Shown here: positions 1 through 64,000 of the stretch, piece by piece
Numbering within the stretch: the first letter of the stretch is position 1
Layout: the number at the start of each line of letters is the position of its first letter
Position numbers and translations under genes: made by a program
Source of the DNA: Planctomycetota bacterium
GTDB taxonomy: Bacteria; Planctomycetota; Phycisphaerae; UBA1845; UTPLA1
Length of the DNA stretch: 64,000 nt
Assembly: GCA_015654675.1 (NCBI GenBank)
Contig: JAATGM010000011.1
Coordinates: 1-64,000, forward strand
Reading direction: 5' to 3'
The notes under the pieces: model-generated
The model's input: the letters and a program-made list of their open reading frames with translations, nothing else
What the model was told of the DNA's origin: nothing
The model's database searches: none

Positions 1-889
1 CCGACGGCGGGCCGGAATCGAACGGCGTGGTCGTCGCCAGCGCAAGCTCGATCAGGGCCTCGTCGCAGCAGTGATAAGCATGCACCGTGTCGAGATCGGC
101 GCGGCCCAAGCCGGGCGGCACGTCTCCCCGGACGTCCTGTACGCCGCCATTGCCATGCGACATTGTAAATGTCGGCGCCGCGTCCGAGAACTTCGTGACC
201 GTCCGTCCCCATTGCTTAGCCTTTTTGCGAATCTCGGCGCTTTGCGATGTTGTTAGTTGGGTGGTCGTCTCCGTCAAAGTCTCATTCATCAGGTTATTTG
301 GATCGTTCACATGTCCGAACGGATCAGACATCATCGTCGTCGGCTGCGTTGCGACAACCATCTGTGTCGAAAGCGTCAGCGCATGCCCCATCTCGTGTGC
401 CACGACTGTTCCCGTTTCCTGTGACGTCGGAAGGTTCTTGATAATGACAGTCCGTCGATGATGAACTCCGGTTCCTACGGTTTGCAGGTCTCCTCCGTCG
501 GGCACGTTGACAAACGTGAACTTGATCCCCTTTTGCTTGCCGACGACAGTATCCAGTTCCTGCCCGCCGGCGTTTCGCACCTGGGTGTCTTCCTGAGTGG
601 TCAGACTCGCGTTTCCGTCCGCGTTTCCGGCGCTGACCGGCGCGCTGGTTGGATTCGAATTTACCTTCTTGACGTGAACTCGGATTCCCGCCTGTTTGAG
701 AATCTTGTTCGCTTCCTCGACGGCATCCAGCGCCTCCTGGGTTGTCACCACCGGCATGGTTGTCGGGCTGGTCGTGCTCATGATATTGATCACGCCCTCC
801 AGCTCGATGTATTCAGTGCTGTCGGCACCTGCCGCGCCTACATAGGCGGCTACCCCGACGAACATCGCGATCAGGAGGATTGCTTTCAT
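1..889 (-). CDS. Secreted metzincin-like zinc metallopeptidase (3' end cut by window edge)
   Basis: Reading frame open to the left window edge; 296 codons are visible from an ATG at 889 preceded by GGGAG eight bases upstream. Residues 1-22 form a signal peptide, so the product is exported. HEMGH at residues 165-169 supplies two zinc ligands and the general base. The usual metzincin third ligand six residues after the second His is Thr here; His193 is a possible replacement. A downstream Asn-Leu-Met (199-201) followed by a Leu-Thr...Gln...Ile-Arg stretch resembles the Met-turn region of matrixin-like planctomycete proteins. Residues 36-50 and 80-98 are Ser/Thr/Pro-rich linkers. The substrate cannot be told, and the C-terminus lies outside the window. 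Confidence 0.7.
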   Translation of the reverse strand, partial: MKAILLIAMFVGVAAYVGAAGADSTEYIELEGVINIMSTTSPTTMPVVTTQEALDAVEEANKILKQAGIRVHVKKVNSNPTSAPVSAGNADGNASLTTQEDTQVRNAGGQELDTVVGKQKGIKFTFVNVPDGGDLQTVGTGVHHRRTVIIKNLPTSQETGTVVAHEMGHALTLSTQMVVATQPTTMMSDPFGHVNDPNNLMNETLTETTTQLTTSQSAEIRKKAKQWGRTVTKFSDAAPTFTMSHGNGGVQDVRGDVPPGLGRADLDTVHAYHCCDEALIELALATTTPFDSGPPS

Positions 890-1610
890 GCGATTCTCCC
901 GCCCGCGGGCGCGCAGGGCTCAGCGTTGTTCGTCATGGCAATTCCCTTTCTTTCAACTTGAGCCGCTTTGGAGACATGCCCCGGTGAGCAAACCCGAACG
1001 ACCGCGGCGGCCACTCATTCTTCACAACAGCGTACCAAAAGGAGGAATGCAATGTGTGATTTATTATCGCGAATGTAGGGTAATCCCTCATGCTCTATTA
1101 AGGGGATAACCTCTCTACCCCGATGCCCCGTCCATGTCATGCTTGAGCTCAGCCCCGACCTGTCGCGTCCGCTCGCCGGCTTACTCCGGCATGTCCGATG
1201 TCGTGCTCAGGAAGTTCTTTAATCGACACGAAATTCCGACGCCTGCCGTCGGATAGTGGGCGAGGCAATCCGTAGCATGAACCCCGGCTCGTCCACTGCT
1301 GCCACCTGCATCCGACAGCTCTCCAGTCGATCAAATTCCAGTAAGCCTTGCGCACCGCCATTGCGGCGGACGGGCTCATAGTACCGACTATCGGTGGGTG
1401 GCGCGCCGAAAGGGGTCATTCAAGATTGCTTCGGACGCCGGACCGAAATGACGAAGTGAGCCAGGCCGCACGGGGGGTGTGTGGGGTTCGCGCGTTACTG
1501 GTTGAGTGGGGGCGCCTGCTTTAGACGGTCGTCACCTGCCCGGCGGGGGACCGCCGGGTTTGCCCGGCATGCGCGCGGGCGGTGCGGATGGTTGCGGAGT
1601 TGGGTGGCGT
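890..1610. other. Long intergenic region with no convincing gene
   Basis: About 720 bases between the metallopeptidase start and a hairpin repeat. An AT-rich patch at 1055-1110 holds GATAAT on the minus strand (1063-1068), a possible -10 for the metallopeptidase but without a good -35. On the plus strand a strong AAGGAGGA (1038-1046) precedes an ATG at 1052 that opens an 8-codon frame, which could be a leader peptide or chance. Minus-strand frames at 1149-1419 show no ribosome site and no family resemblance. Confidence 0.4.
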
Positions 1611-1661
1611 GGTGCGTGCGGAGCACGCACCCTACTGCGCTGCGTTCTACTGCGCTGCGTT
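1611..1661. repeat. REP-like hairpin plus 15-bp tandem repeat
   Basis: GGTGCGTG (1611-1618) pairs perfectly with CACGCACC (1624-1631) around a five-base CGGAG loop. It is followed directly by two exact copies of a 15-base unit beginning CTACTGCG (1632-1646 and 1647-1661). The last bases overlap the stop codon of the small minus-strand gene. The structure resembles dispersed extragenic palindromes, but no second copy was noticed in this window. Confidence 0.6.
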
Positions 1662-1887
1662 AGTGGACTGGGGTGTTTAGCTGGCACTCGATTCGGGTTA
1701 GTTCGTTGCCTAGCTCGACCATTGCCAGGTGCTTTTGCAGGTTGGCCAAGCGGTCGTCTACGCCTTCGGCGGCTTCTATGACGATGTTGGCTATGGATTG
1801 AAGGATGCCGGTGGCCTGCGGCGCGGGCAGGCGGGCGGCGCGGTCGTGGAGCATCTCTTTCTCTTCGGTTAGCAGTCTCGTATCCAT
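1660..1887 (-). CDS. Small helical protein of unknown function
   Basis: 75 residues, starting at an ATG eight bases after GGGGGAA, a good ribosome site. The sequence is rich in Leu, Ala, Glu and Arg with heptad-like spacing and no membrane segment or Cys, so a soluble alpha-helical protein, perhaps a helical hairpin or dimer, is likely. I do not recognise the family. It is divergent from the WecA/TagO-like gene, with 173 bases between the two starts that may hold promoters for both. The regular codon use and ribosome site make it more than a chance frame. Confidence 0.55.
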   Translation of the reverse strand: MDTRLLTEEKEMLHDRAARLPAPQATGILQSIANIVIEAAEGVDDRLANLQKHLAMVELGNELTRIECQLNTPVH

Positions 1888-2060
1888 CTGGCTTCCCCCG
1901 AACTGACCCGATTCAGACCTGGAACCGGGAGGAATGTCGAATACACGACGCCGGTTGTCAAGAATGGCCGGTGGGGGCGCGGGAATGATCGCGGGCGGGT
2001 GGTCCGGAAACGGGGCGGGGGCGTGGCCAATCGGGCGTTGTTCGCTACACTCTCGCGGCG

Positions 2061-3158
2061 ATGCCCTGGGAACTGGCAGTATTGTGCGTGTTGGCGGCGG
2101 CGGCGATCAGCGCGGCGACGACGGTGGTCGTCGGGCGCGGGGCGCGGCGGCGCGGGTTTGTGGACCGGCCGGGGGGGCATAAGGGGCATCAGGGCGAGAT
2201 AGCGCTGGGGGGCGGGATCGCGATCGTGGCGGCGGTGGTGCTGCCGATTCTGGGCGTTTTGATCGCGGCTCAGCTCTGGTTCCGGCGGGACTTGAGCGGG
2301 CTGCCGGGGCTGGTGCAGACGCATCTGGGTGGCGTGATCTCGAAGTCGCGCGAGGGGACGGGGATTATCGGTGGGGCGATCGTGCTGCACATTCTCGGGC
2401 TGGTGGATGATATTCGGCCGTTGCGGGCTGGGATCAAGTTCGTCGTTCAGTTTTTCGTCGCGGGGGTTTTGGCGGTTGTATTTGATCTGCGCGTTTTGTC
2501 GCATCTGGGGTATGCGGTGTCGATTGGCGTCACCGTGCTTTGGATCGTGACGATCGTGAACGCGTTTAACTTTCTCGACAATATGGATGGGCTGTCGGCG
2601 GGGGTGGGGATTATCGTCGCGGCGGTGTATGCGGGAGTCGCGGCGCGGGCTGGCCAGGTGTTTGTGCCGGCGTGCTGTTTGCTGTTGGTGGGAGCGCTGG
2701 CGGGGTTTTTGCCGTTCAATTTTCAGCCGGCGTCGGTGTTTCTGGGAGACGCGGGAAGCACGGTGGTTGGGTATCTGATCGCGGTGTTTACGATTTTGAC
2801 GACGTTTTACAATCCGGCGCATGGGCAGCAGCCGATCGGAGTGGTTGCGCCGCTGATTGTGCTGGCCGTGCCGCTGTATGACACGGCGAGCGTGATTTTG
2901 CGGCGATGGCGGGCGGGGCGGCCGATCTGGGTGGGGGATCGACATCATTATTCGCATCGGCTGGTGCGGGGCGGGATGACGGTGCGGCGGGCGGTGGCGG
3001 CGATCTGGCTGGCGACGCTGGCGACGGCGCTACCGGCGGTGATGCTGCCGACGGCGACTTGGGCGGAGGGGGTCGGGGTGCTGGCGGAGACGGTGACGGT
3101 GGTGGCGCTCATTGCTGTGCTGGAGGGTTCGGGCGGCGATGACGACGCGAAGCGGTGA
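2061..3158 (+). CDS. WecA/TagO-type undecaprenyl-phosphate sugar-1-phosphate transferase
   Basis: 365 residues with about ten membrane segments, a normal length for the family. These integral membrane enzymes move a HexNAc-1-phosphate from its UDP form to undecaprenyl phosphate on the cytoplasmic face and so start O-antigen, teichoic acid or capsule synthesis. Family motifs are present in order: a Lys/His-Gly-Gly loop near residues 37-52, Val-Asp-Asp near 118, NFLDNMDGL near 170, LGDAGS near 229, and GDRHHYSHRL near 293 as the sugar-recognition loop. That His-rich loop separates WecA/TagO from MraY. The gene overlaps the next one (O-antigen ligase-like) by 20 bases, so they are likely co-translated. 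The exact sugar is unknown. Confidence 0.85.
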   Translation: MPWELAVLCVLAAAAISAATTVVVGRGARRRGFVDRPGGHKGHQGEIALGGGIAIVAAVVLPILGVLIAAQLWFRRDLSGLPGLVQTHLGGVISKSREGTGIIGGAIVLHILGLVDDIRPLRAGIKFVVQFFVAGVLAVVFDLRVLSHLGYAVSIGVTVLWIVTIVNAFNFLDNMDGLSAGVGIIVAAVYAGVAARAGQVFVPACCLLLVGALAGFLPFNFQPASVFLGDAGSTVVGYLIAVFTILTTFYNPAHGQQPIGVVAPLIVLAVPLYDTASVILRRWRAGRPIWVGDRHHYSHRLVRGGMTVRRAVAAIWLATLATALPAVMLPTATWAEGVGVLAETVTVVALIAVLEGSGGDDDAKR

Positions 3159-5433
3159 GAGCGGGCGGCGGGGCGGGGAGATGAGACCGGCCGGCGGGGG
3201 GCCGGATCGGGCGGGGCGGATCGCGTTTGCGTTGTTGCTGTTTACGCTGGCGCTGCGGCCGTGTCTGCCGGAGACGGTGAGCTTTGAATCGCCGAGTTGG
3301 ACGCGGAATCTGGATGTTCCGGCCGGGCCGATGCCGGCGACGACGCTGGTGCTGAGCGGGGTGGTTTTTCTGGCGCTGGGGCTGGCGGTTGCGGCGCGAG
3401 TGCGGCGCGGGCTGCCGGTAGTGACGAGCTGGGTCGGGGTGGTTGGCGGCGGGCTGCTGCTGGTTGCGGCGGCGTTGTCGGCGTGGCATGCGGGGCAGAA
3501 GCATCTGGCGGTGGCGGGGGCGATCAGTTTTCTGGGGTGCGTGGCGACGCTGCCGGCGCTGGCGATGGTGTTGACGACGCCGGCGCGGGTGCGGCTGACG
3601 GCGTGCGTGATGCTGGCGACGGGGGCGGTGGTCGCGGCGCGGTGCGTTTATCAGATTGCGTTCGATTTTCCGGATACGCGGGCGTACTTCCAGGAGCACC
3701 GGGGGGAGTATGAGGCGATGGCGGGGGAGGAGGGGCGTGGGCGGTTTTTTGATTTTGAGAAGCGGCTGGAGTCGGACAGTGCGACGGGGTATTTCGCGCA
3801 TTCGAATGTTGCGGCGAGTTATTTGATTCTGGTGGTGATGGTGGGGCTGGGGGTGGTGATTGATGGTTTGCGGCGCGGGTGGACGGCTGGGGTGGTTGCT
3901 CCGGTTGCGATATCGATCGTTGCCGTGATTGCGCTTTATTTCTGTCGGAGCAAAGGGGGCGGGGCGGCGCTTTTGTTGGCGCTGGTAGTGTGCGGATGTG
4001 GAGTGCGGTTCGGGGACTGGTTTTCGCGGCGCCCGCGACGAGGGTTGATTGCGTTTTGGGTTGCGGCGGCGGTTGCGGTGGCGGGCGTTGTCGGCATGGG
4101 GTTGAGTCGCGGGGGACTGCCGAGTCGTTCGATGTTGTATCGATGGCAGTATTGGCGCGGGGCGGCGGGGGTTGTGCTTGATCAAGGGTGGCTTGGGGTC
4201 GGGTCGGATAGTTTCGGGCGATTTTTCACGCGGTTCAAGCCGGTTGAATGTCCGGAAGAAGTGTCTGATCCGCATAGTTGGATCGTGCGGCTGGGTGTGG
4301 AGTGGGGGGCGCTGGGGCTGAGCGGATTTTTGGCGGTGTTGGTTGGGGCTTCGGTGCGGATGGCGCGGGCGCGGGCGGCGGAATTTGATCGAGCGGGGGC
4401 GAGCGAGCCGGTGGTGGCGTGGATTGGGATTGTTGGGGCGGGGATGTTTGCGGCGTGGTGGGGGATTTATTCGGATGGGTCGCTGGGGTTTCTGCTGTTG
4501 CAGTTGTTGATGCCGTTTTTTGTGTGGTTCGCGGCGGCGGGACTGGGGTCGATCGAGCCGGGGTTTCTGGAACAGTATCGGGGCGATGCGGCGGATGCGA
4601 TGTTGCCGGCGCTGATTGGCGGGGCGATCGGGTTTTTGGCGCATACTGCAATTGATCTGGGGATGTTTGCGCCGGGGGCGGCGTGTTCGTTTTTTGCGGT
4701 GATCGCGATGGCGATTGCGGTGCGCGGCGGGGCGATGCAGGCGGCGGGACGCGGGCGGCCGAGGGCGGCGGATGGGGTGTTGGCGGCGACGGCGTTGGCG
4801 GGGCTTGGGTATTTGTTCTTTCTGGTGCGGCCGGCTTCGATCTGTGCGGAGAATCTTAGTAAGGCGCGGCGGTTGAGCGGGCCGACGACTTGGGAGGCGT
4901 TTGTCCGGTCGCCGCAGTTTGGGGCTTATGCCGCGGCGGCGGAGGCAGATCGGGCGGATGGGACGGCGGCGGATGAACTGGTGCCGTTGCTTTTGCGGCG
5001 GGCTGCGTCGGCGGAACAGGTGGATTTCGCGCTGAGCTGGGTGGGGCAGTTGCGGCGGCGCGATCCGTTTGATGCCGGGGTGGAACGGCATGCGGCGGCG
5101 GCGTACGCGATTCGCTCTGGGTTTTCGCACGACCCAGCGGACTTGCGGCACGCGGTGGAGGCGATGCGCGGGGCGGTGAAGGCGTATCCGGCGTCGCCTG
5201 CGGCGCGGCTGTTGCTTGCGGATCTATTGATTCGGCTGGATGGAGCGCAGCCGGCGCGCGAGACGGCTGAGGCGGCGGCGGCGGAGTTGGAGGCGGCGCT
5301 GGCGCTGGACGAGCAACAGATTTACATTTCGAAGCCGCATCGGCTTTCGGAGGAGCGGCGGGCTTCGATTGCGGCGGAGATCGCGCGGTTGCGGGCCGGT
5401 CAGCCGATTTCGGCGGCGACCAGGTCTTCGTAG
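3139..5433 (+). CDS. O-antigen ligase/polymerase-like membrane protein with helical C-terminal tail
   Basis: 764 residues from the ATG at 3139, which follows GGAGGG (3122-3127); an ATG at 3181 is an alternative. About twelve to fourteen membrane helices fill residues 15-570. A periplasmic loop with FAHSN near residue 222 and a DPHSW...E.G..G stretch near 377-395 match the Wzy_C/O-antigen ligase pattern, where a conserved His takes part in transfer of the lipid-linked glycan. The last 190 residues are soluble, Ala-rich and TPR-like. Its overlap with the WecA/TagO-like gene suggests a shared surface-polysaccharide job. Its 3' end overlaps the convergent lysA gene by 34 bases. Ligase and polymerase cannot be told apart from sequence. 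Confidence 0.75.
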   Translation: MTTRSGESGRRGGEMRPAGGGPDRAGRIAFALLLFTLALRPCLPETVSFESPSWTRNLDVPAGPMPATTLVLSGVVFLALGLAVAARVRRGLPVVTSWVGVVGGGLLLVAAALSAWHAGQKHLAVAGAISFLGCVATLPALAMVLTTPARVRLTACVMLATGAVVAARCVYQIAFDFPDTRAYFQEHRGEYEAMAGEEGRGRFFDFEKRLESDSATGYFAHSNVAASYLILVVMVGLGVVIDGLRRGWTAGVVAPVAISIVAVIALYFCRSKGGGAALLLALVVCGCGVRFGDWFSRRPRRGLIAFWVAAAVAVAGVVGMGLSRGGLPSRSMLYRWQYWRGAAGVVLDQGWLGVGSDSFGRFFTRFKPVECPEEVSDPHSWIVRLGVEWGALGLSGFLAVLVGASVRMARARAAEFDRAGASEPVVAWIGIVGAGMFAAWWGIYSDGSLGFLLLQLLMPFFVWFAAAGLGSIEPGFLEQYRGDAADAMLPALIGGAIGFLAHTAIDLGMFAPGAACSFFAVIAMAIAVRGGAMQAAGRGRPRAADGVLAATALAGLGYLFFLVRPASICAENLSKARRLSGPTTWEAFVRSPQFGAYAAAAEADRADGTAADELVPLLLRRAASAEQVDFALSWVGQLRRRDPFDAGVERHAAAAYAIRSGFSHDPADLRHAVEAMRGAVKAYPASPAARLLLADLLIRLDGAQPARETAEAAAAELEAALALDEQQIYISKPHRLSEERRASIAAEIARLRAGQPISAATRSS

Positions 5434-6680
5434 GTTTCGCGGCGGCGGATTGCGCGGAAAGTGTCGCCTTCCACCAGCACTTCGGCGGCGCGGGGGCGGG
5501 AGTTGTAGTTACTCGACATGGTCATGCCGTAGGCGCCGGCCGTGAAGACGGCGACGAGGTCGCCGCGCTGGACGGGTGGGAGCTTGCGGGCTCGGCCGAG
5601 GAAGTCGCCCGTTTCGCAGACGGGGCCGACGATGTCCATTTCGATTGTGCCGGGGATGGAGTCGGACTCGCCGCGCGGATTGGGGACGAATTGGGGGCCG
5701 GGCTCGGCGGGCCAGATGAAGTGGTGGGCATCGTAGAGGGCGGGGCGGACGAGGTCGTTCATGCCGGCGTCGACGATGGCGAAGCGGCGCGTGCCGGACT
5801 GCTTGGTGTAGAGGACGCGAGTGAGGAGGACGCCGGCGTTGGCGGCGATGGAGCGGCCGGGTTCGAGGATGATTTTCAGTCCCTGGTTGGCGAGGAGGGG
5901 GACGATTGCGGCGGCGTAGGTTGCGGCGTCAGGGGCTTCGGAGCCGCGGTAGTGGGCGCCGAAGCCGCCGCCGAGGTCGAAGGTGTCGAGCTGGAAGCCG
6001 GCGGCGCGGAGGGTGGTGAGGAGTTCGAGGGAGCGACGGACGGCGGCGATGTAGGGTTCGACGGTGTTGACGGGCGAACCGATGTGGACGTGCAGGCCGC
6101 AGAGCTTGACGTATTTGTCGCGGCCGAACTGGTCGAAGACTGCGCGGGCCATTTCGAGGTCGACGCCGAACTTGGTTTCCTTCTTGCCGGTGGTGGTGTG
6201 TTTGTGGGTGATGGGGTCGACGTCGGGGTTGATGCGGAGGGCGGCGCGGATGGTGGCATTGCGGGAGGCGGCGATGCGGATGAGGTTTTCGAGCTCGGCG
6301 GGGGATTCGATGTTGAAGAGACCGATGGCGGCGTTGATGGCGGCGTTGATTTCGGCGTCCGTTTTTCCGACGCCGGCAAAGACGATTTTTTGCGGGTCGG
6401 CGTTGGACTGCATGGCGCGGAAAAGTTCGCCACCGGAGACGACGTCGAAGCCGGAACCGCGTTCGGCGAGCAGGCGGCAGAGATTTATGTTGGCGCAGCT
6501 TTTGATGGAGAAGCAGATCGTTGGAGAGAGCGGGGCGAAGGCGGCGGCGAAGCGGTCATAGTGGGCGAGGAGCGTTGCGCGAGAATAGATGAAAGTCGGG
6601 GTGCCGGATTTTTCGGCGATCTGGCGGATGGGGATGCGCTCGCAGTGCAGGCGGCCGTCGTGATAGATGAAGTCGTCCAT
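5400..6680 (-). CDS. lysA: Diaminopimelate decarboxylase
   Basis: 426 residues, the usual length. This PLP enzyme removes CO2 from meso-diaminopimelate to give L-lysine. The PLP-binding Lys is residue 60 in FSIKSC, the phosphate-binding GGGFGAHY lies near residue 233, and EPGRS near 280 completes the fold-III barrel. The ATG at 6680 sits seven bases after AAGGA; longer frames upstream lack a ribosome site and family similarity. Cys and Asp residues of the second subunit's active site appear in the VCETGDF stretch near 370. The gene stands alone on this strand, so it is probably a single transcription unit. Its stop lies 34 bases inside the convergent polysaccharide gene. Confidence 0.93.
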   Translation of the reverse strand: MDDFIYHDGRLHCERIPIRQIAEKSGTPTFIYSRATLLAHYDRFAAAFAPLSPTICFSIKSCANINLCRLLAERGSGFDVVSGGELFRAMQSNADPQKIVFAGVGKTDAEINAAINAAIGLFNIESPAELENLIRIAASRNATIRAALRINPDVDPITHKHTTTGKKETKFGVDLEMARAVFDQFGRDKYVKLCGLHVHIGSPVNTVEPYIAAVRRSLELLTTLRAAGFQLDTFDLGGGFGAHYRGSEAPDAATYAAAIVPLLANQGLKIILEPGRSIAANAGVLLTRVLYTKQSGTRRFAIVDAGMNDLVRPALYDAHHFIWPAEPGPQFVPNPRGESDSIPGTIEMDIVGPVCETGDFLGRARKLPPVQRGDLVAVFTAGAYGMTMSSNYNSRPRAAEVLVEGDTFRAIRRRETYEDLVAAEIG

Positions 6681-6931
6681 GGATCGATCCTTCGCTATGG
6701 GATGGCGATAATTCGCCGGGTCCGAACGCGCCAGAATGGGGAGCGGGGCGGATTCGGTCAATGGTTCGAGTTGGATCAAGCTCAGGGGGGATTGGATCGA
6801 TAGTGAGGGGGGCGCGATCAGGGACGACCGGCCAAAACTTATTGGGACCACGGAGGATGCGGGAAATTGCGATTTCTTTGAAGGTCTGTATTTGCCTTCG
6901 AAATCGGCAATCTTAAGTTGAGTGTGGTTGT
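6681..6931. other. Divergent intergenic region between lysA and the pilin cluster
   Basis: 251 bases with no coding frame of merit. The half nearest lysA probably holds its promoter. The right half becomes AT-rich (6836-6960) and should contain the promoter of the first pilin gene, but no -35/-10 pair with proper spacing stood out. Confidence 0.4.
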
Positions 6932-6947
6932 GATTGCTTCGGCAATC
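6932..6947 (+). promoter_or_regulatory. Pilin leader hairpin, copy 1 (GATTGC-TTCG-GCAATC)
   Basis: Perfect 6-bp inverted repeat closing a TTCG tetraloop, ending 35 bases before the start of the first pilin gene. The same GATTGC-N4-GCAATC arrangement precedes the other two pilin genes, each time with a different tetraloop, so the stem is what is conserved. It could be an RNA hairpin in the 5' leader or a protein operator. Confidence 0.6.
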
Positions 6948-6982
6948 TGGATAAAGAAGTCCCGATCATTGGGGGATTGCAA

Positions 6983-7162
6983 ATGTCGAACTTTCTGAAT
7001 CGCGTCAAATCGTTCCTGAAGAGTGAAGACGGCCCGACAGCGACGGAATACGCCGTCATGTTGGCGCTGATTATCATCGTGGCGCTGGGCGCGATTACCG
7101 CCCTCGGCTCGAAGGTCTCGACGACCTTCAGCAACGTCACGACGGCTCTGCCGACCGGCTGA
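6983..7162 (+). CDS. Flp/Fap-type pilin, copy 1
   Basis: 59 residues. Flp pilins are the subunits of tight-adherence (Tad) pili, cut by a TadV-type prepilin peptidase and assembled at the inner membrane. A basic leader ends in Gly17; cleavage before Pro18 would put Glu22 at +5 and Tyr23 at +6, the classic Flp Glu-Tyr pair. One hydrophobic helix (residues 24-42) follows, with a short polar tail. The ATG at 6983 follows GGGGGA. It differs slightly from the next two copies (IIIVALG core, NVTTALPTG tail) and is the most divergent of the three. No Tad secretion genes lie in this window. Confidence 0.9.
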   Translation: MSNFLNRVKSFLKSEDGPTATEYAVMLALIIIVALGAITALGSKVSTTFSNVTTALPTG

Positions 7163-7188
7163 TGCCCGTCTGACAGACTGACTTGCTC

Positions 7189-7240
7189 GGAGGCCCGCGC
7201 CAACCAATGCCGGCGCGGGCCTCCGCAATTTTGGGTTTTA
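7189..7240 (+). terminator. Terminator after pilin 1
   Basis: Perfect 13-bp stem (7189-7201 with 7212-7224) starting GGAGGCCC, ten-base loop, then AATTTTGGGTTTT. Intrinsic terminator that isolates pilin 1 from pilin 2. Confidence 0.88.
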
Positions 7241-7304
7241 TTCCATTTAGAATTCCTTCCGCCGACGTGGCGAATGGCCTTCCTGAATCGTACCCTTCGG
7301 GCAT

Positions 7305-7322
7305 GGATTGCTTGCGCAATCC
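7305..7322 (+). promoter_or_regulatory. Pilin leader hairpin, copy 2 (GATTGC-TTGC-GCAATC)
   Basis: Seven-bp inverted repeat GGATTGC/GCAATCC closing TTGC, ending about 25 bases before the pilin 2 start codon and just upstream of its GGAGGGG ribosome site. Confidence 0.6.
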
Positions 7323-7346
7323 ACAGGGGTAACGGAGGGGATTCCC

Positions 7347-7526
7347 ATGTCGAAGTTCATAGGACAAATCAGACGATTCCTCGCGAGCGAGGACGGCCCG
7401 ACCGCGACCGAGTATGCGGTGATGCTGGCGCTGATCATTGTGGTGGCGCTGGGCGCGATCACGGCCCTGGGCTCGAAGGTTTCGACGACCTTCAGCAACA
7501 TCAACACGGCGTTGCCGACGGGTTGA
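7347..7526 (+). CDS. Flp/Fap-type pilin, copy 2
   Basis: 59 residues; from residue 12 (LASEDG) onward nearly identical to copy 3. Cleavage is expected after Gly17, leaving Pro at +1 and Glu at +5, then a single hydrophobic helix and a polar tail ending ALPTG. The ATG at 7347 follows GGAGGGG by six bases; longer in-frame starts upstream have no ribosome site and would add a leader unlike the family. The gene is its own transcription unit, with a hairpin upstream and a terminator downstream. The high DNA identity with copy 3 points to recent duplication or gene conversion. Confidence 0.92.
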   Translation: MSKFIGQIRRFLASEDGPTATEYAVMLALIIVVALGAITALGSKVSTTFSNINTALPTG

Positions 7527-7550
7527 TGAGGGGCTGAGCAGATTCAAAGG

Positions 7551-7597
7551 GCGGAGGCCCGTGCCGGAGTGAATCGGCGCGGGCCTCCGCCGCTTTT
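7551..7597 (+). terminator. Terminator after pilin 2
   Basis: 15-bp stem (7551-7565 with 7576-7590) with one G-U pair, ten-base loop, then CGCTTTT. Closely related in sequence to the terminator of pilin 1, which supports tandem duplication of the whole unit. Confidence 0.85.
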
Positions 7598-7667
7598 ACA
7601 GGCGGCGAAATTAATTCTCATAACTTTTCGGGATTTCTGAGAATTGAATCATAGGGTTTGCTGAAGA

Positions 7668-7683
7668 GATTGCCGACGCAATC
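7668..7683 (+). promoter_or_regulatory. Pilin leader hairpin, copy 3 (GATTGC-CGAC-GCAATC)
   Basis: Six-bp inverted repeat closing CGAC, 25 bases before the pilin 3 start codon, at the same distance as copy 2. The stem is unchanged while the loop differs from both other copies. Confidence 0.6.
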
Positions 7684-7708
7684 CAGTCAACTAACCGGAG
7701 GGTCTTCC

Positions 7709-7888
7709 ATGACCAACCTGATTCGTCAAGCAAAACGTTTCCTTGCGAGTGAAGACGGCCCGACCGCAACCGAGTACGCGGTCATGCTGGCGCTGATCAT
7801 CGTGGTGGCGCTGGGGGCGATCACGGCCCTGGGCTCGAAGGTTTCGACAACCTTCAGCAACATCAGCACGGCGTTGCCGACGGGCTAA
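7709..7888 (+). CDS. Flp/Fap-type pilin, copy 3
   Basis: 59 residues with the same architecture as copy 2: basic leader to Gly17, Pro at +1, Glu-Tyr at +5/+6, one membrane helix, polar ALPTG tail. Only the leader peptide and a couple of tail residues differ (NISTALPTG against NINTALPTG). The ATG at 7709 follows GGAGGG by six bases. Three copies with separate signals could give high or staged pilin output, or mixed-subunit fibres; the sequence does not tell which. Confidence 0.92.
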   Translation: MTNLIRQAKRFLASEDGPTATEYAVMLALIIVVALGAITALGSKVSTTFSNISTALPTG

Positions 7889-7910
7889 TTCGGCCTGGCC
7901 GAGCAATACT

Positions 7911-7948
7911 CGGGCCCGCATCGCAATGCGATGCGGGCCCGCTCTTTT
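7911..7948 (+). terminator. Terminator after pilin 3
   Basis: Perfect 13-bp stem (7912-7924 with 7928-7940) beginning GGGCCCGCA, AAT loop, then CTCTTTTTC. Unrelated in sequence to the first two terminators. It may also shield lepA, which converges from the right. Confidence 0.88.
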
Positions 7949-8010
7949 TCAGTTGAGATCAATCCCTTCGACGCAGACCGATAGTCCGCGAGAGTGCGGG
8001 GGGGGCGGGG

Positions 8011-9825
8011 TTACTCGTCGCCTGGATCCAGCACGGACATGAAGGCCTCCTGCGGGATGGTCACGTTGCCGACCTGCTTCATCCGCTTTTTGCCTTCCTT
8101 CTGCTTCTCCAGCAGCTTGCGCTTGCGGCTCACGTCGCCGCCGTAGCACTTGGCGGTGACATCCTTTCTGACGGCCTTGATCGTTTCGCGGGCGATGACT
8201 TTGCTGCCGACGGCGGCCTGTAGCGGGATTTCGAACTGGTGGCGCGAGATTTCCTTGCGGAGGCGGGTGATGAGCCGCCGGCCGCGGATCTCGGCCTTGT
8301 CGCGGTGGACGATGACGCTGAGGGCATCGACCGGGGTGGCGTTTACGAGGATGTCGAGCTTCACGAGATCGCCGGCCTTGTAGTTGGTCAGCTCGTAGTT
8401 CATCGTGCCGTAGCCGCTGGTGAGACTCTTGAGCCGGTCGTAGAAGTCGTAGATCACCTCGCCCATGGGGAACTCGTAAGTGAGGACGACGCGGTCGGTC
8501 GAGAGATAGTCGGTCTTTTTGTGGGTGCCGCGGCGCTCATCGGCCAACTGCATCAGTGCGCCGATGCTTCTGGCCGGGACGACGATCTCGGCGCGGATCA
8601 TCGGTTCGCGAATTTCGAGAAACTTGTCGGGTGACGGCATGTCGGCCGGTGATTCGATCTTGATGACTTTGTTGTTTGGGAGGAGCAGCTCGTAAGGCAC
8701 GGTGGGGGCGGTCTGCACCAGATCGACGGCGCTTTCGCGCTCCAAGCGCTCCTGGATGATCTTCATGTGGAGCAGGCCGAGGAAGCCGCAACGGAAACCG
8801 GTGCCGAGGGCGGCGCTGCTGGTGGGCTCGAAGCCGAAGCTGCTGTCATTGAGCCACAGCTTTTCGAGCGCTTCGCGAAGCTGGATGCTGGTCGTTCCCG
8901 GGCCGGGGAAGAAATCGCAGAAGACCATCTGCTGGGGCGGGTGGTAACCCGGCAGGGCGGCGTCGCACGGATTGCTGGCGTGGGTGACGGTGTCGCCGAT
9001 GTTCACGTCGTGGATCGTTTTGATGCCGGCGAACATGTAGCCGACGTCGCCGGCTGTCAGGTTTTCCAAGCTCGTGATTTTGGGGAAGAACTTACCGACG
9101 TCGGTGGCGTGATATTCGCGGCCGACACCCATGAGCTGGACTTTGTCATTTCGAGCGATGAGGCCGTCAAACACGCGGATGTGACAGATGACGCCGCGGT
9201 GCGGGTCGACCTTGGCGTCGTAAATGAGCGCTTTGAGCGGCTTGGTTGAGTCGCCTTTAGGTGGCGGGAGGCGCTCGACGATCGCGTCGAGCAATTCGGG
9301 AACGCCCATGCCGGACTTGGCTGAGACGAAAATTGCTTCCTCGGCTGGCAGAGAGAGCGTGTTTTCCAGCTCCTCGGCGATGTCGTGCGGGCGGGCGGCG
9401 GGGAGGTCGATTTTGTTGATGACTGGGATGATGGCGAGACCGGCTTCGACGGCCTTGTAGGCGTTGGCCAGCGTCTGGGCCTCGATGCCCTGCGACGCGT
9501 CGACCAGGAGCAGGACGCCCTCGCAGGCGGCCAGGGCGCGGCTGACTTCGTAGTGAAAATCGACGTGGCCGGGCGTGTCGATCAGGTTGAGCATGTATTC
9601 GCCGGCCGGGACGCGCGTGCCTTTGTATTCGTGACGAAGCGTGGCGCGATTGGCCTTGATGGTGATGCCCATCTCGCGCTCGAGTTCCATGTCGTCGAGG
9701 TACTGGGCGCGCATGTCGCGTTTTTCGACAGCGCCGCAGGTTTCGAGCAGGCGGTCGGCGAGGGTCGACTTGCCGTGGTCGATATGGGCGATGATGGAGA
9801 AGTTTCTTATCCGGGAGATATCCAT
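8011..9825 (-). CDS. lepA: Elongation factor 4 (LepA)
   Basis: 604 residues, normal for EF4, a ribosome-bound GTPase that acts on stalled or pre-translocation ribosomes. The G1 motif AHIDHGKST (residues 14-22), the switch region with REMGITI, DTPGH (G3) and NKID (G4) are all intact near the N-terminus. The LepA-specific C-terminal domain ends with a basic RKRKLLEKQKEGKKRMKQ stretch that contacts tRNA. The ATG at 9825 starts exactly at the family's usual IRNFSIIAHIDHG region. It lies 54 bases downstream of the LptC/OstA-like gene on the same strand and may be read with it. Confidence 0.97.
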   Translation of the reverse strand: MDISRIRNFSIIAHIDHGKSTLADRLLETCGAVEKRDMRAQYLDDMELEREMGITIKANRATLRHEYKGTRVPAGEYMLNLIDTPGHVDFHYEVSRALAACEGVLLLVDASQGIEAQTLANAYKAVEAGLAIIPVINKIDLPAARPHDIAEELENTLSLPAEEAIFVSAKSGMGVPELLDAIVERLPPPKGDSTKPLKALIYDAKVDPHRGVICHIRVFDGLIARNDKVQLMGVGREYHATDVGKFFPKITSLENLTAGDVGYMFAGIKTIHDVNIGDTVTHASNPCDAALPGYHPPQQMVFCDFFPGPGTTSIQLREALEKLWLNDSSFGFEPTSSAALGTGFRCGFLGLLHMKIIQERLERESAVDLVQTAPTVPYELLLPNNKVIKIESPADMPSPDKFLEIREPMIRAEIVVPARSIGALMQLADERRGTHKKTDYLSTDRVVLTYEFPMGEVIYDFYDRLKSLTSGYGTMNYELTNYKAGDLVKLDILVNATPVDALSVIVHRDKAEIRGRRLITRLRKEISRHQFEIPLQAAVGSKVIARETIKAVRKDVTAKCYGGDVSRKRKLLEKQKEGKKRMKQVGNVTIPQEAFMSVLDPGDE

Positions 9826-9879
9826 AGGCAGTCGATTGTAGCAGAATGGTGAAACGACGACGGACGGGCCCCAGTGGCC

Positions 9880-12800
9880 TCACTTGCCCCGCGAGGTGAA
9901 CTGCGACTTAGGCGCCTCGATGCGATTGCCATTGCGGTCCCAGACGAGGAGCGGGCCGCGCCACATATTAAATCGTTGTGATTGTTCGTCCTGGTCGAAG
10001 ATGCGCGCTTCGATGTCGGGCGTGCCTTCCACGGTTACGAGATTTGTTTCGCGCGAATAGGTCAAGCGCTCGCCCTGGAGCGACTTGCCGGCATCCTGCA
10101 AGTAAACAGCGCCGCTCGCAACGAGCTGGCGGAGGTCGGCCCCGCGGACGTCCATTGTCTCGGCCTGCTGGGTGTTGTTGCGGAGGAACTGGACGAGCAA
10201 GTTGTCGCAAGTCAGGTCGGCGCGGCGACCGGGTGGCAACTTGAGCGAGGAAGGATCGACCTTCATGGCGGCGGCGAGGTCTTCCTTCAGGACGACCTGC
10301 TGGCCGCTGAAATGGCGCATGACGACCTGGCGATCGAACGAGACCAGGGCCTGATCGACAAAGTAGCTCATGCCGTTGGCCCAGAGGAAGGCCGTCTGGC
10401 TGGGGCCTTCGCTGCCACCGAGGAGTGATGACTTGGCGCCGGCTGAGCCGGAGCGGCCGAAGTTGTAGTCTTCGATGAGGAGGGAGCCCTTGCCGGGGAC
10501 GTTCATACTCTGGCGGCGCAGATCCACCGAGAGCTCGTTGCCGCGAATCTGGGCGCGTGATAGGAGGCGATCGCTGGCCTTGTGGCGGACGGTCCGAAGA
10601 GCGGATGCGTGGCCCGATGCAATCACGCGGACGGGCTGCTTTTGTCGGCCGTCGGTGGACGCACCGAAGGTGAGGGCCGGGCCGGCATTGGGCTTGGCCG
10701 CGGCGGCCGGGGCGCGAGTCGGAGCGAAGCCGAGATCACTGCCGATGCGGGTCCATGCGTCGCGGCCATAGTCAAAGCCGATCATGGCCAGTGCGTCGTA
10801 ATAGCCGACGAAGGGCAGCGGCTTGCGCTTGCGGAGTCGCTCGAGATGGGTCGCGATGGTTTGCGGCGGCTGCGGGGGCTTCGGCGGGACTTTGACGTCG
10901 GCCATGTATACGAGGAGCTTGTCGCAATCGAGCGTGTGGGTCTTGGTGGAGGAGCGGACGTCGCCTTCGAAGACGGCGAGGTTTTCCTTTCCGCGGACGC
11001 GCATGAACTTTGTCCAGTTGATCTTTGTTTTCTCGGTATGACCCAATTCGCCGCCGCCGAAGTCGCGATCGCTGCTGAAATAGGCGCGGCCGGGGCCGGC
11101 TACGTCGGCTGTCTGGCGGGTCATGTCGGTTTCGATTTTGTAACCGGAGAGTTCGTAATCTTCGAAGGCGACGAGGGCGAAGACGTCGGGTCGCGGGCCG
11201 ATGACGGTGGCGGCCTGGAAGTCCTTGCCGTTGGGGATGAGGGCGTGCATTTCCTCGCCGCGGACGCGGAATTTTTGATCGGGGTCGGAGCCGCGCACAT
11301 TGCCGAAGGCGTGTAGCTCGGTGATGGCGACGTCCACTTTAGGTTTCGCGGGCCGCGTGGTGGGTTGAGGCGGGGGCGGCGCGGGTGTTTCAATGCGCTT
11401 CATGGCGACGGCGATTCGTTCGCCGCTGATCTTGCGTTTGCCCTGCTGGGCGAGCACGCCACCGCGCGCGATGGCGGACTTGGGCGTGCTGTCGCGGCCG
11501 TCGGGTGTTGTTTCGAAGTCGACTTCGAGCGTGCCGGCTTTGATGAGGTCGGGGCGGCGCTCGAGGCGGACGTGGCCCCATGCTTCGAGGTGCGACATCG
11601 GTCCCATGGAGGAGCCGGCTGCCTTTGGCTCAGCGAAGGTTGCGCCGACTTCCTCGCCCTGGATGAGTTCGGCGCCGCGCTGGATGCGGGCTTTGCCGTG
11701 GAACCAGGCCTTGCTGATGTAGTCGCGGGCGACTTCCTGAGATTGGCCGGTGGCGGGGTCGGTGCGGCGTTCCATCTTTTGCTTGATTTCGATTTCCATG
11801 CCGCGGGCCCAGCGGAGCGTTCCGTCGGCGGCGGCGAGGGCGTTGGCGGCTTCGCCGAGCGCGGAAGGACGCGGCGGGGCTGTTCGGCCCATTTCGCCGG
11901 GGCCGTCGATGCGGGCGATTCCGCGGCGGCGATCGAAGAACAGCTCGCGGCCGCTGAGGCGGCCTTTAGCGGGGACGCGCGGCGGGCCTTCGGTATTGGT
12001 ATTGGGCTGGGGTTCGTCGACGCTGTTCAGCTCGACGGGTTCGTCGTCGGTTCCGGCGAGCCAGACCTGCTGTTGCTGGTTGCGGTAAACAACCTGATGG
12101 CAGATGGCGCTGCCGCGTCCGTCGTCGATTTCGACTTTCTTACCGGTTGCGATGCAGTCGAACCGCTCGCCGGATTGCTCGCCGGGCGGGACGGCCATGG
12201 GGCGCATTTCGAGCGGGCCTGACCAGGTGAGAATGAGCTTGGTGTCGTCTTCGGGGGCGGGCGGTCCGGCGGGCTCGCGCGCGGGCCGGGTTGTCGGGTC
12301 GTCCTTGCGCCGGGCGGGGCTGTTCAGCGACGCGGTGCGTTTTTGCTTCTGGCCGAAGTCGAAAATGACCTCAAGCTTGTCGCACTTCATGCGGCCGGGG
12401 CGGCGCATGCCCTGGCGCTGCTCGACGACGACATCGCCGGTAAAGATGGCGCTGTAGGTGTCGACGCGGCGGCGGGGCTTGTGGTCGGGGCCGGTGGTGG
12501 TGGCGGCGGCGGTTGGCTGCGACGTTGCGGCCTGTGCGGTCAAGTCGTGGAGGGCCGCGTCGTGGGCGGTTGCCTGACGGGCTTCGGTCATCACTTGTTC
12601 GCCCGCGGCGACGAGCCGCTGGGCCTCGGCGGAGGATGGATCGAACTGAGTGCGGCGATCGGCCTGTTCGCCGCGTTCGCGGAGGAGGTCGAGGGCGGTT
12701 CCGGTTCCGGCGGCCGGGTCGGCGATGCCGGCGGCGGCGATGGCGCGGAGCTCGTCGGCGGCCTGCTTGGCAGATGGATCGGCGGGCGGCGGCTCGTAGG

Positions 12801-13620
12801 GGCGGGCCTTCGCAATATCGGCCGTCGCGGCGGGCTTGGTCGTCGTTTCGCGCGGGCCGCGCGATGCGCGGGTGGTGCCGGGCATGGCGAAGTCGACCAT
12901 GCTGCCGCCCTTGCGAAGCTCCATTTTTTTGCCTTCGCGGATGGTGAGATATTCGATGCGGTTGTCGGGCTGGTTCCAGGCGAGGACGAGGCCCTTGCCG
13001 TCGATGTCGGATTCGGAGCTTTGGACGCGAATCTGGCCATTGGTTTCGAGGCGGGCGCGATCGAGGTCGAAGGTGACGTCGCCGAGGAAGATGTTGATGG
13101 ATTGCTCGGGGTGTTGTTCGAGCTCGGCTTCGTCCGGATGTTCGGCGCGCCATTTCTTGGTTGTTCGGTCGATGGTGACGCGGACGTCGCCCTTCAACCA
13201 ACCGCGCTTTGGCTCGATCGAGTTTCGGCCGGTTTGATTGAGGACGACCTGGCCTTCAGTGGCGCGGATGTAGGTGGTCTGGCCGTCGGGCATGTGGATG
13301 CGGACGTCGGGACGGGTGAGGTGGAATTCGTTGTCGTTGATGGGCTCCCAGCGTTCGGCGCGGAAGCGATATTTCGGATCGCCGGTGATTTTGTCGTAGA
13401 TGATGACGAAGGCCTGATCGCCGGGAGTGAGGCGGAGGTCGCCGCTGTTGAGCGAGCGGGCGGCCTGCGTGGTGGCGCGCGAGATGAAGGGCGTGGCCTT
13501 TTCGGTGCGGACGTCGGCCTGTTGTTCGACCGGCGCGGGTTCCTTGCGGCCGAGGATCAGGGCGGCGACGGCGACGAGGAGCACCGCGGCAAAACCGGCG
13601 ATAGCGTAGCGTTTGCCCAT
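9880..13620 (-). CDS. Giant LptC/OstA-like periplasmic protein (putative LPS-transport bridge)
   Basis: 1246 residues from the ATG at 13620 (a TTG at 13650 is possible). An N-terminal anchor helix (residues 8-26) is followed by an LptC-like domain (about 50-260). Then come several beta-rich OstA-type units separated by Pro/Ala linkers, recognisable by repeated phrases such as FTGDVVVEQ, AWGHVRLER, AFGNVRGSD, VFEGDVRSS, ASGHASALR and ASGAVYLQD. LptC is about 190 residues and LptA about 180 in E. coli, where they build a beta-jellyroll bridge for lipopolysaccharide across the periplasm. Here anchor and bridge seem to be one chain. It directly follows kdsC, as lptC follows kdsC in enterobacteria, which supports the role. 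No lptB is adjacent. Confidence 0.7.
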   Translation of the reverse strand: MGKRYAIAGFAAVLLVAVAALILGRKEPAPVEQQADVRTEKATPFISRATTQAARSLNSGDLRLTPGDQAFVIIYDKITGDPKYRFRAERWEPINDNEFHLTRPDVRIHMPDGQTTYIRATEGQVVLNQTGRNSIEPKRGWLKGDVRVTIDRTTKKWRAEHPDEAELEQHPEQSINIFLGDVTFDLDRARLETNGQIRVQSSESDIDGKGLVLAWNQPDNRIEYLTIREGKKMELRKGGSMVDFAMPGTTRASRGPRETTTKPAATADIAKARPYEPPPADPSAKQAADELRAIAAAGIADPAAGTGTALDLLRERGEQADRRTQFDPSSAEAQRLVAAGEQVMTEARQATAHDAALHDLTAQAATSQPTAAATTTGPDHKPRRRVDTYSAIFTGDVVVEQRQGMRRPGRMKCDKLEVIFDFGQKQKRTASLNSPARRKDDPTTRPAREPAGPPAPEDDTKLILTWSGPLEMRPMAVPPGEQSGERFDCIATGKKVEIDDGRGSAICHQVVYRNQQQQVWLAGTDDEPVELNSVDEPQPNTNTEGPPRVPAKGRLSGRELFFDRRRGIARIDGPGEMGRTAPPRPSALGEAANALAAADGTLRWARGMEIEIKQKMERRTDPATGQSQEVARDYISKAWFHGKARIQRGAELIQGEEVGATFAEPKAAGSSMGPMSHLEAWGHVRLERRPDLIKAGTLEVDFETTPDGRDSTPKSAIARGGVLAQQGKRKISGERIAVAMKRIETPAPPPPQPTTRPAKPKVDVAITELHAFGNVRGSDPDQKFRVRGEEMHALIPNGKDFQAATVIGPRPDVFALVAFEDYELSGYKIETDMTRQTADVAGPGRAYFSSDRDFGGGELGHTEKTKINWTKFMRVRGKENLAVFEGDVRSSTKTHTLDCDKLLVYMADVKVPPKPPQPPQTIATHLERLRKRKPLPFVGYYDALAMIGFDYGRDAWTRIGSDLGFAPTRAPAAAAKPNAGPALTFGASTDGRQKQPVRVIASGHASALRTVRHKASDRLLSRAQIRGNELSVDLRRQSMNVPGKGSLLIEDYNFGRSGSAGAKSSLLGGSEGPSQTAFLWANGMSYFVDQALVSFDRQVVMRHFSGQQVVLKEDLAAAMKVDPSSLKLPPGRRADLTCDNLLVQFLRNNTQQAETMDVRGADLRQLVASGAVYLQDAGKSLQGERLTYSRETNLVTVEGTPDIEARIFDQDEQSQRFNMWRGPLLVWDRNGNRIEAPKSQFTSRGK

Positions 13621-13653
13621 TTGCGCGGCCCGGTGGGCCGAGTCCTCCAATGG

Positions 13654-14154
13654 CTATCCGTGATGGGCTGCTTCGGCCGCGCGATGCGGCAGTGTTCGGA
13701 GCAGCATTTCGATTACCTCGGCAACGGCACCACGGCCGCCGTTGGAGCGCGTTACGAATGTCGCGGCGCGCTTCACGCTTGAGGCGGCGTCGGCGACGGC
13801 GATTGACAGGCCGGCGCGTCGCATGGGGCCGAGGTCGGCCAGGTCGTCGCCAACGTAGCAACATTCGCCGTCGGTTGCGCCGAAGCGGCGACAGATATCG
13901 TCGAAGGCCGGGAGCTTGTCTCCGGCGCTTTGTATCACTGCGTCGATCCCCAATTCGGCGGCGCGGGCCGCGGTGGCCGGGGACTGCCGGCCTGAGAGCA
14001 GGGCAGTTCGTCCGCCCGCCTCGTGCCAGCGTTTGAGGGCGCTTCCGTCGCGGACGTGAAACACCTTGGTGACGTTTCCGCCGCCTTCGAAGGGCAGCGT
14101 GCCGTCGGTCAGCACGCCATCCACGTCCAGAATCAGGAGCGAAATCGTGGGCAT
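13654..14154 (-). CDS. kdsC: 3-deoxy-D-manno-octulosonate-8-phosphate phosphatase
   Basis: 166 residues, the compact cap-less HAD phosphatase length. It removes phosphate from KDO-8-P to give KDO for the LPS inner core. HAD motif I is DVDGVLTDG (residues 10-18, nucleophile Asp10), motif II Ser in LLSGR near 58, motif III Lys near 91, and motif IV GDDLADL near 114. The ATG at 14154 follows GAGGAA by about twelve bases. Its stop precedes the LptC/OstA-like gene by 33 bases, forming a kdsC-lptC-type pair. KDO need plus LPS transport argues for a lipid A/KDO outer membrane. Confidence 0.92.
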   Translation of the reverse strand: MPTISLLILDVDGVLTDGTLPFEGGGNVTKVFHVRDGSALKRWHEAGGRTALLSGRQSPATAARAAELGIDAVIQSAGDKLPAFDDICRRFGATDGECCYVGDDLADLGPMRRAGLSIAVADAASSVKRAATFVTRSNGGRGAVAEVIEMLLRTLPHRAAEAAHHG

Positions 14155-14265
14155 GCGGAGACGCAGTTCCTCAGGGCGGCTGGGCGATTTGCTACGCCGC
14201 CAAGAACCACGGCCATGAGGATCATTCTATGGGTTAACGGGCCCGCGGACAACAGCTTGCGGGGA

Positions 14266-14958
14266 TCAGCCGCCGGCTTTTCGGAGTGATTTGAGGGCGG
14301 TGATCATGGCGTCGCGCTGGGCCTGCACGCCGGCTTCGGGGCCGGTGGCGCGGAAGTAGAGCGTGCTGCCGCCGATTTCGGCGACGGCTGCGAGCATCTG
14401 CCAGTTTTTCCTGGGTGTGAATTCCTTCGCCATGGGGGTGGCCTGAAGTTTGAACGTGCCGGATTTCTCGAAGAGCGTGATCTTGCCGTGGGACGAGGCG
14501 AGTTCTTCGGTGCGGCCGGGAGTCGGGTCGCCCTCTTCGACGAACATGCCGCGCCAGCGGACGAGATTTGATTCGACGTTGCCGCCCTGACCGGGTGGGA
14601 AGATGAAGGCGATACAAGTCGGCGCGTCGTCGGCCGAGGCGGAACCAGGCCACTCGAATTGTGCGGCGCGCATGCCGCCGGTGGGGACTGACTGGGTTTG
14701 CCAACCGGCGGGGACGTCCATCGAGAAGCCCTTAAAGGTGATTGTGTGAGCGGCGCCGGAGGGCGCGGCGGGGGCCGGGTCCATTCGGGGTGGGGGTGAT
14801 GGCTTTGATTGTTCGGGCTGGGCTGGCGTTTCGGGTGATTTGGTTTCGGGGCTGGTGTTGCCGGGGAAGGGGATTTTTTTCGGTTCGCGTTTGTCGCAGC
14901 CGGCGAGAGCGGCGGCGAGGGTGGCTGCGATGCAGAGGATTGTGGTCGGGCGATTCAT
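14266..14958 (-). CDS. Lipoprotein with PsbP/DUF1795-like globular domain
   Basis: 230 residues from the ATG at 14958, eight bases after GGGAGAA. A lipoprotein signal ends in LAAALAGC, so Cys20 would be lipidated. A Pro/Ser/Glu-rich linker (24-65) precedes a domain with the phrase FSMDVPAGWQ, typical of small alpha-beta domains that start with a beta-hairpin and a Pro-x-Gly-Trp turn. No catalytic motif is visible. It is divergent from the sarcosine-oxidase-like gene with 59 bases between, so both promoters must be packed there or overlap the coding ends. Function unknown; probably a periplasmic-face protein. Confidence 0.65.
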   Translation of the reverse strand: MNRPTTILCIAATLAAALAGCDKREPKKIPFPGNTSPETKSPETPAQPEQSKPSPPPRMDPAPAAPSGAAHTITFKGFSMDVPAGWQTQSVPTGGMRAAQFEWPGSASADDAPTCIAFIFPPGQGGNVESNLVRWRGMFVEEGDPTPGRTEELASSHGKITLFEKSGTFKLQATPMAKEFTPRKNWQMLAAVAEIGGSTLYFRATGPEAGVQAQRDAMITALKSLRKAGG

Positions 14959-15017
14959 GAAGAGAGTTCTCCCTGGGTGCGTTCGACAGCGGGTTTTGGC
15001 ACGGGCACAATGATAGC

Positions 15018-16145
15018 GTGCCGGCGGCGAAAACATACGACGTGATCGTGGTGGGCGTGGGCGGGATGGGGAGCGCGGCGTGCTATCACCTGGCGCGGCG
15101 TGGGGTGCGGGTGCTGGGGATCGAGCAGTTTGAGATTCCGCATGAGCGGGGGAGTTCGCACGGGCATTCGCGCGTGATTCGCAAGGCGTATTTTGAGGAT
15201 CCGCGGTACGTGCCCCTGCTGCACCGGGCTTATGAGCTTTGGCGCGAGCTGGAAGCCGAGTCGGGGGAGAAGCTGCTGCATATCACGGGCGGGATCAACA
15301 TCGGGCCGCCGGAGCATGCGTGCATTCGCGGCGTGCGGGAGAGCGTGCGGCTGCATCAGCTTTCGCACGAGGTGCTGGATGCGGCGGAGATTCGGCGGCG
15401 GTTTCCGGCGCTGCGGCCGGGGGATGGGGTGATTGGCATTCATGAGATGGATGCGGGGTATTTGTTGCCGGAGCGGTGCGTGATGTCGCATGTGGCGGGG
15501 GCGCGGCGGCATGGGGCGGAGATTGTGACGGGGCTGCGCGTTTCGGCGATTGAGTGGACGGCGGGGGAGGTGCGGGTTGCGACGGCGGACGGGACCGTAA
15601 GTGCTGAGAAGCTGGTGGTTACGGCCGGGGCTTGGTTGCCGGCGGTGTTGCCGATCGGGCTGCCGTTGCGGGTGGAGCGGCAGGTGCAGCTTTGGTTTCA
15701 GCCGCGGGATGGGGCGATCTTTGGGGCGGGGCGGATGCCGGTGTTTATCTATTTTCTGGCGGATCGATCGTATTACGGGATTCCTGCGTTTGATGAGCGC
15801 GGGGTGAAGATCTGCCGGCATCATGGCGGTGCGACGGTGACGCCCGAGTCGGTGGATCGGGTGGTCAGCCGGGCGGACAAGGATGATGTTCGCGGGTTTG
15901 CGCGGACTTATGTTGCGCCGGTGGATGGGCCGGGTGAGGGAAAAGTTTGTGTTTATACGAATACGCCGGATGAGAATTTCATTATTGGGGTTTCGCCAGT
16001 TTCGGAGCGCGTGATTGTGGCGGGGGGGTTTTCGGGGCATGGGTTTAAGTTTGCTTCGGTGGTGGGGGAGGTTTTGGGGGAGCTGGTGACGACGGGGCGG
16101 GCGACGATGGACGTTGGGATGTTTTCGGTGGGGCGGTTTGGATGA
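15018..16145 (+). CDS. Monomeric sarcosine oxidase / N-methyltryptophan oxidase-like flavoprotein
   Basis: 375 residues from a GTG at 15018, the only start that keeps the whole Rossmann motif GVGGMGSAA (residues 13-21). These DAO-family enzymes oxidise N-methyl amino acids to the amino acid, formaldehyde and H2O2. ERGSSHGHSR near residues 41-50 matches the FAD-contacting region. The Cys in KVCVYTNTPDE near residue 310 aligns with the Cys that bonds FAD covalently in the monomeric enzymes. The C-terminal GGFSGHGFKFA motif is intact. The substrate is uncertain. The stop overlaps the start of the next gene by four bases (ATGA), and part of its 3' end recurs at 16736-16800. Confidence 0.82.
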   Translation: MPAAKTYDVIVVGVGGMGSAACYHLARRGVRVLGIEQFEIPHERGSSHGHSRVIRKAYFEDPRYVPLLHRAYELWRELEAESGEKLLHITGGINIGPPEHACIRGVRESVRLHQLSHEVLDAAEIRRRFPALRPGDGVIGIHEMDAGYLLPERCVMSHVAGARRHGAEIVTGLRVSAIEWTAGEVRVATADGTVSAEKLVVTAGAWLPAVLPIGLPLRVERQVQLWFQPRDGAIFGAGRMPVFIYFLADRSYYGIPAFDERGVKICRHHGGATVTPESVDRVVSRADKDDVRGFARTYVAPVDGPGEGKVCVYTNTPDENFIIGVSPVSERVIVAGGFSGHGFKFASVVGEVLGELVTTGRATMDVGMFSVGRFG

Positions 16146-16738
16146 TCTCAGCGCCTGTGCAAAAGAATTTGAAACTTGTCGCGGTCATGTTGTTGATCGG
16201 TGTCGTCGCGTGGGCGGTCCATGCCCATGTATTGCTGCCGCCGTGGATTGAATGGAAGCTGCGGCGCCCCGTTCAGGAATGGATGGTGGTCCACGGATTC
16301 GGTCGATTCGCGGGCAAGGCCGGTATCCTGTGGCTTAATTTGCCGATGTATTGCGTCGCCCTCATCGCCGGCATGGCGATCGGGCGAACACGTCCGCGCG
16401 AATGGTTGCTGTGCGCGCTGACATTCGGTAGTGCGGTGTTCTTTGCCGATGTGGTGGCGGGAATAGCCGGCGGAGTGTGGCGAATCGACTGGCCGAACTA
16501 CTGGTATGTGATGATTGCATCGACCGCATACCAATTCGCAGTGCTGCCGCTCTGTCTCGCCGTGGCCTGGTTGGCTTCGCGCGGTGGAATCCGGCGAGCG
16601 AAGCGCGCCGCCGAGGGCCGATGCTTGAATTGCGGATACCTTTTGAGGGCGAATGAGTCGGGGAAGTGTCCGGAGTGCGGGGAATCTGTCTCGCGCGTTG
16701 AGGTGGCGGGCGCGCCGATCATCGGAGACGGCCCATGA
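16142..16738 (+). CDS. Four-helix membrane protein with C-terminal zinc ribbon
   Basis: 198 residues. Four hydrophobic helices (about 10-30, 60-82, 90-112 and 125-148) are followed by a cytoplasmic zinc ribbon, CLNCGY...CPECGE, at 160-182. This layout recurs in many uncharacterised planctomycete proteins and also at 25015 in this window. The ATG overlaps the previous stop as ATGA, giving translational coupling. Its codons are less G-rich than those of the sarcosine-oxidase gene before it. It sits exactly between that gene and a fragment of a paralogous gene, so it probably arrived as a replacement or insertion. Function unknown. Confidence 0.7.
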   Translation: MISAPVQKNLKLVAVMLLIGVVAWAVHAHVLLPPWIEWKLRRPVQEWMVVHGFGRFAGKAGILWLNLPMYCVALIAGMAIGRTRPREWLLCALTFGSAVFFADVVAGIAGGVWRIDWPNYWYVMIASTAYQFAVLPLCLAVAWLASRGGIRRAKRAAEGRCLNCGYLLRANESGKCPECGESVSRVEVAGAPIIGDGP

Positions 16739-16818
16739 TAGTGGCGGGTGGTTTTTCGGGGCATGGGTATGAGTTTGCTTCGGTGGTGGGAGAGCTGCTA
16801 TTTCGCGAGATCTTCTAG
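16736..16818 (+). pseudogene. 3' remnant of a second sarcosine-oxidase-like gene
   Basis: From 16738 the frame reads the last 26 residues of a DAO-family protein (VAGGFSGHGYEFASVVGELL, then FREIF and a TAG). DNA from 16736 matches 16012-16078 of the intact gene with scattered changes, so it is an older paralog end rather than a fresh copy. Homology begins right at the TGA of the membrane/zinc-ribbon gene. No start codon or body of the gene remains. The convergent gene at 16798 ends inside it. Confidence 0.75.
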
Positions 16819-17682
16819 ATGTGGCAGGCCGGACAGATACCGGTTGTAGAACCGATTGAACTCGCGAACGCGACGCGCGTTATGTCCTGCCGTGGGAATC
16901 CAAAAGTTCATCGATTCGAGCCACCAATCTTGTTCGCGACGGAATCGAAGTTGATGGTCGTGGAAAATCAACCCACGAACACCTCGGCCACGGATCGCCT
17001 CTTGAATCTGGGGCTCGAACAGTCTCCCGAAGGCCAAAAATCCCTGACGAGTCGTCTCCTTGAACTCCTGATCGGAGATCGCATCGCCGATTCTCCCATT
17101 TCCTTGATTTAGAGCGATGGTCGTGTCTAATGCAATAATCCCAGGGAGCTTCGCGCCGTCGATCTGGGTCGCGGCTTCTCGAATTCGATGAACGAGCCTC
17201 GCAAGATTCTTTATACGCTTAACGGCGATCCCGAATTCTGTTCCCGAAACCACGCACCTTACATCAGGTTCAGCCAGCGTCACCGGAATCAACCCGCTCG
17301 ATTGGCAAAGGGCTGCAACGAAGAGTTCGGACTGCGCATCGCGGCCCTGTGTCTGCTCGCCATCTTGCTGCGGAAGCTCAGAGTCCTTTAGGACGGTTCG
17401 AAGGCGCCGTCGGAATTCATCACTCTGAAGGAGCGGTCCAGCATTATCGAAGACGAACTGCAGCAGGGTGATATCTCTAACGGATTCGACTGCGGTCTGA
17501 AATTTGGGGTGATCGGGCCGGACGAAATCATCAGGAATTGTGTGGTCTGTCATCACCCGATACATCTGCATGAGCCGAGATGTCGGATTCGGCCTTAGTC
17601 CAAGTTGTATGAGGGAATCGATGACGAACTCTGTCGCCTGCTTTCTCGTGCGGCGAATTGGCTGCGCGGCTTCTTCAGCCAT
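16798..17682 (-). CDS. Uncharacterised protein with PD-(D/E)XK-nuclease-like core
   Basis: 294 residues, basic N-terminus, no signal peptide or membrane helix. Residues 120-205 follow a nuclease-like order: a helix with SELFVAAL, then an EPDV strand, then FGIAVKR, then a helix ending in GIIALD. This resembles PD-(D/E)XK proteins, but the second acid that should sit two residues before the Lys is Ala, so activity is doubtful. Base composition is clearly lower in GC than in its neighbours, which suggests transfer. Its C-terminal codons are antisense to the oxidase remnant. It lies downstream of mdh on the same strand with 39 bases between. The function could be defence-related, but nothing in the sequence proves that. 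Confidence 0.55.
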   Translation of the reverse strand: MAEEAAQPIRRTRKQATEFVIDSLIQLGLRPNPTSRLMQMYRVMTDHTIPDDFVRPDHPKFQTAVESVRDITLLQFVFDNAGPLLQSDEFRRRLRTVLKDSELPQQDGEQTQGRDAQSELFVAALCQSSGLIPVTLAEPDVRCVVSGTEFGIAVKRIKNLARLVHRIREAATQIDGAKLPGIIALDTTIALNQGNGRIGDAISDQEFKETTRQGFLAFGRLFEPQIQEAIRGRGVRGLIFHDHQLRFRREQDWWLESMNFWIPTAGHNARRVREFNRFYNRYLSGLPHLEDLAK

Positions 17683-17721
17683 TCCGTCTTAACATGCTCC
17701 GAGTCCTGTAGATTCGATCAA

Positions 17722-18726
<1,005 letters not shown>

Positions 18727-18789
18727 CTAGGGGGGCGGCCGCGCGCCGCAATGGAGCGCAGGCGGGGCCGAGGCCGCTACAATGGCCCG

Positions 18790-19794
18790 ATGTCCAGCCA
18801 GCCACACAAGTCTCTCAGCGGCACGATTTATGTTTCGCTCACGCTGCTGGGCTGGGCGTCGGCGCCTTTGTTTCTGAAGTATTTCACGAAGTTCATCGAT
18901 GCCTGGACGGCCAACGGCTGGCGGTACGGGATTGCGGCGGTTTTCTGGACGCCGCTGCTGATCGCGGCGGTGGTGAAGAAGAAGGCGCCGGCGCGGTTGT
19001 GGTATCTGGCGCTCTTGCCGACGTTTTTCAACGTGGTCGGGCAGGTGCTGTATGCGCGGGCGCCCTATTACATCGAGCCCGGATTTTTTGCGTTTCTGCT
19101 GCGGTCGCAGATTTTGTTCGTGACGCTTGGGGCGTGGCTGCTTTTTGCGAACGAGCGCGGGGTCTTGCGTTCACCGATCTACTGGGCGGGAGTGGGTGTC
19201 GTGTTGCTCGGGTCGGTAGGTACGGTTGCGTTCGGTCCCGGCTGGCCGCGCGGCACGACGGGCACGGGTGTGATTTTGAGCGTTGTTTCCGGCGCTTTCT
19301 TTGCCGGGTATGGGCTAGCGGTGCGGCGAAATATGCACGGCGTGAATCCCATGATCGCATTTGCGATCATCAGCCAACAGACGGCGCTGGTTTTGATCGG
19401 GCTCATGTGGAAATTCGGGAAGGGCCATGGCGGCGTAGCGCTGGATCTGAACGCCCAACAATGGCTTTTGCTGGTGGCGTCGTCGTTCATCGGGATCGGG
19501 ATCGCGCACGTATTCTACTATGCTGCGATTGCTCGTCTGGGGGTTGCCATCAGCGGCGGCGTTATTCTGCTCATGCCGTTCATCACCGCCGTTGGGTCGT
19601 TCCTGCTGTATCACGAGAAGCTGAAGTTTGGTCAGTGGCTGTGCGGCACCGGGGCACTGGTCGGCGCGGCCATGATGCTTGCGACGCAGAGTCGATTTTC
19701 GCACGCGGCTCATTCCACACATCCGGCCGATACGGTGGATGACGTGGTCGTCGAGCCGCAGGGTGATCTGGCGGCCACCGGGCCGGCGTCCTAG
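18790..19794 (+). CDS. EamA/DMT-family permease
   Basis: 334 residues from the ATG at 18790. Ten hydrophobic helices form two EamA repeats of about 140 residues, the drug/metabolite transporter layout of inner-membrane exporters. The second repeat ends with GVAISGGVILLMPFITAVGS, a typical repeat-end phrase. The C-terminal 35 residues are polar and acidic. Substrate not predictable. The gene is divergent from mdh with 117 bases between the starts. The longer frame to 18751 begins at a poor start without a ribosome site. Confidence 0.82.
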   Translation: MSSQPHKSLSGTIYVSLTLLGWASAPLFLKYFTKFIDAWTANGWRYGIAAVFWTPLLIAAVVKKKAPARLWYLALLPTFFNVVGQVLYARAPYYIEPGFFAFLLRSQILFVTLGAWLLFANERGVLRSPIYWAGVGVVLLGSVGTVAFGPGWPRGTTGTGVILSVVSGAFFAGYGLAVRRNMHGVNPMIAFAIISQQTALVLIGLMWKFGKGHGGVALDLNAQQWLLLVASSFIGIGIAHVFYYAAIARLGVAISGGVILLMPFITAVGSFLLYHEKLKFGQWLCGTGALVGAAMMLATQSRFSHAAHSTHPADTVDDVVVEPQGDLAATGPAS

Positions 19795-19804
19795 AATGCC
19801 GCCC

Positions 19805-19821
19805 CCGGCCGAAGCGGCCGG
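19805..19821 (+). repeat. Strong GC hairpin between the permease gene and sdhB
   Basis: CCGGCCG and CGGCCGG close an AAG triloop (19805-19811, 19815-19821). There is no T-tract after it, so it is not a clear intrinsic terminator; it may stabilise the permease transcript end or structure the sdhB leader 25 bases further on. Confidence 0.5.
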
Positions 19822-19845
19822 ATATGCGACACCGAGGTTGAAACG

Positions 19846-20673
19846 ATGTCGGACCACGACAAGATCAGGTTCAAGATCGCACGGCAGGATCGTCCCGGCG
19901 CGACGCGGTACTGGGAGCAATTCGAGGTTCCTTATCAGCCGGAGATGAATGTCATTTCGTGCCTGCAGTCGATTGCGGCGCGGCCGGTGACGTCATATGG
20001 CGTTAAGACGACGCCGGTGGCATGGGACTGTAATTGCCTCGAAGAGGTTTGCGGCGCGTGCACGATGGTGATCAACGGCCGGGTGCGGCAATCGTGCACG
20101 GCGCTGGTTGATAACCTGCTGAAGCACGGCGACGAGATCGTGCTCGAACCAATGAGCAAGTTCCCGGTGCTGCGCGATCTGACGGTTGATCGGTCGCGGA
20201 TGTTCCGGGCGCTGAAGAAGGTTCACGCGTGGATCCCCGTAGCCGGCTACCACGATCAGGGCAACGGCCCGCGTTACTCCCCCGAAGATCAGGACGAGAT
20301 GTACCCGCTTTCAAGCTGCATGACCTGCGGCTGTTGCCTCGAAGTCTGCCCGCAATACGACAAGGTTGAATTGTTGCGCGAGGCGGGCGAGTCGGACGAG
20401 GACTATTCGAAGCGTGTGGAGCAGGCACACGAGGGGTCGTTTCTGGGGGCAGCGGCGATTTCGCAGGCGGTTTTGTTCAACTCGCACCCGATCGGGAAGT
20501 TGTCGGCGCGGCCGCGGATCGAGGCGCTGATGGAACCGGGCGGCATTACGGATTGCGGTAACGCGCAGAACTGCGTGAAGGTCTGTCCGAAGGAAATTCC
20601 GTTGACGCGGAGCATCGCGAAGGCCGGACGGCAGACTTCGCTCTATTCGATCAAGCAAATCTTCCTACGCTGA
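19846..20673 (+). CDS. sdhB: Succinate dehydrogenase/fumarate reductase iron-sulfur subunit
   Basis: 275 residues. SdhB carries electrons from the flavoprotein to quinone through three clusters. The 2Fe-2S Cys set is seen in CNCLEEVCGAC (near residues 64-74) plus a later Cys near 85. The 4Fe-4S and 3Fe-4S sets are in CMTCGCCLEVCP (near 158-169) and CGNAQNCVKVCP (near 227-238). The spacing fits the succinate:quinone oxidoreductases with a slightly long N-terminus. No sdhA or sdhC lies on either side, so the other subunits must be elsewhere in the genome. GAGG lies ten bases before the ATG. Confidence 0.9.
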   Translation: MSDHDKIRFKIARQDRPGATRYWEQFEVPYQPEMNVISCLQSIAARPVTSYGVKTTPVAWDCNCLEEVCGACTMVINGRVRQSCTALVDNLLKHGDEIVLEPMSKFPVLRDLTVDRSRMFRALKKVHAWIPVAGYHDQGNGPRYSPEDQDEMYPLSSCMTCGCCLEVCPQYDKVELLREAGESDEDYSKRVEQAHEGSFLGAAAISQAVLFNSHPIGKLSARPRIEALMEPGGITDCGNAQNCVKVCPKEIPLTRSIAKAGRQTSLYSIKQIFLR

Positions 20674-20736
20674 TAAGCGACGTGGCGTGACGTTCGGCGA
20701 TTTCGGGGCATCGCGCTCAGTTCGTGCTGCGCATAT

Positions 20737-22341
20737 TTATCCCGCAGCGCGGAGACGGAGTTCCTGCAGGTCGAGATCGCGCTCGATGCGGTGCAACACT
20801 TCGTCGTTGATCGATCCGTCGTCCCGTAGCTTGATGAGCATGTAGCGTTCGGTGTTGAGCAGTTCGCGGTGGAGGGAGTCGGTCTGGGTGGGCGGGACGA
20901 TGGCGAACTCGACACTGGCGGCGTTGTCATTCCATTTGTCGCGACGGATGCGCTGTTCGTAGTGGGCCTTGAGGAAGACGATGGCCTCGGCGGGTGTTTC
21001 GGGCTCGTAAGCGGCGACTTCGAGGCGGGCGAGGGCGGCGTAGGCGGCTTCGAGGCGGGCCCAGCGGACGAGCTCTTCGTCGCTGCCGGTGGTGGTGATT
21101 TTCAGCCAGCGGACGAGCGATGGAAGCGTCAGACTCTGGAATACGAGCGTGACGAGGATGACGGCGAAGACAAGAAAGATGATCAGATCGCGATTGGGGA
21201 AGGGGAGATTGCTGGAGGTGGTCATGGGGATCGCGAGGGCGGCGGCCAGTGAGACCACGCCGCGCATTCCGCACCAGGCGACGACGGTGACGCGTTTCCA
21301 ATCGACCTTGCGGCGCACGATTTTCAGGATGGGGGTGTTTTCGGCCATCCAGCCGGAGGCGAAGACCCAGATTACGCGGCTGAGGATGACCGCGAGACTG
21401 ATGACGGCGGCGTACCAGACGAGGGGAACGGGCGACTCGGTGAGGAGCAGCTTGCCAGAGACGTGCGGCAACTGGAGGCCGAGGAGGATGAAGACCACGC
21501 CGTTGAGCAGGAAGATGAGCAGGTCCCAGACGGCATGCGCCTGCAGGCGAAGGTTGGGGGAGAAGAGCCGCGGGCTTTGGCGGCCGACGAACAGGCCGGC
21601 CGCGACGACGGCGAGGACGCCGGATGCTTCAACCCCGATGTTCAGACTGTGGATGCCTTCGGCGGGCAGATAGGCCACGTAGGGCGTGAGGATGGTGATG
21701 ACGGTTTCGATGAGGGGGTCTTTGAGGCGGCGGTGAATCTGAATGACCGTCCAGCCGACGAGGAGGCCGAGGCCGATGCCGAGGGTCGCGGCGATGACGA
21801 ATTGCAAGCTGGCGTGTGGGAGCGAGAAGACGCCGGTCATGACTGCCAGGACGCCGAAGCGGTAGGCGACGAGGCCGGTGGCGTCATTGACCAGACTTTC
21901 ACCCTCCAGCAGGCTGACGAGGTCGCGGGGCAGGAAGAGGCGCTGGGCGATAGCAGTGGCGGCCACGGCGTCGGGCGGGGAGACGATTGCGCCGAGGACG
22001 AAGGCGGGGGCCCAGGGGATTCCAACGACGTAGTGAGCTGCGGCGGCGACGGCGACGGTGGTGGCGAGAACGAGGCCGATGGCGAGGAATGAGATGGGGC
22101 GCAGCTGTTTGCGGAATTCGTGCCAGGTGGTGTTCCAGGCGGCGGCGTAAAGCAGTGGGGGCAGAAATATCAGGAAGACGATGTCCGGGCTCAGCTCGAC
22201 GCGGGCCAGGCCAGGGATGAAGCCGATGGCGAGGCCGGCGAGGACCATGAGGGTGGGGTAGGGGATGGCGACGCGGCGCGCGATGACGGCGAGAGCGGTC
22301 ACGACGACGAGGAGAATTAGAATAGTTGCGACGTTCTGCAT
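20737..22341 (-). CDS. CPA1-family Na+/H+ antiporter
   Basis: 534 residues with about twelve membrane helices in residues 1-420 and a soluble C-terminal tail of about 110 residues. CPA1 antiporters exchange Na+ (or K+) for H+ across the inner membrane for pH and salt balance. The ion-binding Asp pair region is seen as SPPDAVAATAI (near 122-132) and EGESLVNDATGL (near 145-156), the hallmark of NhaP/NHE proteins. The tail contains paired helices and may be a regulatory domain. It converges on sdhB with 63 bases between. The ion preference is not clear. Confidence 0.88.
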   Translation of the reverse strand: MQNVATILILLVVVTALAVIARRVAIPYPTLMVLAGLAIGFIPGLARVELSPDIVFLIFLPPLLYAAAWNTTWHEFRKQLRPISFLAIGLVLATTVAVAAAAHYVVGIPWAPAFVLGAIVSPPDAVAATAIAQRLFLPRDLVSLLEGESLVNDATGLVAYRFGVLAVMTGVFSLPHASLQFVIAATLGIGLGLLVGWTVIQIHRRLKDPLIETVITILTPYVAYLPAEGIHSLNIGVEASGVLAVVAAGLFVGRQSPRLFSPNLRLQAHAVWDLLIFLLNGVVFILLGLQLPHVSGKLLLTESPVPLVWYAAVISLAVILSRVIWVFASGWMAENTPILKIVRRKVDWKRVTVVAWCGMRGVVSLAAALAIPMTTSSNLPFPNRDLIIFLVFAVILVTLVFQSLTLPSLVRWLKITTTGSDEELVRWARLEAAYAALARLEVAAYEPETPAEAIVFLKAHYEQRIRRDKWNDNAASVEFAIVPPTQTDSLHRELLNTERYMLIKLRDDGSINDEVLHRIERDLDLQELRLRAAG

Positions 22342-22395
22342 GTCAGGCGGGGGAGTTTAGCAGAAACTAAATCGGGGCGGGTGGTGGCGAAGGAA

Positions 22396-23655
22396 TCAGG
22401 CGCGCCCGGTTGCGAAATTCGCGGCGAGGGCGCGGCCGGCGATGTGTGCTGTCGACCATGCCCACTGGAAATTGAAGCCGCCGATGCGGCCGTCGACGTC
22501 GAGGATTTCGCCGACGAGGTGGAGGCCGGGAGTTTTTCGTGATTGCATGGTTGCCGAGTCGATTTCCGTCAGCGGTACTCCGCCGGCGGTGACTTCGGCG
22601 AAGTTGAAGCCGCGGCTGTCGGTGATCGGGAGCGGGAGGGCGGTGAGGGCGCGGGTGAGCGATTGACGCTGGTCGCGTGCGAATTGGGACATCTGGGTGT
22701 TGGGGCGAAGCGCGATGTGTGTCAGGACCGCGTCGATCAGTCGTGCGGGAAGGAGCGATGAGAGGGCGTTGTTGAGGTGGGTGCGTGGTTGGGCCGCTGC
22801 TAGGGCGATCAGTTTTTTTTCTACGGATTCGGGGGTATCGCCGGGGAGGAAGTCGGCCGTGACGGTGGCGTGGCGGTTTTCGAGTTTGGCTCTGTGCCAG
22901 AGTCGGGAGACATTTAGCACGACCGGGCCGCTGATGCCGAAGTGAGTCCATAGGAGCGAGCCGGTGATGGTTTGTGGTTTTGCGTTTTCGGCTCGGACGG
23001 TCAGGGTCACTTCGTGCGTCAGGCCGGAGAGCTTGGCGTGGAAGAAATCGGGGGCCAGGAGCAGGGGTGCGAGGGCGGGGGTGGTTGGGACGATGGTGTG
23101 GCCGAGCGATTCGGCGAGGGTGTAGCCGGTACCGTCGCTGCCGGTTTTGGGGAGGGAGCGGCCGCCGGTGGCGAGGACGAGGTGGGAGGCGGACAGAGGG
23201 GCGGCTTGGGTTGCGATTTCGAAATGGTCGCCTTTTGTGCGGACTTTCGTGACGCGATGGTCGGTGAGCAGGGCGATGTCGAGGCGCTTTGCCTCGGCGA
23301 GGAGGGCGTTCAGGACGGTGTGGGCGTCGTTGGTGTCGGGGAAGAGCTTGCCGTGTTCTTCTTCGTGGAGCTTTACGCCGAGATCACGGAAGAATTGCGC
23401 GGCGCGTTCGGCGGGGAAGGCGTTGAGGACTCGTTTGACGATGTGTGGGCTGCCGCCGAAGAAGTGTTCGGGGTCAACGACGACATTAGTGACGTTGCAG
23501 CGGCCGCCGCCACTGACCAGTAGTTTTGCGCCTAGCTTTCTTGCGCCATCGAGGATGGCGATGCGCAGACCGGGGCGGTGGCGGGCGGCGAAGATGGCGG
23601 TGGCGAGGCCGGCCGCGCCGCCGCCGATGATGGCGATATCGAGGATTTCGGGCAC
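22396..23655 (-). CDS. HI0933/BaiN-family FAD-dependent oxidoreductase
   Basis: 419 residues from a GTG at 23655. The FAD-binding GGGAAGLATAI (residues 11-21) and the family signature KLGAKLLVSGGGRCNVTN (40-57) are intact, as is the C-terminal GEILDVDGRIGGFNFQWAW stretch that closes the FAD site. HI0933 proteins are flavoproteins of poorly known substrate; BaiN from gut bacteria reduces bile-acid-type enones. The gene is on its own strand between the antiporter (54 bases away) and the divergent RdgC-like gene. The molecular role beyond flavoprotein is not certain. Confidence 0.88.
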   Translation of the reverse strand: MPEILDIAIIGGGAAGLATAIFAARHRPGLRIAILDGARKLGAKLLVSGGGRCNVTNVVVDPEHFFGGSPHIVKRVLNAFPAERAAQFFRDLGVKLHEEEHGKLFPDTNDAHTVLNALLAEAKRLDIALLTDHRVTKVRTKGDHFEIATQAAPLSASHLVLATGGRSLPKTGSDGTGYTLAESLGHTIVPTTPALAPLLLAPDFFHAKLSGLTHEVTLTVRAENAKPQTITGSLLWTHFGISGPVVLNVSRLWHRAKLENRHATVTADFLPGDTPESVEKKLIALAAAQPRTHLNNALSSLLPARLIDAVLTHIALRPNTQMSQFARDQRQSLTRALTALPLPITDSRGFNFAEVTAGGVPLTEIDSATMQSRKTPGLHLVGEILDVDGRIGGFNFQWAWSTAHIAGRALAANFATGRA

Positions 23656-23737
23656 GTTTGCATGCTACGCGAGGTGGCGTTTTGACGCGCTTGCCGGGCG
23701 GTCGTAGCATCCCGCCCCGCTAAGCGGAGGGCGTGAT

Positions 23738-24964
23738 ATGGGATTTCTATCAGGGGCGGCGAGTTTTTCGCGATTCGAGGTCGTCGGCGGTGCGCCGAAG
23801 CGACTCGATCAGGCCGTGATTGAGAAGCTAACGGAGCATGTGATCGGGTCGCAGCGCGAGAAGCGGACGGACGGGATCGAGGTGGGCTGGGTCGGGGGCA
23901 GCCATGTGCTCGACCGGACGTTTGACCTGGGGAAGAACGTCGTCGGGGATGCGCTGCATTTTGGGTTTCGGATTGATACGGCGAAGGTGCCGCCGGAGAT
24001 TATGCGGGCGTATGTTCGCATGGAGCTGGAGGCGCTGGCGAAGGACAACCCGACCGGGCGGCCTTCGGCGAAGCAGCGGAAGCTGGCGAAGGCGAATGCC
24101 GAGCGGCGCGGGGAGACGGAGATCAAGCAGGGGCGGTTTCATCGGATGCGCGAGTTTCCGGTTTTGATCGATTCGCGCGGCGATGCGTTACTGATTGCGA
24201 CGACGGTGCCGGCGGTGATTGAGAATCTGCATCCGCTGTTTCGGGCGACATTCGGGAAGCGGCTGGAGCCGCTGACTTCGGGGCGGCTGGCGTATCGGAT
24301 TGCGGAGAAGATCGGGGCGACGCGGCGAGTGGAGCAGTTGTCACCGGCGGAGTTTGTACGGCATCCGGGCGGGGACGCGGCACCGGGGGTTTTCTGGACG
24401 CTGCATGATCCGGAGTCGCGGGATTATCTCGGGAATGAGTTTCTGCTTTGGCTGTGGTGGCAGCACGCGGAGGAGGGGGGCACGATCGAGCTCTCGGACA
24501 AGAGCGAGGCGCACGTCGTGCTGGTGCGAAACCTGACGCTGGAGTGTCCGTGGGGAGAGACGGGCAAGGAGACGATTCTGGCGGCCGGGCCGGGGGCGCT
24601 GCCGGAGGCGCGGCGGGCGATCCAGACGGGGAAGCTGCCGCGGCGGGCGGGGCTGATCATCAATCGGCAGGGGTCGCAGTATGAGCTGACGCTGCAGGCC
24701 GAGACGCTGGCGATCAGCGCGGCGACGCTGCCGAAGGCGGAGGGTGGAGCGGCCGAGGGGAACGGCGACGGCGGATCGCGGGCGGGCGAGCTGGTCGACC
24801 GGGTCGATGAGCTTCGCAATCTGTGCCAGACGATCGATCTGCTGTTTGAGACGTTTGTGCGGCGGCGGCTGACGGGGAATTTTGAAGATCGCGGCAAGAT
24901 TTCGCGGTGGATGCGTGAGTCGGAGGCGGAGTCGCCGCGGATGGCGGTTGCGGCGGGGGCGTGA
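23738..24964 (+). CDS. RdgC-like recombination-associated protein
   Basis: 408 residues; the ATG follows GGAGGG by six bases. The order of elements resembles RdgC: a beta-rich N-terminus, a basic helix with GRPSAKQRKLAKANAERR near 106-123, then a strand-turn-strand with PVLIDSRGDALLIATT. RdgC is a ring-shaped DNA-binding protein that limits RecA loading in proteobacteria. The C-terminal 100 residues, with an acidic-glycine linker and a helix pair, are not typical. The match rests on local motifs, so a profile search is needed to be sure. No partner genes adjoin it. Confidence 0.5.
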   Translation: MGFLSGAASFSRFEVVGGAPKRLDQAVIEKLTEHVIGSQREKRTDGIEVGWVGGSHVLDRTFDLGKNVVGDALHFGFRIDTAKVPPEIMRAYVRMELEALAKDNPTGRPSAKQRKLAKANAERRGETEIKQGRFHRMREFPVLIDSRGDALLIATTVPAVIENLHPLFRATFGKRLEPLTSGRLAYRIAEKIGATRRVEQLSPAEFVRHPGGDAAPGVFWTLHDPESRDYLGNEFLLWLWWQHAEEGGTIELSDKSEAHVVLVRNLTLECPWGETGKETILAAGPGALPEARRAIQTGKLPRRAGLIINRQGSQYELTLQAETLAISAATLPKAEGGAAEGNGDGGSRAGELVDRVDELRNLCQTIDLLFETFVRRRLTGNFEDRGKISRWMRESEAESPRMAVAAGA

Positions 24965-25014
24965 CGGGGCGGGTTGCGGCTGGTTAGGATCGAGCGGCCG
25001 ATTGAGGCACGCTC

Positions 25015-25848
25015 ATGATTTCGGTTAGCCCGCTGGTTCGTTGTCCTTCGTGCAGGTATTCGCTGCGGGGGTTGCCTAGCGCGCATCAATGCCCGGAGTG
25101 CGGGCTGGAATATGACGATCGGACGATCGTCTTTTCGCCGCTTCAGCCGTGGCGGCCGTTTGTGGGAGAAGGCATCTCGATGATGTTGGTGACGCTGGTC
25201 ATAATGCCCCAGTCCGTGCGGGCGGCGGCGGCTTTATTCGGACCCAGTTGGAGTACGTTTTTCTGGCTGGCGATCTACATCTGGCCTGCTTTGTTGGGAC
25301 TACGAATGCTTCGAGCCCATCGGCGACGCAATGTGGTCGTAATCGACGCAAGTGGTATAGAAGTTCGTTCGGCGGGCAAGCAGGAACGGTTCGCCTGGAA
25401 TGACGTGACCTGGCGCGACCCGATGATGCGTTACCGAATTGTCGGTTCGGGTGGACCCAAGCCGGTGTCCGTTCGTGGCGTGTTTGAAACGAAAATTGAG
25501 ACTGCTCGTTTCGATCAGATAGTCAGAACACTCACCACGCCTCCGTGTAGCGTCGAGGAATACGCCCTACGTTGGGTCGCTAAATGGCCGCGGTGGGTTT
25601 CCTGGGAAAGCGGCTCAGTCTTGAAAGCGCCCTCGAACTGGGCCTTTTATTCAATCGCCGCGGCATTTCTCCTAATTATCTTGAACCTCGGGTTATCCGT
25701 GATTCTGCGTGGCATGATTTCAAAGGGCGCGCTTGCCGTCATAGGCGCGCTGTCGAGTATTGCGGTCGTGGTACTGGTGCTGGCGAATCAATGGTTTGGC
25801 GATCCTCGATTGCACAAGAAAGAGGGGGAGGATGAGGAAGTAGGCTAG
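25015..25848 (+). CDS. Membrane protein with N-terminal zinc ribbon
   Basis: 277 residues. CPSCRYSLRG...CPECGLEY (residues 9-32) is a two-knuckle zinc ribbon with the aromatic-Leu-Arg-Gly phrase common in planctomycete proteins. Two helices follow (about 58-100), then a beta-rich PH-like region (105-180) and two more helices (205-255), ending in an acidic Lys/Glu tail. It shares the ribbon-plus-helices design with the 16142 gene, though in reversed order. Function unknown; likely an inner-membrane protein with cytoplasmic ribbon. Convergent with the glycosyltransferase gene, 32 bases apart. Confidence 0.7.
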   Translation: MISVSPLVRCPSCRYSLRGLPSAHQCPECGLEYDDRTIVFSPLQPWRPFVGEGISMMLVTLVIMPQSVRAAAALFGPSWSTFFWLAIYIWPALLGLRMLRAHRRRNVVVIDASGIEVRSAGKQERFAWNDVTWRDPMMRYRIVGSGGPKPVSVRGVFETKIETARFDQIVRTLTTPPCSVEEYALRWVAKWPRWVSWESGSVLKAPSNWAFYSIAAAFLLIILNLGLSVILRGMISKGALAVIGALSSIAVVVLVLANQWFGDPRLHKKEGEDEEVG

Positions 25849-25880
25849 ACCATTACGACGGCCGAGGCGTTGCCAACCGC

Positions 25881-26684
25881 CTAGATGTGGAAGAAGGCGA
25901 GTAAGCCGCGGATGATTCCCAGGACGGTTACAGCGCCCATCAGGCCCAGCACTAGCAGGACGATTCGCATTTTCATGGGGCTGTATTTGGCGATGGTGTA
26001 GATGGCGGCGACGCCGTCTTTCCAGGTGATTTTCTTGCCTTCGGCGTAGTCGCGGCCGGCGTAGGAGATGCCGACTTCGTAGATTCGCCAGTGCTTGCCG
26101 GCGCGGGTCGGGCGGGCGATCTTTGCGGTTATCTCCGGCTCGAAGTCGAAGCGGTCGCACTCGATGGTGATTTCCTTGAGCACCTCGGCGCGGAAGACCT
26201 TGTAGCAGGTCTCCATGTCGGTCACGTTGAGGTTGGTGACCATGTTGGACAGGAGCGTGAGGACGCGGTTGCCGATCATATGCCAGAAGTAGAGGACACG
26301 GTGCTCGTCGCCGCCGACGAAGCGCGAGCCGTAAACGACGTCGGCGCGGTTTTCGCGGATGGGCTTGATCAGGGTCGGGTAGTCGGCCGGGCTGTATTCG
26401 AGGTCGGCGTCCTGGACGAGGATGATGTCGCCGGTGGTTTTCGAGAAGCCGGTGCGGAGCGCGGCACCCTTGCCCTGGTTGCGGTCGTGGGAGAAGACGT
26501 GGATCGGGACGGACGGGTGCTCGGCCTTGACGGCGTCGTACATCTGGCGGGTGCCGTCGGTGGAGAAGTCGTCGACGAGGATGAGTTCCTTGTCCATGCC
26601 GACGTCCTGGGCGACGACACGCCGCACGATTTCGCGCAGGGTGTCCTTTTCGTTATAGACCGGGATGACGATGCTGAGCTTCAT
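25881..26684 (-). CDS. Family 2 glycosyltransferase, DPM1/GtrB-like
   Basis: 267 residues from the ATG at 26684, preceded by AGGAAGT. The frame upstream of this ATG is not conserved in kind. SIVIPVYNE (residues 4-12) starts the GT-A fold; DDFSTDG and QDADLEY (near 90-96) supply the nucleotide- and metal-binding Asp residues. GT2 proteins of this type move a sugar from a nucleotide donor to polyprenyl phosphate. A C-terminal hydrophobic helix (240-262) anchors it to the inner membrane, shorter than the two-to-four helices of GtrB. It is divergent from the WbaP-like sugar transferase at 26787. Confidence 0.87.
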   Translation of the reverse strand: MKLSIVIPVYNEKDTLREIVRRVVAQDVGMDKELILVDDFSTDGTRQMYDAVKAEHPSVPIHVFSHDRNQGKGAALRTGFSKTTGDIILVQDADLEYSPADYPTLIKPIRENRADVVYGSRFVGGDEHRVLYFWHMIGNRVLTLLSNMVTNLNVTDMETCYKVFRAEVLKEITIECDRFDFEPEITAKIARPTRAGKHWRIYEVGISYAGRDYAEGKKITWKDGVAAIYTIAKYSPMKMRIVLLVLGLMGAVTVLGIIRGLLAFFHI

Positions 26685-26786
26685 ACTTCCTGACCGCGCG
26701 CCACGAACCAGCGAGTAACATAACCGCAGCGAGTCCGGTCGACTACGTCCGCGTGGCGATCGGGTCGAGCGGTTGGAGCAGCAGGG

Positions 26787-27437
26787 TTGAGCTTGGAGAC
26801 GGCCATCTCGGTTCCGCGTGCGGGAGTCGTGGCGGAGGCGATTCGCCGATTGGTTGATATTGCGGTTTCGGCGGTGGCGCTGATCCTGCTTTCGCCATTC
26901 ATGGCATGGATCGCGTGGCGCGTGGGGCGGGATAGTCCGGGACCGGCCGTCTTTCGGCAAACTCGGGCTGGGCGCGAGATGCGGCCGTTTACGCTGCTCA
27001 AGTTTCGCACGATGAGGACGGATGCCGATCCGTTCGGGGCTTCGCCGCACGGGGCGGATGACCCGCGGTTGACTCGGTTCGGGCTGTGGCTGCGCGAGTG
27101 GAGCTTTGATGAGCTACCGCAACTGTGGAATGTGCTGCGGGGCGACATGGCGCTGGTGGGGCCTCGGCCACTTTATGTGGAGCAGGCACGGGAATGGAAT
27201 GAGCGACAGCGGCTGCGATTATGCGTGAAGCCGGGGTTGACCGGGTTGGCGCAGATCAGCGGCCGGGGCGGATTGACGATCGAGGAGAAGCTGGAACTGG
27301 ACGTGCAGTACGTTTTGAGCCGGTCGCTGGTTAATGATGCCTCGATATTGGCGAGGACTTTGTTTGGCTGGCGGCGCGGGGGCGGGATTTATGAGTCGCG
27401 CTATTCTAAGGACGAGGAGATCCGGCAAAAGCGTTAG
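26787..27437 (+). CDS. Bacterial sugar transferase (undecaprenyl-phosphate glycosyl-1-phosphate transferase, WbaP/WcaJ-like)
   Basis: 216 residues. It has the catalytic domain only: a membrane re-entrant helix (25-45), then PVFRQTRAGREMRPFTLLKF (54-73), where the basic residues bind the nucleotide, SFDELPQLWNVLRGDM (near 105-120) with the catalytic Asp-Glu, and GPRP (near 125). These monotopic phosphoglycosyl transferases start glycan chains on undecaprenyl phosphate. The frame opens at a TTG (26787); a GTG about 40 bases later is possible. Its stop overlaps the convergent pcm stop by four bases. With the WecA/TagO-like gene it gives the window two separate chain-starting enzymes. Confidence 0.87.
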   Translation: MSLETAISVPRAGVVAEAIRRLVDIAVSAVALILLSPFMAWIAWRVGRDSPGPAVFRQTRAGREMRPFTLLKFRTMRTDADPFGASPHGADDPRLTRFGLWLREWSFDELPQLWNVLRGDMALVGPRPLYVEQAREWNERQRLRLCVKPGLTGLAQISGRGGLTIEEKLELDVQYVLSRSLVNDASILARTLFGWRRGGGIYESRYSKDEEIRQKR

Positions 27438-28099
27438 ACGGGCGACCAACCCTCGGCACCGATGAGCTTCACAAATCGGCAGCCGGCGATGGCGCTTTCG
27501 GTGATGTTTTGCCCCGTTTTTTCAATGACGACGAGTGTCTGGTGTTCTTCGCCTCCCACCGGCGCGATGAGACGGCCGCCATCTGCGAGTTGATCGATGA
27601 GGGCGGCGGGGACGCGCGGCGCGCCGGCGGTGACGATAATTCGATCGTAGGGAGCGGCGGCGGGCCAGCCGAGCGATCCGTCGGCGACGTGAAACGCGAC
27701 GTTTTGCAGATTCAGCTCGGCGATTCGCTGAGCGGCCGTTTGGGTGAGCGATTCAATCCGTTCTACGGTGTGCACGAAGCGGGCCAGACGGGCGAGAATG
27801 GCGGTTTGATAGCCGGAGCCGGTTCCGATTTCGAGGATGGTGTGCTCAGGTAAGAGCGCGAGGGATTCGGTCATCAGGGCGACGATGTAGGGTTGTGAAA
27901 TAGTCTGGCAGGCCTCAATGGGGAGGGCGCGATCGGTGTAGGCCTCGATGGGCGGGTCGGCGTTTACGAAGCGTTCGCGCGGGATTTGACGCATGACTTC
28001 GAGCAGGGCGGCGTTGCAAATGCCGCGTGCTTCGATCTGCATTTCGACCATTTGCAGGCGCGCGGCCGTCAGGTCGGGGGGTGAAAAATGTGATGGCAT
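27434..28099 (-). CDS. pcm: Protein-L-isoaspartate O-methyltransferase
   Basis: 221 residues from the ATG at 28099; the longer open frame upstream has no family similarity. The enzyme methylates L-isoaspartyl residues in damaged proteins with S-adenosylmethionine to begin repair. The isoaspartate-specific TISQPYIVALMTE stretch (near 65-77) and SAM motif I LEIGTGSGYQTAIL (near 86-99) are both present, as is RIIVTAGAP near 158. The length fits the bacterial enzyme. Its stop TAA shares bases with the stop TAG of the convergent sugar transferase. Confidence 0.93.
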   Translation of the reverse strand: MPSHFSPPDLTAARLQMVEMQIEARGICNAALLEVMRQIPRERFVNADPPIEAYTDRALPIEACQTISQPYIVALMTESLALLPEHTILEIGTGSGYQTAILARLARFVHTVERIESLTQTAAQRIAELNLQNVAFHVADGSLGWPAAAPYDRIIVTAGAPRVPAALIDQLADGGRLIAPVGGEEHQTLVVIEKTGQNITESAIAGCRFVKLIGAEGWSPV

Positions 28100-28265
28100 G
28101 TGCAGGTCCGCGAAATACGGCAAATTCTTGCGGTCCGACGGGAAAGTCGCTGCACGGGATGGTAAGCTCGTTTCGGCGTGCAGACCAGCCATTATTGGAT
28201 GAGGCCTGCGTGAGTGGGATGGAATTGGAGCTGCGGCGAACCCAGGGCCGGTTCTCGTCGATATA

Positions 28266-28928
28266 ATGTCTACTGGATTTGTCGAGTTTGCGATCGCCGC
28301 GTATCGAGGGTTCAGCTTGCACCGTACTTCGGTCGCATTGAATTGGAAGATTGGCACGCGCGTCCGCGGGGCGGCCGCGGCAGTGGTGGCATTGGGGTTG
28401 GCATTCGGGATGCTGGGTTGCACGGCTCAGCCGGCGGCGGATGCGCTGGCGACGGTTGCGCCGGGGACGAGTCAACCGGACCTTTTGCCGGAGCTGGCTT
28501 CCGACGTTCCGGCGAGCGTGCCGGATGGCGCTGCGGCGATGCGGTCCAAACTTGTCGCGGCGATCAATGTGGAGCGGGCGCAGCGCGGGGCGGCTCCGGT
28601 GTTTGCCAATCGGACATTGAACGATATCGCGGAATATCACCTGTCTCGCATGATTGACGGAAACTTTTTCGCGCACGTTGACCCGTACGACAACTCCAGT
28701 GTCGGGGCGCGGGCGGAGAAGTTTGAATATCCCTATCTGCGAATCGGCGAAGATCTGGCGGCCGGTCAGGAGACGCCGGAGCGCGTTCTGGCGGACTGGC
28801 TTGCATCACCGTCGCATCGCGCGATTTTGCTCGATCCGGGTTTTCGCGAGATCGGGGTGGGCGTTCTGGATGGCGGGCGACTGGGTCGCTATTGGGCGGT
28901 TGAATTCGGATCGCGCGTCGGGCAGTAG
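28266..28928 (+). CDS. CAP-superfamily (SCP/PR1) lipoprotein
   Basis: 220 residues from the frame start; the true start may be one of the later codons nearer the lipoprotein signal. LAFGMLGC (near residues 45-52) is a lipobox, followed by a Pro/Ala linker. The CAP domain spans 85-218: LVAAINVERAQRG, FFAHVDPYD with the first His, GEDLAAG and WLASPSHRAILLDP with the second His. These Glu/His residues line the CAP cavity. Bacterial CAP proteins are extracytoplasmic and mostly of unknown role. The start region is divergent from pcm (166 bases). Confidence 0.8.
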   Translation: MSTGFVEFAIAAYRGFSLHRTSVALNWKIGTRVRGAAAAVVALGLAFGMLGCTAQPAADALATVAPGTSQPDLLPELASDVPASVPDGAAAMRSKLVAAINVERAQRGAAPVFANRTLNDIAEYHLSRMIDGNFFAHVDPYDNSSVGARAEKFEYPYLRIGEDLAAGQETPERVLADWLASPSHRAILLDPGFREIGVGVLDGGRLGRYWAVEFGSRVGQ

Positions 28929-28991
28929 CGGGGCGCGACACTTCAGTTCTTCACTGGGTACAGGTCAGTTGCGAGCGGTTATGCTCGCGCG

Positions 28992-30380
28992 ATGCGAACG
29001 GATGGACCAGCATCTTCGCGCGGCGCTTTGAGCGGGTATTCACCCCTTAAACGCATGGTAGGCGGGACGACGGCGCTGGCAATCGGCGTTGGCGTTGCGG
29101 TTGGAGGGGGGATTTTTCGCACGCCGGGCGATATTGCGCGGGGGCTGGGTTCGCCGGGCTGGATTGTGGCGGCGTGGGTCTGCGGCGGGCTCTTTACGCT
29201 GGCGGCTGGGCTCGTGACGGCTGAGCTGGCGACGCGATTTCCGGAGGCGGGGGGCGAGTACGTCTTTTTGCGCGAGGCGTATGGCGAGTTCATGGCGTTC
29301 TTCTTCGGCTGGTCTTACACCATCTTCATTATTGGTTGCGGGGCTGCGGCGATCGCGGTTCCGTTGGGTGAAGTTTCGTGCTCACTACTGGGCATCGCGG
29401 CGAACTGGGCGCCGTGGATCGCCGTGGGGTCAACGGTTGCGGTGACGGCCGTGAACTGTGCGGGGTTGCGGGTTGGGGCGGACACTCAGAACGTTTTGAG
29501 CTTTCTGAAAGTGGGCGCGTTGCTGGCGATCATGGGGCTGGCGTTCTGGCATGGGCCGGCGACGGTGGAGAATCCGCCGGCGGCCATTGAGACGCCGACA
29601 GGGTGGGGGATCTGGCTGGCGTTCTTCATCGCGTTTCGACAAGTTCTGTGGTGTTACGACGGTACGACGGATTCCGTGAAGATGGCCGAGGAGATCCACG
29701 ACGTGAAGCGGTCGCTGACGCGGGCGCTGATCGGATCGTCGGTACTACTAACGGTTGTGTATGTGGGACTCAATATAGCATTTATGTATGTGCTCCCGCC
29801 GGCTGTTTTGGCGCGGTCGGACTTTGTCGCGAATGACGTACTACGCGCGATCATCGGCCCTTCGGGCCGGCGATTGATGGCGGGTTTGACGGCACTGGTG
29901 TGCCTGGGCTCGCTCGCATCGACGACACTGGCGACGGTGCGCGTGACTTATGCGCTGGCGCGCGATGGGCTGGCGTTTGGAGCGCTCGGGCGGATGTCGG
30001 CGTCGCAGGCGCCGGTGATTGCGCTGATCGGCGTCGGACTCCTGACGATCGCGTTCATCGTGAGCGGCGGATTCAACGAGGTGTTGAGCGTTTATGCGTT
30101 CACGGCCTCAATTTTGTTCTCGCTGAGCTATGCGACTTTGCTGGTGTTTCGGGCGCGCGAGCGGGAGCGACGGGCGGATATTTTTCGCTGTCCGGGCGGG
30201 GTTTTCGTTGCGATTTTGCTAATTGTGATACAGGCAGGGGTAGCATTCGGGGCGGCATACAGTTATCGCCGCGGCGCGATGTGGTCGGTGGCAATCTTCG
30301 CGGCGATCTCGGCTTTTTACTTCGTCTGGAAGCACTTCGGAACGGCCGTTCGCGTTGACAATCCGACGCAGCGAACTTAG
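28992..30380 (+). CDS. APC-superfamily amino acid permease
   Basis: 462 residues with twelve membrane helices. GVGVAVGGGIFRTPGDIA (near 32-49) is the unwound first helix that binds the amino-acid backbone in APC carriers. FPEAGGEYVFLREAYG (near 83-98) is the second conserved family stretch. These inner-membrane carriers take up or exchange amino acids. The later helices and short C-terminus fit the LAT/serine-threonine exchanger type. Substrate not predictable. It starts 63 bases after the CAP gene and ends 98 bases before ppdK; no terminator was seen between. Confidence 0.87.
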   Translation: MRTDGPASSRGALSGYSPLKRMVGGTTALAIGVGVAVGGGIFRTPGDIARGLGSPGWIVAAWVCGGLFTLAAGLVTAELATRFPEAGGEYVFLREAYGEFMAFFFGWSYTIFIIGCGAAAIAVPLGEVSCSLLGIAANWAPWIAVGSTVAVTAVNCAGLRVGADTQNVLSFLKVGALLAIMGLAFWHGPATVENPPAAIETPTGWGIWLAFFIAFRQVLWCYDGTTDSVKMAEEIHDVKRSLTRALIGSSVLLTVVYVGLNIAFMYVLPPAVLARSDFVANDVLRAIIGPSGRRLMAGLTALVCLGSLASTTLATVRVTYALARDGLAFGALGRMSASQAPVIALIGVGLLTIAFIVSGGFNEVLSVYAFTASILFSLSYATLLVFRARERERRADIFRCPGGVFVAILLIVIQAGVAFGAAYSYRRGAMWSVAIFAAISAFYFVWKHFGTAVRVDNPTQRT

Positions 30381-30478
30381 ATTCGCAGGCCGTCAACCCC
30401 TCCCACGTTTTTTGTTCGAACTTTCGGAGGATACGACAGACGGCGCCATTTCGGCGACGGCGATTGAGAGCAATATTT

Positions 30479-33316
30479 ATGGCGACGAAATTTGTTTACT
30501 TCTTCGGTAACGGCAAGGCGGAAGGCAAGGGTCACGAGCGCGAGTTGCTGGGCGGCAAGGGCGCGGGTTTGGCGGAAATGACCCACATCGGGCTTCCGGT
30601 CCCGGGCGGATTCACGATTACGACCGAGGCGTGCGACCTGTTTTACAAGACGGGCAAGGGCTGGCCGCGCGGGCTTGAAGCGCAGATTCGCGAGAACCTC
30701 AAAAAGCTCGAGCGAGCGTGCAAGAAGCGCCTTGGCGATGCGCACGACCCGCTGCTGGTGTCGGTGCGATCGGGCGCGGCGCGTTCGATGCCGGGCATGA
30801 TGGAGACGGTACTCAACCTGGGCTTGAACGATCGCAGCGTGATCGGACTGGCGGATCGGACGAATAATCCGCGATTTGCGTGGGACTCGTACCGGCGATT
30901 CATCCAGATGTACAGCACGGTGGTGGTGGGGCTGTCGAAAGAGACGCTTGAAGAGAAGCTGCACGACCTTAAGCACCGGATCGGCGTGTCGGCGGACACG
31001 GATATCCCGGCGGATCGGCTGCAGGAGCTTTGCGCGGAGTTCAAGGAGTTCTTCAAGACCCAGACGGGGCGTCATTTTCCGCAGGATCCGTGGGAGCAAC
31101 TGGCCGGGGCGATCAATGCCGTGTTCGGATCGTGGATGGCAGACAAGGCCGTGACGTATCGGCGGGTTGAGAAGATCTCCGGGCTGCGCGGCACGGCTGT
31201 GAACATCTGCCAAATGGTGTTCGGGAATATGGGGGACGATAGCGGCACGGGTGTTTGCTTCACGCGCGATCCGAACAGCGGCGAGAACCTGTTTTACGGC
31301 GACTTGCTGATTAACGCGCAGGGCGAGGACGTGGTGGCGGGCATCCGCACTCCGATTCATCTGGCCGAGCTGGAGCGGCTCATGCCGGAGGCGTACGAGC
31401 AATTGTGCGCAGTGCGCGTCATCCTCGAAACGCACTACAAGGAAATGCAGGACCTCGAGTTCACCATCGAGCGGGGCAAGCTCTACATGCTGCAGTGCCG
31501 GACGGGCAAGCGATCACCCGCGGCGGCATTCTGCATTGCGGTGGACCAGGCCACCAAGCCGCTATTGAGCAAGGCGCAGGCGTCGCGACTGGTCAAGAAG
31601 CGCTATCTGCCGGCGCGGTATGTGGCCGGGGCAACGAAGCCGGTCATCAGCAAGGAGGACGCGATTGGCCGGATTGGAGCGGCGGATATCGAGCGGCTCT
31701 TCTATCCGGTCATTGATCCGAAAATCGAACGCTCAGAGCTGGATCGGCGGCGCGTCGTAACGGGCATTAATGCCGTTCCGGGCGCGGCATCGGGCCGAAT
31801 CGTTTTTTCGGCAGCGGAGGCGGAGAAGCTCGCTGCGGAGGGACAGAAGGTCATTCTGGTTCGGAAGGAGACTTCGCCAGAGGACGTCGGCGGCATGCAC
31901 GCGGCGCAGGGAATTCTGACCGCGACGGGCGGCAAGACTTCGCATGCGGCGGTGGTAGCGCGCGGGTGGGGGAAGTGCTGCGTGGTTGGCGCGGAGAAGC
32001 TGGTCATTGACTACGAACGGCAGCGATTGGCGGTGAACGGGCGGTCGATGTCGGCCGGCGAGGCGATGACGTTGGATGGTTCGGAGGGCGTGGCCTACGA
32101 GGGCGAGTTGCCACTGGTGAAGCCGCAGCTGCCGGCGGAATACGAGACGCTGATGAGCTGGTGCGACGAGCGGAGGCGGCTCAAGGTGCGGGCGAATGCA
32201 GACACGCCGTATGACGCCGCGAATGCGATCAAGCTGGGCGCGGAAGGCATTGGCCTGTGCCGCACGGAGCACATGTTCTTTGACACGCAGGAGCGACGCC
32301 AGGCCATTCAGGAAATGATCGTTGCCGAGGACGAGGACCGGCGGCGGACGGCGCTGGACAAGCTGCTGCCGTTCCAGCGGCAGGACTTCATCGGCATCTT
32401 TGAGGCGATGGACGGCAAGCCGGTGACGATCCGGCTGATTGATCCGCCGCTGCACGAGTTTGTTCCGCACGAGCGGAAACAACAAGAAGAGTTGGCGCGG
32501 CAGGTGGGATTGCCGGTCGAGCGCGTGATTGCGCGGATCGATCAACTGCACGAGTCGAACCCGATGCTGGGGCATCGTGGTTGCCGGTTGTGCATTACTT
32601 TTCCCGAGATTCTTGAGATGCAGGTGCGAGCGATCATGGAGGCGGCGGTGGCCTGCAAGCGGCGGGGCATTCGAGTGATGCCCGAAATCATGATTCCGCT
32701 TTCAATCGATGCGCGCGAGCTGGACCTGCTGATACAGCGGACGAGGGCCGTGGCGAATAAGGTTCTGGATGAGGCGGGCGTGAATGCGCCGTACCTGGTG
32801 GGCACGATGATTGAGACGCCGCGGGCGGCGCTGCTGGCGGATCGTGTGGCCGAGGTGGCGGAGTTTTTCTCGTTCGGAACGAATGACCTGACCCAGACCG
32901 TGATGGCGTTGTCGCGCGACGATGCGGGACGATTCTTGCCGGACTATGTGGACGAGAAGAAGACCGGCATTTTCAAGCACGATCCGTTTCAGACGCTCGA
33001 CGTGGACGGAGTCGGGCTGCTGGTGAACTGGGCCATTCAGGGCGGGCGGGAGACGCAGCCGAAGCTGAAGATCGGCATTTGCGGCGAGCATGGCGGCGAC
33101 GCGGAGAGCGTGAAGTTCTGCGATCGGGTCGGCATGGACTATGTGAGCTGCTCGCCCTTCCGTGTGCCGATTGCACGACTGGCGGCGGCGCAATCGTCTA
33201 TCGCGGCGCGACAGGAGAAGGACGGCCACGCTCGGCCGAAGGCGAAAGCGAAGACCAAGTCCAAGGCCACGACCAAGCCGAAGACGAAGTCTAAGGCGAA
33301 GAAATCGCGGCGCTGA
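30479..33316 (+). CDS. ppdK: Pyruvate, phosphate dikinase
   Basis: 945 residues from the ATG at 30479. PPDK interconverts pyruvate + ATP + Pi and phosphoenolpyruvate + AMP + PPi. In order: an ATP-grasp domain (GGKGAGLAEM near 26-35, SVRSGAARSMPGMM near 96-109), the swivelling His domain with GGKTSHAAVVARGWGKCCVV (catalytic His near 485), and a TIM barrel with LCRTEHMFF near 595 and the active-site region CGEHGGD near 865. The enzyme proper ends near residue 915. An added Lys/Thr/Ser/Ala tail of about 30 residues follows, coded by a repetitive stretch and partly antisense to rlmN. It may serve gluconeogenesis or PPi-linked glycolysis. Confidence 0.95.
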   Translation: MATKFVYFFGNGKAEGKGHERELLGGKGAGLAEMTHIGLPVPGGFTITTEACDLFYKTGKGWPRGLEAQIRENLKKLERACKKRLGDAHDPLLVSVRSGAARSMPGMMETVLNLGLNDRSVIGLADRTNNPRFAWDSYRRFIQMYSTVVVGLSKETLEEKLHDLKHRIGVSADTDIPADRLQELCAEFKEFFKTQTGRHFPQDPWEQLAGAINAVFGSWMADKAVTYRRVEKISGLRGTAVNICQMVFGNMGDDSGTGVCFTRDPNSGENLFYGDLLINAQGEDVVAGIRTPIHLAELERLMPEAYEQLCAVRVILETHYKEMQDLEFTIERGKLYMLQCRTGKRSPAAAFCIAVDQATKPLLSKAQASRLVKKRYLPARYVAGATKPVISKEDAIGRIGAADIERLFYPVIDPKIERSELDRRRVVTGINAVPGAASGRIVFSAAEAEKLAAEGQKVILVRKETSPEDVGGMHAAQGILTATGGKTSHAAVVARGWGKCCVVGAEKLVIDYERQRLAVNGRSMSAGEAMTLDGSEGVAYEGELPLVKPQLPAEYETLMSWCDERRRLKVRANADTPYDAANAIKLGAEGIGLCRTEHMFFDTQERRQAIQEMIVAEDEDRRRTALDKLLPFQRQDFIGIFEAMDGKPVTIRLIDPPLHEFVPHERKQQEELARQVGLPVERVIARIDQLHESNPMLGHRGCRLCITFPEILEMQVRAIMEAAVACKRRGIRVMPEIMIPLSIDARELDLLIQRTRAVANKVLDEAGVNAPYLVGTMIETPRAALLADRVAEVAEFFSFGTNDLTQTVMALSRDDAGRFLPDYVDEKKTGIFKHDPFQTLDVDGVGLLVNWAIQGGRETQPKLKIGICGEHGGDAESVKFCDRVGMDYVSCSPFRVPIARLAAAQSSIAARQEKDGHARPKAKAKTKSKATTKPKTKSKAKKSRR

Positions 33317-34409
33317 CGGGGGCGCTGATCTGAATCGGCCTTGATTTCGGTCTGGTGAGTTCGCGGTTGCCGAGTTGGCCGCAGGCGGCCATCAGGTCGC
33401 GGCCTTTCGTGACGCGGCGCTTGCAGAAGATGCCTTCGGATTGAAGCACGCGCATGAACTCGGACACTGACGCCTCAGATGGGGCCGGCCAGGGCGAGTC
33501 CTTTCTTGGGTTGTAGGGGATGATGTTGACGCTGCAGCGTACCGGCCGAATATAGCCGGCGAGCTCGCGAGCGTGTTCGGTGGCGTCGTTCACGCCGGGG
33601 ATCAGCACATATTCCACCATGATGGCGGCGCCGCGGCGGCCGGGAAAAGCGAGCATGGCGTCGCGCAGGGCGGCCATGTTGTCGGTTCGATTAATGGGCA
33701 TGATCTGAGAGCGGATTTCGTCGTTGGGGGCATTGAGCGAGACGGCGAGGTTGATGCGCCGCCATCCGAGGGCGGCGAGGCGGCGAATGCCGTCGGTGCG
33801 GCCGACGGTTGAGATGGTGATCCGGCCGCGGGCGATGGAGAGGCCGACGGTGTCGTTCAGGACGCGGACGGCCTGGACGACGTTGTCGAAGTTGTCCATC
33901 GGTTCGCCCATTCCCATGAAGACGACGTTTCGGACGTCGGCGGCGAGGAAGCGGCGGGCGGCGACAACCTGGCCGACGATTTCGGCGGTCGAAAGATTGC
34001 GGAGCAGACCGAGCTGGGCGGTCTCGCAAAAGGTACAGCCGCGAGCGCAGCCGACCTGGGACGACACGCAGAGCGTTTTCCAGGAGCGCTGGCCGCCGCC
34101 CATGGGGATGATGACGCTTTCGGTTTCGAGACCGTCGTGCGTGCGCTGGACGAATTTTACGAGCTCGCCGTCGTGGGTTTCGCGGACGATCGGGTTCGGG
34201 CAGTCGCGGAAATTCTGGGGGTCGGCGGCACCGAAGAACACTTCACGGTAGACCGCGCGGTGGGCGGGCAGGTCGTGTTGTCGGGCTGCGCGGGCGGCGG
34301 ACCATTCTTCGAAGGTTGAGGCGAAAGCGCAGAGATCGAGCGTTTTTCCCGGACTGGAAGCGGAATTGTGGGGTGCGTCATTGGTCGGTGCCTGCATCAT
34401 ATTGTACAT
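33291..34409 (-). CDS. rlmN: RlmN-family radical SAM 23S rRNA adenine-C2 methyltransferase
   Basis: 372 residues. RlmN methylates A2503 of 23S rRNA and A37 of some tRNAs with a 4Fe-4S cluster and SAM. SSQVGCARGCTFCETAQLG (near 116-134) holds the CX3CX2C cluster; GMGEPMDNFDNV (near 165-176) binds SAM; a late Cys in LMAACGQLGN (near 343-352) is the methyl-transfer/product Cys, and another Cys lies near 118. Cfr, which methylates C8 of the same base, shares these motifs, so RlmN is preferred by ubiquity. Several ATGs lie within the first five codons. The last 26 bases overlap ppdK on the other strand. Confidence 0.88.
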   Translation of the reverse strand: MYNMMQAPTNDAPHNSASSPGKTLDLCAFASTFEEWSAARAARQHDLPAHRAVYREVFFGAADPQNFRDCPNPIVRETHDGELVKFVQRTHDGLETESVIIPMGGGQRSWKTLCVSSQVGCARGCTFCETAQLGLLRNLSTAEIVGQVVAARRFLAADVRNVVFMGMGEPMDNFDNVVQAVRVLNDTVGLSIARGRITISTVGRTDGIRRLAALGWRRINLAVSLNAPNDEIRSQIMPINRTDNMAALRDAMLAFPGRRGAAIMVEYVLIPGVNDATEHARELAGYIRPVRCSVNIIPYNPRKDSPWPAPSEASVSEFMRVLQSEGIFCKRRVTKGRDLMAACGQLGNRELTRPKSRPIQISAPVSAAISSP

Positions 34410-34432
34410 GCCACTTTACAGGAGAAGGCGGC

Positions 34433-34864
34433 ATGGAACAAAGCACGTTGGTCCCGGTCGGGGGTGTCCTGCAGCGCGAGGTCGATAAGTTTCTGGCGGT
34501 TTCGCGGCGACGCAGCGAGCACGACCTGTATCTGGGGCGACGGGCGAGCCGGCGTTACTACCGCAATTGGCCGCTGCTGATCTCGCGGATCGGGCAGCAG
34601 GAGGTGCGCGACGTGAGCGCGGCGCTGCACAACGCTTCGGAGACCGGGCTGGCATTTCGATCGACGATGTCATTCCCGGAGGGGACGGTGCTGGCGGCGA
34701 AGCTGTTCTGGCATGATCCGCGGGCTTATCGCGTGCCGATGGTGGTTCGACATTGCGAGCCGGTTCCGAATGGGTTCATCGTCGGCTGCGAATTTGCGCT
34801 CGAGGACGAGTCGCTGTGCTCGTCGGCGTGCGAACTCGAGCCGGCGTGGTACGACCGGGTCTGA
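34433..34864 (+). CDS. PilZ-like domain protein
   Basis: 143 residues from the ATG at 34433, eight bases after GGAGAAGG. The middle has an Arg-rich stretch (RRASRRYYRNW near 32-42) followed by a beta-barrel-like region with NASETGLAF (near 68-76). This is close to the PilZ pattern RxxxR...(D/N)xSxxG that binds cyclic di-GMP. PilZ proteins often control motility or surface polysaccharides, both present in this window. The gene abuts the convergent CsrA-kinase gene with no bases between the two stop codons, which share a TGATCA palindrome. Ligand binding is an inference. Confidence 0.6.
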   Translation: MEQSTLVPVGGVLQREVDKFLAVSRRRSEHDLYLGRRASRRYYRNWPLLISRIGQQEVRDVSAALHNASETGLAFRSTMSFPEGTVLAAKLFWHDPRAYRVPMVVRHCEPVPNGFIVGCEFALEDESLCSSACELEPAWYDRV

Positions 34865-35773
34865 TCAGCTTGCGAGCGGCAGGGTGATGGTGAACCGCGA
34901 GCCGGTGGGCGAGGTCTCGACATCCAACCGGCCGCGCTGGCGGGTGATGACGCGGCGCGCGGTTGCGAGTCCGAGGCCGGTGCCGCCGGGGCGGGTTGAG
35001 AAGTAGGGCTCGAAGATTCGGGGCAGGACGGCCGGCGGGATTCCGGGGCCGGTGTCGATCACTTCAATTCTTGCGGACGAATTCACGTTTGACATTCGAA
35101 TGGTCAGGTTGCCGCCGGTGGGCATGGCTTGCTGAGCATTAAGGAGCAAATTGAGCAGCGCCTGCTTGAGGGCGTTGGCGTCGATGCGGCAGACGAGGGG
35201 CGCGGCGGGGCGATCGATGTGGAGCTTGATCGACGAGCGGGCGGCCTGGGGTTCGAAGAACTCGGATAAATCGGCGACGACATCGCGTATGTCGGTGGGG
35301 ACGAGGACGGGCTCGTCCTTGCCGACGTAGCGGACGTAGTCGTCGATGGTCTGGGCGAGGCGATCGACTTCGCGAAGCATGGTCTGGGCGCGGTGTTCGG
35401 CGCGGCGGGCGACGGGCGGAAGATCGGCGGGCTTTCCACCGGCGACGTCGCGCAGGTCCTCGGCGAGCAATTGAAGGTTGACGCGGAGGGTCGAGAGCGG
35501 GTTGCGGATTTCGTGAGCGAGGCCGCCGGCGACGGCCGTGAGCTCGGCGAGCTGGGCGGCGGCTTCGCGAGGCCGATCGGTCGGCGGCGCGGGCTGGTCG
35601 GGTCGATCGTTGGCTTCGCGGATGGCCTTGTGGACTTCCTTGCGATAGATCGAGATTGTGGACGGGGCGTCAAAACCGAGACGGACTTTGTCGCCGCGAA
35701 TATCGACGACGGTCACTTCGACGTCGTCGCCGACCATGACGGACTCTTCCCGCTGACGTGTGAGGACCAGCAT
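34865..35773 (-). CDS. CsrA domain fused to a complete soluble histidine kinase
   Basis: 302 residues from the ATG at 35773, six bases after AAGGAG; this ATG is also the exact first residue of CsrA, so the fusion is not an annotation artefact. Residues 1-55 are a full CsrA domain starting MLVLTR. The RNA-contact residues R6 and R44 and the conserved E10 and E46 are present. A Pro-rich linker (56-70) leads to a HisKA domain with the phosphorylated His at 87 (GLAHEIRNPLS), then HATPase_c with an N-box (NLLLNAQQAM), DTGPGIP, FEPYFST and GTGLGLATA. There is no membrane helix or PAS domain. CsrA binds GGA in mRNA leaders as a dimer; kinase dimers are also the rule. No response regulator is adjacent. 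Confidence 0.9.
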   Translation of the reverse strand: MLVLTRQREESVMVGDDVEVTVVDIRGDKVRLGFDAPSTISIYRKEVHKAIREANDRPDQPAPPTDRPREAAAQLAELTAVAGGLAHEIRNPLSTLRVNLQLLAEDLRDVAGGKPADLPPVARRAEHRAQTMLREVDRLAQTIDDYVRYVGKDEPVLVPTDIRDVVADLSEFFEPQAARSSIKLHIDRPAAPLVCRIDANALKQALLNLLLNAQQAMPTGGNLTIRMSNVNSSARIEVIDTGPGIPPAVLPRIFEPYFSTRPGGTGLGLATARRVITRQRGRLDVETSPTGSRFTITLPLAS

Positions 35774-35896
35774 CGGCGGCTCCTTCCCGGATGTGAGGGC
35801 GCGGCGGGGCGCGGGCGGGTTAACCGCCGGCGCCGGCGGCTCGCCGGCCACCATCCGTTCGCACTGGTTCGCTCAATCCGTCCGGATGCGGGCGGA

Positions 35897-38005
35897 TCAG
35901 GCGGGGGCCATCTGAGTGTCCTCGCGCATGGCCTGCTTGCGCGAGAGCTTGATGCGGCCGTGCTCGTCGATGGCGATGACCTTGACCTTGACGATATCGC
36001 CGATCTTGAGGACATCGCCGACCTTTCCAACGTAGTCGGTGGAAAGCTCGCTGATGTGGCAGAGGCCGTCGGTACCCGGGACGACTTCGATGAAGGCGCC
36101 GAACTCCTTGATGGAGGCGACTCGACCGGTGTAGATCTTGCCGATCTTCACCTCTTCGGTGACGCCTTCGACCATGCCGCGAGCGGCTTCAGCGCCCTCG
36201 GCATTGAGGCAGGAGATCATGACGGTGCCGTCGTCGTTGATGTCGATCTTCGCGCCGGTGGTGGCCTCGATGTGTCGAATGCCCTTGCCGGCGGGACCGA
36301 TGACCTTCCCGATCTTTTCGGGATTGATCTTGATGGTGAGCAGGCGCGGGGCGTAATTGCTGATGTTGGCGCGCGGGGCCCGCAGGGTGCTGAGCATTTC
36401 CTTGAGAATGTGGATGCGGGCGATGCGGGCCTTTTCGAGGGCGGCCACGATGAGATCGTGTCGCAGGCCGCGCGTCTTGAGGTCGAGCTGAACGGCGGTG
36501 ATTCCGGCCTGCGAGCCGGAGACCTTGAAGTCCATGTCGCCAAAGTGATCTTCCTCGCCGAGGATGTCGGTCAGGAGGACGTCGCGCTTGCCATCGGACA
36601 CAAGGCCGATGCTGATGCCCGCGACGGGATGCTTAATGGGGACACCGGCGTCCATGAGGGCGAGGGTTCCGCCGCAGACGGAGGCCATCGAACTGGAGCC
36701 GTTGGACTCCATGATGTCACTGACGAGGCGGATGGTGTAGGGGAATTTCTCGGGGGGCGGGAGCACGGATTCGAGGCCGCGCTCAGCGAGAGCACCGTGG
36801 CCGATTTCTCGGCGACCCGGGCCCATGATCTTGCGAACTTCGCCGACCGAGAACGGGGGGAAGTTGTAATGGAGCATGAACTTCTTGCTGTATTCCTCGC
36901 CGAGGGCGTCGACGATCTGCTCGTCGCGGGAGGTGCCGAGCGTCACGACGACGAGGGCCTGCGTTTCGCCGCGGCTGAAGATGGATGAGCCGTGCGTTCG
37001 CGGCAGGATGCCGACCTCGCACTTGATGCCGCGGATGTCGTCGAGGCCGCGACCGTCCGGGCGAATGCCCTCTTCGAGAATAGTCTGGCGGACGACTTCT
37101 TCCTCAAGCCGCTGGAGCTCGGCGTAGATGGCGTCGCGCGGAATCTCGGGCTTTTCGACCGTCTTGGGGGTGATGCCGTTCATGATTTCGTCATAGACGG
37201 CGGAGACGGAATCGTTCCGCTCCTGCTTCTTGACGATGCGCTTGGCGGCGCGGAGCTTATCGCGGCCCATCGAGCGAACGCGGTCGCGCAGGCCGGTGTT
37301 GGAGGCCGGGGGCGTCCACTTCTTCTGGACGCCGACCTTGTCGGCCAGCTCCTGAATCAAGCTGACGACATCCTTGATGACGTTGAAGCCGAAGGCAATG
37401 CTGTCGGCGACGGCCTGCTCGGAGACTTCGTGCGCTCCGATTTCGATCATGTTGACGGCGTCGCGGTGACCGGCGAGGACGACTTCCATGTCGCTGACGT
37501 CGAGCTGGGCCTGGGTCGGGTTGATGACGAATTCGCCATCGACGCGGCCGACGCGGACGGCGGCCGTGGGGCCCTCGAACGGGATGGGGCTGACGGCGAG
37601 GGCGGCCGATGCGCCGATCATCGCGAGGATGTCCGGTTCGTTTTCGTTATCCGCGGAGAGAACCATGGTCTGAATGACGACTTCGTCGCGGTAGCCATCG
37701 GGGAAGAGGGGGCGGATCGGGCGGTCGATCAGCCGCATGGTGAGGATTTCCTTGGTGGAGGGGCGGCCTTCGCGCTTATAGAAACCGCCCGGGAACTTGC
37801 CGGCGGCATACATCTTCTCGCGGTAGTCGACCATGAGGGGGAAGAAGTCGATTCCTTCGCGGGGCTTACCGGTGACGACGGTCGCGAGGATGACAGTGTC
37901 GCCGTAGCGAATCATGGCTGATCCGTGGGCTTGTTTCGCGATTTTCCCCGTTTCGATGGAAAGCAATCTTCCGCCAATTTGACGTTCTACTTTATGTGAA
38001 TTCAT
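35897..38005 (-). CDS. pnp: Polyribonucleotide nucleotidyltransferase (PNPase)
   Basis: 702 residues, the normal length. PNPase degrades RNA from the 3' end with phosphate and forms a trimeric ring. Two RNase PH domains (about 10-225 and 305-550) carry the conserved KREGRPSTKEILTMRLIDRP stretch and the GRREIGHGALAERGL site. A KH domain follows (near 553-615, IGKVIGPAGKGI) and an S1 domain (near 622-692, GRVASIKEFGAFIEV). The ATG at 38005 follows GGAGTAGG. It lies downstream of rpsO, the classic rpsO-pnp order. The C-terminal tail after S1 is short. Confidence 0.97.
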   Translation of the reverse strand: MNSHKVERQIGGRLLSIETGKIAKQAHGSAMIRYGDTVILATVVTGKPREGIDFFPLMVDYREKMYAAGKFPGGFYKREGRPSTKEILTMRLIDRPIRPLFPDGYRDEVVIQTMVLSADNENEPDILAMIGASAALAVSPIPFEGPTAAVRVGRVDGEFVINPTQAQLDVSDMEVVLAGHRDAVNMIEIGAHEVSEQAVADSIAFGFNVIKDVVSLIQELADKVGVQKKWTPPASNTGLRDRVRSMGRDKLRAAKRIVKKQERNDSVSAVYDEIMNGITPKTVEKPEIPRDAIYAELQRLEEEVVRQTILEEGIRPDGRGLDDIRGIKCEVGILPRTHGSSIFSRGETQALVVVTLGTSRDEQIVDALGEEYSKKFMLHYNFPPFSVGEVRKIMGPGRREIGHGALAERGLESVLPPPEKFPYTIRLVSDIMESNGSSSMASVCGGTLALMDAGVPIKHPVAGISIGLVSDGKRDVLLTDILGEEDHFGDMDFKVSGSQAGITAVQLDLKTRGLRHDLIVAALEKARIARIHILKEMLSTLRAPRANISNYAPRLLTIKINPEKIGKVIGPAGKGIRHIEATTGAKIDINDDGTVMISCLNAEGAEAARGMVEGVTEEVKIGKIYTGRVASIKEFGAFIEVVPGTDGLCHISELSTDYVGKVGDVLKIGDIVKVKVIAIDEHGRIKLSRKQAMREDTQMAPA

Positions 38006-38075
38006 CGCCTACTCCGTCCTGCCTTTATGGCAACCGACATCTTCAACCGACCCGACACCGACAAAACCGTGAAAC

Positions 38076-38100
38076 GGCCGGCGCGGGTCGCCGCGCGGCC
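38076..38100 (-). promoter_or_regulatory. Intercistronic hairpin between rpsO and pnp
   Basis: Stem CCGCGCGGCC (38091-38100) pairs with GGCC and GCGCGG (38076-38086) with one bulged G and a four-base loop. It lies in the 194-base rpsO-pnp gap, where other bacteria have RNase III-processed hairpins for pnp autocontrol. Downstream on the minus strand comes a short T-rich run (GGTTTTG), so partial termination is also possible. Confidence 0.5.
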
Positions 38101-38199
38101 TGGTTATGACAATTTTTTTGGGAATGGAGGAAAAATCGCGGCGCGTGCTGCGGCGTGATCGCCGGGCAGACGAAACGCGATTGCGTGTGTGGGCTTGCG

Positions 38200-38469
38200 C
38201 TACTTCCGCAGCCCCAAGCGGCCGATGAGCTTGTGGTAGCGATTGGGATCACTCTTCGTCAGATATTTGAGCAAGCGGTTGCGTTTGCCGACTAGCTTGA
38301 GCAGACCGCGGCGCGAGGAGTGATCCTTCTTGTGACCTTTGAGGTGCTCCGTGAGCTGTGCAATCCGCTCGGTCAGCAGGGCGATTTGCACTTCGGGCGA
38401 GCCGGTGTCGCCATCGTGAATTCGATAGGAGCCGACCAGTTCCTGCTTTTTCTGAAGCGCGATTGACAT
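38200..38469 (-). CDS. rpsO: Small ribosomal subunit protein uS15
   Basis: 89 residues, the exact length of bacterial S15, which binds the central domain of 16S rRNA. The signature region is intact: [20 protein letters not shown] (residues 17-36), the [17 protein letters not shown] turn that contacts the three-way junction, and the C-terminal [21 protein letters not shown] lies just before the ATG, unusually close. Read with or upstream of pnp. Confidence 0.97.
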
Positions 38470-38559
38470 TCCTCAACCTACTCCCACACGACGGGGCCGC
38501 ATCGACGGTACCGCAAAGCAACCAGCCGCTGCCTCCATCCAATTCTGTTCCTAGGGGAA

Positions 38560-38588
38560 GTGATAGCGGGGAAGCGGCGTTTTTGCAA
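38560..38588 (-). promoter_or_regulatory. rpsO: Putative sigma-70-type promoter for rpsO
   Basis: On the minus strand TTGCAA (38583-38588) is followed after exactly 17 bases by TATCAC (38560-38565), each 4 of 6 to consensus. A start near 38553 would give an 84-base leader before rpsO. This is the best-spaced pair seen near an essential gene here. Confidence 0.4.
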
Positions 38589-38695
38589 GTGGGGAAAGCC
38601 GGGTGGATGGACTGGTTTTTTGGTGGGGTGGAGGCGGGTTTTCGGGGGGTGGAGAGGTAGAGGCGGGCTGGCCCGGTTGGATTGGCTGGGCGGGG

Positions 38696-39781
38696 TTATG
38701 GGCTCAGGGTGGCGGTTTGGGTTTCGTTGACGTTGGGGTTGCCGTACTTGGCAACGAGGTCGCGCAGGCGGGGTTGGTTGGAGTCGAGTTCGAGCGAGCG
38801 GTGCCAGTGTTCGAGGGCCAGGTCGCGGAGCTGGGGCTGGCGGCGGGCCCGGAGATACATCGTCATGTAAACGATGCCGCGGCCGGCATTGGCTTCGGCG
38901 TTCTTGGGGTCGTATTGGAGGGCACTGCCGTAGGCGGCGAGGGCCTCGTCGTAGCGGCCGGAGCGGTGGTAGCAGTAGCCGAGCCACTGGTAGGCGACGG
39001 AGAGTTGCGGGTCCTGCTTGACGGCGGCGCGAAGGGTTTCCATCGCGGCTTGCAGGCGGTTCTGCTTGATGTAGGTGGTGCCGAGATTGACGAGGACCAT
39101 CGGTTGGTTGGCGCCGACTTCGAGGGCGGTCTTGTACATGCGGATGGCGTCGTAGTAATTGCCGTGTGAGTCGTAGGCGGCGCCGAGGTTGGCGATGGCA
39201 ATTCCGTTTTGCGGGTCGATGGCGAGGGCGGCCTTGTATTGCTCGATGGCCTGATCGAAGTCGCCGAGCTGATGCAGACAGACGCCGAGGTTGAGGTGGG
39301 ATTCGAAGTCGTCGTTATGCAACTCGCAAGCATGCTGATAGGCGCGGACGGCGAGTTTCAGGTTTTCGGTGCGGTCGGGGGATTTGTCGGCGAGGAGCTG
39401 GTAGACCTGACCGAGCGAGAGACTGGAGATGAAATCCATCGGATCGAGTCGGATAGCCTCGGCGAATTCGCGGGCGGCGTCGGCGAGTTGACCCATCTTG
39501 CGGTAGACCTTGCCGATGCGGGAATGGGCGGTGGCGAGTTTGGGGTTGAACTTGAGGGCGAGATCAAACTCGCGGAGGGCGTCGTCGAGTTTTTCCTGTG
39601 AGACGTAGTCGTCGCCGCGCGAGACGTGGTGGTTGGCGGCGGATTGTTTGATCTGTTCGACGAGTGTCGGCGTACCGGGTGAACAGCCGGCGGCGGTGAA
39701 CAGTGCCGCGCCGAGCAGGGTCGCGCAGAAAACATTGCGCGGGGCGGAGACGGTGCGAAGATGCGTTCGGTTTTGCTTCAT
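38696..39781 (-). CDS. TPR-repeat lipoprotein
   Basis: 361 residues. A signal ends in FTAAGC (Cys33), a lipoprotein site, so the protein is held at a membrane on the periplasmic side. From residue 50 to 335 about eight TPR units follow, with the usual Gly/Tyr-Ala-Pro spacing (for example LDDALREFDLALKFNPKLA, then FDQAIEQYKAALAIDPQNG). TPR arrays are protein-binding scaffolds; PilF/PilW-like pilotins share this plan but are shorter. It is divergent from the glycosyltransferase at 39978, with about 196 bases between. The partner is unknown. Confidence 0.85.
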   Translation of the reverse strand: MKQNRTHLRTVSAPRNVFCATLLGAALFTAAGCSPGTPTLVEQIKQSAANHHVSRGDDYVSQEKLDDALREFDLALKFNPKLATAHSRIGKVYRKMGQLADAAREFAEAIRLDPMDFISSLSLGQVYQLLADKSPDRTENLKLAVRAYQHACELHNDDFESHLNLGVCLHQLGDFDQAIEQYKAALAIDPQNGIAIANLGAAYDSHGNYYDAIRMYKTALEVGANQPMVLVNLGTTYIKQNRLQAAMETLRAAVKQDPQLSVAYQWLGYCYHRSGRYDEALAAYGSALQYDPKNAEANAGRGIVYMTMYLRARRQPQLRDLALEHWHRSLELDSNQPRLRDLVAKYGNPNVNETQTATLSP

Positions 39782-39977
39782 TCACTGCGCCTAAAGTTGC
39801 GCGTGCCTAGCGCAACTGTTGTGCGATTTATCGGCAATTGGGGCGCGCTGTCCGCCGCATGTTCGAAAATGGGACCGGGAAAACCGGCGGAAATTGACTT
39901 CGATGGAGAGCGACCTAAGATGCCCAGATTGCGATTCGCGCAGAAACTGCGTCAGGCGCATTTCCCGCCGGTGAAAG

Positions 39978-40724
39978 ATGCGAGTTCTCGTCGCCATTCC
40001 CGTGTTCAATGAAGAGCGGTATCTGCCGCGCGTGCTCTCCGAGGTGCGGCGGTATGCGAGCGACGTTCTGGTCGTGGATGACGGGTCGACCGATACGACG
40101 CCGGACTTGTTGAGGGGGTTGCGACCGACGGCGGTGATTCGACACGGAAAGAACCTGGGTTACGGGCAGAGTTTGATCGACGCTTTCGCGTTTGCAGCGG
40201 GCCGGCGCTACGACTGGATTATCACCATGGACTGCGACGACCAGCATGAGCCGTCGCGGATTCCGGAGTTTGTGGCCGAGGCGGAGCGCGGCGAAGCGGA
40301 CATCGTTTCGGGGTCGCGGTATCTGTCGGCGTTTGGCGACAATGATGCGCCGCCGGTGGATCGACGGCGGATCAATGCAACGATCACCTGGATGCTCAAC
40401 GAGACGCTGGGACTTTCGCTGACGGACGGGTTCTGCGGATTCAAGGCGCACCGGGTGGCGGCGATGAAGCGGCTGTCGCTGGACGTGGCGGGATACGCGT
40501 TTCCGCTGCAATTCTGGGTGCAGGCGGCGGCAAAGTGCTTAACAGTGCGCGAGCTGCCGGTGCGATTGATTTACCAGGATCCGTCGCGGCATTTCGGCGG
40601 CATGCTGGATAATCCGGAGGCGCGGCTTCAGCATTATCTGGATGTGTTCAATCGGGAATTGGCGCGGGTGAACTGGCGCGGGCGTTGTGGGGCGACGCAG
40701 GCGTGCGGTAGCCGGGCGCGCTAG
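39978..40724 (+). CDS. Family 2 glycosyltransferase
   Basis: 248 residues, no membrane helix. VAIPVFNEERYLPRVL (residues 4-19), DDGSTD (36-41), HGKNLGYGQSL and MDCDDQHEP (near 75-83) give the GT-A nucleotide and metal sites, as in polyprenyl-phosphate sugar transferases. GFCGFKAHR near 150 is the acceptor-side loop typical of DPM1-like enzymes. It opens a run of same-strand genes that continues through surface-sugar genes to the flagellins. The acceptor is not known. Confidence 0.87.
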   Translation: MRVLVAIPVFNEERYLPRVLSEVRRYASDVLVVDDGSTDTTPDLLRGLRPTAVIRHGKNLGYGQSLIDAFAFAAGRRYDWIITMDCDDQHEPSRIPEFVAEAERGEADIVSGSRYLSAFGDNDAPPVDRRRINATITWMLNETLGLSLTDGFCGFKAHRVAAMKRLSLDVAGYAFPLQFWVQAAAKCLTVRELPVRLIYQDPSRHFGGMLDNPEARLQHYLDVFNRELARVNWRGRCGATQACGSRAR

Positions 40725-40744
40725 CCAAGCCGGCACTTCTTTTG

Positions 40745-42253
40745 ATGGCACCTCAATCGACTGAATCATCGCTTCCGTTTGATTCGCTGAGCGCGCCGGC
40801 GAAAGACGGCGAGGTGCTTGTTGTTCCCGGAGTAGTTGAATTAGCCGGGCTGGCTGAGCGAAATCGGGCGGCACGGCGCGGGATGCGCGTGGAGTTGCTT
40901 GGGGAGGCCGTTGAGCCGCTAGCAGGGAATGGGCCGTTGGTGTTGATGGCGGGGCACCAGCCGGAATTCTTGCACGCGGGAGTCTGGATCAAGAACGTGG
41001 TTGTATCGCGCGTGGCGCGGGCGTGCGGCGGGCGCGCGACCTCGTTGGTGGTGGACAGCGATGAGGTGGTGGATGCCGAGCTGCGCTGGCACTTGAATGA
41101 GGCCGGGACGCTGAGCGTGCGACGACTGGCGCTTGCGGGGAGCGGGACGTTTGAGCAGCTTGAGAAGCGAAGCGACGCGGAGTGGCGGGCGTGGTTCGCG
41201 ATGGTTCCGGCGGCAATTCGCGAGGATGCGGGGCGCGGGATGCCCGCGTTCGTCGAGGCGTTTGTGAAGGGCGAGGGGGACTACGTTTCGCGGTGGGAGC
41301 GCGGAGTGAGCGCGATTGATCGGGCGGTTGGCGAGGAGACGCCGGAGTTTGTGCGTGTGAGCGCTTTTGAGCATGGTGAATGTGCGCGGATTTGGCGGCG
41401 GTTTGTCGGGCACTTGCTGATCCGGGCGCGGGAGATGGCGGGGCATTACAACCTGGCACTTGCGGAGTATCGGGAGCGACGCGGGATTCACGGGACGCGG
41501 CATCCGATTCCGGATTTGTTGATCGGCGGCGAGCGATTGGAAACGCCGCTGTGGGCAGTTGGCGTGGGTGCGGCGCGCGAGCGATTGTTTGTTTGGGAGC
41601 GGGCGGGCGCGGTGGAACTGTATGCGGGGGAGAGACGAATCGGTGTGTGCGAGGGTGGCGAGACCGCGCTGGAAAGCGGTTGGAGCATTCGGCCGCGGGC
41701 GCTCACGCTGACGACGTTCTTACGCCTGTTTGCGTGCGATGTGTTTGTGCACGGGCTGGGTGGCGCGAAATATGACCAGATTGCGGATGGGTGGATGCGG
41801 CGGGCGTTCGCGATTGAGCCGCCGGGGTATGCTTGCGCGACGGCAACACTGCGGCTGCCGCTGGCACGGCGGGATGCGAACGTGGGGAACCTGATTGCGT
41901 TGCAGCGGACGATACGAGATCGCCAGTACAACCCGCAGCGGCTGATTTCGGAAGCAACGGGCCGCGTGGCGATGGCGATCGAGGCGCGGGCGGGGGCCAT
42001 TGAGGAATCGGGGCGATTGCGGGAGACGGCGAGATCGGACCATGCGCGACGACGCATGGTCAGTGCGATCATTCGGGAATTAAACCGGACGTTGGAACGG
42101 CAGCTTCCGGCGGGGCCGGGTGATGCTGAGATCGAGGCGCTTCGGGCGGAAATTGCGCAAAACCGCATCGCCGATGATCGGGAGTGGTTTGTAGGGCTGC
42201 ACGAGACGCGGCGGCTCGCGGGGCTTTGCGAGCGGCTGGCAAGTCCTGCGTAG
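40745..42253 (+). CDS. BshC-like protein of unknown substrate
   Basis: 502 residues from the ATG at 40745 (a TTG just before is in frame). The order of motifs recalls BshC, the cysteine-adding enzyme of bacillithiol synthesis. LMAGHQPEFLHAGVWIKNVV (near 61-80) aligns with its glycine-glutamine-glutamine nucleotide loop, then a strand with SLVVDSDEVVDAEL. LFACDVFVHGLGGAKYDQ (near 334-351) aligns with its AGPGE...Y loop. The rest is divergent and a C-terminal coiled coil replaces the usual helical end. No bshA or bshB is nearby. The call rests on pattern order only; other adenylate- or sugar-using folds are possible. It sits 20 bases after the glycosyltransferase gene. Confidence 0.5.
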   Translation: MAPQSTESSLPFDSLSAPAKDGEVLVVPGVVELAGLAERNRAARRGMRVELLGEAVEPLAGNGPLVLMAGHQPEFLHAGVWIKNVVVSRVARACGGRATSLVVDSDEVVDAELRWHLNEAGTLSVRRLALAGSGTFEQLEKRSDAEWRAWFAMVPAAIREDAGRGMPAFVEAFVKGEGDYVSRWERGVSAIDRAVGEETPEFVRVSAFEHGECARIWRRFVGHLLIRAREMAGHYNLALAEYRERRGIHGTRHPIPDLLIGGERLETPLWAVGVGAARERLFVWERAGAVELYAGERRIGVCEGGETALESGWSIRPRALTLTTFLRLFACDVFVHGLGGAKYDQIADGWMRRAFAIEPPGYACATATLRLPLARRDANVGNLIALQRTIRDRQYNPQRLISEATGRVAMAIEARAGAIEESGRLRETARSDHARRRMVSAIIRELNRTLERQLPAGPGDAEIEALRAEIAQNRIADDREWFVGLHETRRLAGLCERLASPA

Positions 42254-42304
42254 GGCGCGGGTTCGCGGTTCAACCGGGGGAGCGGGGGAGGTCGATATTG
42301 GGCT

Positions 42305-43093
42305 GTGCCGCGCCCGGGCTGCGCGCGTAAAGTCCGGGCGTGGGTGGAGCGTCCGGTGATCTATTTTTCCGCGAGCATGTGGTTGGCCGCGACAGTGATG
42401 CTGGCTTGGGGCGTGCGCGCAGTTTGGCGGGGCGTGGTTTCGCCGCGGACGCTGAATATCGCCCTGTCGCCGGGGACGCTGATTGCGCAGCTGGGGATGA
42501 TTGTCGCGCTGCTGATGACCGAGCAGGGGGCGGGGCCGGTTTCGTTTCTCGGGGAGGACGACGCGGAGAAGGATGAAAAAGAGGAGGCAGCGCGGGTTCC
42601 GTTTCTGCAGGCGGTGTTAATGGGATTGCTGCCGCTGGTGACGGTGGGAGCGGCGATGGCGTTGATTCTGGTGGGGCCGGGGGCGGGGCTGATCGAGCCG
42701 GTGTCGGCGGATCATGTATCGCTTTCGCCGCCGCAGGATTTGTCGGCGTTCTGGACGCAGATCAGGCATCTGGTGACGCTGACGGAGGAGACGCTCAATT
42801 CGCTGCGCGTGAGGGACTGGGGCAGCTGGCCGACCTGGATGCTGACTTACTTGCTGGTGTGCCTGGTGATGCAGCTTGCGCCGCCGGCGCGGAGCAGCTA
42901 TGGGCGGTTCTACGCGATCGGGCTGGTTGGAGTGGCGGGGGCGCTCATTGGGACGCTGGTACCGGGACTGCCGGGCTTGATTCTGGCGGCGTGGCCGCGG
43001 CTGGTCTTCGTGTGCGGATTGCTGCTGTTGATTCTGACGGTGAGCTTGTTTCTGCGGGGCGGGGTGGCGGTGGTGCGGGACTTTTTGAAGTAG
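42305..43093 (+). CDS. Uncharacterised six-helix membrane protein
   Basis: 262 residues from a GTG at 42305; a GTG at 42341, next to the first helix, is also possible. Hydrophobic helices lie near 19-40, 55-72, 100-124, 175-192, 198-216 and 225-250. An acidic Asp/Glu/Lys cytoplasmic loop (83-95) and a longer loop (125-172) separate them. No transporter or enzyme motif is recognised. Being 16 bases from the nucleotidyltransferase gene, it is likely in the same operon and may act in the same surface pathway. Confidence 0.6.
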   Translation: MPRPGCARKVRAWVERPVIYFSASMWLAATVMLAWGVRAVWRGVVSPRTLNIALSPGTLIAQLGMIVALLMTEQGAGPVSFLGEDDAEKDEKEEAARVPFLQAVLMGLLPLVTVGAAMALILVGPGAGLIEPVSADHVSLSPPQDLSAFWTQIRHLVTLTEETLNSLRVRDWGSWPTWMLTYLLVCLVMQLAPPARSSYGRFYAIGLVGVAGALIGTLVPGLPGLILAAWPRLVFVCGLLLLILTVSLFLRGGVAVVRDFLK

Positions 43094-43109
43094 TGCCGAT
43101 GTTTTCAGC

Positions 43110-44750
43110 ATGGCAGATGCGCTGACGGGCGGACGATCGGGCGGGGCCGGGGACTATCGGCGAAAAATCGTGAGCGTCGCGGGGCTGTTGCCGAGTCTGG
43201 AAGAGGCGCGGCGGCAGGGGTGGACGATCGTTCAGTGTCACGGGTGCTTCGACATCGTGCACCCGGGGCATGTGCGATACTTGCAATTCGCGCGGCAGCA
43301 GGGGGACATTCTGATTGTTTCGATCACCGGAGATGCGGCGATCGACAAGGGAGAGCTGCGGCCCTACATCCCGGAGGAACTGCGGGCTGAGAATCTGGCG
43401 GCGCTGGAGTTTGTTGATTATGTGGTCGTCGACGCGAATTCGTCGGCGTGCAAACTGCTGGGGACGCTGCGGCCGGATGTGTATGTGAAGGGGCAGGAAT
43501 ACGCGACGAGCAGTCATGCCGGTTTCGTGGCGGAGCGCGAGACGGTGGATTCGTACGGGGGGCGGGTGGTTTTTTCGAGCGGGGATGTGGTTTTCTCGTC
43601 GACGCGGCTGATCGAGTCGCTGGAGTCGGACGAGGGGCTGGATCGGCAGCGGCTGGCGTCGGTTTGCGGGCGGCATGGGATCGGGTTTGAGACGCTGAAC
43701 GGATTGCTGGAGGCGATGCGGCGGAAACGCGTGCTGGTGGTGGGGGACAGCGTGGTCGAGCGGTATGTGCTGTGCGAAGCGGAGAGCATCGCGAGCGAAG
43801 CGCCGGTGATGTCATTGCGGGCGCTGGATCATCGCGAGTACGCAGGCGCGGCGGCGGCGATCGCGATGCATGCGGCGGGGCTGGGTGCTTCGGCGGCGCT
43901 GGTGACGACGCTGGGAAGCGACGAGCGTTCGGAGTGGCTGCGGCGGCAGCTTCGCAATGCGAATGTCGAATTGATTGTGCCGGGGACGCGACGGGCGGCG
44001 GCAGCGCGGACGCGATATCTGGTGGACGAGCAGAAGGTGATGCGGGTCGAGGAGGCGGAAGTGTGCCCGCTGGATTCGATCGGGGAGCGGCAGGCTGCGG
44101 AGCTGTTGCTGGACCAGGCGCGCGGGGCGGATGTTGCGATCGTTTGCGATGGCGGGCTGGGGACGATTACGCCGGGTTTGTTGAATCGTCTCGGCGGCGG
44201 CTTTCATCAGCGTTGCGCGGCCGTGATCGGGACGCCGTTTGAGCGGCGGGCTGACATGCTGGCTCTGCGGCATCTTTCACTGTGTGTCTGTTCGGAGCGG
44301 CAACTGCGGGCGACCAGCCGGGACAGCGCGACGGGGCTTTCGTCGCTCGCGTATCAGGCGCTGGCGACGACGCAGTCGCAGCGATTGCTGGTCACGCTGG
44401 GCAAGCGCGGCATGGTGACGTTTGAGCGGCCGACGCTCGATCCGAGCAGCGCGGAGTGGGCGGGGCGATTGCGGAGCGAGCATTTGCCGGCGCTGGCTGG
44501 GCACGCGCGGGATCGGGTCGGGTGCGGCGAGGCGGTTGCGGCAGCGTCAGGATTGGCGATGGCGGTGGGGGCATCGCTGATGCAGGCGGCGTACTTCGCT
44601 TCGGCGGCGGCGGCGATCGAGGTGGAGCGATTGGGGCATGTGACGCTCGGGTCGGGGATGTTGCGCAACTGGTTGCGGCGGCGCGAGGAATTACGCGGGG
44701 ACGATGCCGAGGTGGTCGCGGAGCCGCGAGTGAGTGCGGCGGCGGTGTGA
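43110..44750 (+). CDS. Heptose-1-phosphate nucleotidyltransferase fused to a degenerate PfkB-type kinase (inverted HldE order)
   Basis: 546 residues. Residues 20-170 form a cytidylyltransferase-type domain with HGCFDIVHPGHVRYL (the HxGH-like site) and VKGQEY, as in RfaE2. Residues 205-530 follow the HldE kinase: VLVVGDSVVERYV at its start and AAYFASAAAAIEVERLG at its end. In E. coli HldE the kinase comes first; here the order is reversed. Key kinase residues look lost: the substrate GGAAN is AGAAA, the DPKG and TPN stretches are gone, and the catalytic GAGD is GCGE. The transferase half is probably active with ADP- or CDP-heptose; the kinase half may be structural. The next gene begins one base after this stop. 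Confidence 0.75.
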   Translation: MADALTGGRSGGAGDYRRKIVSVAGLLPSLEEARRQGWTIVQCHGCFDIVHPGHVRYLQFARQQGDILIVSITGDAAIDKGELRPYIPEELRAENLAALEFVDYVVVDANSSACKLLGTLRPDVYVKGQEYATSSHAGFVAERETVDSYGGRVVFSSGDVVFSSTRLIESLESDEGLDRQRLASVCGRHGIGFETLNGLLEAMRRKRVLVVGDSVVERYVLCEAESIASEAPVMSLRALDHREYAGAAAAIAMHAAGLGASAALVTTLGSDERSEWLRRQLRNANVELIVPGTRRAAAARTRYLVDEQKVMRVEEAEVCPLDSIGERQAAELLLDQARGADVAIVCDGGLGTITPGLLNRLGGGFHQRCAAVIGTPFERRADMLALRHLSLCVCSERQLRATSRDSATGLSSLAYQALATTQSQRLLVTLGKRGMVTFERPTLDPSSAEWAGRLRSEHLPALAGHARDRVGCGEAVAAASGLAMAVGASLMQAAYFASAAAAIEVERLGHVTLGSGMLRNWLRRREELRGDDAEVVAEPRVSAAAV

Positions 44751-44751
44751 G

Positions 44752-45954
44752 ATGGCGGCGAGTCGATTCGGGGCGCGGACGCGGCTGAGCGTCGTCATTC
44801 CGACGCGGAATCGGCGGGAGGAGCTGGCGCGATCGTTGCCGGCGGTGTTGCGCGAGCTTCGCGAGGGGGACGAGGCAATCGTGGTGGATAACGGATCGTC
44901 GGACGGGACCTTGGCGGCGCTGCGGCCGCGCTTTGGCGACGTGCGGTGGATTGAGCTGGGGAAGAATCTGTCGTGTGCGTCACGAAACGTTGGGGCGGGG
45001 GCTGCGCGGGGCGACGTGCTGGTGATGATGGACGACGACAGCGTTCCGGAGCCCGGGGCGTTTGATGCGATTCGAAGCGTGTTTGAAGAGGACGACGGCG
45101 TTGGGGCAGTCGCGTGTCGCATCCGGCTGATGAATTCGCCGGGGCGGCATGACGCGGGCGGGTTGGCCGGCGTGGTGGTGAACTGCGGGGCAGCGATCCG
45201 ATGCGAGGCGTTTGTGAGTGTCGGGGGGTACCCGATCGGGTTCGACTATTACGCTGAGGAATACGATCTTTGCTGCAAGCTGTGGCTGGCGGGGTGGCGG
45301 ATTGTGCCGCGCGGGGAGATTTCGTTTCTGCATGCGCGAAGTCTGGTGAACCGTGACGCGAACCGAATGGTGGCGCGGCTCGTACGGAATAATCTGGAAG
45401 TGTGGGGCCGGTATGCCCCGACGGCGCAGCGCGAGCGGCTGATGATCGAGACGATCGATCGGTATTCGGGCGTGGCGCGAAAAGAGGATGCGTTGGCTGG
45501 TTTTGGGCGCGGACTTGCGGAGTGGAGGGCCGAGGCGGCCGTACTGACGCGGCGAGCGCGGCCGCTGGCGAACGGGCAGATGGACGAGCTGTTCGGGATA
45601 TCGGTGGCACGGGCGCGGCTGCGTCGGCAGCGGGATCGGCTGGCATTGCGACGGGTCGGTGTGTGGGGGCGCGGCAAAGGATGTCCGCAGTTGATTGACC
45701 TTTTGCGAGAGGTTCATCTGGATGTCGTCGCGATCTATGAGGATGTGAGGGTGGAGGAGCGATGGCAGGGTTGCAGCGTCCGGCCGCGGGAGGCGGTTCG
45801 CGATGATCGGCTGGACGGCCTGGTTCCGGGAACACTTTCGCTGGGGGCGGCCGAGGACCTCTCGGCGGAATTGCGCGGGGCATATCCGGACGTAGCCACC
45901 GTGACCGCGATCGACTGGTCGGCGGTGACGCATGGGTCGGTTCGAACTTATTGA
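44752..45954 (+). CDS. Family 2 glycosyltransferase with C-terminal Rossmann-like domain
   Basis: 400 residues from the ATG one base after the previous stop, so it is translationally coupled. LSVVIPTRNRREELARSL (near 12-29), DNGSSDGT and MMDDDSVPEP (near 92-101) define the GT-A core; YYAEEYDLCCKLWLAGWR (near 165-182) is the catalytic ED-Y region of rhamnosyl- or hexosyl-type GT2 enzymes. From 300 on a second domain starts with VGVWGRGKGCPQLIDLL, a Rossmann glycine loop like those before PglD-type proteins. It lies just upstream of the first flagellin gene, a place where other bacteria keep flagellin glycosyltransferases. That role is an inference. Confidence 0.82.
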   Translation: MAASRFGARTRLSVVIPTRNRREELARSLPAVLRELREGDEAIVVDNGSSDGTLAALRPRFGDVRWIELGKNLSCASRNVGAGAARGDVLVMMDDDSVPEPGAFDAIRSVFEEDDGVGAVACRIRLMNSPGRHDAGGLAGVVVNCGAAIRCEAFVSVGGYPIGFDYYAEEYDLCCKLWLAGWRIVPRGEISFLHARSLVNRDANRMVARLVRNNLEVWGRYAPTAQRERLMIETIDRYSGVARKEDALAGFGRGLAEWRAEAAVLTRRARPLANGQMDELFGISVARARLRRQRDRLALRRVGVWGRGKGCPQLIDLLREVHLDVVAIYEDVRVEERWQGCSVRPREAVRDDRLDGLVPGTLSLGAAEDLSAELRGAYPDVATVTAIDWSAVTHGSVRTY

Positions 45955-46104
45955 AGATAAATATCAACCGCAAAGGCGCGCGGTCCGAATCATGCTTCGG
46001 TGAAGGACATTGCGTTGATCCGCGATTGTTCCTTCCAACGGAAACTGTGGCCCTATTGGGGGGGCCTGGGCTAATATCGCAGCGCGTATCCAGGAGACGC
46101 ACAC

Positions 46105-47556
46105 ATGAGTCGCATCAATACGAACGTCCCGTCGCTTGTGGCCGCCCGCGTTTTGACACAACAGACGGCGAATTTGCAACAGTCGCTTCAGCGGTTGAGC
46201 ACGGGTCTTAAGATCAACAACGGCTCGGACGACCCGGCCGGCCTGATTGCGTCGGAATCGCTGCGGAACGAGGGTCGTGCGTTGTCGGCGGCACTCGAGA
46301 ACGTGAGCCGGGCGCGAACGATCGTTTCGACGACCGAAGGGGCGTTGGGCGAGGTGAGCTCGCTGCTGCTGGAGCTCGAGTCATTGGTTGACGGTTCGGC
46401 GAACTCGGCCGGGCTCTCCAACGATGAAATCACGGCGAATCAGTCGCAGATTGACTCGATTCTCGACTCGATCAACCGAATCGCGACGACGACGCAGTTC
46501 AACGGCAAGAAACTGCTGAACGGCGATCTGGGTTATACGACGTCGGGCATCACGAGCAGCAAGCTGGCGCGAGTTCAGTTGTACGGCGTGGGCATTCCGT
46601 CCGGCCAGAAGCTGGCGGTCGCGGTGAACGTGACTGCTTCGGCACAGACGGCACGATTGAATCTTGTGGCCGGCGGTGCGACCACGGGCTTGCTTGCCTC
46701 GGGACTGCTTTCGGGCACCAACAATGCGACCATTCAGGTCAAGGGATTGCTCGGTCAGCAGACGCTGAGCTTCGCCGGCGGCACGGTCAACTCGGCAGTG
46801 CGCAATACGATTAACTCTTATACGTCCCTGACGGGCGTTTCGGCTTCCTTGTCGGGCCAGTCGCTGCGGTTCAACAGCACGGCGTACGGCCTGGACGCGT
46901 TCGTATCGGTCTCGGCGACGAGCGGTGCGTTCGGCGTGAGCGGCGGCGACTCGGGCGCTACGCTCGATAAGGGCAAGGACGCGAGCGTCAAGATCAACGG
47001 TCAGAACGCCAGCGTTAAGGGCCTGGCCGCATCAGTGCGGGCCGGCGGGCTGGACGTTGCGATCGATCTGTCGAGCTCCTTCGGAACAGCCGTCGGGTCG
47101 TCGACGTTCTACGTCACGGGCGGCGGGGCGGACTTCGCGATTTCGCAGGATCTGACGCTGTCGGGACGTGCGAGTCTGGGCGTCGATTCAGTGCAGACTT
47201 TGAATCTTGGCGACGCGACGAACGGTTATCTTTCGACGCTGGCGAACGGCGGGACCAACGCGCTGTCGGCCAAGAATTTCGATAAATCGCAGGCGATTAT
47301 CCGCTCGGCGATTGACCAGGTCTCGGCATTCCGCGGCCGCCTGGGGGCGTTCGACAAGAACACCCTGTCGTCAACCGAGAATTCGCTGCAGATTGCGTAC
47401 GAAAACGTTCAATCGGCGGACAGCGCGATTCGCGATACGGATTTCGCGCTGGAGACGAGCCGACTGACGCGGGCGCAGATTTTGCTCCAGTCAGCGACGC
47501 AGACACTGCAGCTTGCGAACCAGGCGCCGACACAGATTCTTTCGCTGCTTCGGTAA
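46105..47556 (+). CDS. Flagellin, copy A
   Basis: 483 residues. N-terminal D0/D1 (SRINTNVPSLVAARVL onward, about 1-160) and C-terminal D1/D0 (380-483, ending SLLR) are well kept; both coil together in the filament and bind FliS and TLR5-type receptors. The 220-residue middle is a glycine/serine/threonine-rich beta region, not a large D3 domain. AGGAGA precedes the ATG by nine bases; the 150-base leader has three GGA sites but no clear loop hairpins. A hairpin (47601-47618) follows the stop. It and copy B are similar in length and domain plan, including the middle. Confidence 0.96.
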   Translation: MSRINTNVPSLVAARVLTQQTANLQQSLQRLSTGLKINNGSDDPAGLIASESLRNEGRALSAALENVSRARTIVSTTEGALGEVSSLLLELESLVDGSANSAGLSNDEITANQSQIDSILDSINRIATTTQFNGKKLLNGDLGYTTSGITSSKLARVQLYGVGIPSGQKLAVAVNVTASAQTARLNLVAGGATTGLLASGLLSGTNNATIQVKGLLGQQTLSFAGGTVNSAVRNTINSYTSLTGVSASLSGQSLRFNSTAYGLDAFVSVSATSGAFGVSGGDSGATLDKGKDASVKINGQNASVKGLAASVRAGGLDVAIDLSSSFGTAVGSSTFYVTGGGADFAISQDLTLSGRASLGVDSVQTLNLGDATNGYLSTLANGGTNALSAKNFDKSQAIIRSAIDQVSAFRGRLGAFDKNTLSSTENSLQIAYENVQSADSAIRDTDFALETSRLTRAQILLQSATQTLQLANQAPTQILSLLR

Positions 47557-47600
47557 GCGGCAGGGACTAAAGGCGTCCGATAAGCCCTTCGTCTCAAAAT

Positions 47601-47640
47601 GAGCGGTCGAATCCGCTCAAGGGTTGGGGAAAAAGAGACG
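47601..47640 (+). repeat. Nested inverted repeats after flagellin A
   Basis: GAGCGG (47601-47606) pairs with CCGCTC (47613-47618) around TCGAAT, flanked by CCCTT and AAGGG. A larger arm CGTCTC (47590-47595) pairs with GAGACG (47635-47640). There is no T-tract, so termination is uncertain; a stable mRNA end is likely. Confidence 0.5.
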
Positions 47641-47689
47641 AACAAGGCGATGATGAAACATCGACCGCCCCAGTTTGACGCGATCGCGA

Positions 47690-47971
47690 CGCACAGGGAT
47701 GTGCGAGGCGAGGTCAGAACGAGGGGCGCTTCGATCGGCTGATCTGGAAGATCGGCGGCTTAATCAACCCCCCGTGGAGCGGCGCTACGGCGCCAGCGAG
47801 CGGGGCGCGACAGACTTCCGAGGGATGCGGCGTCGGAGACGCCTGCGGATGGGGTCGCAAGGCCGCGAGATTGTCCGGTTGAACCGGCAATCCCACGGCC
47901 AACGGTGCACAAGGTGGTGCGCCGCGGGCGGGTCCGCTTCAAGGATGGCGGGCCCCAGCGTTCACGGAGGA
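47690..47971 (+). promoter_or_regulatory. Flagellin B leader with three GGA-loop hairpins (putative CsrA sites)
   Basis: Hairpin 1 (47690-47705): CGCACA-GGGA-TGTGCG, read as stem GCAC/GUGC with an AGGGAU hexaloop; it matches 11 of 12 positions of the published CsrA consensus RUACARGGAUGU. Hairpin 2 (47741-47753): GATCT-GGA-AGATC. Hairpin 3 (47829-47843): GGCGTC-GGA-GACGCC. GGAGGA at 47966-47971 is the ribosome site. CsrA binds GGA in loops and over ribosome sites. The leader between the flagellin genes is 419 bases, long for such a gene, with no coding content. Confidence 0.65.
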
Positions 47972-47975
47972 CGCC

Positions 47976-49424
47976 ATGAGCCGGATCAACGCCAATCTTT
48001 CGTCGCTTCAAGCGATTCACAAACTTGTATCCAACCAGAAGGATTTGTCGACGCGACTGGAGCGATTGAGCTCCGGTCTGCGGATCAACCGCGGGGTAGA
48101 TGACCCGGCGGGCTTGATCGCGTCGGAGTCGCTGCGTTCGGAGCTGAAGGGGATCGGCCAGGCGATCGACAATTCGTCGCGGGCGATCAACGTGGTGGCG
48201 ACGGCGGACGCCGCGCTATCCGAAGTCTCGAAGCTGCTGCTCGACGTCCGCGGACTTGTGAACAAGTCGGCGAACGAAGGCGCGCTGTCGGACACCGAGA
48301 TTCAGGCGAACCAGCTGCAGATCGATTCGCTGCTGGAGAGCATTGACCGCATTGCCAATACGACGCAGTTCAACGGCAAGAAGCTGTTGAATGGTGAGCT
48401 GGCCTATACGACGTCGGGGATCTCCACGAACGCGCTGCCACGCGTTCAGCTCTTCGGGGCGCGGGTTCCGGCGGGCGGGACGCTGCCGGTGATCGTGTCG
48501 GTCACGCAGTCGGCGCAGACCGCACGATTGAACGTGGCGGCCGGCGGCGGGACGGGGCTGTCGTCGTCCGGGTACCTATCTTCGACGAACAATATCACCA
48601 TTCAGGTGCGCGGTTCGCTGGGGACGGAGTCGTTCAGTTTCACGGGCGGAACGGCAAACTCGGCGATTCGGAATACTATCAATACTTTTGCGAGCTTGAC
48701 GGGCGTTTCAGCGTCGCTGTCGGGTAATTCGCTGCGGCTGAACAGCACCGGGTTCGGGTCAGACGAGTTTGTCTCGGTGACTGCGACGAGCGGTGCATTC
48801 GGCGTGAGCGGCGGCGACTCGGGAACGAATCTCGACAAGGGCCGGGACGCGGGCGTGCGGATCAACGGCCAGGCCGCCTCGGTGAAGGGGCTGTTCGCGA
48901 CGATTCGCACGAACGGTCTGGACCTGGCGCTCGATCTTTCGTCCACATTCGGGACATCAATCGGGAGCACCAATTTCAGCATTACGGGTGGCGGGGCGCA
49001 GTTCCAGATCGGGCCGAATGTGAATTCGGACGGTTTGGTGAGCGTCGGACTGCCGTCGATCAACACGACCGGATTGGGAAGCGGGACGGCGGGATACCTC
49101 GAGTCGCTGAAGACCGGTCAGGCACACTCGGTCGTCGGCGGGGATTACACGCATGCCGAGGAGATCGTGAACGCCGCGATCGAGCAGGTGGCGGTGTTCT
49201 CGGGTCGGCTGGGTGGATTCCAGCAGAACCAGCTCGAAACAAACATTAATACGCGTCAGGTGGCGTTCGAAAACGTGCAGGCGGCAGAGTCAGCGATTCG
49301 GGATGCGGATTATGCGACTGAGGTCGCGGCGCTCACCCGAGCACAGATTCTCGTGCAATCGACGACTCAGATTCTGACGATTGCCAACCAGTCGCCACAA
49401 AACGTCCTGTCGCTTCTCCGCTAG
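47976..49424 (+). CDS. Flagellin, copy B
   Basis: 482 residues, the same plan as copy A: D0/D1 from SRINANLSSLQAIHKLV, a beta-rich middle (about 165-390), and a C-terminal helix pair ending LSLLR. GGAGGA precedes the ATG by four bases. Copy A and B keep the same middle phrases (TSGAFGVSGGDSG), so duplication was of the whole gene. Two flagellins with different leaders suggest separate control, perhaps a structured filament. The long leader (47557-47975) is the candidate control region. A strong hairpin follows the stop (49447-49472). Confidence 0.96.
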   Translation: MSRINANLSSLQAIHKLVSNQKDLSTRLERLSSGLRINRGVDDPAGLIASESLRSELKGIGQAIDNSSRAINVVATADAALSEVSKLLLDVRGLVNKSANEGALSDTEIQANQLQIDSLLESIDRIANTTQFNGKKLLNGELAYTTSGISTNALPRVQLFGARVPAGGTLPVIVSVTQSAQTARLNVAAGGGTGLSSSGYLSSTNNITIQVRGSLGTESFSFTGGTANSAIRNTINTFASLTGVSASLSGNSLRLNSTGFGSDEFVSVTATSGAFGVSGGDSGTNLDKGRDAGVRINGQAASVKGLFATIRTNGLDLALDLSSTFGTSIGSTNFSITGGGAQFQIGPNVNSDGLVSVGLPSINTTGLGSGTAGYLESLKTGQAHSVVGGDYTHAEEIVNAAIEQVAVFSGRLGGFQQNQLETNINTRQVAFENVQAAESAIRDADYATEVAALTRAQILVQSTTQILTIANQSPQNVLSLLR

Positions 49425-49446
49425 GCGTTAGGGCGGCAGAATTTGC

Positions 49447-49472
49447 GGACCTCGTTTCCGGAACGAGGGTCC
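49447..49472 (+). repeat. Strong hairpin after flagellin B
   Basis: CTCGTT (49451-49456) pairs with AACGAG (49462-49467) around TCCGG, extended by GGAC (49447-49450) with GTCC (49469-49472) past a bulged G. No T-tract. Its place just after the flagellin stop and before a sigma-28-like promoter fits an mRNA 3' end. Confidence 0.55.
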
Positions 49473-49487
49473 GAGGGGGAAATCACT

Positions 49488-49514
49488 TAGACCGGGTCGG
49501 CTGACGGCCGATAG
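49488..49514 (+). promoter_or_regulatory. Putative sigma-28 (FliA-type) promoter
   Basis: TAGA (49488-49491), exactly 15 bases, then GCCGATAG (49507-49514). The FliA consensus is TAAA-N15-GCCGATAA, so the match is 3 of 4 and 7 of 8 with perfect spacing. Transcription would begin near 49521 and cover the small gene at 49549 and fliD. Confidence 0.5.
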
Positions 49515-49548
49515 ATCGGTTGAGTGAATCGCCGGACGGGAGCTTTAG

Positions 49549-49731
49549 ATGCCCGGAATTGAGACGTGTGAATCGACTTGCCGCAGGCGGGGCTTTGTCC
49601 TGACTTGCTACGTGGATGGCAAGAAGCGATTCCGGGCAGTGCGCGCGTCGGCGGGCGAGACGCATCAAGTGGTCGTAGAGTCGGAGCCGCGCAACGACTC
49701 CGACCAGGGCCGCGTGCATCGCACCCATTGA
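49549..49731 (+). CDS. Small basic protein between flagellin B and fliD
   Basis: 60 residues; the ATG follows GGGAGC by eight bases. Codons follow the window's high-GC third-base bias. Three Cys (residues 7, 11 and 20) lie in the first third; the middle reads as two beta strands (GFVLTCYVDGKKRFRAV). It is not FlaG, CsrA or FliT by motif. It lies behind the sigma-28-like promoter and 69 bases before fliD. Function unknown; it could be a small flagellar regulator or simply a weak frame. Confidence 0.4.
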   Translation: MPGIETCESTCRRRGFVLTCYVDGKKRFRAVRASAGETHQVVVESEPRNDSDQGRVHRTH

Positions 49732-49800
49732 TTCCGCCGGCAGCCGGGCGCCACGCCGCCTGAGCCACCCCGTCATTCCAACTTCCGGAGGCAACACACC

Positions 49801-52800
49801 ATGGGGACCGTCTCCAGCGGGATCGGCCTGATCTCGGGATTGAATATTCAGCAACTGGTGGACAGTCTGATCGCAACGCGGTCACGACCAGTTGATCTGC
49901 TCAAGTCTCGAATTCAGCAGGGGACAGCGGTCCGTACGGCATACCTGGACCTTTCGGCGCGGTTACTGGCGCTCAAGAGCACATTCTCAAAGTTGAACAG
50001 CACGGACGCGTTTCGGGCGGCCGAGGCCACAAGTTCGAATGAAAACACGCTGACGGCGACAGCGGGCACTTCGGCGACGCCGGGGAGCTATGTTTTTACG
50101 GTGCGGAGTCTGGCCGCGTCGCAGCAGCTTATTTCGAGCGGGTTCGCGTCGCGCGACGCGAGTTTTCTGACGCCTGGGCGCCTGACTTTCGAACGGAATG
50201 ATGCGCGACTGGATCGCGGGACGGCGCTGGGGTCTTTGAACGGCGGCGCGGGCGTTCGGACGGGGAAGATTCGCATAACGGATCGGGCGGGCGGTAGCGC
50301 GCAGATCGACCTGACGACGGCGCAGAGCGTGTCTGACGTGCTGACGGCGATTAACGGACAATCGACGGCGGCGGTCCGCGCGACGGTGGAAGGGGATCGG
50401 ATCGTATTGACGGACCAGACGGGGGCCGCGGCCGGGTCAGTGGTAGTCGAGGATCTGGGGGGCGGGTCTGCGGCGCTGGATCTTGGGATTCGCGGATCGA
50501 GCGCGACTGGCCGGCTGGAGGGCGGTGATGTCGTTCGGCTCTCGGCCACAACGCAGCTGACGGCGCTTCGGGACGGTAATGGAATTCGGGTGCACGGGGT
50601 CAGTGACGACTTTCGGGTGACGCTGGCGGACGGTTCGGCGGTGGATGTGAACCTGTCCGGGAAGCTGAGAAATGATCTGTCGCTGGCCGGGCTAAACGGT
50701 GGGGGCGGAGTTCCGGCGGGGAAGATTCTGGCGAAGAATCGCGCGGGGCAAACGGCGGAGATTGATCTGGCCGGGGCGCAGACCGTCGGGGATGTAGTCA
50801 ATGCGATTCAAGGAGCCGGTCTTAATTTGACCGTGACTATCGTCGGCGCGAAGTTCGTCGTGACGGATGGGTCGACGGGCGACGGGACTTTGTCGTTTGC
50901 GGAGGTCGGGAATGGGACGACCGCGACAGCGCTGGGCCTGACGACTGCGGCGATTGGTAATTCGCTGACGGGGCGAGACGTGTATCGGGTAGCGACAATC
51001 GGCGATGCGCTGCGGGAGATCAATCTTGATTCGCAGAACGCCGGGCGATTGAGCGCGGAGATTTCGCCGGACGGCGATCGGATCCGGCTGATCGATCAGA
51101 CGAGCGGTGCTGGGGCCATTTCCGTATCGGCGTTGAGCGATTCTTCGGCCGCATCGGACCTGGGATTGCTGCGCGATGGGTCGGGCGGGGCGATCGTTTC
51201 GGGCCGTTTGAATTCCGGGCTGAACTCGGTGTTGCTGCGAAGTTTGAATGGCGGTTCGGGGGTTGGCAGCGGCGTTATTCAGATTACGGATCGGACCGGC
51301 GCTTCGGCGAACGTCGATTTAACGGGGGCCGAAACGCTGGATGACGTGATTCGTGGGATCAACTCGGCGGGTGTCGGGGTCGTAGCTCGCGTAAGTGCAT
51401 CCGGGCTGGGGATCGAGGTGGCGGACACGAGCGGCGGCACTGCCAACTTGAAAATCGCGGACGTGAGCGGCGAGCTGGCGCGCGGGCTCGGGATTACGGT
51501 CGACGCTGCGGTGGGGCAGGTTTCGAAGGCCAACCTGCAGCGGCAGTATGTCTCGGAGAGCACGCGACTGGATTCGTTCCGCTCGTCGATTGCGTTTTCG
51601 CGTGGGAAGTTTCGAATCACCGACAGCACGGGTGCGTCGGCGGTGGTGGATCTGACGCAAGGCGATGAGAAGACGATCGGGGCGGTCATCGCGGAGGTCA
51701 ATTCGCGCGGGATCGGCGTTCGGGCTTCCATTAACGCGAACGGCGACGGACTGTTGCTGACGGACACGGCCGGCGGGTCGGCGTTGATGACGGTTTCTGA
51801 AGAGGGCGGAAGCACGGCGAAGAGTCTCGGCATTCTAGGATCGGCGGCGACCGGAACAACCACGATCGATGGATCGCTGGAGCGCGGAATTGACGTGCTG
51901 GCGACCGACACACTGGACACGTTGATTGACAAGATCCGCGGTTCGGGGGCGGCAGTAAACGCTTCGCTGCTAAATGACGGAAACTCGGCGAATCCTTATC
52001 GACTGAGTCTGGCGAGCACGCAGTCGGGCGAATCGGGGCGGCTGGCGATCGATGTCGGCGCCACGGGATTGTCGCTGGCGACGCTGGTGGAGGGCCGCGA
52101 CGCGAAGGTGTTGTTCGGGCCGCCGGACTCAACGCAGCCGCTGGTGCTGACGAGCGCGACGAACACGCTGGCGGACGCGATTCCGGGCGTTTCGCTCAAT
52201 CTGCTGGCGGCTTCGGATCAGCCGGTGACGGTGAACGTGGCGCGGAGCGCGGACACGCCGGCGGCGGCATTGAAGGCGTTTGTCGATGGGTATAACGCGA
52301 TCGCGGATCGGATCACGGAGTTAACGAAGTTCAACTCGGAGACGAACCAGCGCGGGTTGTTGCTGGGGGACGCCACGGTTGAGCGAATTCAGTCGCGGCT
52401 GGCGTCGCTGGTGACAAAGCGGGCGACGAACGGGTCGGCGGGATTCGACCGGCTGTCTTCGGTTGGAGTGACCGTTTCGTCGGGTGGGAAGCTAAGCTTT
52501 GACGAGGATCGATTCCGGGCGCAGTACGACGCAAATCCGCAGGCGGTCGAAACGCTGTTCGCGGACGCGACGAGCGGGTTGGCGGCGACGTTTGACGCAC
52601 AGTTCGACCAGATGACAAACGACGACACCGGCATCTTGCCGCGGGCGGAAGAGTCGTTGGGGAAGACGCTCGATCTGCTGTCGGATCGGCAGGCGGCGTT
52701 GGAAGCGTCGCTCGAAAAGCAGAGGGCGCAGTTGATGGCGAAATTCCAGGCGTCGGAACAGGTCCTGGCGCAGCTTCAGTCGCAGCAATCGGCGTTGACG

Positions 52801-52827
52801 GGCTTCAAGTCGGTGACGGCGACGTAG
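49801..52827 (+). CDS. fliD: Flagellar filament-capping protein FliD (repeat-expanded)
   Basis: 1008 residues; typical FliD is 450-700. The N-terminal SGLNIQQLVDSLIATRSRPVD (about 11-31) and the C-terminal coiled-coil end are typical of the FliD_N and FliD_C domains. Between them lie at least four flagellin-hook IN-type repeats, each with a Gly-Lys-Ile-x-Ile-Thr-Asp core and a SVSDVLTAING-like helix, near residues 147, 300, 483 and 600. A partial fifth starts near 700. FliD caps the growing filament and helps flagellin fold. GGAGG precedes the ATG by nine bases. fliS follows, as in most bacteria. Confidence 0.93.
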   Translation: MGTVSSGIGLISGLNIQQLVDSLIATRSRPVDLLKSRIQQGTAVRTAYLDLSARLLALKSTFSKLNSTDAFRAAEATSSNENTLTATAGTSATPGSYVFTVRSLAASQQLISSGFASRDASFLTPGRLTFERNDARLDRGTALGSLNGGAGVRTGKIRITDRAGGSAQIDLTTAQSVSDVLTAINGQSTAAVRATVEGDRIVLTDQTGAAAGSVVVEDLGGGSAALDLGIRGSSATGRLEGGDVVRLSATTQLTALRDGNGIRVHGVSDDFRVTLADGSAVDVNLSGKLRNDLSLAGLNGGGGVPAGKILAKNRAGQTAEIDLAGAQTVGDVVNAIQGAGLNLTVTIVGAKFVVTDGSTGDGTLSFAEVGNGTTATALGLTTAAIGNSLTGRDVYRVATIGDALREINLDSQNAGRLSAEISPDGDRIRLIDQTSGAGAISVSALSDSSAASDLGLLRDGSGGAIVSGRLNSGLNSVLLRSLNGGSGVGSGVIQITDRTGASANVDLTGAETLDDVIRGINSAGVGVVARVSASGLGIEVADTSGGTANLKIADVSGELARGLGITVDAAVGQVSKANLQRQYVSESTRLDSFRSSIAFSRGKFRITDSTGASAVVDLTQGDEKTIGAVIAEVNSRGIGVRASINANGDGLLLTDTAGGSALMTVSEEGGSTAKSLGILGSAATGTTTIDGSLERGIDVLATDTLDTLIDKIRGSGAAVNASLLNDGNSANPYRLSLASTQSGESGRLAIDVGATGLSLATLVEGRDAKVLFGPPDSTQPLVLTSATNTLADAIPGVSLNLLAASDQPVTVNVARSADTPAAALKAFVDGYNAIADRITELTKFNSETNQRGLLLGDATVERIQSRLASLVTKRATNGSAGFDRLSSVGVTVSSGGKLSFDEDRFRAQYDANPQAVETLFADATSGLAATFDAQFDQMTNDDTGILPRAEESLGKTLDLLSDRQAALEASLEKQRAQLMAKFQASEQVLAQLQSQQSALTGFKSVTAT

Positions 52828-52943
52828 GGCCGGCGAGATTGGGCCGGAAATAGCTTAAGAGCGTCCCTGGGCCGACCGATTTCGCCAGCATCGGCCCGTT
52901 CAACGCGGACTTCGTTTCGCGAGCGGCCGACGGGCGAGCAGGA

Positions 52944-53396
52944 ATGGCGACCATGGCCGGCGAATCGTCAAATGAGTATCTGAAGAACGCGGTGCTGACG
53001 GCGCCGCCCGAGCAGCTTCAACTGATGCTGTATGACGGGGCCATTCGATTCGCCGGGCAGGCGCGGACGGCCATGGAGCAGAAGCAGTTTGACGCGAGCT
53101 GCGAACTCCTGCTGAAGGCGCAGCGTATTGTCCTAGAGCTTCAGAATGGGCTACGGCCGGATGTGAATCCGTCGCTGTGCGGCCAGATGGCGGCGCTGTA
53201 TCAGTTCATCTATCGACGGCTGGTGGACGCGAATATGCAGCGAGACGCCACGGCAATCGACGATGCTTTGCGGATTCTGGGGCACCAGCGCGAGACCTGG
53301 GACCTGCTGATTCAGAAGCTGCGCGAGAACAGCACGAGTATCGCGACGGTGGCCGTTCGCGCGAGCGAGCCGGCCAAGCTCAGCATTCGCTGTTGA
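52944..53396 (+). CDS. fliS: Flagellin export chaperone FliS
   Basis: 150 residues. FliS is a helical-bundle chaperone that binds the C-terminal D0 of flagellin and stops early assembly in the cytosol. SNEYLKNAVLTAPPEQLQLM (about 9-28) and LYDGAIRFAGQAR are the family opening; GLRPDVNPSLCGQMAALYQFIYRRLVDAN follows. An ATG three codons later (52953) has better spacing from AGGA. Residues 118-150 form an extra tail. It sits 116 bases after fliD, probably in the same unit. Confidence 0.92.
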   Translation: MATMAGESSNEYLKNAVLTAPPEQLQLMLYDGAIRFAGQARTAMEQKQFDASCELLLKAQRIVLELQNGLRPDVNPSLCGQMAALYQFIYRRLVDANMQRDATAIDDALRILGHQRETWDLLIQKLRENSTSIATVAVRASEPAKLSIRC

Positions 53397-53512
53397 ACCT
53401 CGGTCGAAACATCCGCTTTATTCGGTAGCCCGAATCCCGCACCCCGCGACGTTGACGGGGGCGCGGGGCGTTTCTATATTCGGTTCGGTCAACTGTCGCC
53501 GAGGTCGATCGC

Positions 53513-54730
53513 ATGTCCCATTGTCGCACGTCGTGGGTTCGAGTTTGTTTGCCGGCCGATTTGAGATTCTGGAGCGCGGTGCTCTGCGCCTGCGCAATGT
53601 CATGCGGTCTGGCGTCGGCGTCGGGGGCTGACCCGGCGGCGCCGACATCGGCGCCGGCGAGCCAGCCATCGCGCATGTCGGGATCGCAGCGGGCACAACA
53701 GGCGGAGGAACTGGGGCGTAAGGCACTGGCGGCGTACGACGCCGGCGATTACGTCGCCGCGGCGGATTTCGCGGATCAGGCGTTCAGGAATCGATCAGAT
53801 CAGCCGGAGGCGACGATTACATACGCACTGTTGCTGAAGGATCGCGACCCGCGCCAGGCGCTCGACCTGGTGAAGAAATACACGGATGATCGGGGCAAGC
53901 GCGATTATCGCGGTTACGAAGTGGGCGGCGACATCTACATGAAGTCGAACAGTCCCGGACAGGCGGCGAATTTCTATTTGCAGGCGCTGCAGTGGTCAGA
54001 CAACATCGTCTCCAAGCGGGCCGTGAAGGCGGAAATCCGGATGAAGCTGGCCGAGGCGCAGTCGATGCGGCAATTGTGCAAAGATGCGGTGTCGAATGCG
54101 GAGCAGGCGGTCCGGGGTTTACAGCAAACGGCCGATCTGCAGTGGCGGATGGCAAGGGTTTATAACAAGTGCGGCAAGTCGGCGGAATCGGCCGCGGCAA
54201 TGGAGTTGGCGGTCAAACTTCTGCGCGGCGAGATCGAAGGGATGAAGCGAGACGAGCTGCGGCAGTTCAACGAGCTTTACTCTCGTTTGACGATGCGCGA
54301 TGAGATACTCCGGGCGCAATACAAAGTGCTCAACGAAAAGCTTGAGAAACTTACAGGTGAGAAGAAGGGGACCGGCGAAGTACGAATGAGCATGGCGCGT
54401 GCGATGGTCGAGCAGGCGGAAAACGATCGCATGATCAAGCTGACGCGCGCTGCGGGGCTCGTGCAGGATGCGGTCCAACAAGATGAGAAGCGCATAGAAT
54501 ACTATCTTCTACTGGCGGAAATTGAGGAGGCGATTGGATTTCGCGCGTCAGCCGTGGCAGCGTTGCTGAAGGCGCGTGCGGTGAATCCATCTGATGCGCG
54601 TGTTTCGGAAGCGCTCAGGCGGCTCAATCCGGGGGCGGCCAGTGCAAGCGGGGGCGGGGCCGGGGTGAGTAGCCCCATTCCGGCAAGCCAGCCGGCACGG
54701 CCTACTTCGGCGCCGGCCGGCAAGCCGTAA
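53513..54730 (+). CDS. Secreted TPR-type protein with Pro/Ser/Ala tails
   Basis: 405 residues with a long signal region (Cys-rich hydrophobic helix near 20-36), a Ser/Pro/Ala linker (42-62), and TPR-like helix pairs at about 64-200 and 285-365 around a coiled-coil region (235-280). The tail (370-405) is again Gly/Ser/Pro/Ala-rich. Two Cys lie in or near the signal region, so lipid attachment is possible but the motif is weak. The linker style is common in planctomycete envelope proteins. Function unknown. It starts 116 bases after fliS. Confidence 0.72.
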   Translation: MSHCRTSWVRVCLPADLRFWSAVLCACAMSCGLASASGADPAAPTSAPASQPSRMSGSQRAQQAEELGRKALAAYDAGDYVAAADFADQAFRNRSDQPEATITYALLLKDRDPRQALDLVKKYTDDRGKRDYRGYEVGGDIYMKSNSPGQAANFYLQALQWSDNIVSKRAVKAEIRMKLAEAQSMRQLCKDAVSNAEQAVRGLQQTADLQWRMARVYNKCGKSAESAAAMELAVKLLRGEIEGMKRDELRQFNELYSRLTMRDEILRAQYKVLNEKLEKLTGEKKGTGEVRMSMARAMVEQAENDRMIKLTRAAGLVQDAVQQDEKRIEYYLLLAEIEEAIGFRASAVAALLKARAVNPSDARVSEALRRLNPGAASASGGGAGVSSPIPASQPARPTSAPAGKP

Positions 54731-54799
54731 GACGGGGATCGCCGCGAGCAATCTTTGCCGCGATCAAGCCAGGGCATCAAGCCGGTCATCGAGGGGGGT

Positions 54800-54823
54800 C
54801 GATAAGCTCAACGAGGCTTATCG
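54800..54823 (+). repeat. Eight-bp inverted repeat between the TPR and lipoprotein genes
   Basis: CGATAAGC (54800-54807) and GCTTATCG (54816-54823) pair perfectly around an eight-base loop. It lies 63 bases before the lipoprotein start and is not followed by Ts. It could be an operator or leader hairpin. Confidence 0.5.
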
Positions 54824-54885
54824 GACAGGACGCCGCGCGTGCGAGGCGTTTGGTTCAGTTGAGCCCATCGCCGTCCGACCGTTCC

Positions 54886-55659
54886 ATGATCAGGCATCAA
54901 CGTCGTCAACATTTCCGGGCTGATTCGCGTCGAATGATTCTTTCGACTTTGGCATCGTTGCTTGCGACCGGTGGGCTACTTTTCGTCGGGCCTGCGGGCT
55001 GCGAGAAGAAGAAGGCGGAGATCGTTGAGACGAGTCCGTATCCGCCGGGATTCGCGCTGGCCATCGCGCCGGCGCTGAACTTCAGCGGCTCGTCCGACGT
55101 GGATCCGGTGAAGGTGGCGGACACGTTTGCGTCCGAGCTTGGATCGACGGCCGGATTGAACATTCTCCCGGTCAATCGAGTGATGGCGATCCTGGCGCGC
55201 GAGGGGAAGTGGCAGATCGAATCGCCGGCGCATGCGGTGCGTGTGGCCCGTCAACTCGGCTGCGACGCAATCATTGTTCCGGCATTGACGGATTATGAAC
55301 CGTACACGCCGATCGTGGTGGGCCTGGCGGCGCAACTATACGTCGTGCCCGAGGCGGACGCGGCGCAGACGGGAGCGGCTTTAGCTAATAATCCGGCAAA
55401 ATCGGCGCCGGATGTCGCAAATGCACTCTCGCCGCGGGCGCAGGTTCGGACGGTTTACAACGCATCTCATGCCGATCTGGCCGATCGCGTAAAAAAATAT
55501 GGGAAGGTGCGAGATGCAGATAAAAGCCCCTACGCTTGGCGCCGATATATGTTGAGCCAAGAGCTCTTCTTGAGGTTCTGTTGCTGGGACAGCGGGAACC
55601 GACTGATGGAGCAGGAGCGGCAGCGCATTTCGGGCGCGGCCGCGGGCGACGAAGAGTGA
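54886..55659 (+). CDS. CsgG/GNA1162-like lipoprotein
   Basis: 257 residues from the ATG at 54886 (an ATG at 54934 also gives a full signal). LLFVGPAGC gives a lipid-modified Cys near residue 39. The domain FALAIAPALNFSGSS...VADTFASELGSTAGLNILPVNRVMAIL has the alternate strand-helix pattern of CsgG/LpoB/GNA1162 periplasmic proteins, which build outer-membrane or envelope assemblies. ARQLGCDAIIVPALTDYEPY continues the same fold. The last 70 residues are polar. The next small gene begins 10 bases after the stop with its own ribosome site. Confidence 0.62.
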   Translation: MIRHQRRQHFRADSRRMILSTLASLLATGGLLFVGPAGCEKKKAEIVETSPYPPGFALAIAPALNFSGSSDVDPVKVADTFASELGSTAGLNILPVNRVMAILAREGKWQIESPAHAVRVARQLGCDAIIVPALTDYEPYTPIVVGLAAQLYVVPEADAAQTGAALANNPAKSAPDVANALSPRAQVRTVYNASHADLADRVKKYGKVRDADKSPYAWRRYMLSQELFLRFCCWDSGNRLMEQERQRISGAAAGDEE

Positions 55660-55669
55660 GGAAGCCGCG

Positions 55670-55882
55670 ATGCAGGCAACGATGCAGCAACTGTCGCTGG
55701 TGAAGGGTGGTCATCGATACGTGTTTCGCTATCCATCGGGCGGCGAGGCGGACGTGATCGGGGCCTTCGCGTCGTTGGCGAGCGATCCGGCGAGTAACTT
55801 TGACTGGTTCGACGCGGCCGTACTGAGTTATCAGATGGGCCGGCGTCTTGAACTTGAACTGGACCGGAGCGAGCCGCGATAA
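55670..55882 (+). CDS. Small conserved-looking protein
   Basis: 70 residues; GAGGAAGCCGCG precedes the ATG. It has no Cys or membrane helix and is rich in aromatic residues (YVFRYPSGGEADVIGAFASLA, then FDWFDAAVLSYQMGRRL). This looks like a small alpha-beta protein. It is 10 bases after the lipoprotein stop, so it is likely co-transcribed. Family not recognised. Confidence 0.6.
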   Translation: MQATMQQLSLVKGGHRYVFRYPSGGEADVIGAFASLASDPASNFDWFDAAVLSYQMGRRLELELDRSEPR

Positions 55883-56015
55883 TCGAGGATCGCTTCTTGT
55901 GGCGGGCGATCTGTCCCGCCGTTTACTCGGGGTAGGGTGGAGCCGTACCCAGTCATTCTGTGGCCGTTGGACCGCGGAGGCGGACCCTGGCCGGATTCCA
56001 GGGCGAACGAAAACC

Positions 56016-57107
56016 ATGATCGCCGAAACGAGTCCCGCAACCATGACTGCTGAAGTGGCGCATCCCCTGATCCAGGAGTTCCTGAACTACCTGCGATTCG
56101 AACGGCACTTCTCGCCGCATACCGCGAAGTGCTACGCGGCGGACCTGCACCAGTACTGCGAGTTTCTGGTTTACGGCGAATCGGCCGGGGCCGCTCCGGG
56201 GAGCAGCGCACCGCCGATGGGCATGTCTCCGTCGACGCGCATGGGCGGCGTTGGCGGCGGCGTTGCCGCGAGCGGGCACGGCCCGCTTTCAACGATGCCG
56301 CAGACTCGCGCGACGCTGGAGATCAGCGACGAGGATCTTCGCCAGCGTCTGGTGGGTACCGACGCGAATGTGATCCGGCGTTTCCTCGGCTTCCTGCGAC
56401 AGCGGGAGTACGCCAAGGCGACGACGGCGCGCAAGCTGGCGACACTGCGCAGCTTCTACAAGTACTGTCTGCGCCGGAATCACATCACGACGAATCCGGT
56501 CGCGACGATCCGTACGCCTAAGCAGGAGAAGCGCCTGCCGAAGTTTCTGAGCGTCGAGGATATTCAGAAGTTGATGGCGTCGCCGGATGACGGGTCACTG
56601 CTGGGCTCGCGCGACCGGGCAATGCTTGAGACGTTGTACTCAACCGGCGTGCGCGTCAGCGAGCTGGTGGCAATGAACGTCGAAGATGTCGATCTGATGG
56701 GGCAGTCGATCAAGGTTCGGGGCAAGGGCCGGAAAGAGCGGCAGGCGCCTGTCGGGCCGACGGCTCTGGCAGCCATCAAGAAATACCTGGAACTGCGACG
56801 CGCGGATGCGCGGAGCGCCGTATTCGATGCAAGGTCGTTGTTCGTGAACAAGCACGGCCAGCGGCTGAGTACCCGAAGTGTCCGACGGAAGCTGGACAAG
56901 TACCTACTGGCATGCGGACTAGACCTTACTATCAGCCCGCACACGCTTCGGCACACATTCGCGACACACATGCTCAATAATGGGGCGGATTTGCGAAGTG
57001 TTCAGGAGATGCTGGGGCACCGATCATTAAGCACGACGCAGGTTTATACGCACGTTGCGAACTCCAAAATCAAGGAGTCCTACGACGACGGGCATCCCCG
57101 GGCGTAG
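56016..57107 (+). CDS. XerC/D-type tyrosine recombinase with low-complexity insert
   Basis: 363 residues from the ATG at 56016, about 60 more than usual. Xer recombinases resolve chromosome dimers at dif. The core-binding domain (about 10-155) holds an extra Gly/Ser/Met/Pro-rich stretch near residues 53-95. The catalytic set is complete: Arg in TGVRVSEL (near 214), Lys in GKGRKERQ (near 239), HTLRH (near 310-314), GHRSLSTTQVYTH with the second His (near 333-345) and Tyr in VYTH. Which of the XerC and XerD roles it fills is not clear. The signal before the ATG is weak. A terminator follows at 57134. Confidence 0.88.
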   Translation: MIAETSPATMTAEVAHPLIQEFLNYLRFERHFSPHTAKCYAADLHQYCEFLVYGESAGAAPGSSAPPMGMSPSTRMGGVGGGVAASGHGPLSTMPQTRATLEISDEDLRQRLVGTDANVIRRFLGFLRQREYAKATTARKLATLRSFYKYCLRRNHITTNPVATIRTPKQEKRLPKFLSVEDIQKLMASPDDGSLLGSRDRAMLETLYSTGVRVSELVAMNVEDVDLMGQSIKVRGKGRKERQAPVGPTALAAIKKYLELRRADARSAVFDARSLFVNKHGQRLSTRSVRRKLDKYLLACGLDLTISPHTLRHTFATHMLNNGADLRSVQEMLGHRSLSTTQVYTHVANSKIKESYDDGHPRA

Positions 57108-57133
57108 GTCTTCAGAGTACTGATTCATCAAAT

Positions 57134-57164
57134 GGGTCGCGCGAAATAGCGCGGCCCGTTTTAT
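57134..57164 (+). terminator. Terminator after the Xer recombinase gene
   Basis: GGGTCGCGC (57134-57142) pairs with GCGCGGCCC (57149-57157) with one G-U pair, six-base loop, then GTTTTATT. Ends the unit that includes the 55670 gene and the recombinase. Confidence 0.8.
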
Positions 57165-57445
57165 TGCGCCGATCGAGACTCTCCTGGCTGCAGGCTGGCC
57201 GCAAGTAGCGACAGTATCAGATCGCGCTAACTCTCCCGGGCGTGTGCGGTTTTTCTTGCCGTAGCGCGGTGAATGTGGGAGAATCGTAAGTAGCACTAAT
57301 TCGGCGGGGTCGGGAAGCGGGTTACGGGTGGAAGGCGTTGTTGGCCGGACGGGTCCGCGTAAGCGGTCGGCTGATGATGCCTGGCGAGCCAAACGGAATC
57401 TGCGCGGTACATGTCTCATGACCGCGGGTCGTTCGAGGGTGCCAT
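57165..57445 (+). other. Intergenic region before the dockerin protein gene
   Basis: 281 bases without a gene. No terminator other than the one at 57134 and no well-spaced promoter was found. The region probably holds the promoter of the surface-protein gene. Confidence 0.4.
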
Positions 57446-59962
57446 ATGCGTTTGTCTGCGCGCTTTGTTCTCGTGCTTGGTTTTACACTCGTTGGGATTT
57501 CAAATGCGTCCGGGGTTCCGCTGCAGATGCGGCTGACCGCACCGCGCCGAATGATCAACAATAAGAGCTTGACCATTCTGGCGGAGATGCTGGACGAGAA
57601 CGGAAACGTTGATTGGCAGCCGTGTGGCGGACTCGGGAGTGTGTCGGTCGTGCGTGCTGGCGACAACATACCCGTATCGTTCAGCACGGTCGTATTTGAC
57701 CTGCATGCGGGCACGCCGCCTGCGGATTCGATGCGCTTCTACAGCGGCATCGGGAGCGTCACGCTCGTCCTGGATGGCGGCACGAATGAGCCGGGCGGCG
57801 ACATCATCGTATCGGTTAGTTTTGGCGGACTGACCAGCTCGAGGCGCGTGACAGTATTGAGCGCCCCGCCGATGCGAACGCTGTACGGGACGTTGACCGG
57901 CGATCAATTGAATTGGAGTCCTAATGACGGCGTCGTGCACCTGACTGGGAATTGCAGTGTGCCGGCCGGTTCGACGTTGAATATCGAACCCGGGACGCTG
58001 GTTATGGTGGATGCGGGGTTTCCAAATGCGGGGACGATGATTGCCGTGGACGGTTCGCTGGAGGCACCGGGGACGGCAGATGAGCCGATTTTCTTTTTTC
58101 CAAGCAACCCCGGCGGAGCCCTGCGCCTTAACGCCAGCTGCGCGGAGCCCAATTCAAATTACTTTGCCTGGCAGGGCATGCAACACCTGGGAAGTGGTTC
58201 GTCGCTGTACAGGCATGTGTTCATCACCGGCGCTGGAAACGGTGAGCAGGTTGGGCACACGCGAGCGCCGATCCTTGCGTATGACGGGCCGCACTCGACA
58301 GTGATCGATCGTTGCGTGTTCGCGGACAACAATGGCAAGGCGGTGTATGGGGCCGGGACTGGCACGTACACGGTTCGCGATACGCTTGTTACCCGTTGCG
58401 GGCATGGCACGGAATTCACGAGCAATGGGTACTGGACGCTGCTGGTCGAGGGGTCGTGGTACACGGGAATCGGCTTTGGACCGAAGGCATGCGATCGCGA
58501 CGGCGATTGTATCAACGTACGAGGCACGGACGCGGCCAACGGCGGACCGAAGGTCATTCGCGGCTGCGTCATGCTGGACGGAAATGATGACGGCGTCGAT
58601 CAAGCGCCGGCAGATTTCACGGTGGAGAATTGCGTCATCGGATATCTGTCGGATACCGGGATCATTCTCGATGCGGGGACGTCCGGGTCGGTCACCTGCA
58701 ATAACGTTTTGACATTTGGGAATCGTTTCGGGATTGGCGGCCGCGAGCGACCGGTCTACGCGACGAACTGCACCTTTGCCGACGGGACGCGGCTAGCGCC
58801 GCTGCACGACTGCGTCTTGAGCACATTCAGCCGATGCATCGTATGGCCTGACCCGCTGTCGACCTGCTGCGGGACGGTTGACCATTGCGATGTCGGGGCG
58901 GCGTCGGATTTGTCCTGCGGAGTTGGGAACTCGTCGTATGATCCGCAGTTCAGTTCGATCTGGCAGAGTGGGTGCGACTATACGCCACTGGCGAATTCAC
59001 CTGCTCTGACGGCTGGGCCGAGTGGCGAGCGTATTGGGTGGCAGGGATTTATTCCTCCGCGGCGCGGGGCGATTTTGTACGGCGTATTGAGCGATGCGGC
59101 GGCTCGGCCGGGCGGCACGGTTTCGCTGGATGTTTATGTCGACGATGCGGTTGATATTTCGAGTTATTCGACTCGGATCGCCATCGCACTGGCAAACGGG
59201 AGCGGGACGCTTGGGGCATCGGGCTCGGAGAGCGTGCGGATTGATGACCTGCGGCTGGATGGCTTGTTTGCGGGCAAGGTGATAACGAAGACGGAAGACA
59301 ATGCGAATCTACTGGCTTCGGCGACGCTTGTGGACGGATCGGCCAGCACTGGCGCGACGGCGCGATATCTGGCGACGTTTACGCTTACGGTGTCCGCTGA
59401 TGCGGAAATCGGCAGCACATTCCAGATTTCCATCGGGGGTGCCGGCGCTTCGTCGATTACTGATGAGTTCGGCCGGCCGGTGGCGTTCGGCGTGGGCAAT
59501 CCGCTCATCTTGACGGTAGCGAATTGTCCGCTGGTGACGGGAGGCAGCGATCAAGTGATCTGCCAATCACCTCTGTCTGTGACATTGCAAGGTTCGGCTC
59601 AGGATGCATCGTCCGTGACGTGGACGACGTCAGGAGATGGGGTGTTCGGGGACGTGCATTCAGCAGTGACGGATTACACGCCCGGGCCCAACGACCTTCT
59701 CGATGGGAATGTGTTACTAACGCTCACGGGCGCGCCGGCATTGCCCTGCATGGGACTTGTTTCCGACCAGGTGAACATTATTTGGAATATGGTCGAAGGC
59801 GGCGACGTGAACATGGACGGCAGTGTGGATGCCTTTGACATTCAGCCGTTTGTTGCCGCGGTTTCGTCCGGAGAAGACGCGTGCGGAGCAGATCTTACCG
59901 GTGACGGCGCCGTAAATGGCGACGATGTTCCGGGTTTTGTGACGAAGTTGCTTGGACTCTAG
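57446..59962 (+). CDS. Secreted beta-helix protein with cohesin-like and dockerin domains
   Basis: 838 residues with a signal peptide (1-22). Residues 25-130 are an Ig-like fold; 140-500 form a right-handed beta-helix (repeats such as VIDRCVFADNN, VRDTLVTRCG, VENCVIGYLS) with many Cys. Residues 540-690 look like a cohesin-type jelly roll with repeated VRIDDLRLDGL. A PKD-like stretch (695-780) follows. The last 55 residues form a dockerin with two EF-hand-like Ca loops, DVNMDGSVDAFDI and DLTGDGAVNGDDV. Cohesin-dockerin pairs in planctomycetes are believed to mediate surface assembly. Carrying both in one chain could allow chain or self binding. Single gene; function beyond cell surface not known. 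Confidence 0.8.
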   Translation: MRLSARFVLVLGFTLVGISNASGVPLQMRLTAPRRMINNKSLTILAEMLDENGNVDWQPCGGLGSVSVVRAGDNIPVSFSTVVFDLHAGTPPADSMRFYSGIGSVTLVLDGGTNEPGGDIIVSVSFGGLTSSRRVTVLSAPPMRTLYGTLTGDQLNWSPNDGVVHLTGNCSVPAGSTLNIEPGTLVMVDAGFPNAGTMIAVDGSLEAPGTADEPIFFFPSNPGGALRLNASCAEPNSNYFAWQGMQHLGSGSSLYRHVFITGAGNGEQVGHTRAPILAYDGPHSTVIDRCVFADNNGKAVYGAGTGTYTVRDTLVTRCGHGTEFTSNGYWTLLVEGSWYTGIGFGPKACDRDGDCINVRGTDAANGGPKVIRGCVMLDGNDDGVDQAPADFTVENCVIGYLSDTGIILDAGTSGSVTCNNVLTFGNRFGIGGRERPVYATNCTFADGTRLAPLHDCVLSTFSRCIVWPDPLSTCCGTVDHCDVGAASDLSCGVGNSSYDPQFSSIWQSGCDYTPLANSPALTAGPSGERIGWQGFIPPRRGAILYGVLSDAAARPGGTVSLDVYVDDAVDISSYSTRIAIALANGSGTLGASGSESVRIDDLRLDGLFAGKVITKTEDNANLLASATLVDGSASTGATARYLATFTLTVSADAEIGSTFQISIGGAGASSITDEFGRPVAFGVGNPLILTVANCPLVTGGSDQVICQSPLSVTLQGSAQDASSVTWTTSGDGVFGDVHSAVTDYTPGPNDLLDGNVLLTLTGAPALPCMGLVSDQVNIIWNMVEGGDVNMDGSVDAFDIQPFVAAVSSGEDACGADLTGDGAVNGDDVPGFVTKLLGL

Positions 59963-59979
59963 CTTGCGCTAATCGTTAG

Positions 59980-60768
59980 CTAGAGCATCGCGACGACGAT
60001 GATGTCGTAGATGGCGTGGCAGCCGACGGCGATGCCGAAGCCGCGGGTGACAAATACGCCAGCAAGGTAGGCGCCCGCCAGCGTTCTGAAGGCAAAGTCG
60101 CGGGTGGCGAAGTCTTCACCGCCGATCGGTTTGTAATGATGGGCGGCGAACGCGAGTGATGAGATGATGACGGCAAACGCCACGGCCGGCGTTTGCTTCA
60201 TACCACCAATATCCTTGAGCAGCAGCATCAGTAGCGATATCAACATCAGACGAAATACGAGTTCTTCGTAGATTCCGGCTCCGATACTGAGCAAGAGATC
60301 GACACCGACGGAGCTGTGGTTGGCGACGGCGGCAAGGGTATCAGTGTCGAACAGCCGGTTCATCGTCAGGAGGGGGAGGGCGAGGAGAACGCTCTCGGCA
60401 AACATGCCGACGAGCATGGTGGGTTCGATTTTCCAGGATTGGCGCGAGGCGACGTGCCAGCAGAGCAGGACGGCGACGAGGGCGAAACCGGGCAGGAAGT
60501 AGCCGGTTGCGCCGAAGAGACTGAAGAACCAACTGAGCAGCAACTGGGCAGCGAGGTCGGGCTGGTCCGTTACGGCGCGGCCGTGGTGGACGATGGCGAG
60601 GCCGGCTTCGTAGGCGATGATCATGGGGAAGAGGAACGCGAGGCACTGCAGCGGGCGCTGGGTGCCTTCGTAGTAGCCAGGGATTTTGTCGGGTTGTCGC
60701 GGGCGCCGTGGGGGCGACTTGCGGATTACGTCCGCGCGGATGCGTCTTTTTGCTGAGCGAGTCGCCAT
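59980..60768 (-). CDS. CPBP-family intramembrane metalloprotease
   Basis: 262 residues from the ATG at 60768. About eight membrane helices. EELVFR (near 182-187) gives the two glutamates and Arg of motif 1, AFAAHH (near 224) motif 2 and AVGCHAIYDII (near 245-255) motif 3, as in Rce1/CPBP proteases that cut in the membrane. The basic N-terminal 30 residues lie in the cytoplasm. Substrate not predictable. It shares a divergent start region of 51 bases with the DNA glycosylase gene. Confidence 0.85.
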   Translation of the reverse strand: MATRSAKRRIRADVIRKSPPRRPRQPDKIPGYYEGTQRPLQCLAFLFPMIIAYEAGLAIVHHGRAVTDQPDLAAQLLLSWFFSLFGATGYFLPGFALVAVLLCWHVASRQSWKIEPTMLVGMFAESVLLALPLLTMNRLFDTDTLAAVANHSSVGVDLLLSIGAGIYEELVFRLMLISLLMLLLKDIGGMKQTPAVAFAVIISSLAFAAHHYKPIGGEDFATRDFAFRTLAGAYLAGVFVTRGFGIAVGCHAIYDIIVVAML

Positions 60769-60819
60769 GTCGGTAGAATGCCGCCGCGGTGCGGTCAAGG
60801 CAAATCGTTTGAGGGATGC

Positions 60820-61494
60820 ATGGCGCAATCGACGGCGGAGACGCTGCGGGAGATGTACGCGGCGTTGATGGAGGCGTACGGTCCGCAGGCGTGGTGGCCG
60901 GGGGAGACGCCAACCGAGGTCGTGATCGGGGCGATCCTGACGCAGAATACGAGCTGGAAGAACGTGGAGCGGGCGATCGCGCGGCTGCGTTCGGCCGGCG
61001 CGCTCGACTGGGGGCGGTTGCGCGACTTGCCGGCGGAGGAAGTGGCGGAGTTGATCCGGCCGGCAGGGTATTTCAATGTGAAGGCGCGGCGGCTGAAGAA
61101 CTTTGTCGCGTGGTTGTTTGCGGAGGCGGGCGGGGACCTGGCGGGGCTGGCGGATCGCGACGTAGGGAGTCTGCGGGAGTCGCTACTTTCAATCAGTGGG
61201 GTGGGGCGCGAGACGGCGGATGCGATTCTGCTTTATGCGCTCGGCAAGACGACATTCGTGGTGGATGCTTACACGGCGCGGGTTGCGAAGCGGCATCGGC
61301 TGATTGATGTCGAGGCGGGGTATGACGAGCTGAAAGAGTTGTTTGAGGGGGCGTTGCCGGCAGACGCGGCGATGTTCAATGAGTATCACGCGCTGATCGT
61401 GGAAGTGGGGAAGCGGCATTGCAAGCCGCGGGCGCAGTGTGCGGGGTGTCCGCTGGAGCGGTTTCCGCATGCGGAGTCCGGCGACGAGTTGTGA
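60820..61494 (+). CDS. Endonuclease III-family DNA glycosylase, MagIII-like
   Basis: 224 residues from the ATG at 60820. The helix-hairpin-helix and catalytic loop LLSISGVGRETADAILLYALGKTTFVVDAYTARV includes the catalytic Asp. The Lys used by Nth is Glu in GVGRETAD, as in 3-methyladenine glycosylase MagIII. The C-terminal iron-sulfur loop has three Cys (HCKPRAQCAGC) with the fourth, expected five residues on, absent. Nth-type activity on oxidised pyrimidines is less likely than alkyl-adenine removal. It starts just upstream of hutH with 35 bases between. Confidence 0.85.
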   Translation: MAQSTAETLREMYAALMEAYGPQAWWPGETPTEVVIGAILTQNTSWKNVERAIARLRSAGALDWGRLRDLPAEEVAELIRPAGYFNVKARRLKNFVAWLFAEAGGDLAGLADRDVGSLRESLLSISGVGRETADAILLYALGKTTFVVDAYTARVAKRHRLIDVEAGYDELKELFEGALPADAAMFNEYHALIVEVGKRHCKPRAQCAGCPLERFPHAESGDEL

Positions 61495-61529
61495 GGGGCG
61501 GCGCGGCGGGCAATTCGTATAATGCGGCC

Positions 61530-63071
61530 ATGTCGAAAATGAGCGAAGCGGCTGCAATAACTTTATCGGGGAGCGGGCTGACTCTGCAGGACCTGGAGCC
61601 GACGTGGGGGCGCGCTGTGCGGGTCACACTTTCGCCGGTGGCGGTTGATCGGCTGCGGGCCAGCCGGGCGATGCTGGATCGGATGGCGGCGGGTCCGGCG
61701 GCGGTTTATGGGGTGAATACCGGGGTAGGGATGCTCTGCCGGCAGCGGATTCCGGTTGATCAGCTGGCGAAGCTGCAAGAGAACCTGATCATCTCGCACG
61801 CGGTGGGAGTGGGGTCGCTGATGCCGGCCGAGCTGGTGCGGTGGATGATGTTGTTGAAGATGCAAGCGCTGGCGGTGGGGCATAGTGGGGTGTCGCCGGC
61901 GGCGGTGGAGTTGCTGGCGGGGATGCTGAATGCGGATGTATTGCCGGCGATTCCGACGCGCGGGTCGCTGGGGGCGAGCGGGGATCTGGCGCCGCTGTCG
62001 CACCTGGTGATGCCGATGATCGGGCGCGGGGAGGTGCTCCGGGCGGACGGGGGCGTTGAGCCGGCCGGTGAGGCGCTGCGGCGGGCGGGGCTGCGGCCGA
62101 TCGTACTGGGCGCGAAGGACGGGTTGGGACTGATCAACGGGACGCAGTTCATGCTGGCTTACGCTGCGGCGATCGCGGTGCGGGCGCGGCGGCTGGCGAA
62201 GGCAGCGGACATTGTGGCGACGATGTCGCTGGAGGCGTGTCGCGGGAGCTTGCGGCCCTTTGATGAGCGGTTGATTGCGTTGCGGGCGCATCGCGGGGCG
62301 GTGGAGACGGGCGTCAACGTGAACCAGCTTATGGCGGGCAGCGAGATTCTGCCGAGCCATGCCGATTGCGGGAAGGTGCAGGACCCTTATTCGCTACGGT
62401 GCGTACCGCAGGTGCATGGAGCTTGTCGCGATGCGCTGCGGCACTTTGCCGGGGTGGTCGAGACTGAGCTGAACGCGGTGACGGATAATCCGATTTTGAT
62501 TGACGGCGAGAGCATTTCAGGCGGGAACTTTCATGGGGAGCCGCTGGCGCTGGCGACGGACTACATGACCATGGCGCTGACAGAGTGGGCGAGCATGTCG
62601 GAGCGGCGGACTTATCTGCTGCTTTCCGGGCCGGACGGGCTGCCGCAGCTTTTGATGAGCGACACAGGGATCAACAGCGGATACATGATTCCGCAGTACA
62701 CGGCGGCGGCGCTGGTGAGCGAGTGCAAGGTGCTGAGCCACCCGGCGAGCGTGGATTCGATTCCGAGCTCGCTGGGGCAGGAGGATCATGTCAGCATGGG
62801 GGCGACGAGCGTGCTGAAGGCATGGCAGGTGATTGAGCACGCTGAAATGGTGATCGCGATCGAGCTGCTTTCGGCGGCGCAGGGGCTGGATTTCCGGCAG
62901 CCGTTGAAGGCGGGGCGGGGGCCGGCGGCGGCGCATGCGGCGATGCGAGCGGTCGTGCCGCACGCGACGGCGGATCGGGAACTGGGACGGGATATGGCGG
63001 CGGCGGCGGAGCTGGTGCGGGGCGGGGGACTGGTCGGGACCGTCGAACGGTCGGTTGGAAAGCTGATTTGA
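61530..63071 (+). CDS. hutH: Histidine ammonia-lyase
   Basis: 513 residues from the ATG at 61530. HutH forms urocanate and ammonia from L-histidine. The self-made MIO cofactor comes from Ala-Ser-Gly in RGSLGASGDLAPLSH (near 143-157). The tyrosine and Asn site YGVNTGVGML (near 53-62) and QDPYSLRCVPQVHGA (near 278-292) are intact, as is the Glu-Asp-His stretch in GQEDHVSMGA. Length is normal. No hutU, hutI or hutG follow, so histidine use is split or the enzyme serves another MIO role; the histidine-specific residues favour HAL over PAL. Confidence 0.93.
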   Translation: MSKMSEAAAITLSGSGLTLQDLEPTWGRAVRVTLSPVAVDRLRASRAMLDRMAAGPAAVYGVNTGVGMLCRQRIPVDQLAKLQENLIISHAVGVGSLMPAELVRWMMLLKMQALAVGHSGVSPAAVELLAGMLNADVLPAIPTRGSLGASGDLAPLSHLVMPMIGRGEVLRADGGVEPAGEALRRAGLRPIVLGAKDGLGLINGTQFMLAYAAAIAVRARRLAKAADIVATMSLEACRGSLRPFDERLIALRAHRGAVETGVNVNQLMAGSEILPSHADCGKVQDPYSLRCVPQVHGACRDALRHFAGVVETELNAVTDNPILIDGESISGGNFHGEPLALATDYMTMALTEWASMSERRTYLLLSGPDGLPQLLMSDTGINSGYMIPQYTAAALVSECKVLSHPASVDSIPSSLGQEDHVSMGATSVLKAWQVIEHAEMVIAIELLSAAQGLDFRQPLKAGRGPAAAHAAMRAVVPHATADRELGRDMAAAAELVRGGGLVGTVERSVGKLI

Positions 63072-63104
63072 GTCACGCCGCTCCCAGATGGTCGGCGCGG
63101 CGCG

Positions 63105-63509
63105 CTACTGAACCGTGAACGCAACTTTGTCGTCGATGCCGCTGGTGGCTTCGCGGATGATCAGCTCGTAGGTTCCGGGATAGAGCGTCATGGATTGGGA
63201 GCAGAGGCCCTGGGTGCATTGCGGGGACGTGGACTGTTCGACGAAGCCGGTGGCGCCGGTGTTGAGGAATAGCTTCCACTGCGGGGCACCGAGGTTTGCG
63301 TAGGTCCACTGAATTGTGAAGGGCGTTCCGCTGGACATTTCGGACAACGCGAGGGGTTGCTTGATTTCGACGCTTGGGACGGGTTGCGCCGCCGGTCCAG
63401 AGAGAGTGGAGCCGGTCAGGGCAGCTCCCGACTGAGTCTGGCAGGCCGTGGCGAGCGCGGCGATGAGGGCCATCGATCCGAGGAATGCGGAGTGTTTCAA
63501 CAGCGACAT
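63105..63509 (-). CDS. Small secreted lipoprotein
   Basis: 134 residues. The ATG is six bases after GGGAGG. LIAALATAC gives a lipid-modified Cys23, followed by a Ser/Thr/Gly/Pro linker and a beta-rich Ig-like domain (47-134) with PFTIQWTYANLG and YELIIREATSG phrases typical of fibronectin-like folds. One Cys pair (Cys near 98 and 103) may bond. Function unknown. Convergent with hutH, 33 bases apart. Confidence 0.75.
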   Translation of the reverse strand: MSLLKHSAFLGSMALIAALATACQTQSGAALTGSTLSGPAAQPVPSVEIKQPLALSEMSSGTPFTIQWTYANLGAPQWKLFLNTGATGFVEQSTSPQCTQGLCSQSMTLYPGTYELIIREATSGIDDKVAFTVQ

Positions 63510-63808
63510 GTTTTGCCTCCCCTGTGTGAACGACTACGTGAACGATCGGATCAAGAGATCCGAATTGAACGCACAGGTGCCAGCGCGAGCCGAGCGGAGA
63601 AATGATGAGCGTGTGGCGCGGCGGCGCTGTTCTATCGGATGCTATGCGCGGCGTTCTTGAGTGACCACGTTATTTCGATGTGCTGCGCGGTTTTATAGAA
63701 CTATTTTCGAACGCGTGCTGTCGGCCGGGATGGGATAGTACATGGAAATGTCGCGACGGATCGGGTGCATTGTCGCGCCGTGTCAGGGGGAATTCCGATG
63801 GGGCGACT
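63510..63808. other. Intergenic region at the right side
   Basis: 299 bases with no convincing gene; frames on the minus strand are Ser/Pro-rich shadows. An AT-rich patch near 63690-63710 (TTTTATAGAACTATTTT) may carry a promoter for the lipoprotein gene, but no clear -35/-10 pair was found. Confidence 0.35.
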
Positions 63809-64000
63809 TCAAGGACCGGCGACGGGCAATGACGAAGCCGTTTGCTGAATAGCGGGTTCGGGAGAGGTATTGCCGGTGTCGATTTCGCGCTCGATGGGGG
63901 TGGCGTGGAAGTGATGCTTGGAGAAATAGGCGGAGACGACTTTTCGTAGTTCGGTCTGGATTTTTTCCGGCTTGAGGCCGGCATTTACCGAGTGAAAGCC
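63809..64000 (-). CDS. C-terminal end of a gene cut by the window edge
   Basis: The minus frame is open from the right window edge to a TGA at 63809-63811 and gives 63 residues. It has a helical KPEKIQTELRKVVSAYFSKHH stretch with normal composition and ends in a polar tail. The competing minus-strand frame from 63984 is Ser/Pro-rich and looks like a shadow. The product cannot be named from this piece. Confidence 0.45.
   Translation of the reverse strand, partial: GFHSVNAGLKPEKIQTELRKVVSAYFSKHHFHATPIEREIDTGNTSPEPAIQQTASSLPVAGP

Follow-up and report, generated by a model that had tools for sequence, protein, structure and literature searches.

CsrA has mostly been studied as a small free protein, and its structure does not fit the response-regulator class. 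Sensor kinases carry their input at the N-terminus, and both CsrA and kinase domains form dimers. The accessible text of PMC12471899 counts CsrA among the orphan response regulators. The ANTAR regulators AmiR, NasR, EutV and PdtaR are RNA-binding members of two-component or related systems, according to the accessible portions of PMC12471899 and PMC3369931. An earlier note on the DNA analysed here knew of no described CsrA-kinase of this form; among the matches listed from the open-licence literature, neither a CsrA-kinase nor a CsrA-receiver fusion was found in print, and the statement is upheld within that scope.

In the window, the whole 64,000-nucleotide stretch of DNA that was analysed, a single gene encodes an N-terminal CsrA domain followed by the HisKA and HATPase_c domains of a histidine kinase (Table 1). 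The Pfam matches are an E value of 1.3e-21 and 76.8 bits for CsrA (PF02599, gathering cut-off 27), 5.3e-9 and 36.5 bits for HisKA (cut-off 26.9), and 3.4e-25 and 89.1 bits, above the gathering score, for HATPase_c. The NCBIfam csrA models TIGR00202 and PRK01712 pass their own cut-offs on the same chain. All kinase boxes are present (HEIRNP 87, NLLLNAQ 208, DTGPG 240, FEPYFSTR 254 and GTGLGL 264), which we take to be the H-box followed by the N, G1, F and G2 boxes. The 302 residues contain no Response_reg match by Pfam, and the protein is not of the hybrid histidine kinase type. The coordinates, the order of three complete domains, residues R6, R44, E46 and H87 and the ribosome-binding site at the CsrA ATG, all given in the earlier note, were recovered. 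An ATG at 35854 opens a longer frame; the start at 35773 is preferred because of the ribosome site and the CsrA homology. A low-confidence model of the monomer, predicted from the single sequence (mean pLDDT 47.5), places a coil of ten residues, rich in proline, between the helix of CsrA (residues 45–56) and a long kinase helix (residues 67–110).

Table 1 Features of the fusion gene and its surroundings, with the CsrA-receiver proteins of other genomes; positions are those of the window except where a locus is named.
Feature	Position	Strand	Remarks
CsrA-histidine kinase fusion gene	34865..35773	-	302 aa + stop; ATG at 35773, stop ends at 34865
Ribosome-binding site AAGGAG	35780..35785	-	6 nt 5' of the fusion ATG; read directly
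CsrA domain, residues 1-53	35615..35773	-	L4, R6, R44, E46 and I51 kept; N55 directly beyond
Linker, residues 57-66, RPDQPAPPTD	35576..35605	-	From the translation; coil between two helices in the low-confidence single-sequence model
HisKA domain, residues 81-146	35336..35533	-	Pfam; carries the box HEIRNP
His87 codon, predicted phosphorylation site	35513..35515	-	Motif reading
HATPase_c domain, residues 198-301	34871..35182	-	NLLLNAQ 208, DTGPG 240, FEPYFSTR 254, GTGLGL 264
pnp (polynucleotide phosphorylase)	35897..38005	-	123 nt upstream of the fusion ATG; Pfam RNase_PH, PNPase, KH, S1
rpsO (ribosomal protein S15)	38200..38469	-	Upstream of pnp; Pfam Ribosomal_S15
PilZ-domain gene	34316..34864	+	Convergent; its end adjoins the fusion stop; Pfam
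CsrA-receiver proteins	L125 from 1535; L127 from 1463; L142 6016-6609 (-); L134 1456-2100 (-); L143 from 1501		About 200-227 residues

Homology on both sides of the join runs in one frame. Codons 35–100 contain no stop and no ATG, GTG or TTG in any of the three frames of the strand. Since no frame offers a stop or a start at the join, a single insertion or deletion cannot split the frame into a csrA and a kinase gene, and no start codon for the kinase precedes its H-box. The fusion occurs in one genome only and its sequence is known from an assembly, not from reads, so the join might be a sequencing or assembly error. We consider this extremely improbable in view of the uninterrupted reading frames, the single-frame homology and the gene order of the two nearest relatives by both pnp identity and the kinase tree (G011 and G003). 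These carry pnp followed by a kinase devoid of CsrA, and their kinases group with that of the present genome (G000) with support values of 98/94 and 95/98, respectively; an assembly chimera is unlikely because this order is shared. The in-frame join reported earlier, with one frame and both halves complete, is thus confirmed, and the homologues are not two separate genes, the situation that the note had named as fatal to it, but the kinase alone. As read from the assembled DNA, the CsrA-kinase is confirmed as a real and singular domain fusion.

All 17 family genomes carry a close orthologue of the kinase half (E ≤ 1e-40), those of the other 16 being 44–52% identical. Matches were also obtained in 49 of 114 genomes of the order (E ≤ 1e-38), in 303 of 397 sampled genomes of the class (E ≤ 1e-30, of which 13, by an eye count, do not reach 1e-38 and are possibly other kinases) and in 92 of 392 genomes of the phylum (E ≤ 1e-45). 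Among the matches listed, only the gene itself aligns from residue 1, and all others begin no earlier than residue 15. No CsrA was found at the N-termini of orthologues in the 40 loci that were read (22, 12 and 6; seven more distant kinases were displayed beside the first 22), which leaves the fusion as the sole member of the pnp-linked orthologue group with a CsrA domain. In these proteins a short leader precedes the conserved helix, and some of the leaders contain a single hydrophobic segment. The class orthologues with early alignment starts, G250 (residue 15), G299 (18), G296 (35), G273 (39) and G392 (43), have no N-terminal CsrA. The six phylum loci (G445, G760, G637, G720, G684 and G739), which include the earliest phylum alignment starts at residues 35, 36, 41 and 45, have no CsrA at the kinase, the best match having an E value of 0.9. 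Weak CsrA matches in the 12 class loci lie away from the kinase N-terminus and were dismissed (L097, E 0.027, within pnp; L093, E 0.098), as was a CsrA-like tblastn match upstream of the L007 kinase (E 0.57), which is in another frame and runs across the end of pnp. In 13 genomes holding both genes of the rate test the kinase half evolves at an average rate, with a mean residual of +0.004 (rank 6 of 13) and a tip length of 0.47 against a median of 0.45. These comparisons show the kinase half as a predicted short, conserved histidine kinase, ZraS/AtoS/NtrB-like and with no recognisable sensor, to whose N-terminus one lineage, judged from the genomes compared, joined CsrA in frame.

Two degenerate DNA patterns, each consisting of CsrA, a set spacing and the kinase H-box, returned no second CsrA-kinase from 84,980 genomes. 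The present genome possibly lies outside this species set, and both patterns recover the window. The CsrA half of one pattern detects 25 of 33 free csrA loci and that of the other 5 of 33, either detecting 25 of 33; the 33 test loci include three divergent paralogues from the present genome. The kinase half detects 29 of 34 orthologue loci, and the spacings covered from E46 to the histidine are about 29–49 residues. The combined sensitivity is about two thirds in this group and probably lower elsewhere, so a second case may exist unseen. Of 4809 matching records in a plasmid collection, 83 have one place with at least 80% query coverage, and none of the best 60 starts before residue 28. The search for the same domain order in other genomes, proposed in the earlier note, thus yielded no second case at partial sensitivity, and CsrA on a kinase is a single case so far.

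The kinase locus includes pnp in 22 of 31 loci, the present one among them, comprising 11 of 17 loci in the family (in one, pnp is about 5 kb from the kinase) and 11 of 14 outside it. The rpsO-pnp-kinase cluster recurs in relatives. A CheY-like receiver gene stands upstream of rpsO in 7 of the 17 family loci and is absent from the window. The PilZ-domain assignment was made by Pfam on the gene in the window only; G011 has a gene that resembles it (L066 8033-8482) and is also convergent with the kinase. An NtrC-type regulator, consisting of a receiver, a sigma-54 activator domain and a Fis-type helix, is encoded downstream of the kinase, on its strand and no more than 1.6 kb away, in 10 of the 14 loci from outside the family but in none of the 17 family loci; the 12 class loci were chosen because their alignments started early or scored high, not randomly, and two of the family contigs are short. 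A single strong orthologue of this regulator (E ≤ 1e-138) is present in 15 of the 16 family genomes searched, G016 having none, and that of the present genome lies at C50:38319-39674. No kinase resembling that of the fusion was found among the called genes near the regulator orthologue in 6 of 6 loci read. Because of the gene neighbourhood in other families, the partner of the kinase is probably this NtrC-type sigma-54 activator, which in the fusion's own family stands apart from the kinase and is encoded alone elsewhere in the genome.

The position downstream of pnp also brings up local autoregulation, in which the CsrA part would chiefly target the fusion's own mRNA or that of neighbouring pnp and leave signalling unaffected. 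The accessible text of PMC7652899, citing Park et al. 2015, reports that pnp expression is under CsrA control, and GGA motifs overlap the ribosome site of the fusion. However, any strong ribosome site contains GGA, and the leader folds in an ordinary way (z -0.95, with 32 of 200 shuffles folding at least as well). We regard this explanation as highly unlikely. A scan for promoters and terminators found none.

The genome that carries the fusion yields five matches to CsrA at E ≤ 0.001, of which four exceed the cut-off. The five are a canonical csrA on contig C62, the fusion and three divergent copies. The canonical csrA lies beside fliW and flagellin, and this fliW, at C62:142224, is the only one. 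Both of the free genes that the earlier note had suggested looking for are therefore present, and the fusion is an extra CsrA. Two divergent CsrA-like genes with a six-residue domain insert lie about 2.5 kb apart on another contig (L129; G000:C30, at about 84.8 and 87.3 kb), and G008 and G001 have pairs of CsrA-like genes about 5–7 kb apart.

Across 30 free CsrA proteins of the order, 33 columns do not vary; the fused CsrA keeps 25 of these, among them L4, R6, R44, E46, I51 and N55, and is changed at the other eight (S5, D9, I14, I34, V42, H43, Y48 and E54). L4 and R44 are described as particularly critical for RNA binding by CsrA in the accessible text of PMC7652899, and in Campylobacter V51 and N55 of CsrA are needed for full FliW binding, as stated in that of PMC7829508. 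Since 25 of 33 columns are kept overall, the joint retention of the FliW contacts I51 and N55 does not exceed chance expectation (about 0.57), and the persistence of L4 and R44 alongside them carries no significance of its own. The tail of free CsrA after residue 55 is missing and is replaced by the linker and the kinase. In a CsrA tree of 32 rows and 62 columns the fused domain falls outside the free CsrA proteins of the order (support 80/75) on a branch of 2.15. This long branch, and the contrast with a dN of only 0.024 between the free csrA genes of the same genome and G011, indicate that the fused CsrA changes faster than free CsrA. The dN/dS ratio between the fused CsrA and the free csrA of the genome is about 0.14, a rough value at a dS of 1.66, and fits selection for a folded CsrA part. 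As to origin, V20 is shared with the free csrA of the same genome alone among the 30 free proteins; it was rejected as a sign of descent from that gene, being present in L003 as well. Of the 16 remaining family genomes, just two, G006 and G014, have a csrA gene in the kinase locus. In both, this csrA stands some 2 kb upstream and belongs to a fliW-csrA-flagellin cluster, where the kinase follows flagellin and is not at the pnp site; it was not accepted as a clear intermediate.

The same data bear on whether CsrA is a passenger, captured by chance at the start of a kinase that continues its ancestral job with little or no effect from the added domain. The singleton status among the genomes searched, the long branch with eight of 33 invariant columns changed, the normal evolution of the kinase half and the flexible linker all point this way. 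They are opposed by the dN/dS of about 0.14 and the Pfam score of 76.8 bits, which argue that the CsrA part is still selected, and by the retention of the core CsrA contacts. On balance the chance capture appears rather unlikely.

CsrA is also joined to other domains in related genomes. Five long-frame PF02599 matches from three genomes of the order were examined, of which three are CsrA-receiver proteins (in G036, G027 and G039:C75), one is a CsrA-PfkB protein (G039:C10) and one is a CsrA with no recognised second domain (G027:C19). A profile of the G036 and G027 CsrA-receiver proteins matches over its full length in 4 of 397 class genomes (G036, G027, G078 and G039), with four further matches starting at residues 43–67. 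In the phylum it matches over its full length in 1 of 392 genomes (G737, of another class), and seven other matches start at residues 28–67; the two that start earliest, in G535 and G557, have no CsrA match beyond chance. CsrA-receiver fusions are thus found in five genomes of two classes, and all five proteins pass Pfam for both CsrA and the receiver. Those of G027 and G078 are 86% identical, and each is encoded near an ethylene-receptor-like histidine kinase (ETR1_N, PAS, HisKA and HATPase_c in that of G027, to which the G078 protein is 91% identical), in G027 with a receiver gene in between. In the protein of G039:C75 (L134) the usual phospho-acceptor aspartate seems by eye to be a glutamate (VVMELRLPD). 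In G039:C10 (L124 from 1792) CsrA is in frame with a PfkB-type sugar kinase over 372 residues, with an internal methionine before PfkB. The five CsrA-receiver fusions and the CsrA-PfkB fusion together make CsrA a recurrent N-terminal module in this group. The CsrA-receiver proteins are possible RNA-binding response regulators with CsrA as the output.

If CsrA is an output there, two-component control of CsrA becomes plausible in the group, and this favours a switch in which the kinase half controls CsrA, with ATP binding or phosphorylation of His87 opening or closing RNA binding. The two halves, both of domain types that form dimers, are also near each other in the chain. The kinase fusion, however, places CsrA at the input position, has no receiver domain in the chain and a proline-rich linker between the halves, and the likely output of its kinase is phosphotransfer to the sigma-54 regulator. 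We judge the switch decidedly unlikely. The earlier note's proposal that the kinase could lock or release the RNA-binding face is accordingly not supported: CsrA is N-terminal, the orthologues in 40 loci do without it, the likely partner is a sigma-54 regulator and a proline-rich coil parts the two halves. Kinase control of RNA binding is possible, without specific support.

The reading preferred here, to which we assign a rough probability of 0.45, is that the kinase acquired CsrA as an input or docking module, which couples the state of CsrA, FliW and RNA to a sigma-54 phosphorelay. An added input or tether is favoured because of the N-terminal position of CsrA, the kinase relatives with no recognised sensor, the unchanged rate of the kinase, the likely transcription-activating partner and the proline-rich coil. 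The dimer formed by CsrA would also be that of the kinase, and GGA-type RNA, the single FliW protein or both would bind the CsrA part and thereby place or modulate the kinase. The phosphorelay to the sigma-54 regulator would then follow the state of the CsrA/FliW/RNA network. With its prolines, the linker looks more like a tether or a steric gate than like a stiff helix that passes on a signal. We infer, rather than show, that the direction runs from CsrA to the kinase and not from the kinase to RNA binding. Against the input reading, the fusion is a singleton, so that conservation of the joined form rests on one case; the eight changed columns, the replaced tail and the branch of 2.15 would indicate departure from free CsrA; the FliW contacts are kept at no more than chance level; the leader fold is ordinary; the likely partner is assigned from gene order in other families; and the linker, as modelled, would oppose helical signal transmission. 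The more specific form, an RNA- or FliW-gated kinase whose CsrA dimer is the sensor and in which occupancy by the CsrA network sets phosphorylation of the sigma-54 activator, is doubtful.

Were CsrA to gate the kinase, the cell could read its own mRNA-binding regulator as a signal, and a link would arise between two layers of regulation that small RNAs or FliW usually connect. Such gating would also make the fusion a simple protein in which to study the control of a kinase by RNA binding. Together with the CsrA-receiver fusions, a gated kinase would mean that CsrA has been wired into both ends of two-component signalling in this group. Even with nil effect on the kinase, the kinase, receiver and PfkB fusions present CsrA as a domain joined to signalling and metabolic enzymes in these bacteria. 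The prediction drawn from the fusion is interesting and testable; a switch is not demonstrated.

Compared with known systems, the kinase half is closest to the HisKA kinases of the ZraS, AtoS and NtrB types, with which it shares the HisKA and HATPase_c domains, the HEIRNP box and, by neighbourhood, an NtrC-type sigma-54 regulator as the likely partner. The best NCBIfam models are AtoS (164.5 bits) and ZraS (143 bits), neither of which reaches its full-length cut-off, and the closest solved structure is ZraS (9jfj, E 5.3e-26). Unlike these kinases, the fusion has no known sensor domain and carries CsrA at its N-terminus instead. Its CsrA half resembles free CsrA/RsmA under FliW control in passing Pfam and TIGR00202 and in keeping the RNA and FliW contact positions. 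It differs in that it is not a small free protein: the tail of free CsrA is missing, a kinase is attached and the genome has a separate canonical csrA. In the ANTAR regulators the RNA-binding domain is ANTAR and serves as an output, whereas here CsrA is attached to a kinase. Further counterparts are the CsrA-receiver fusions of G036, G027, G078, G039 and G737, in which CsrA likewise stands N-terminal to a two-component module, with a receiver in place of the kinase.
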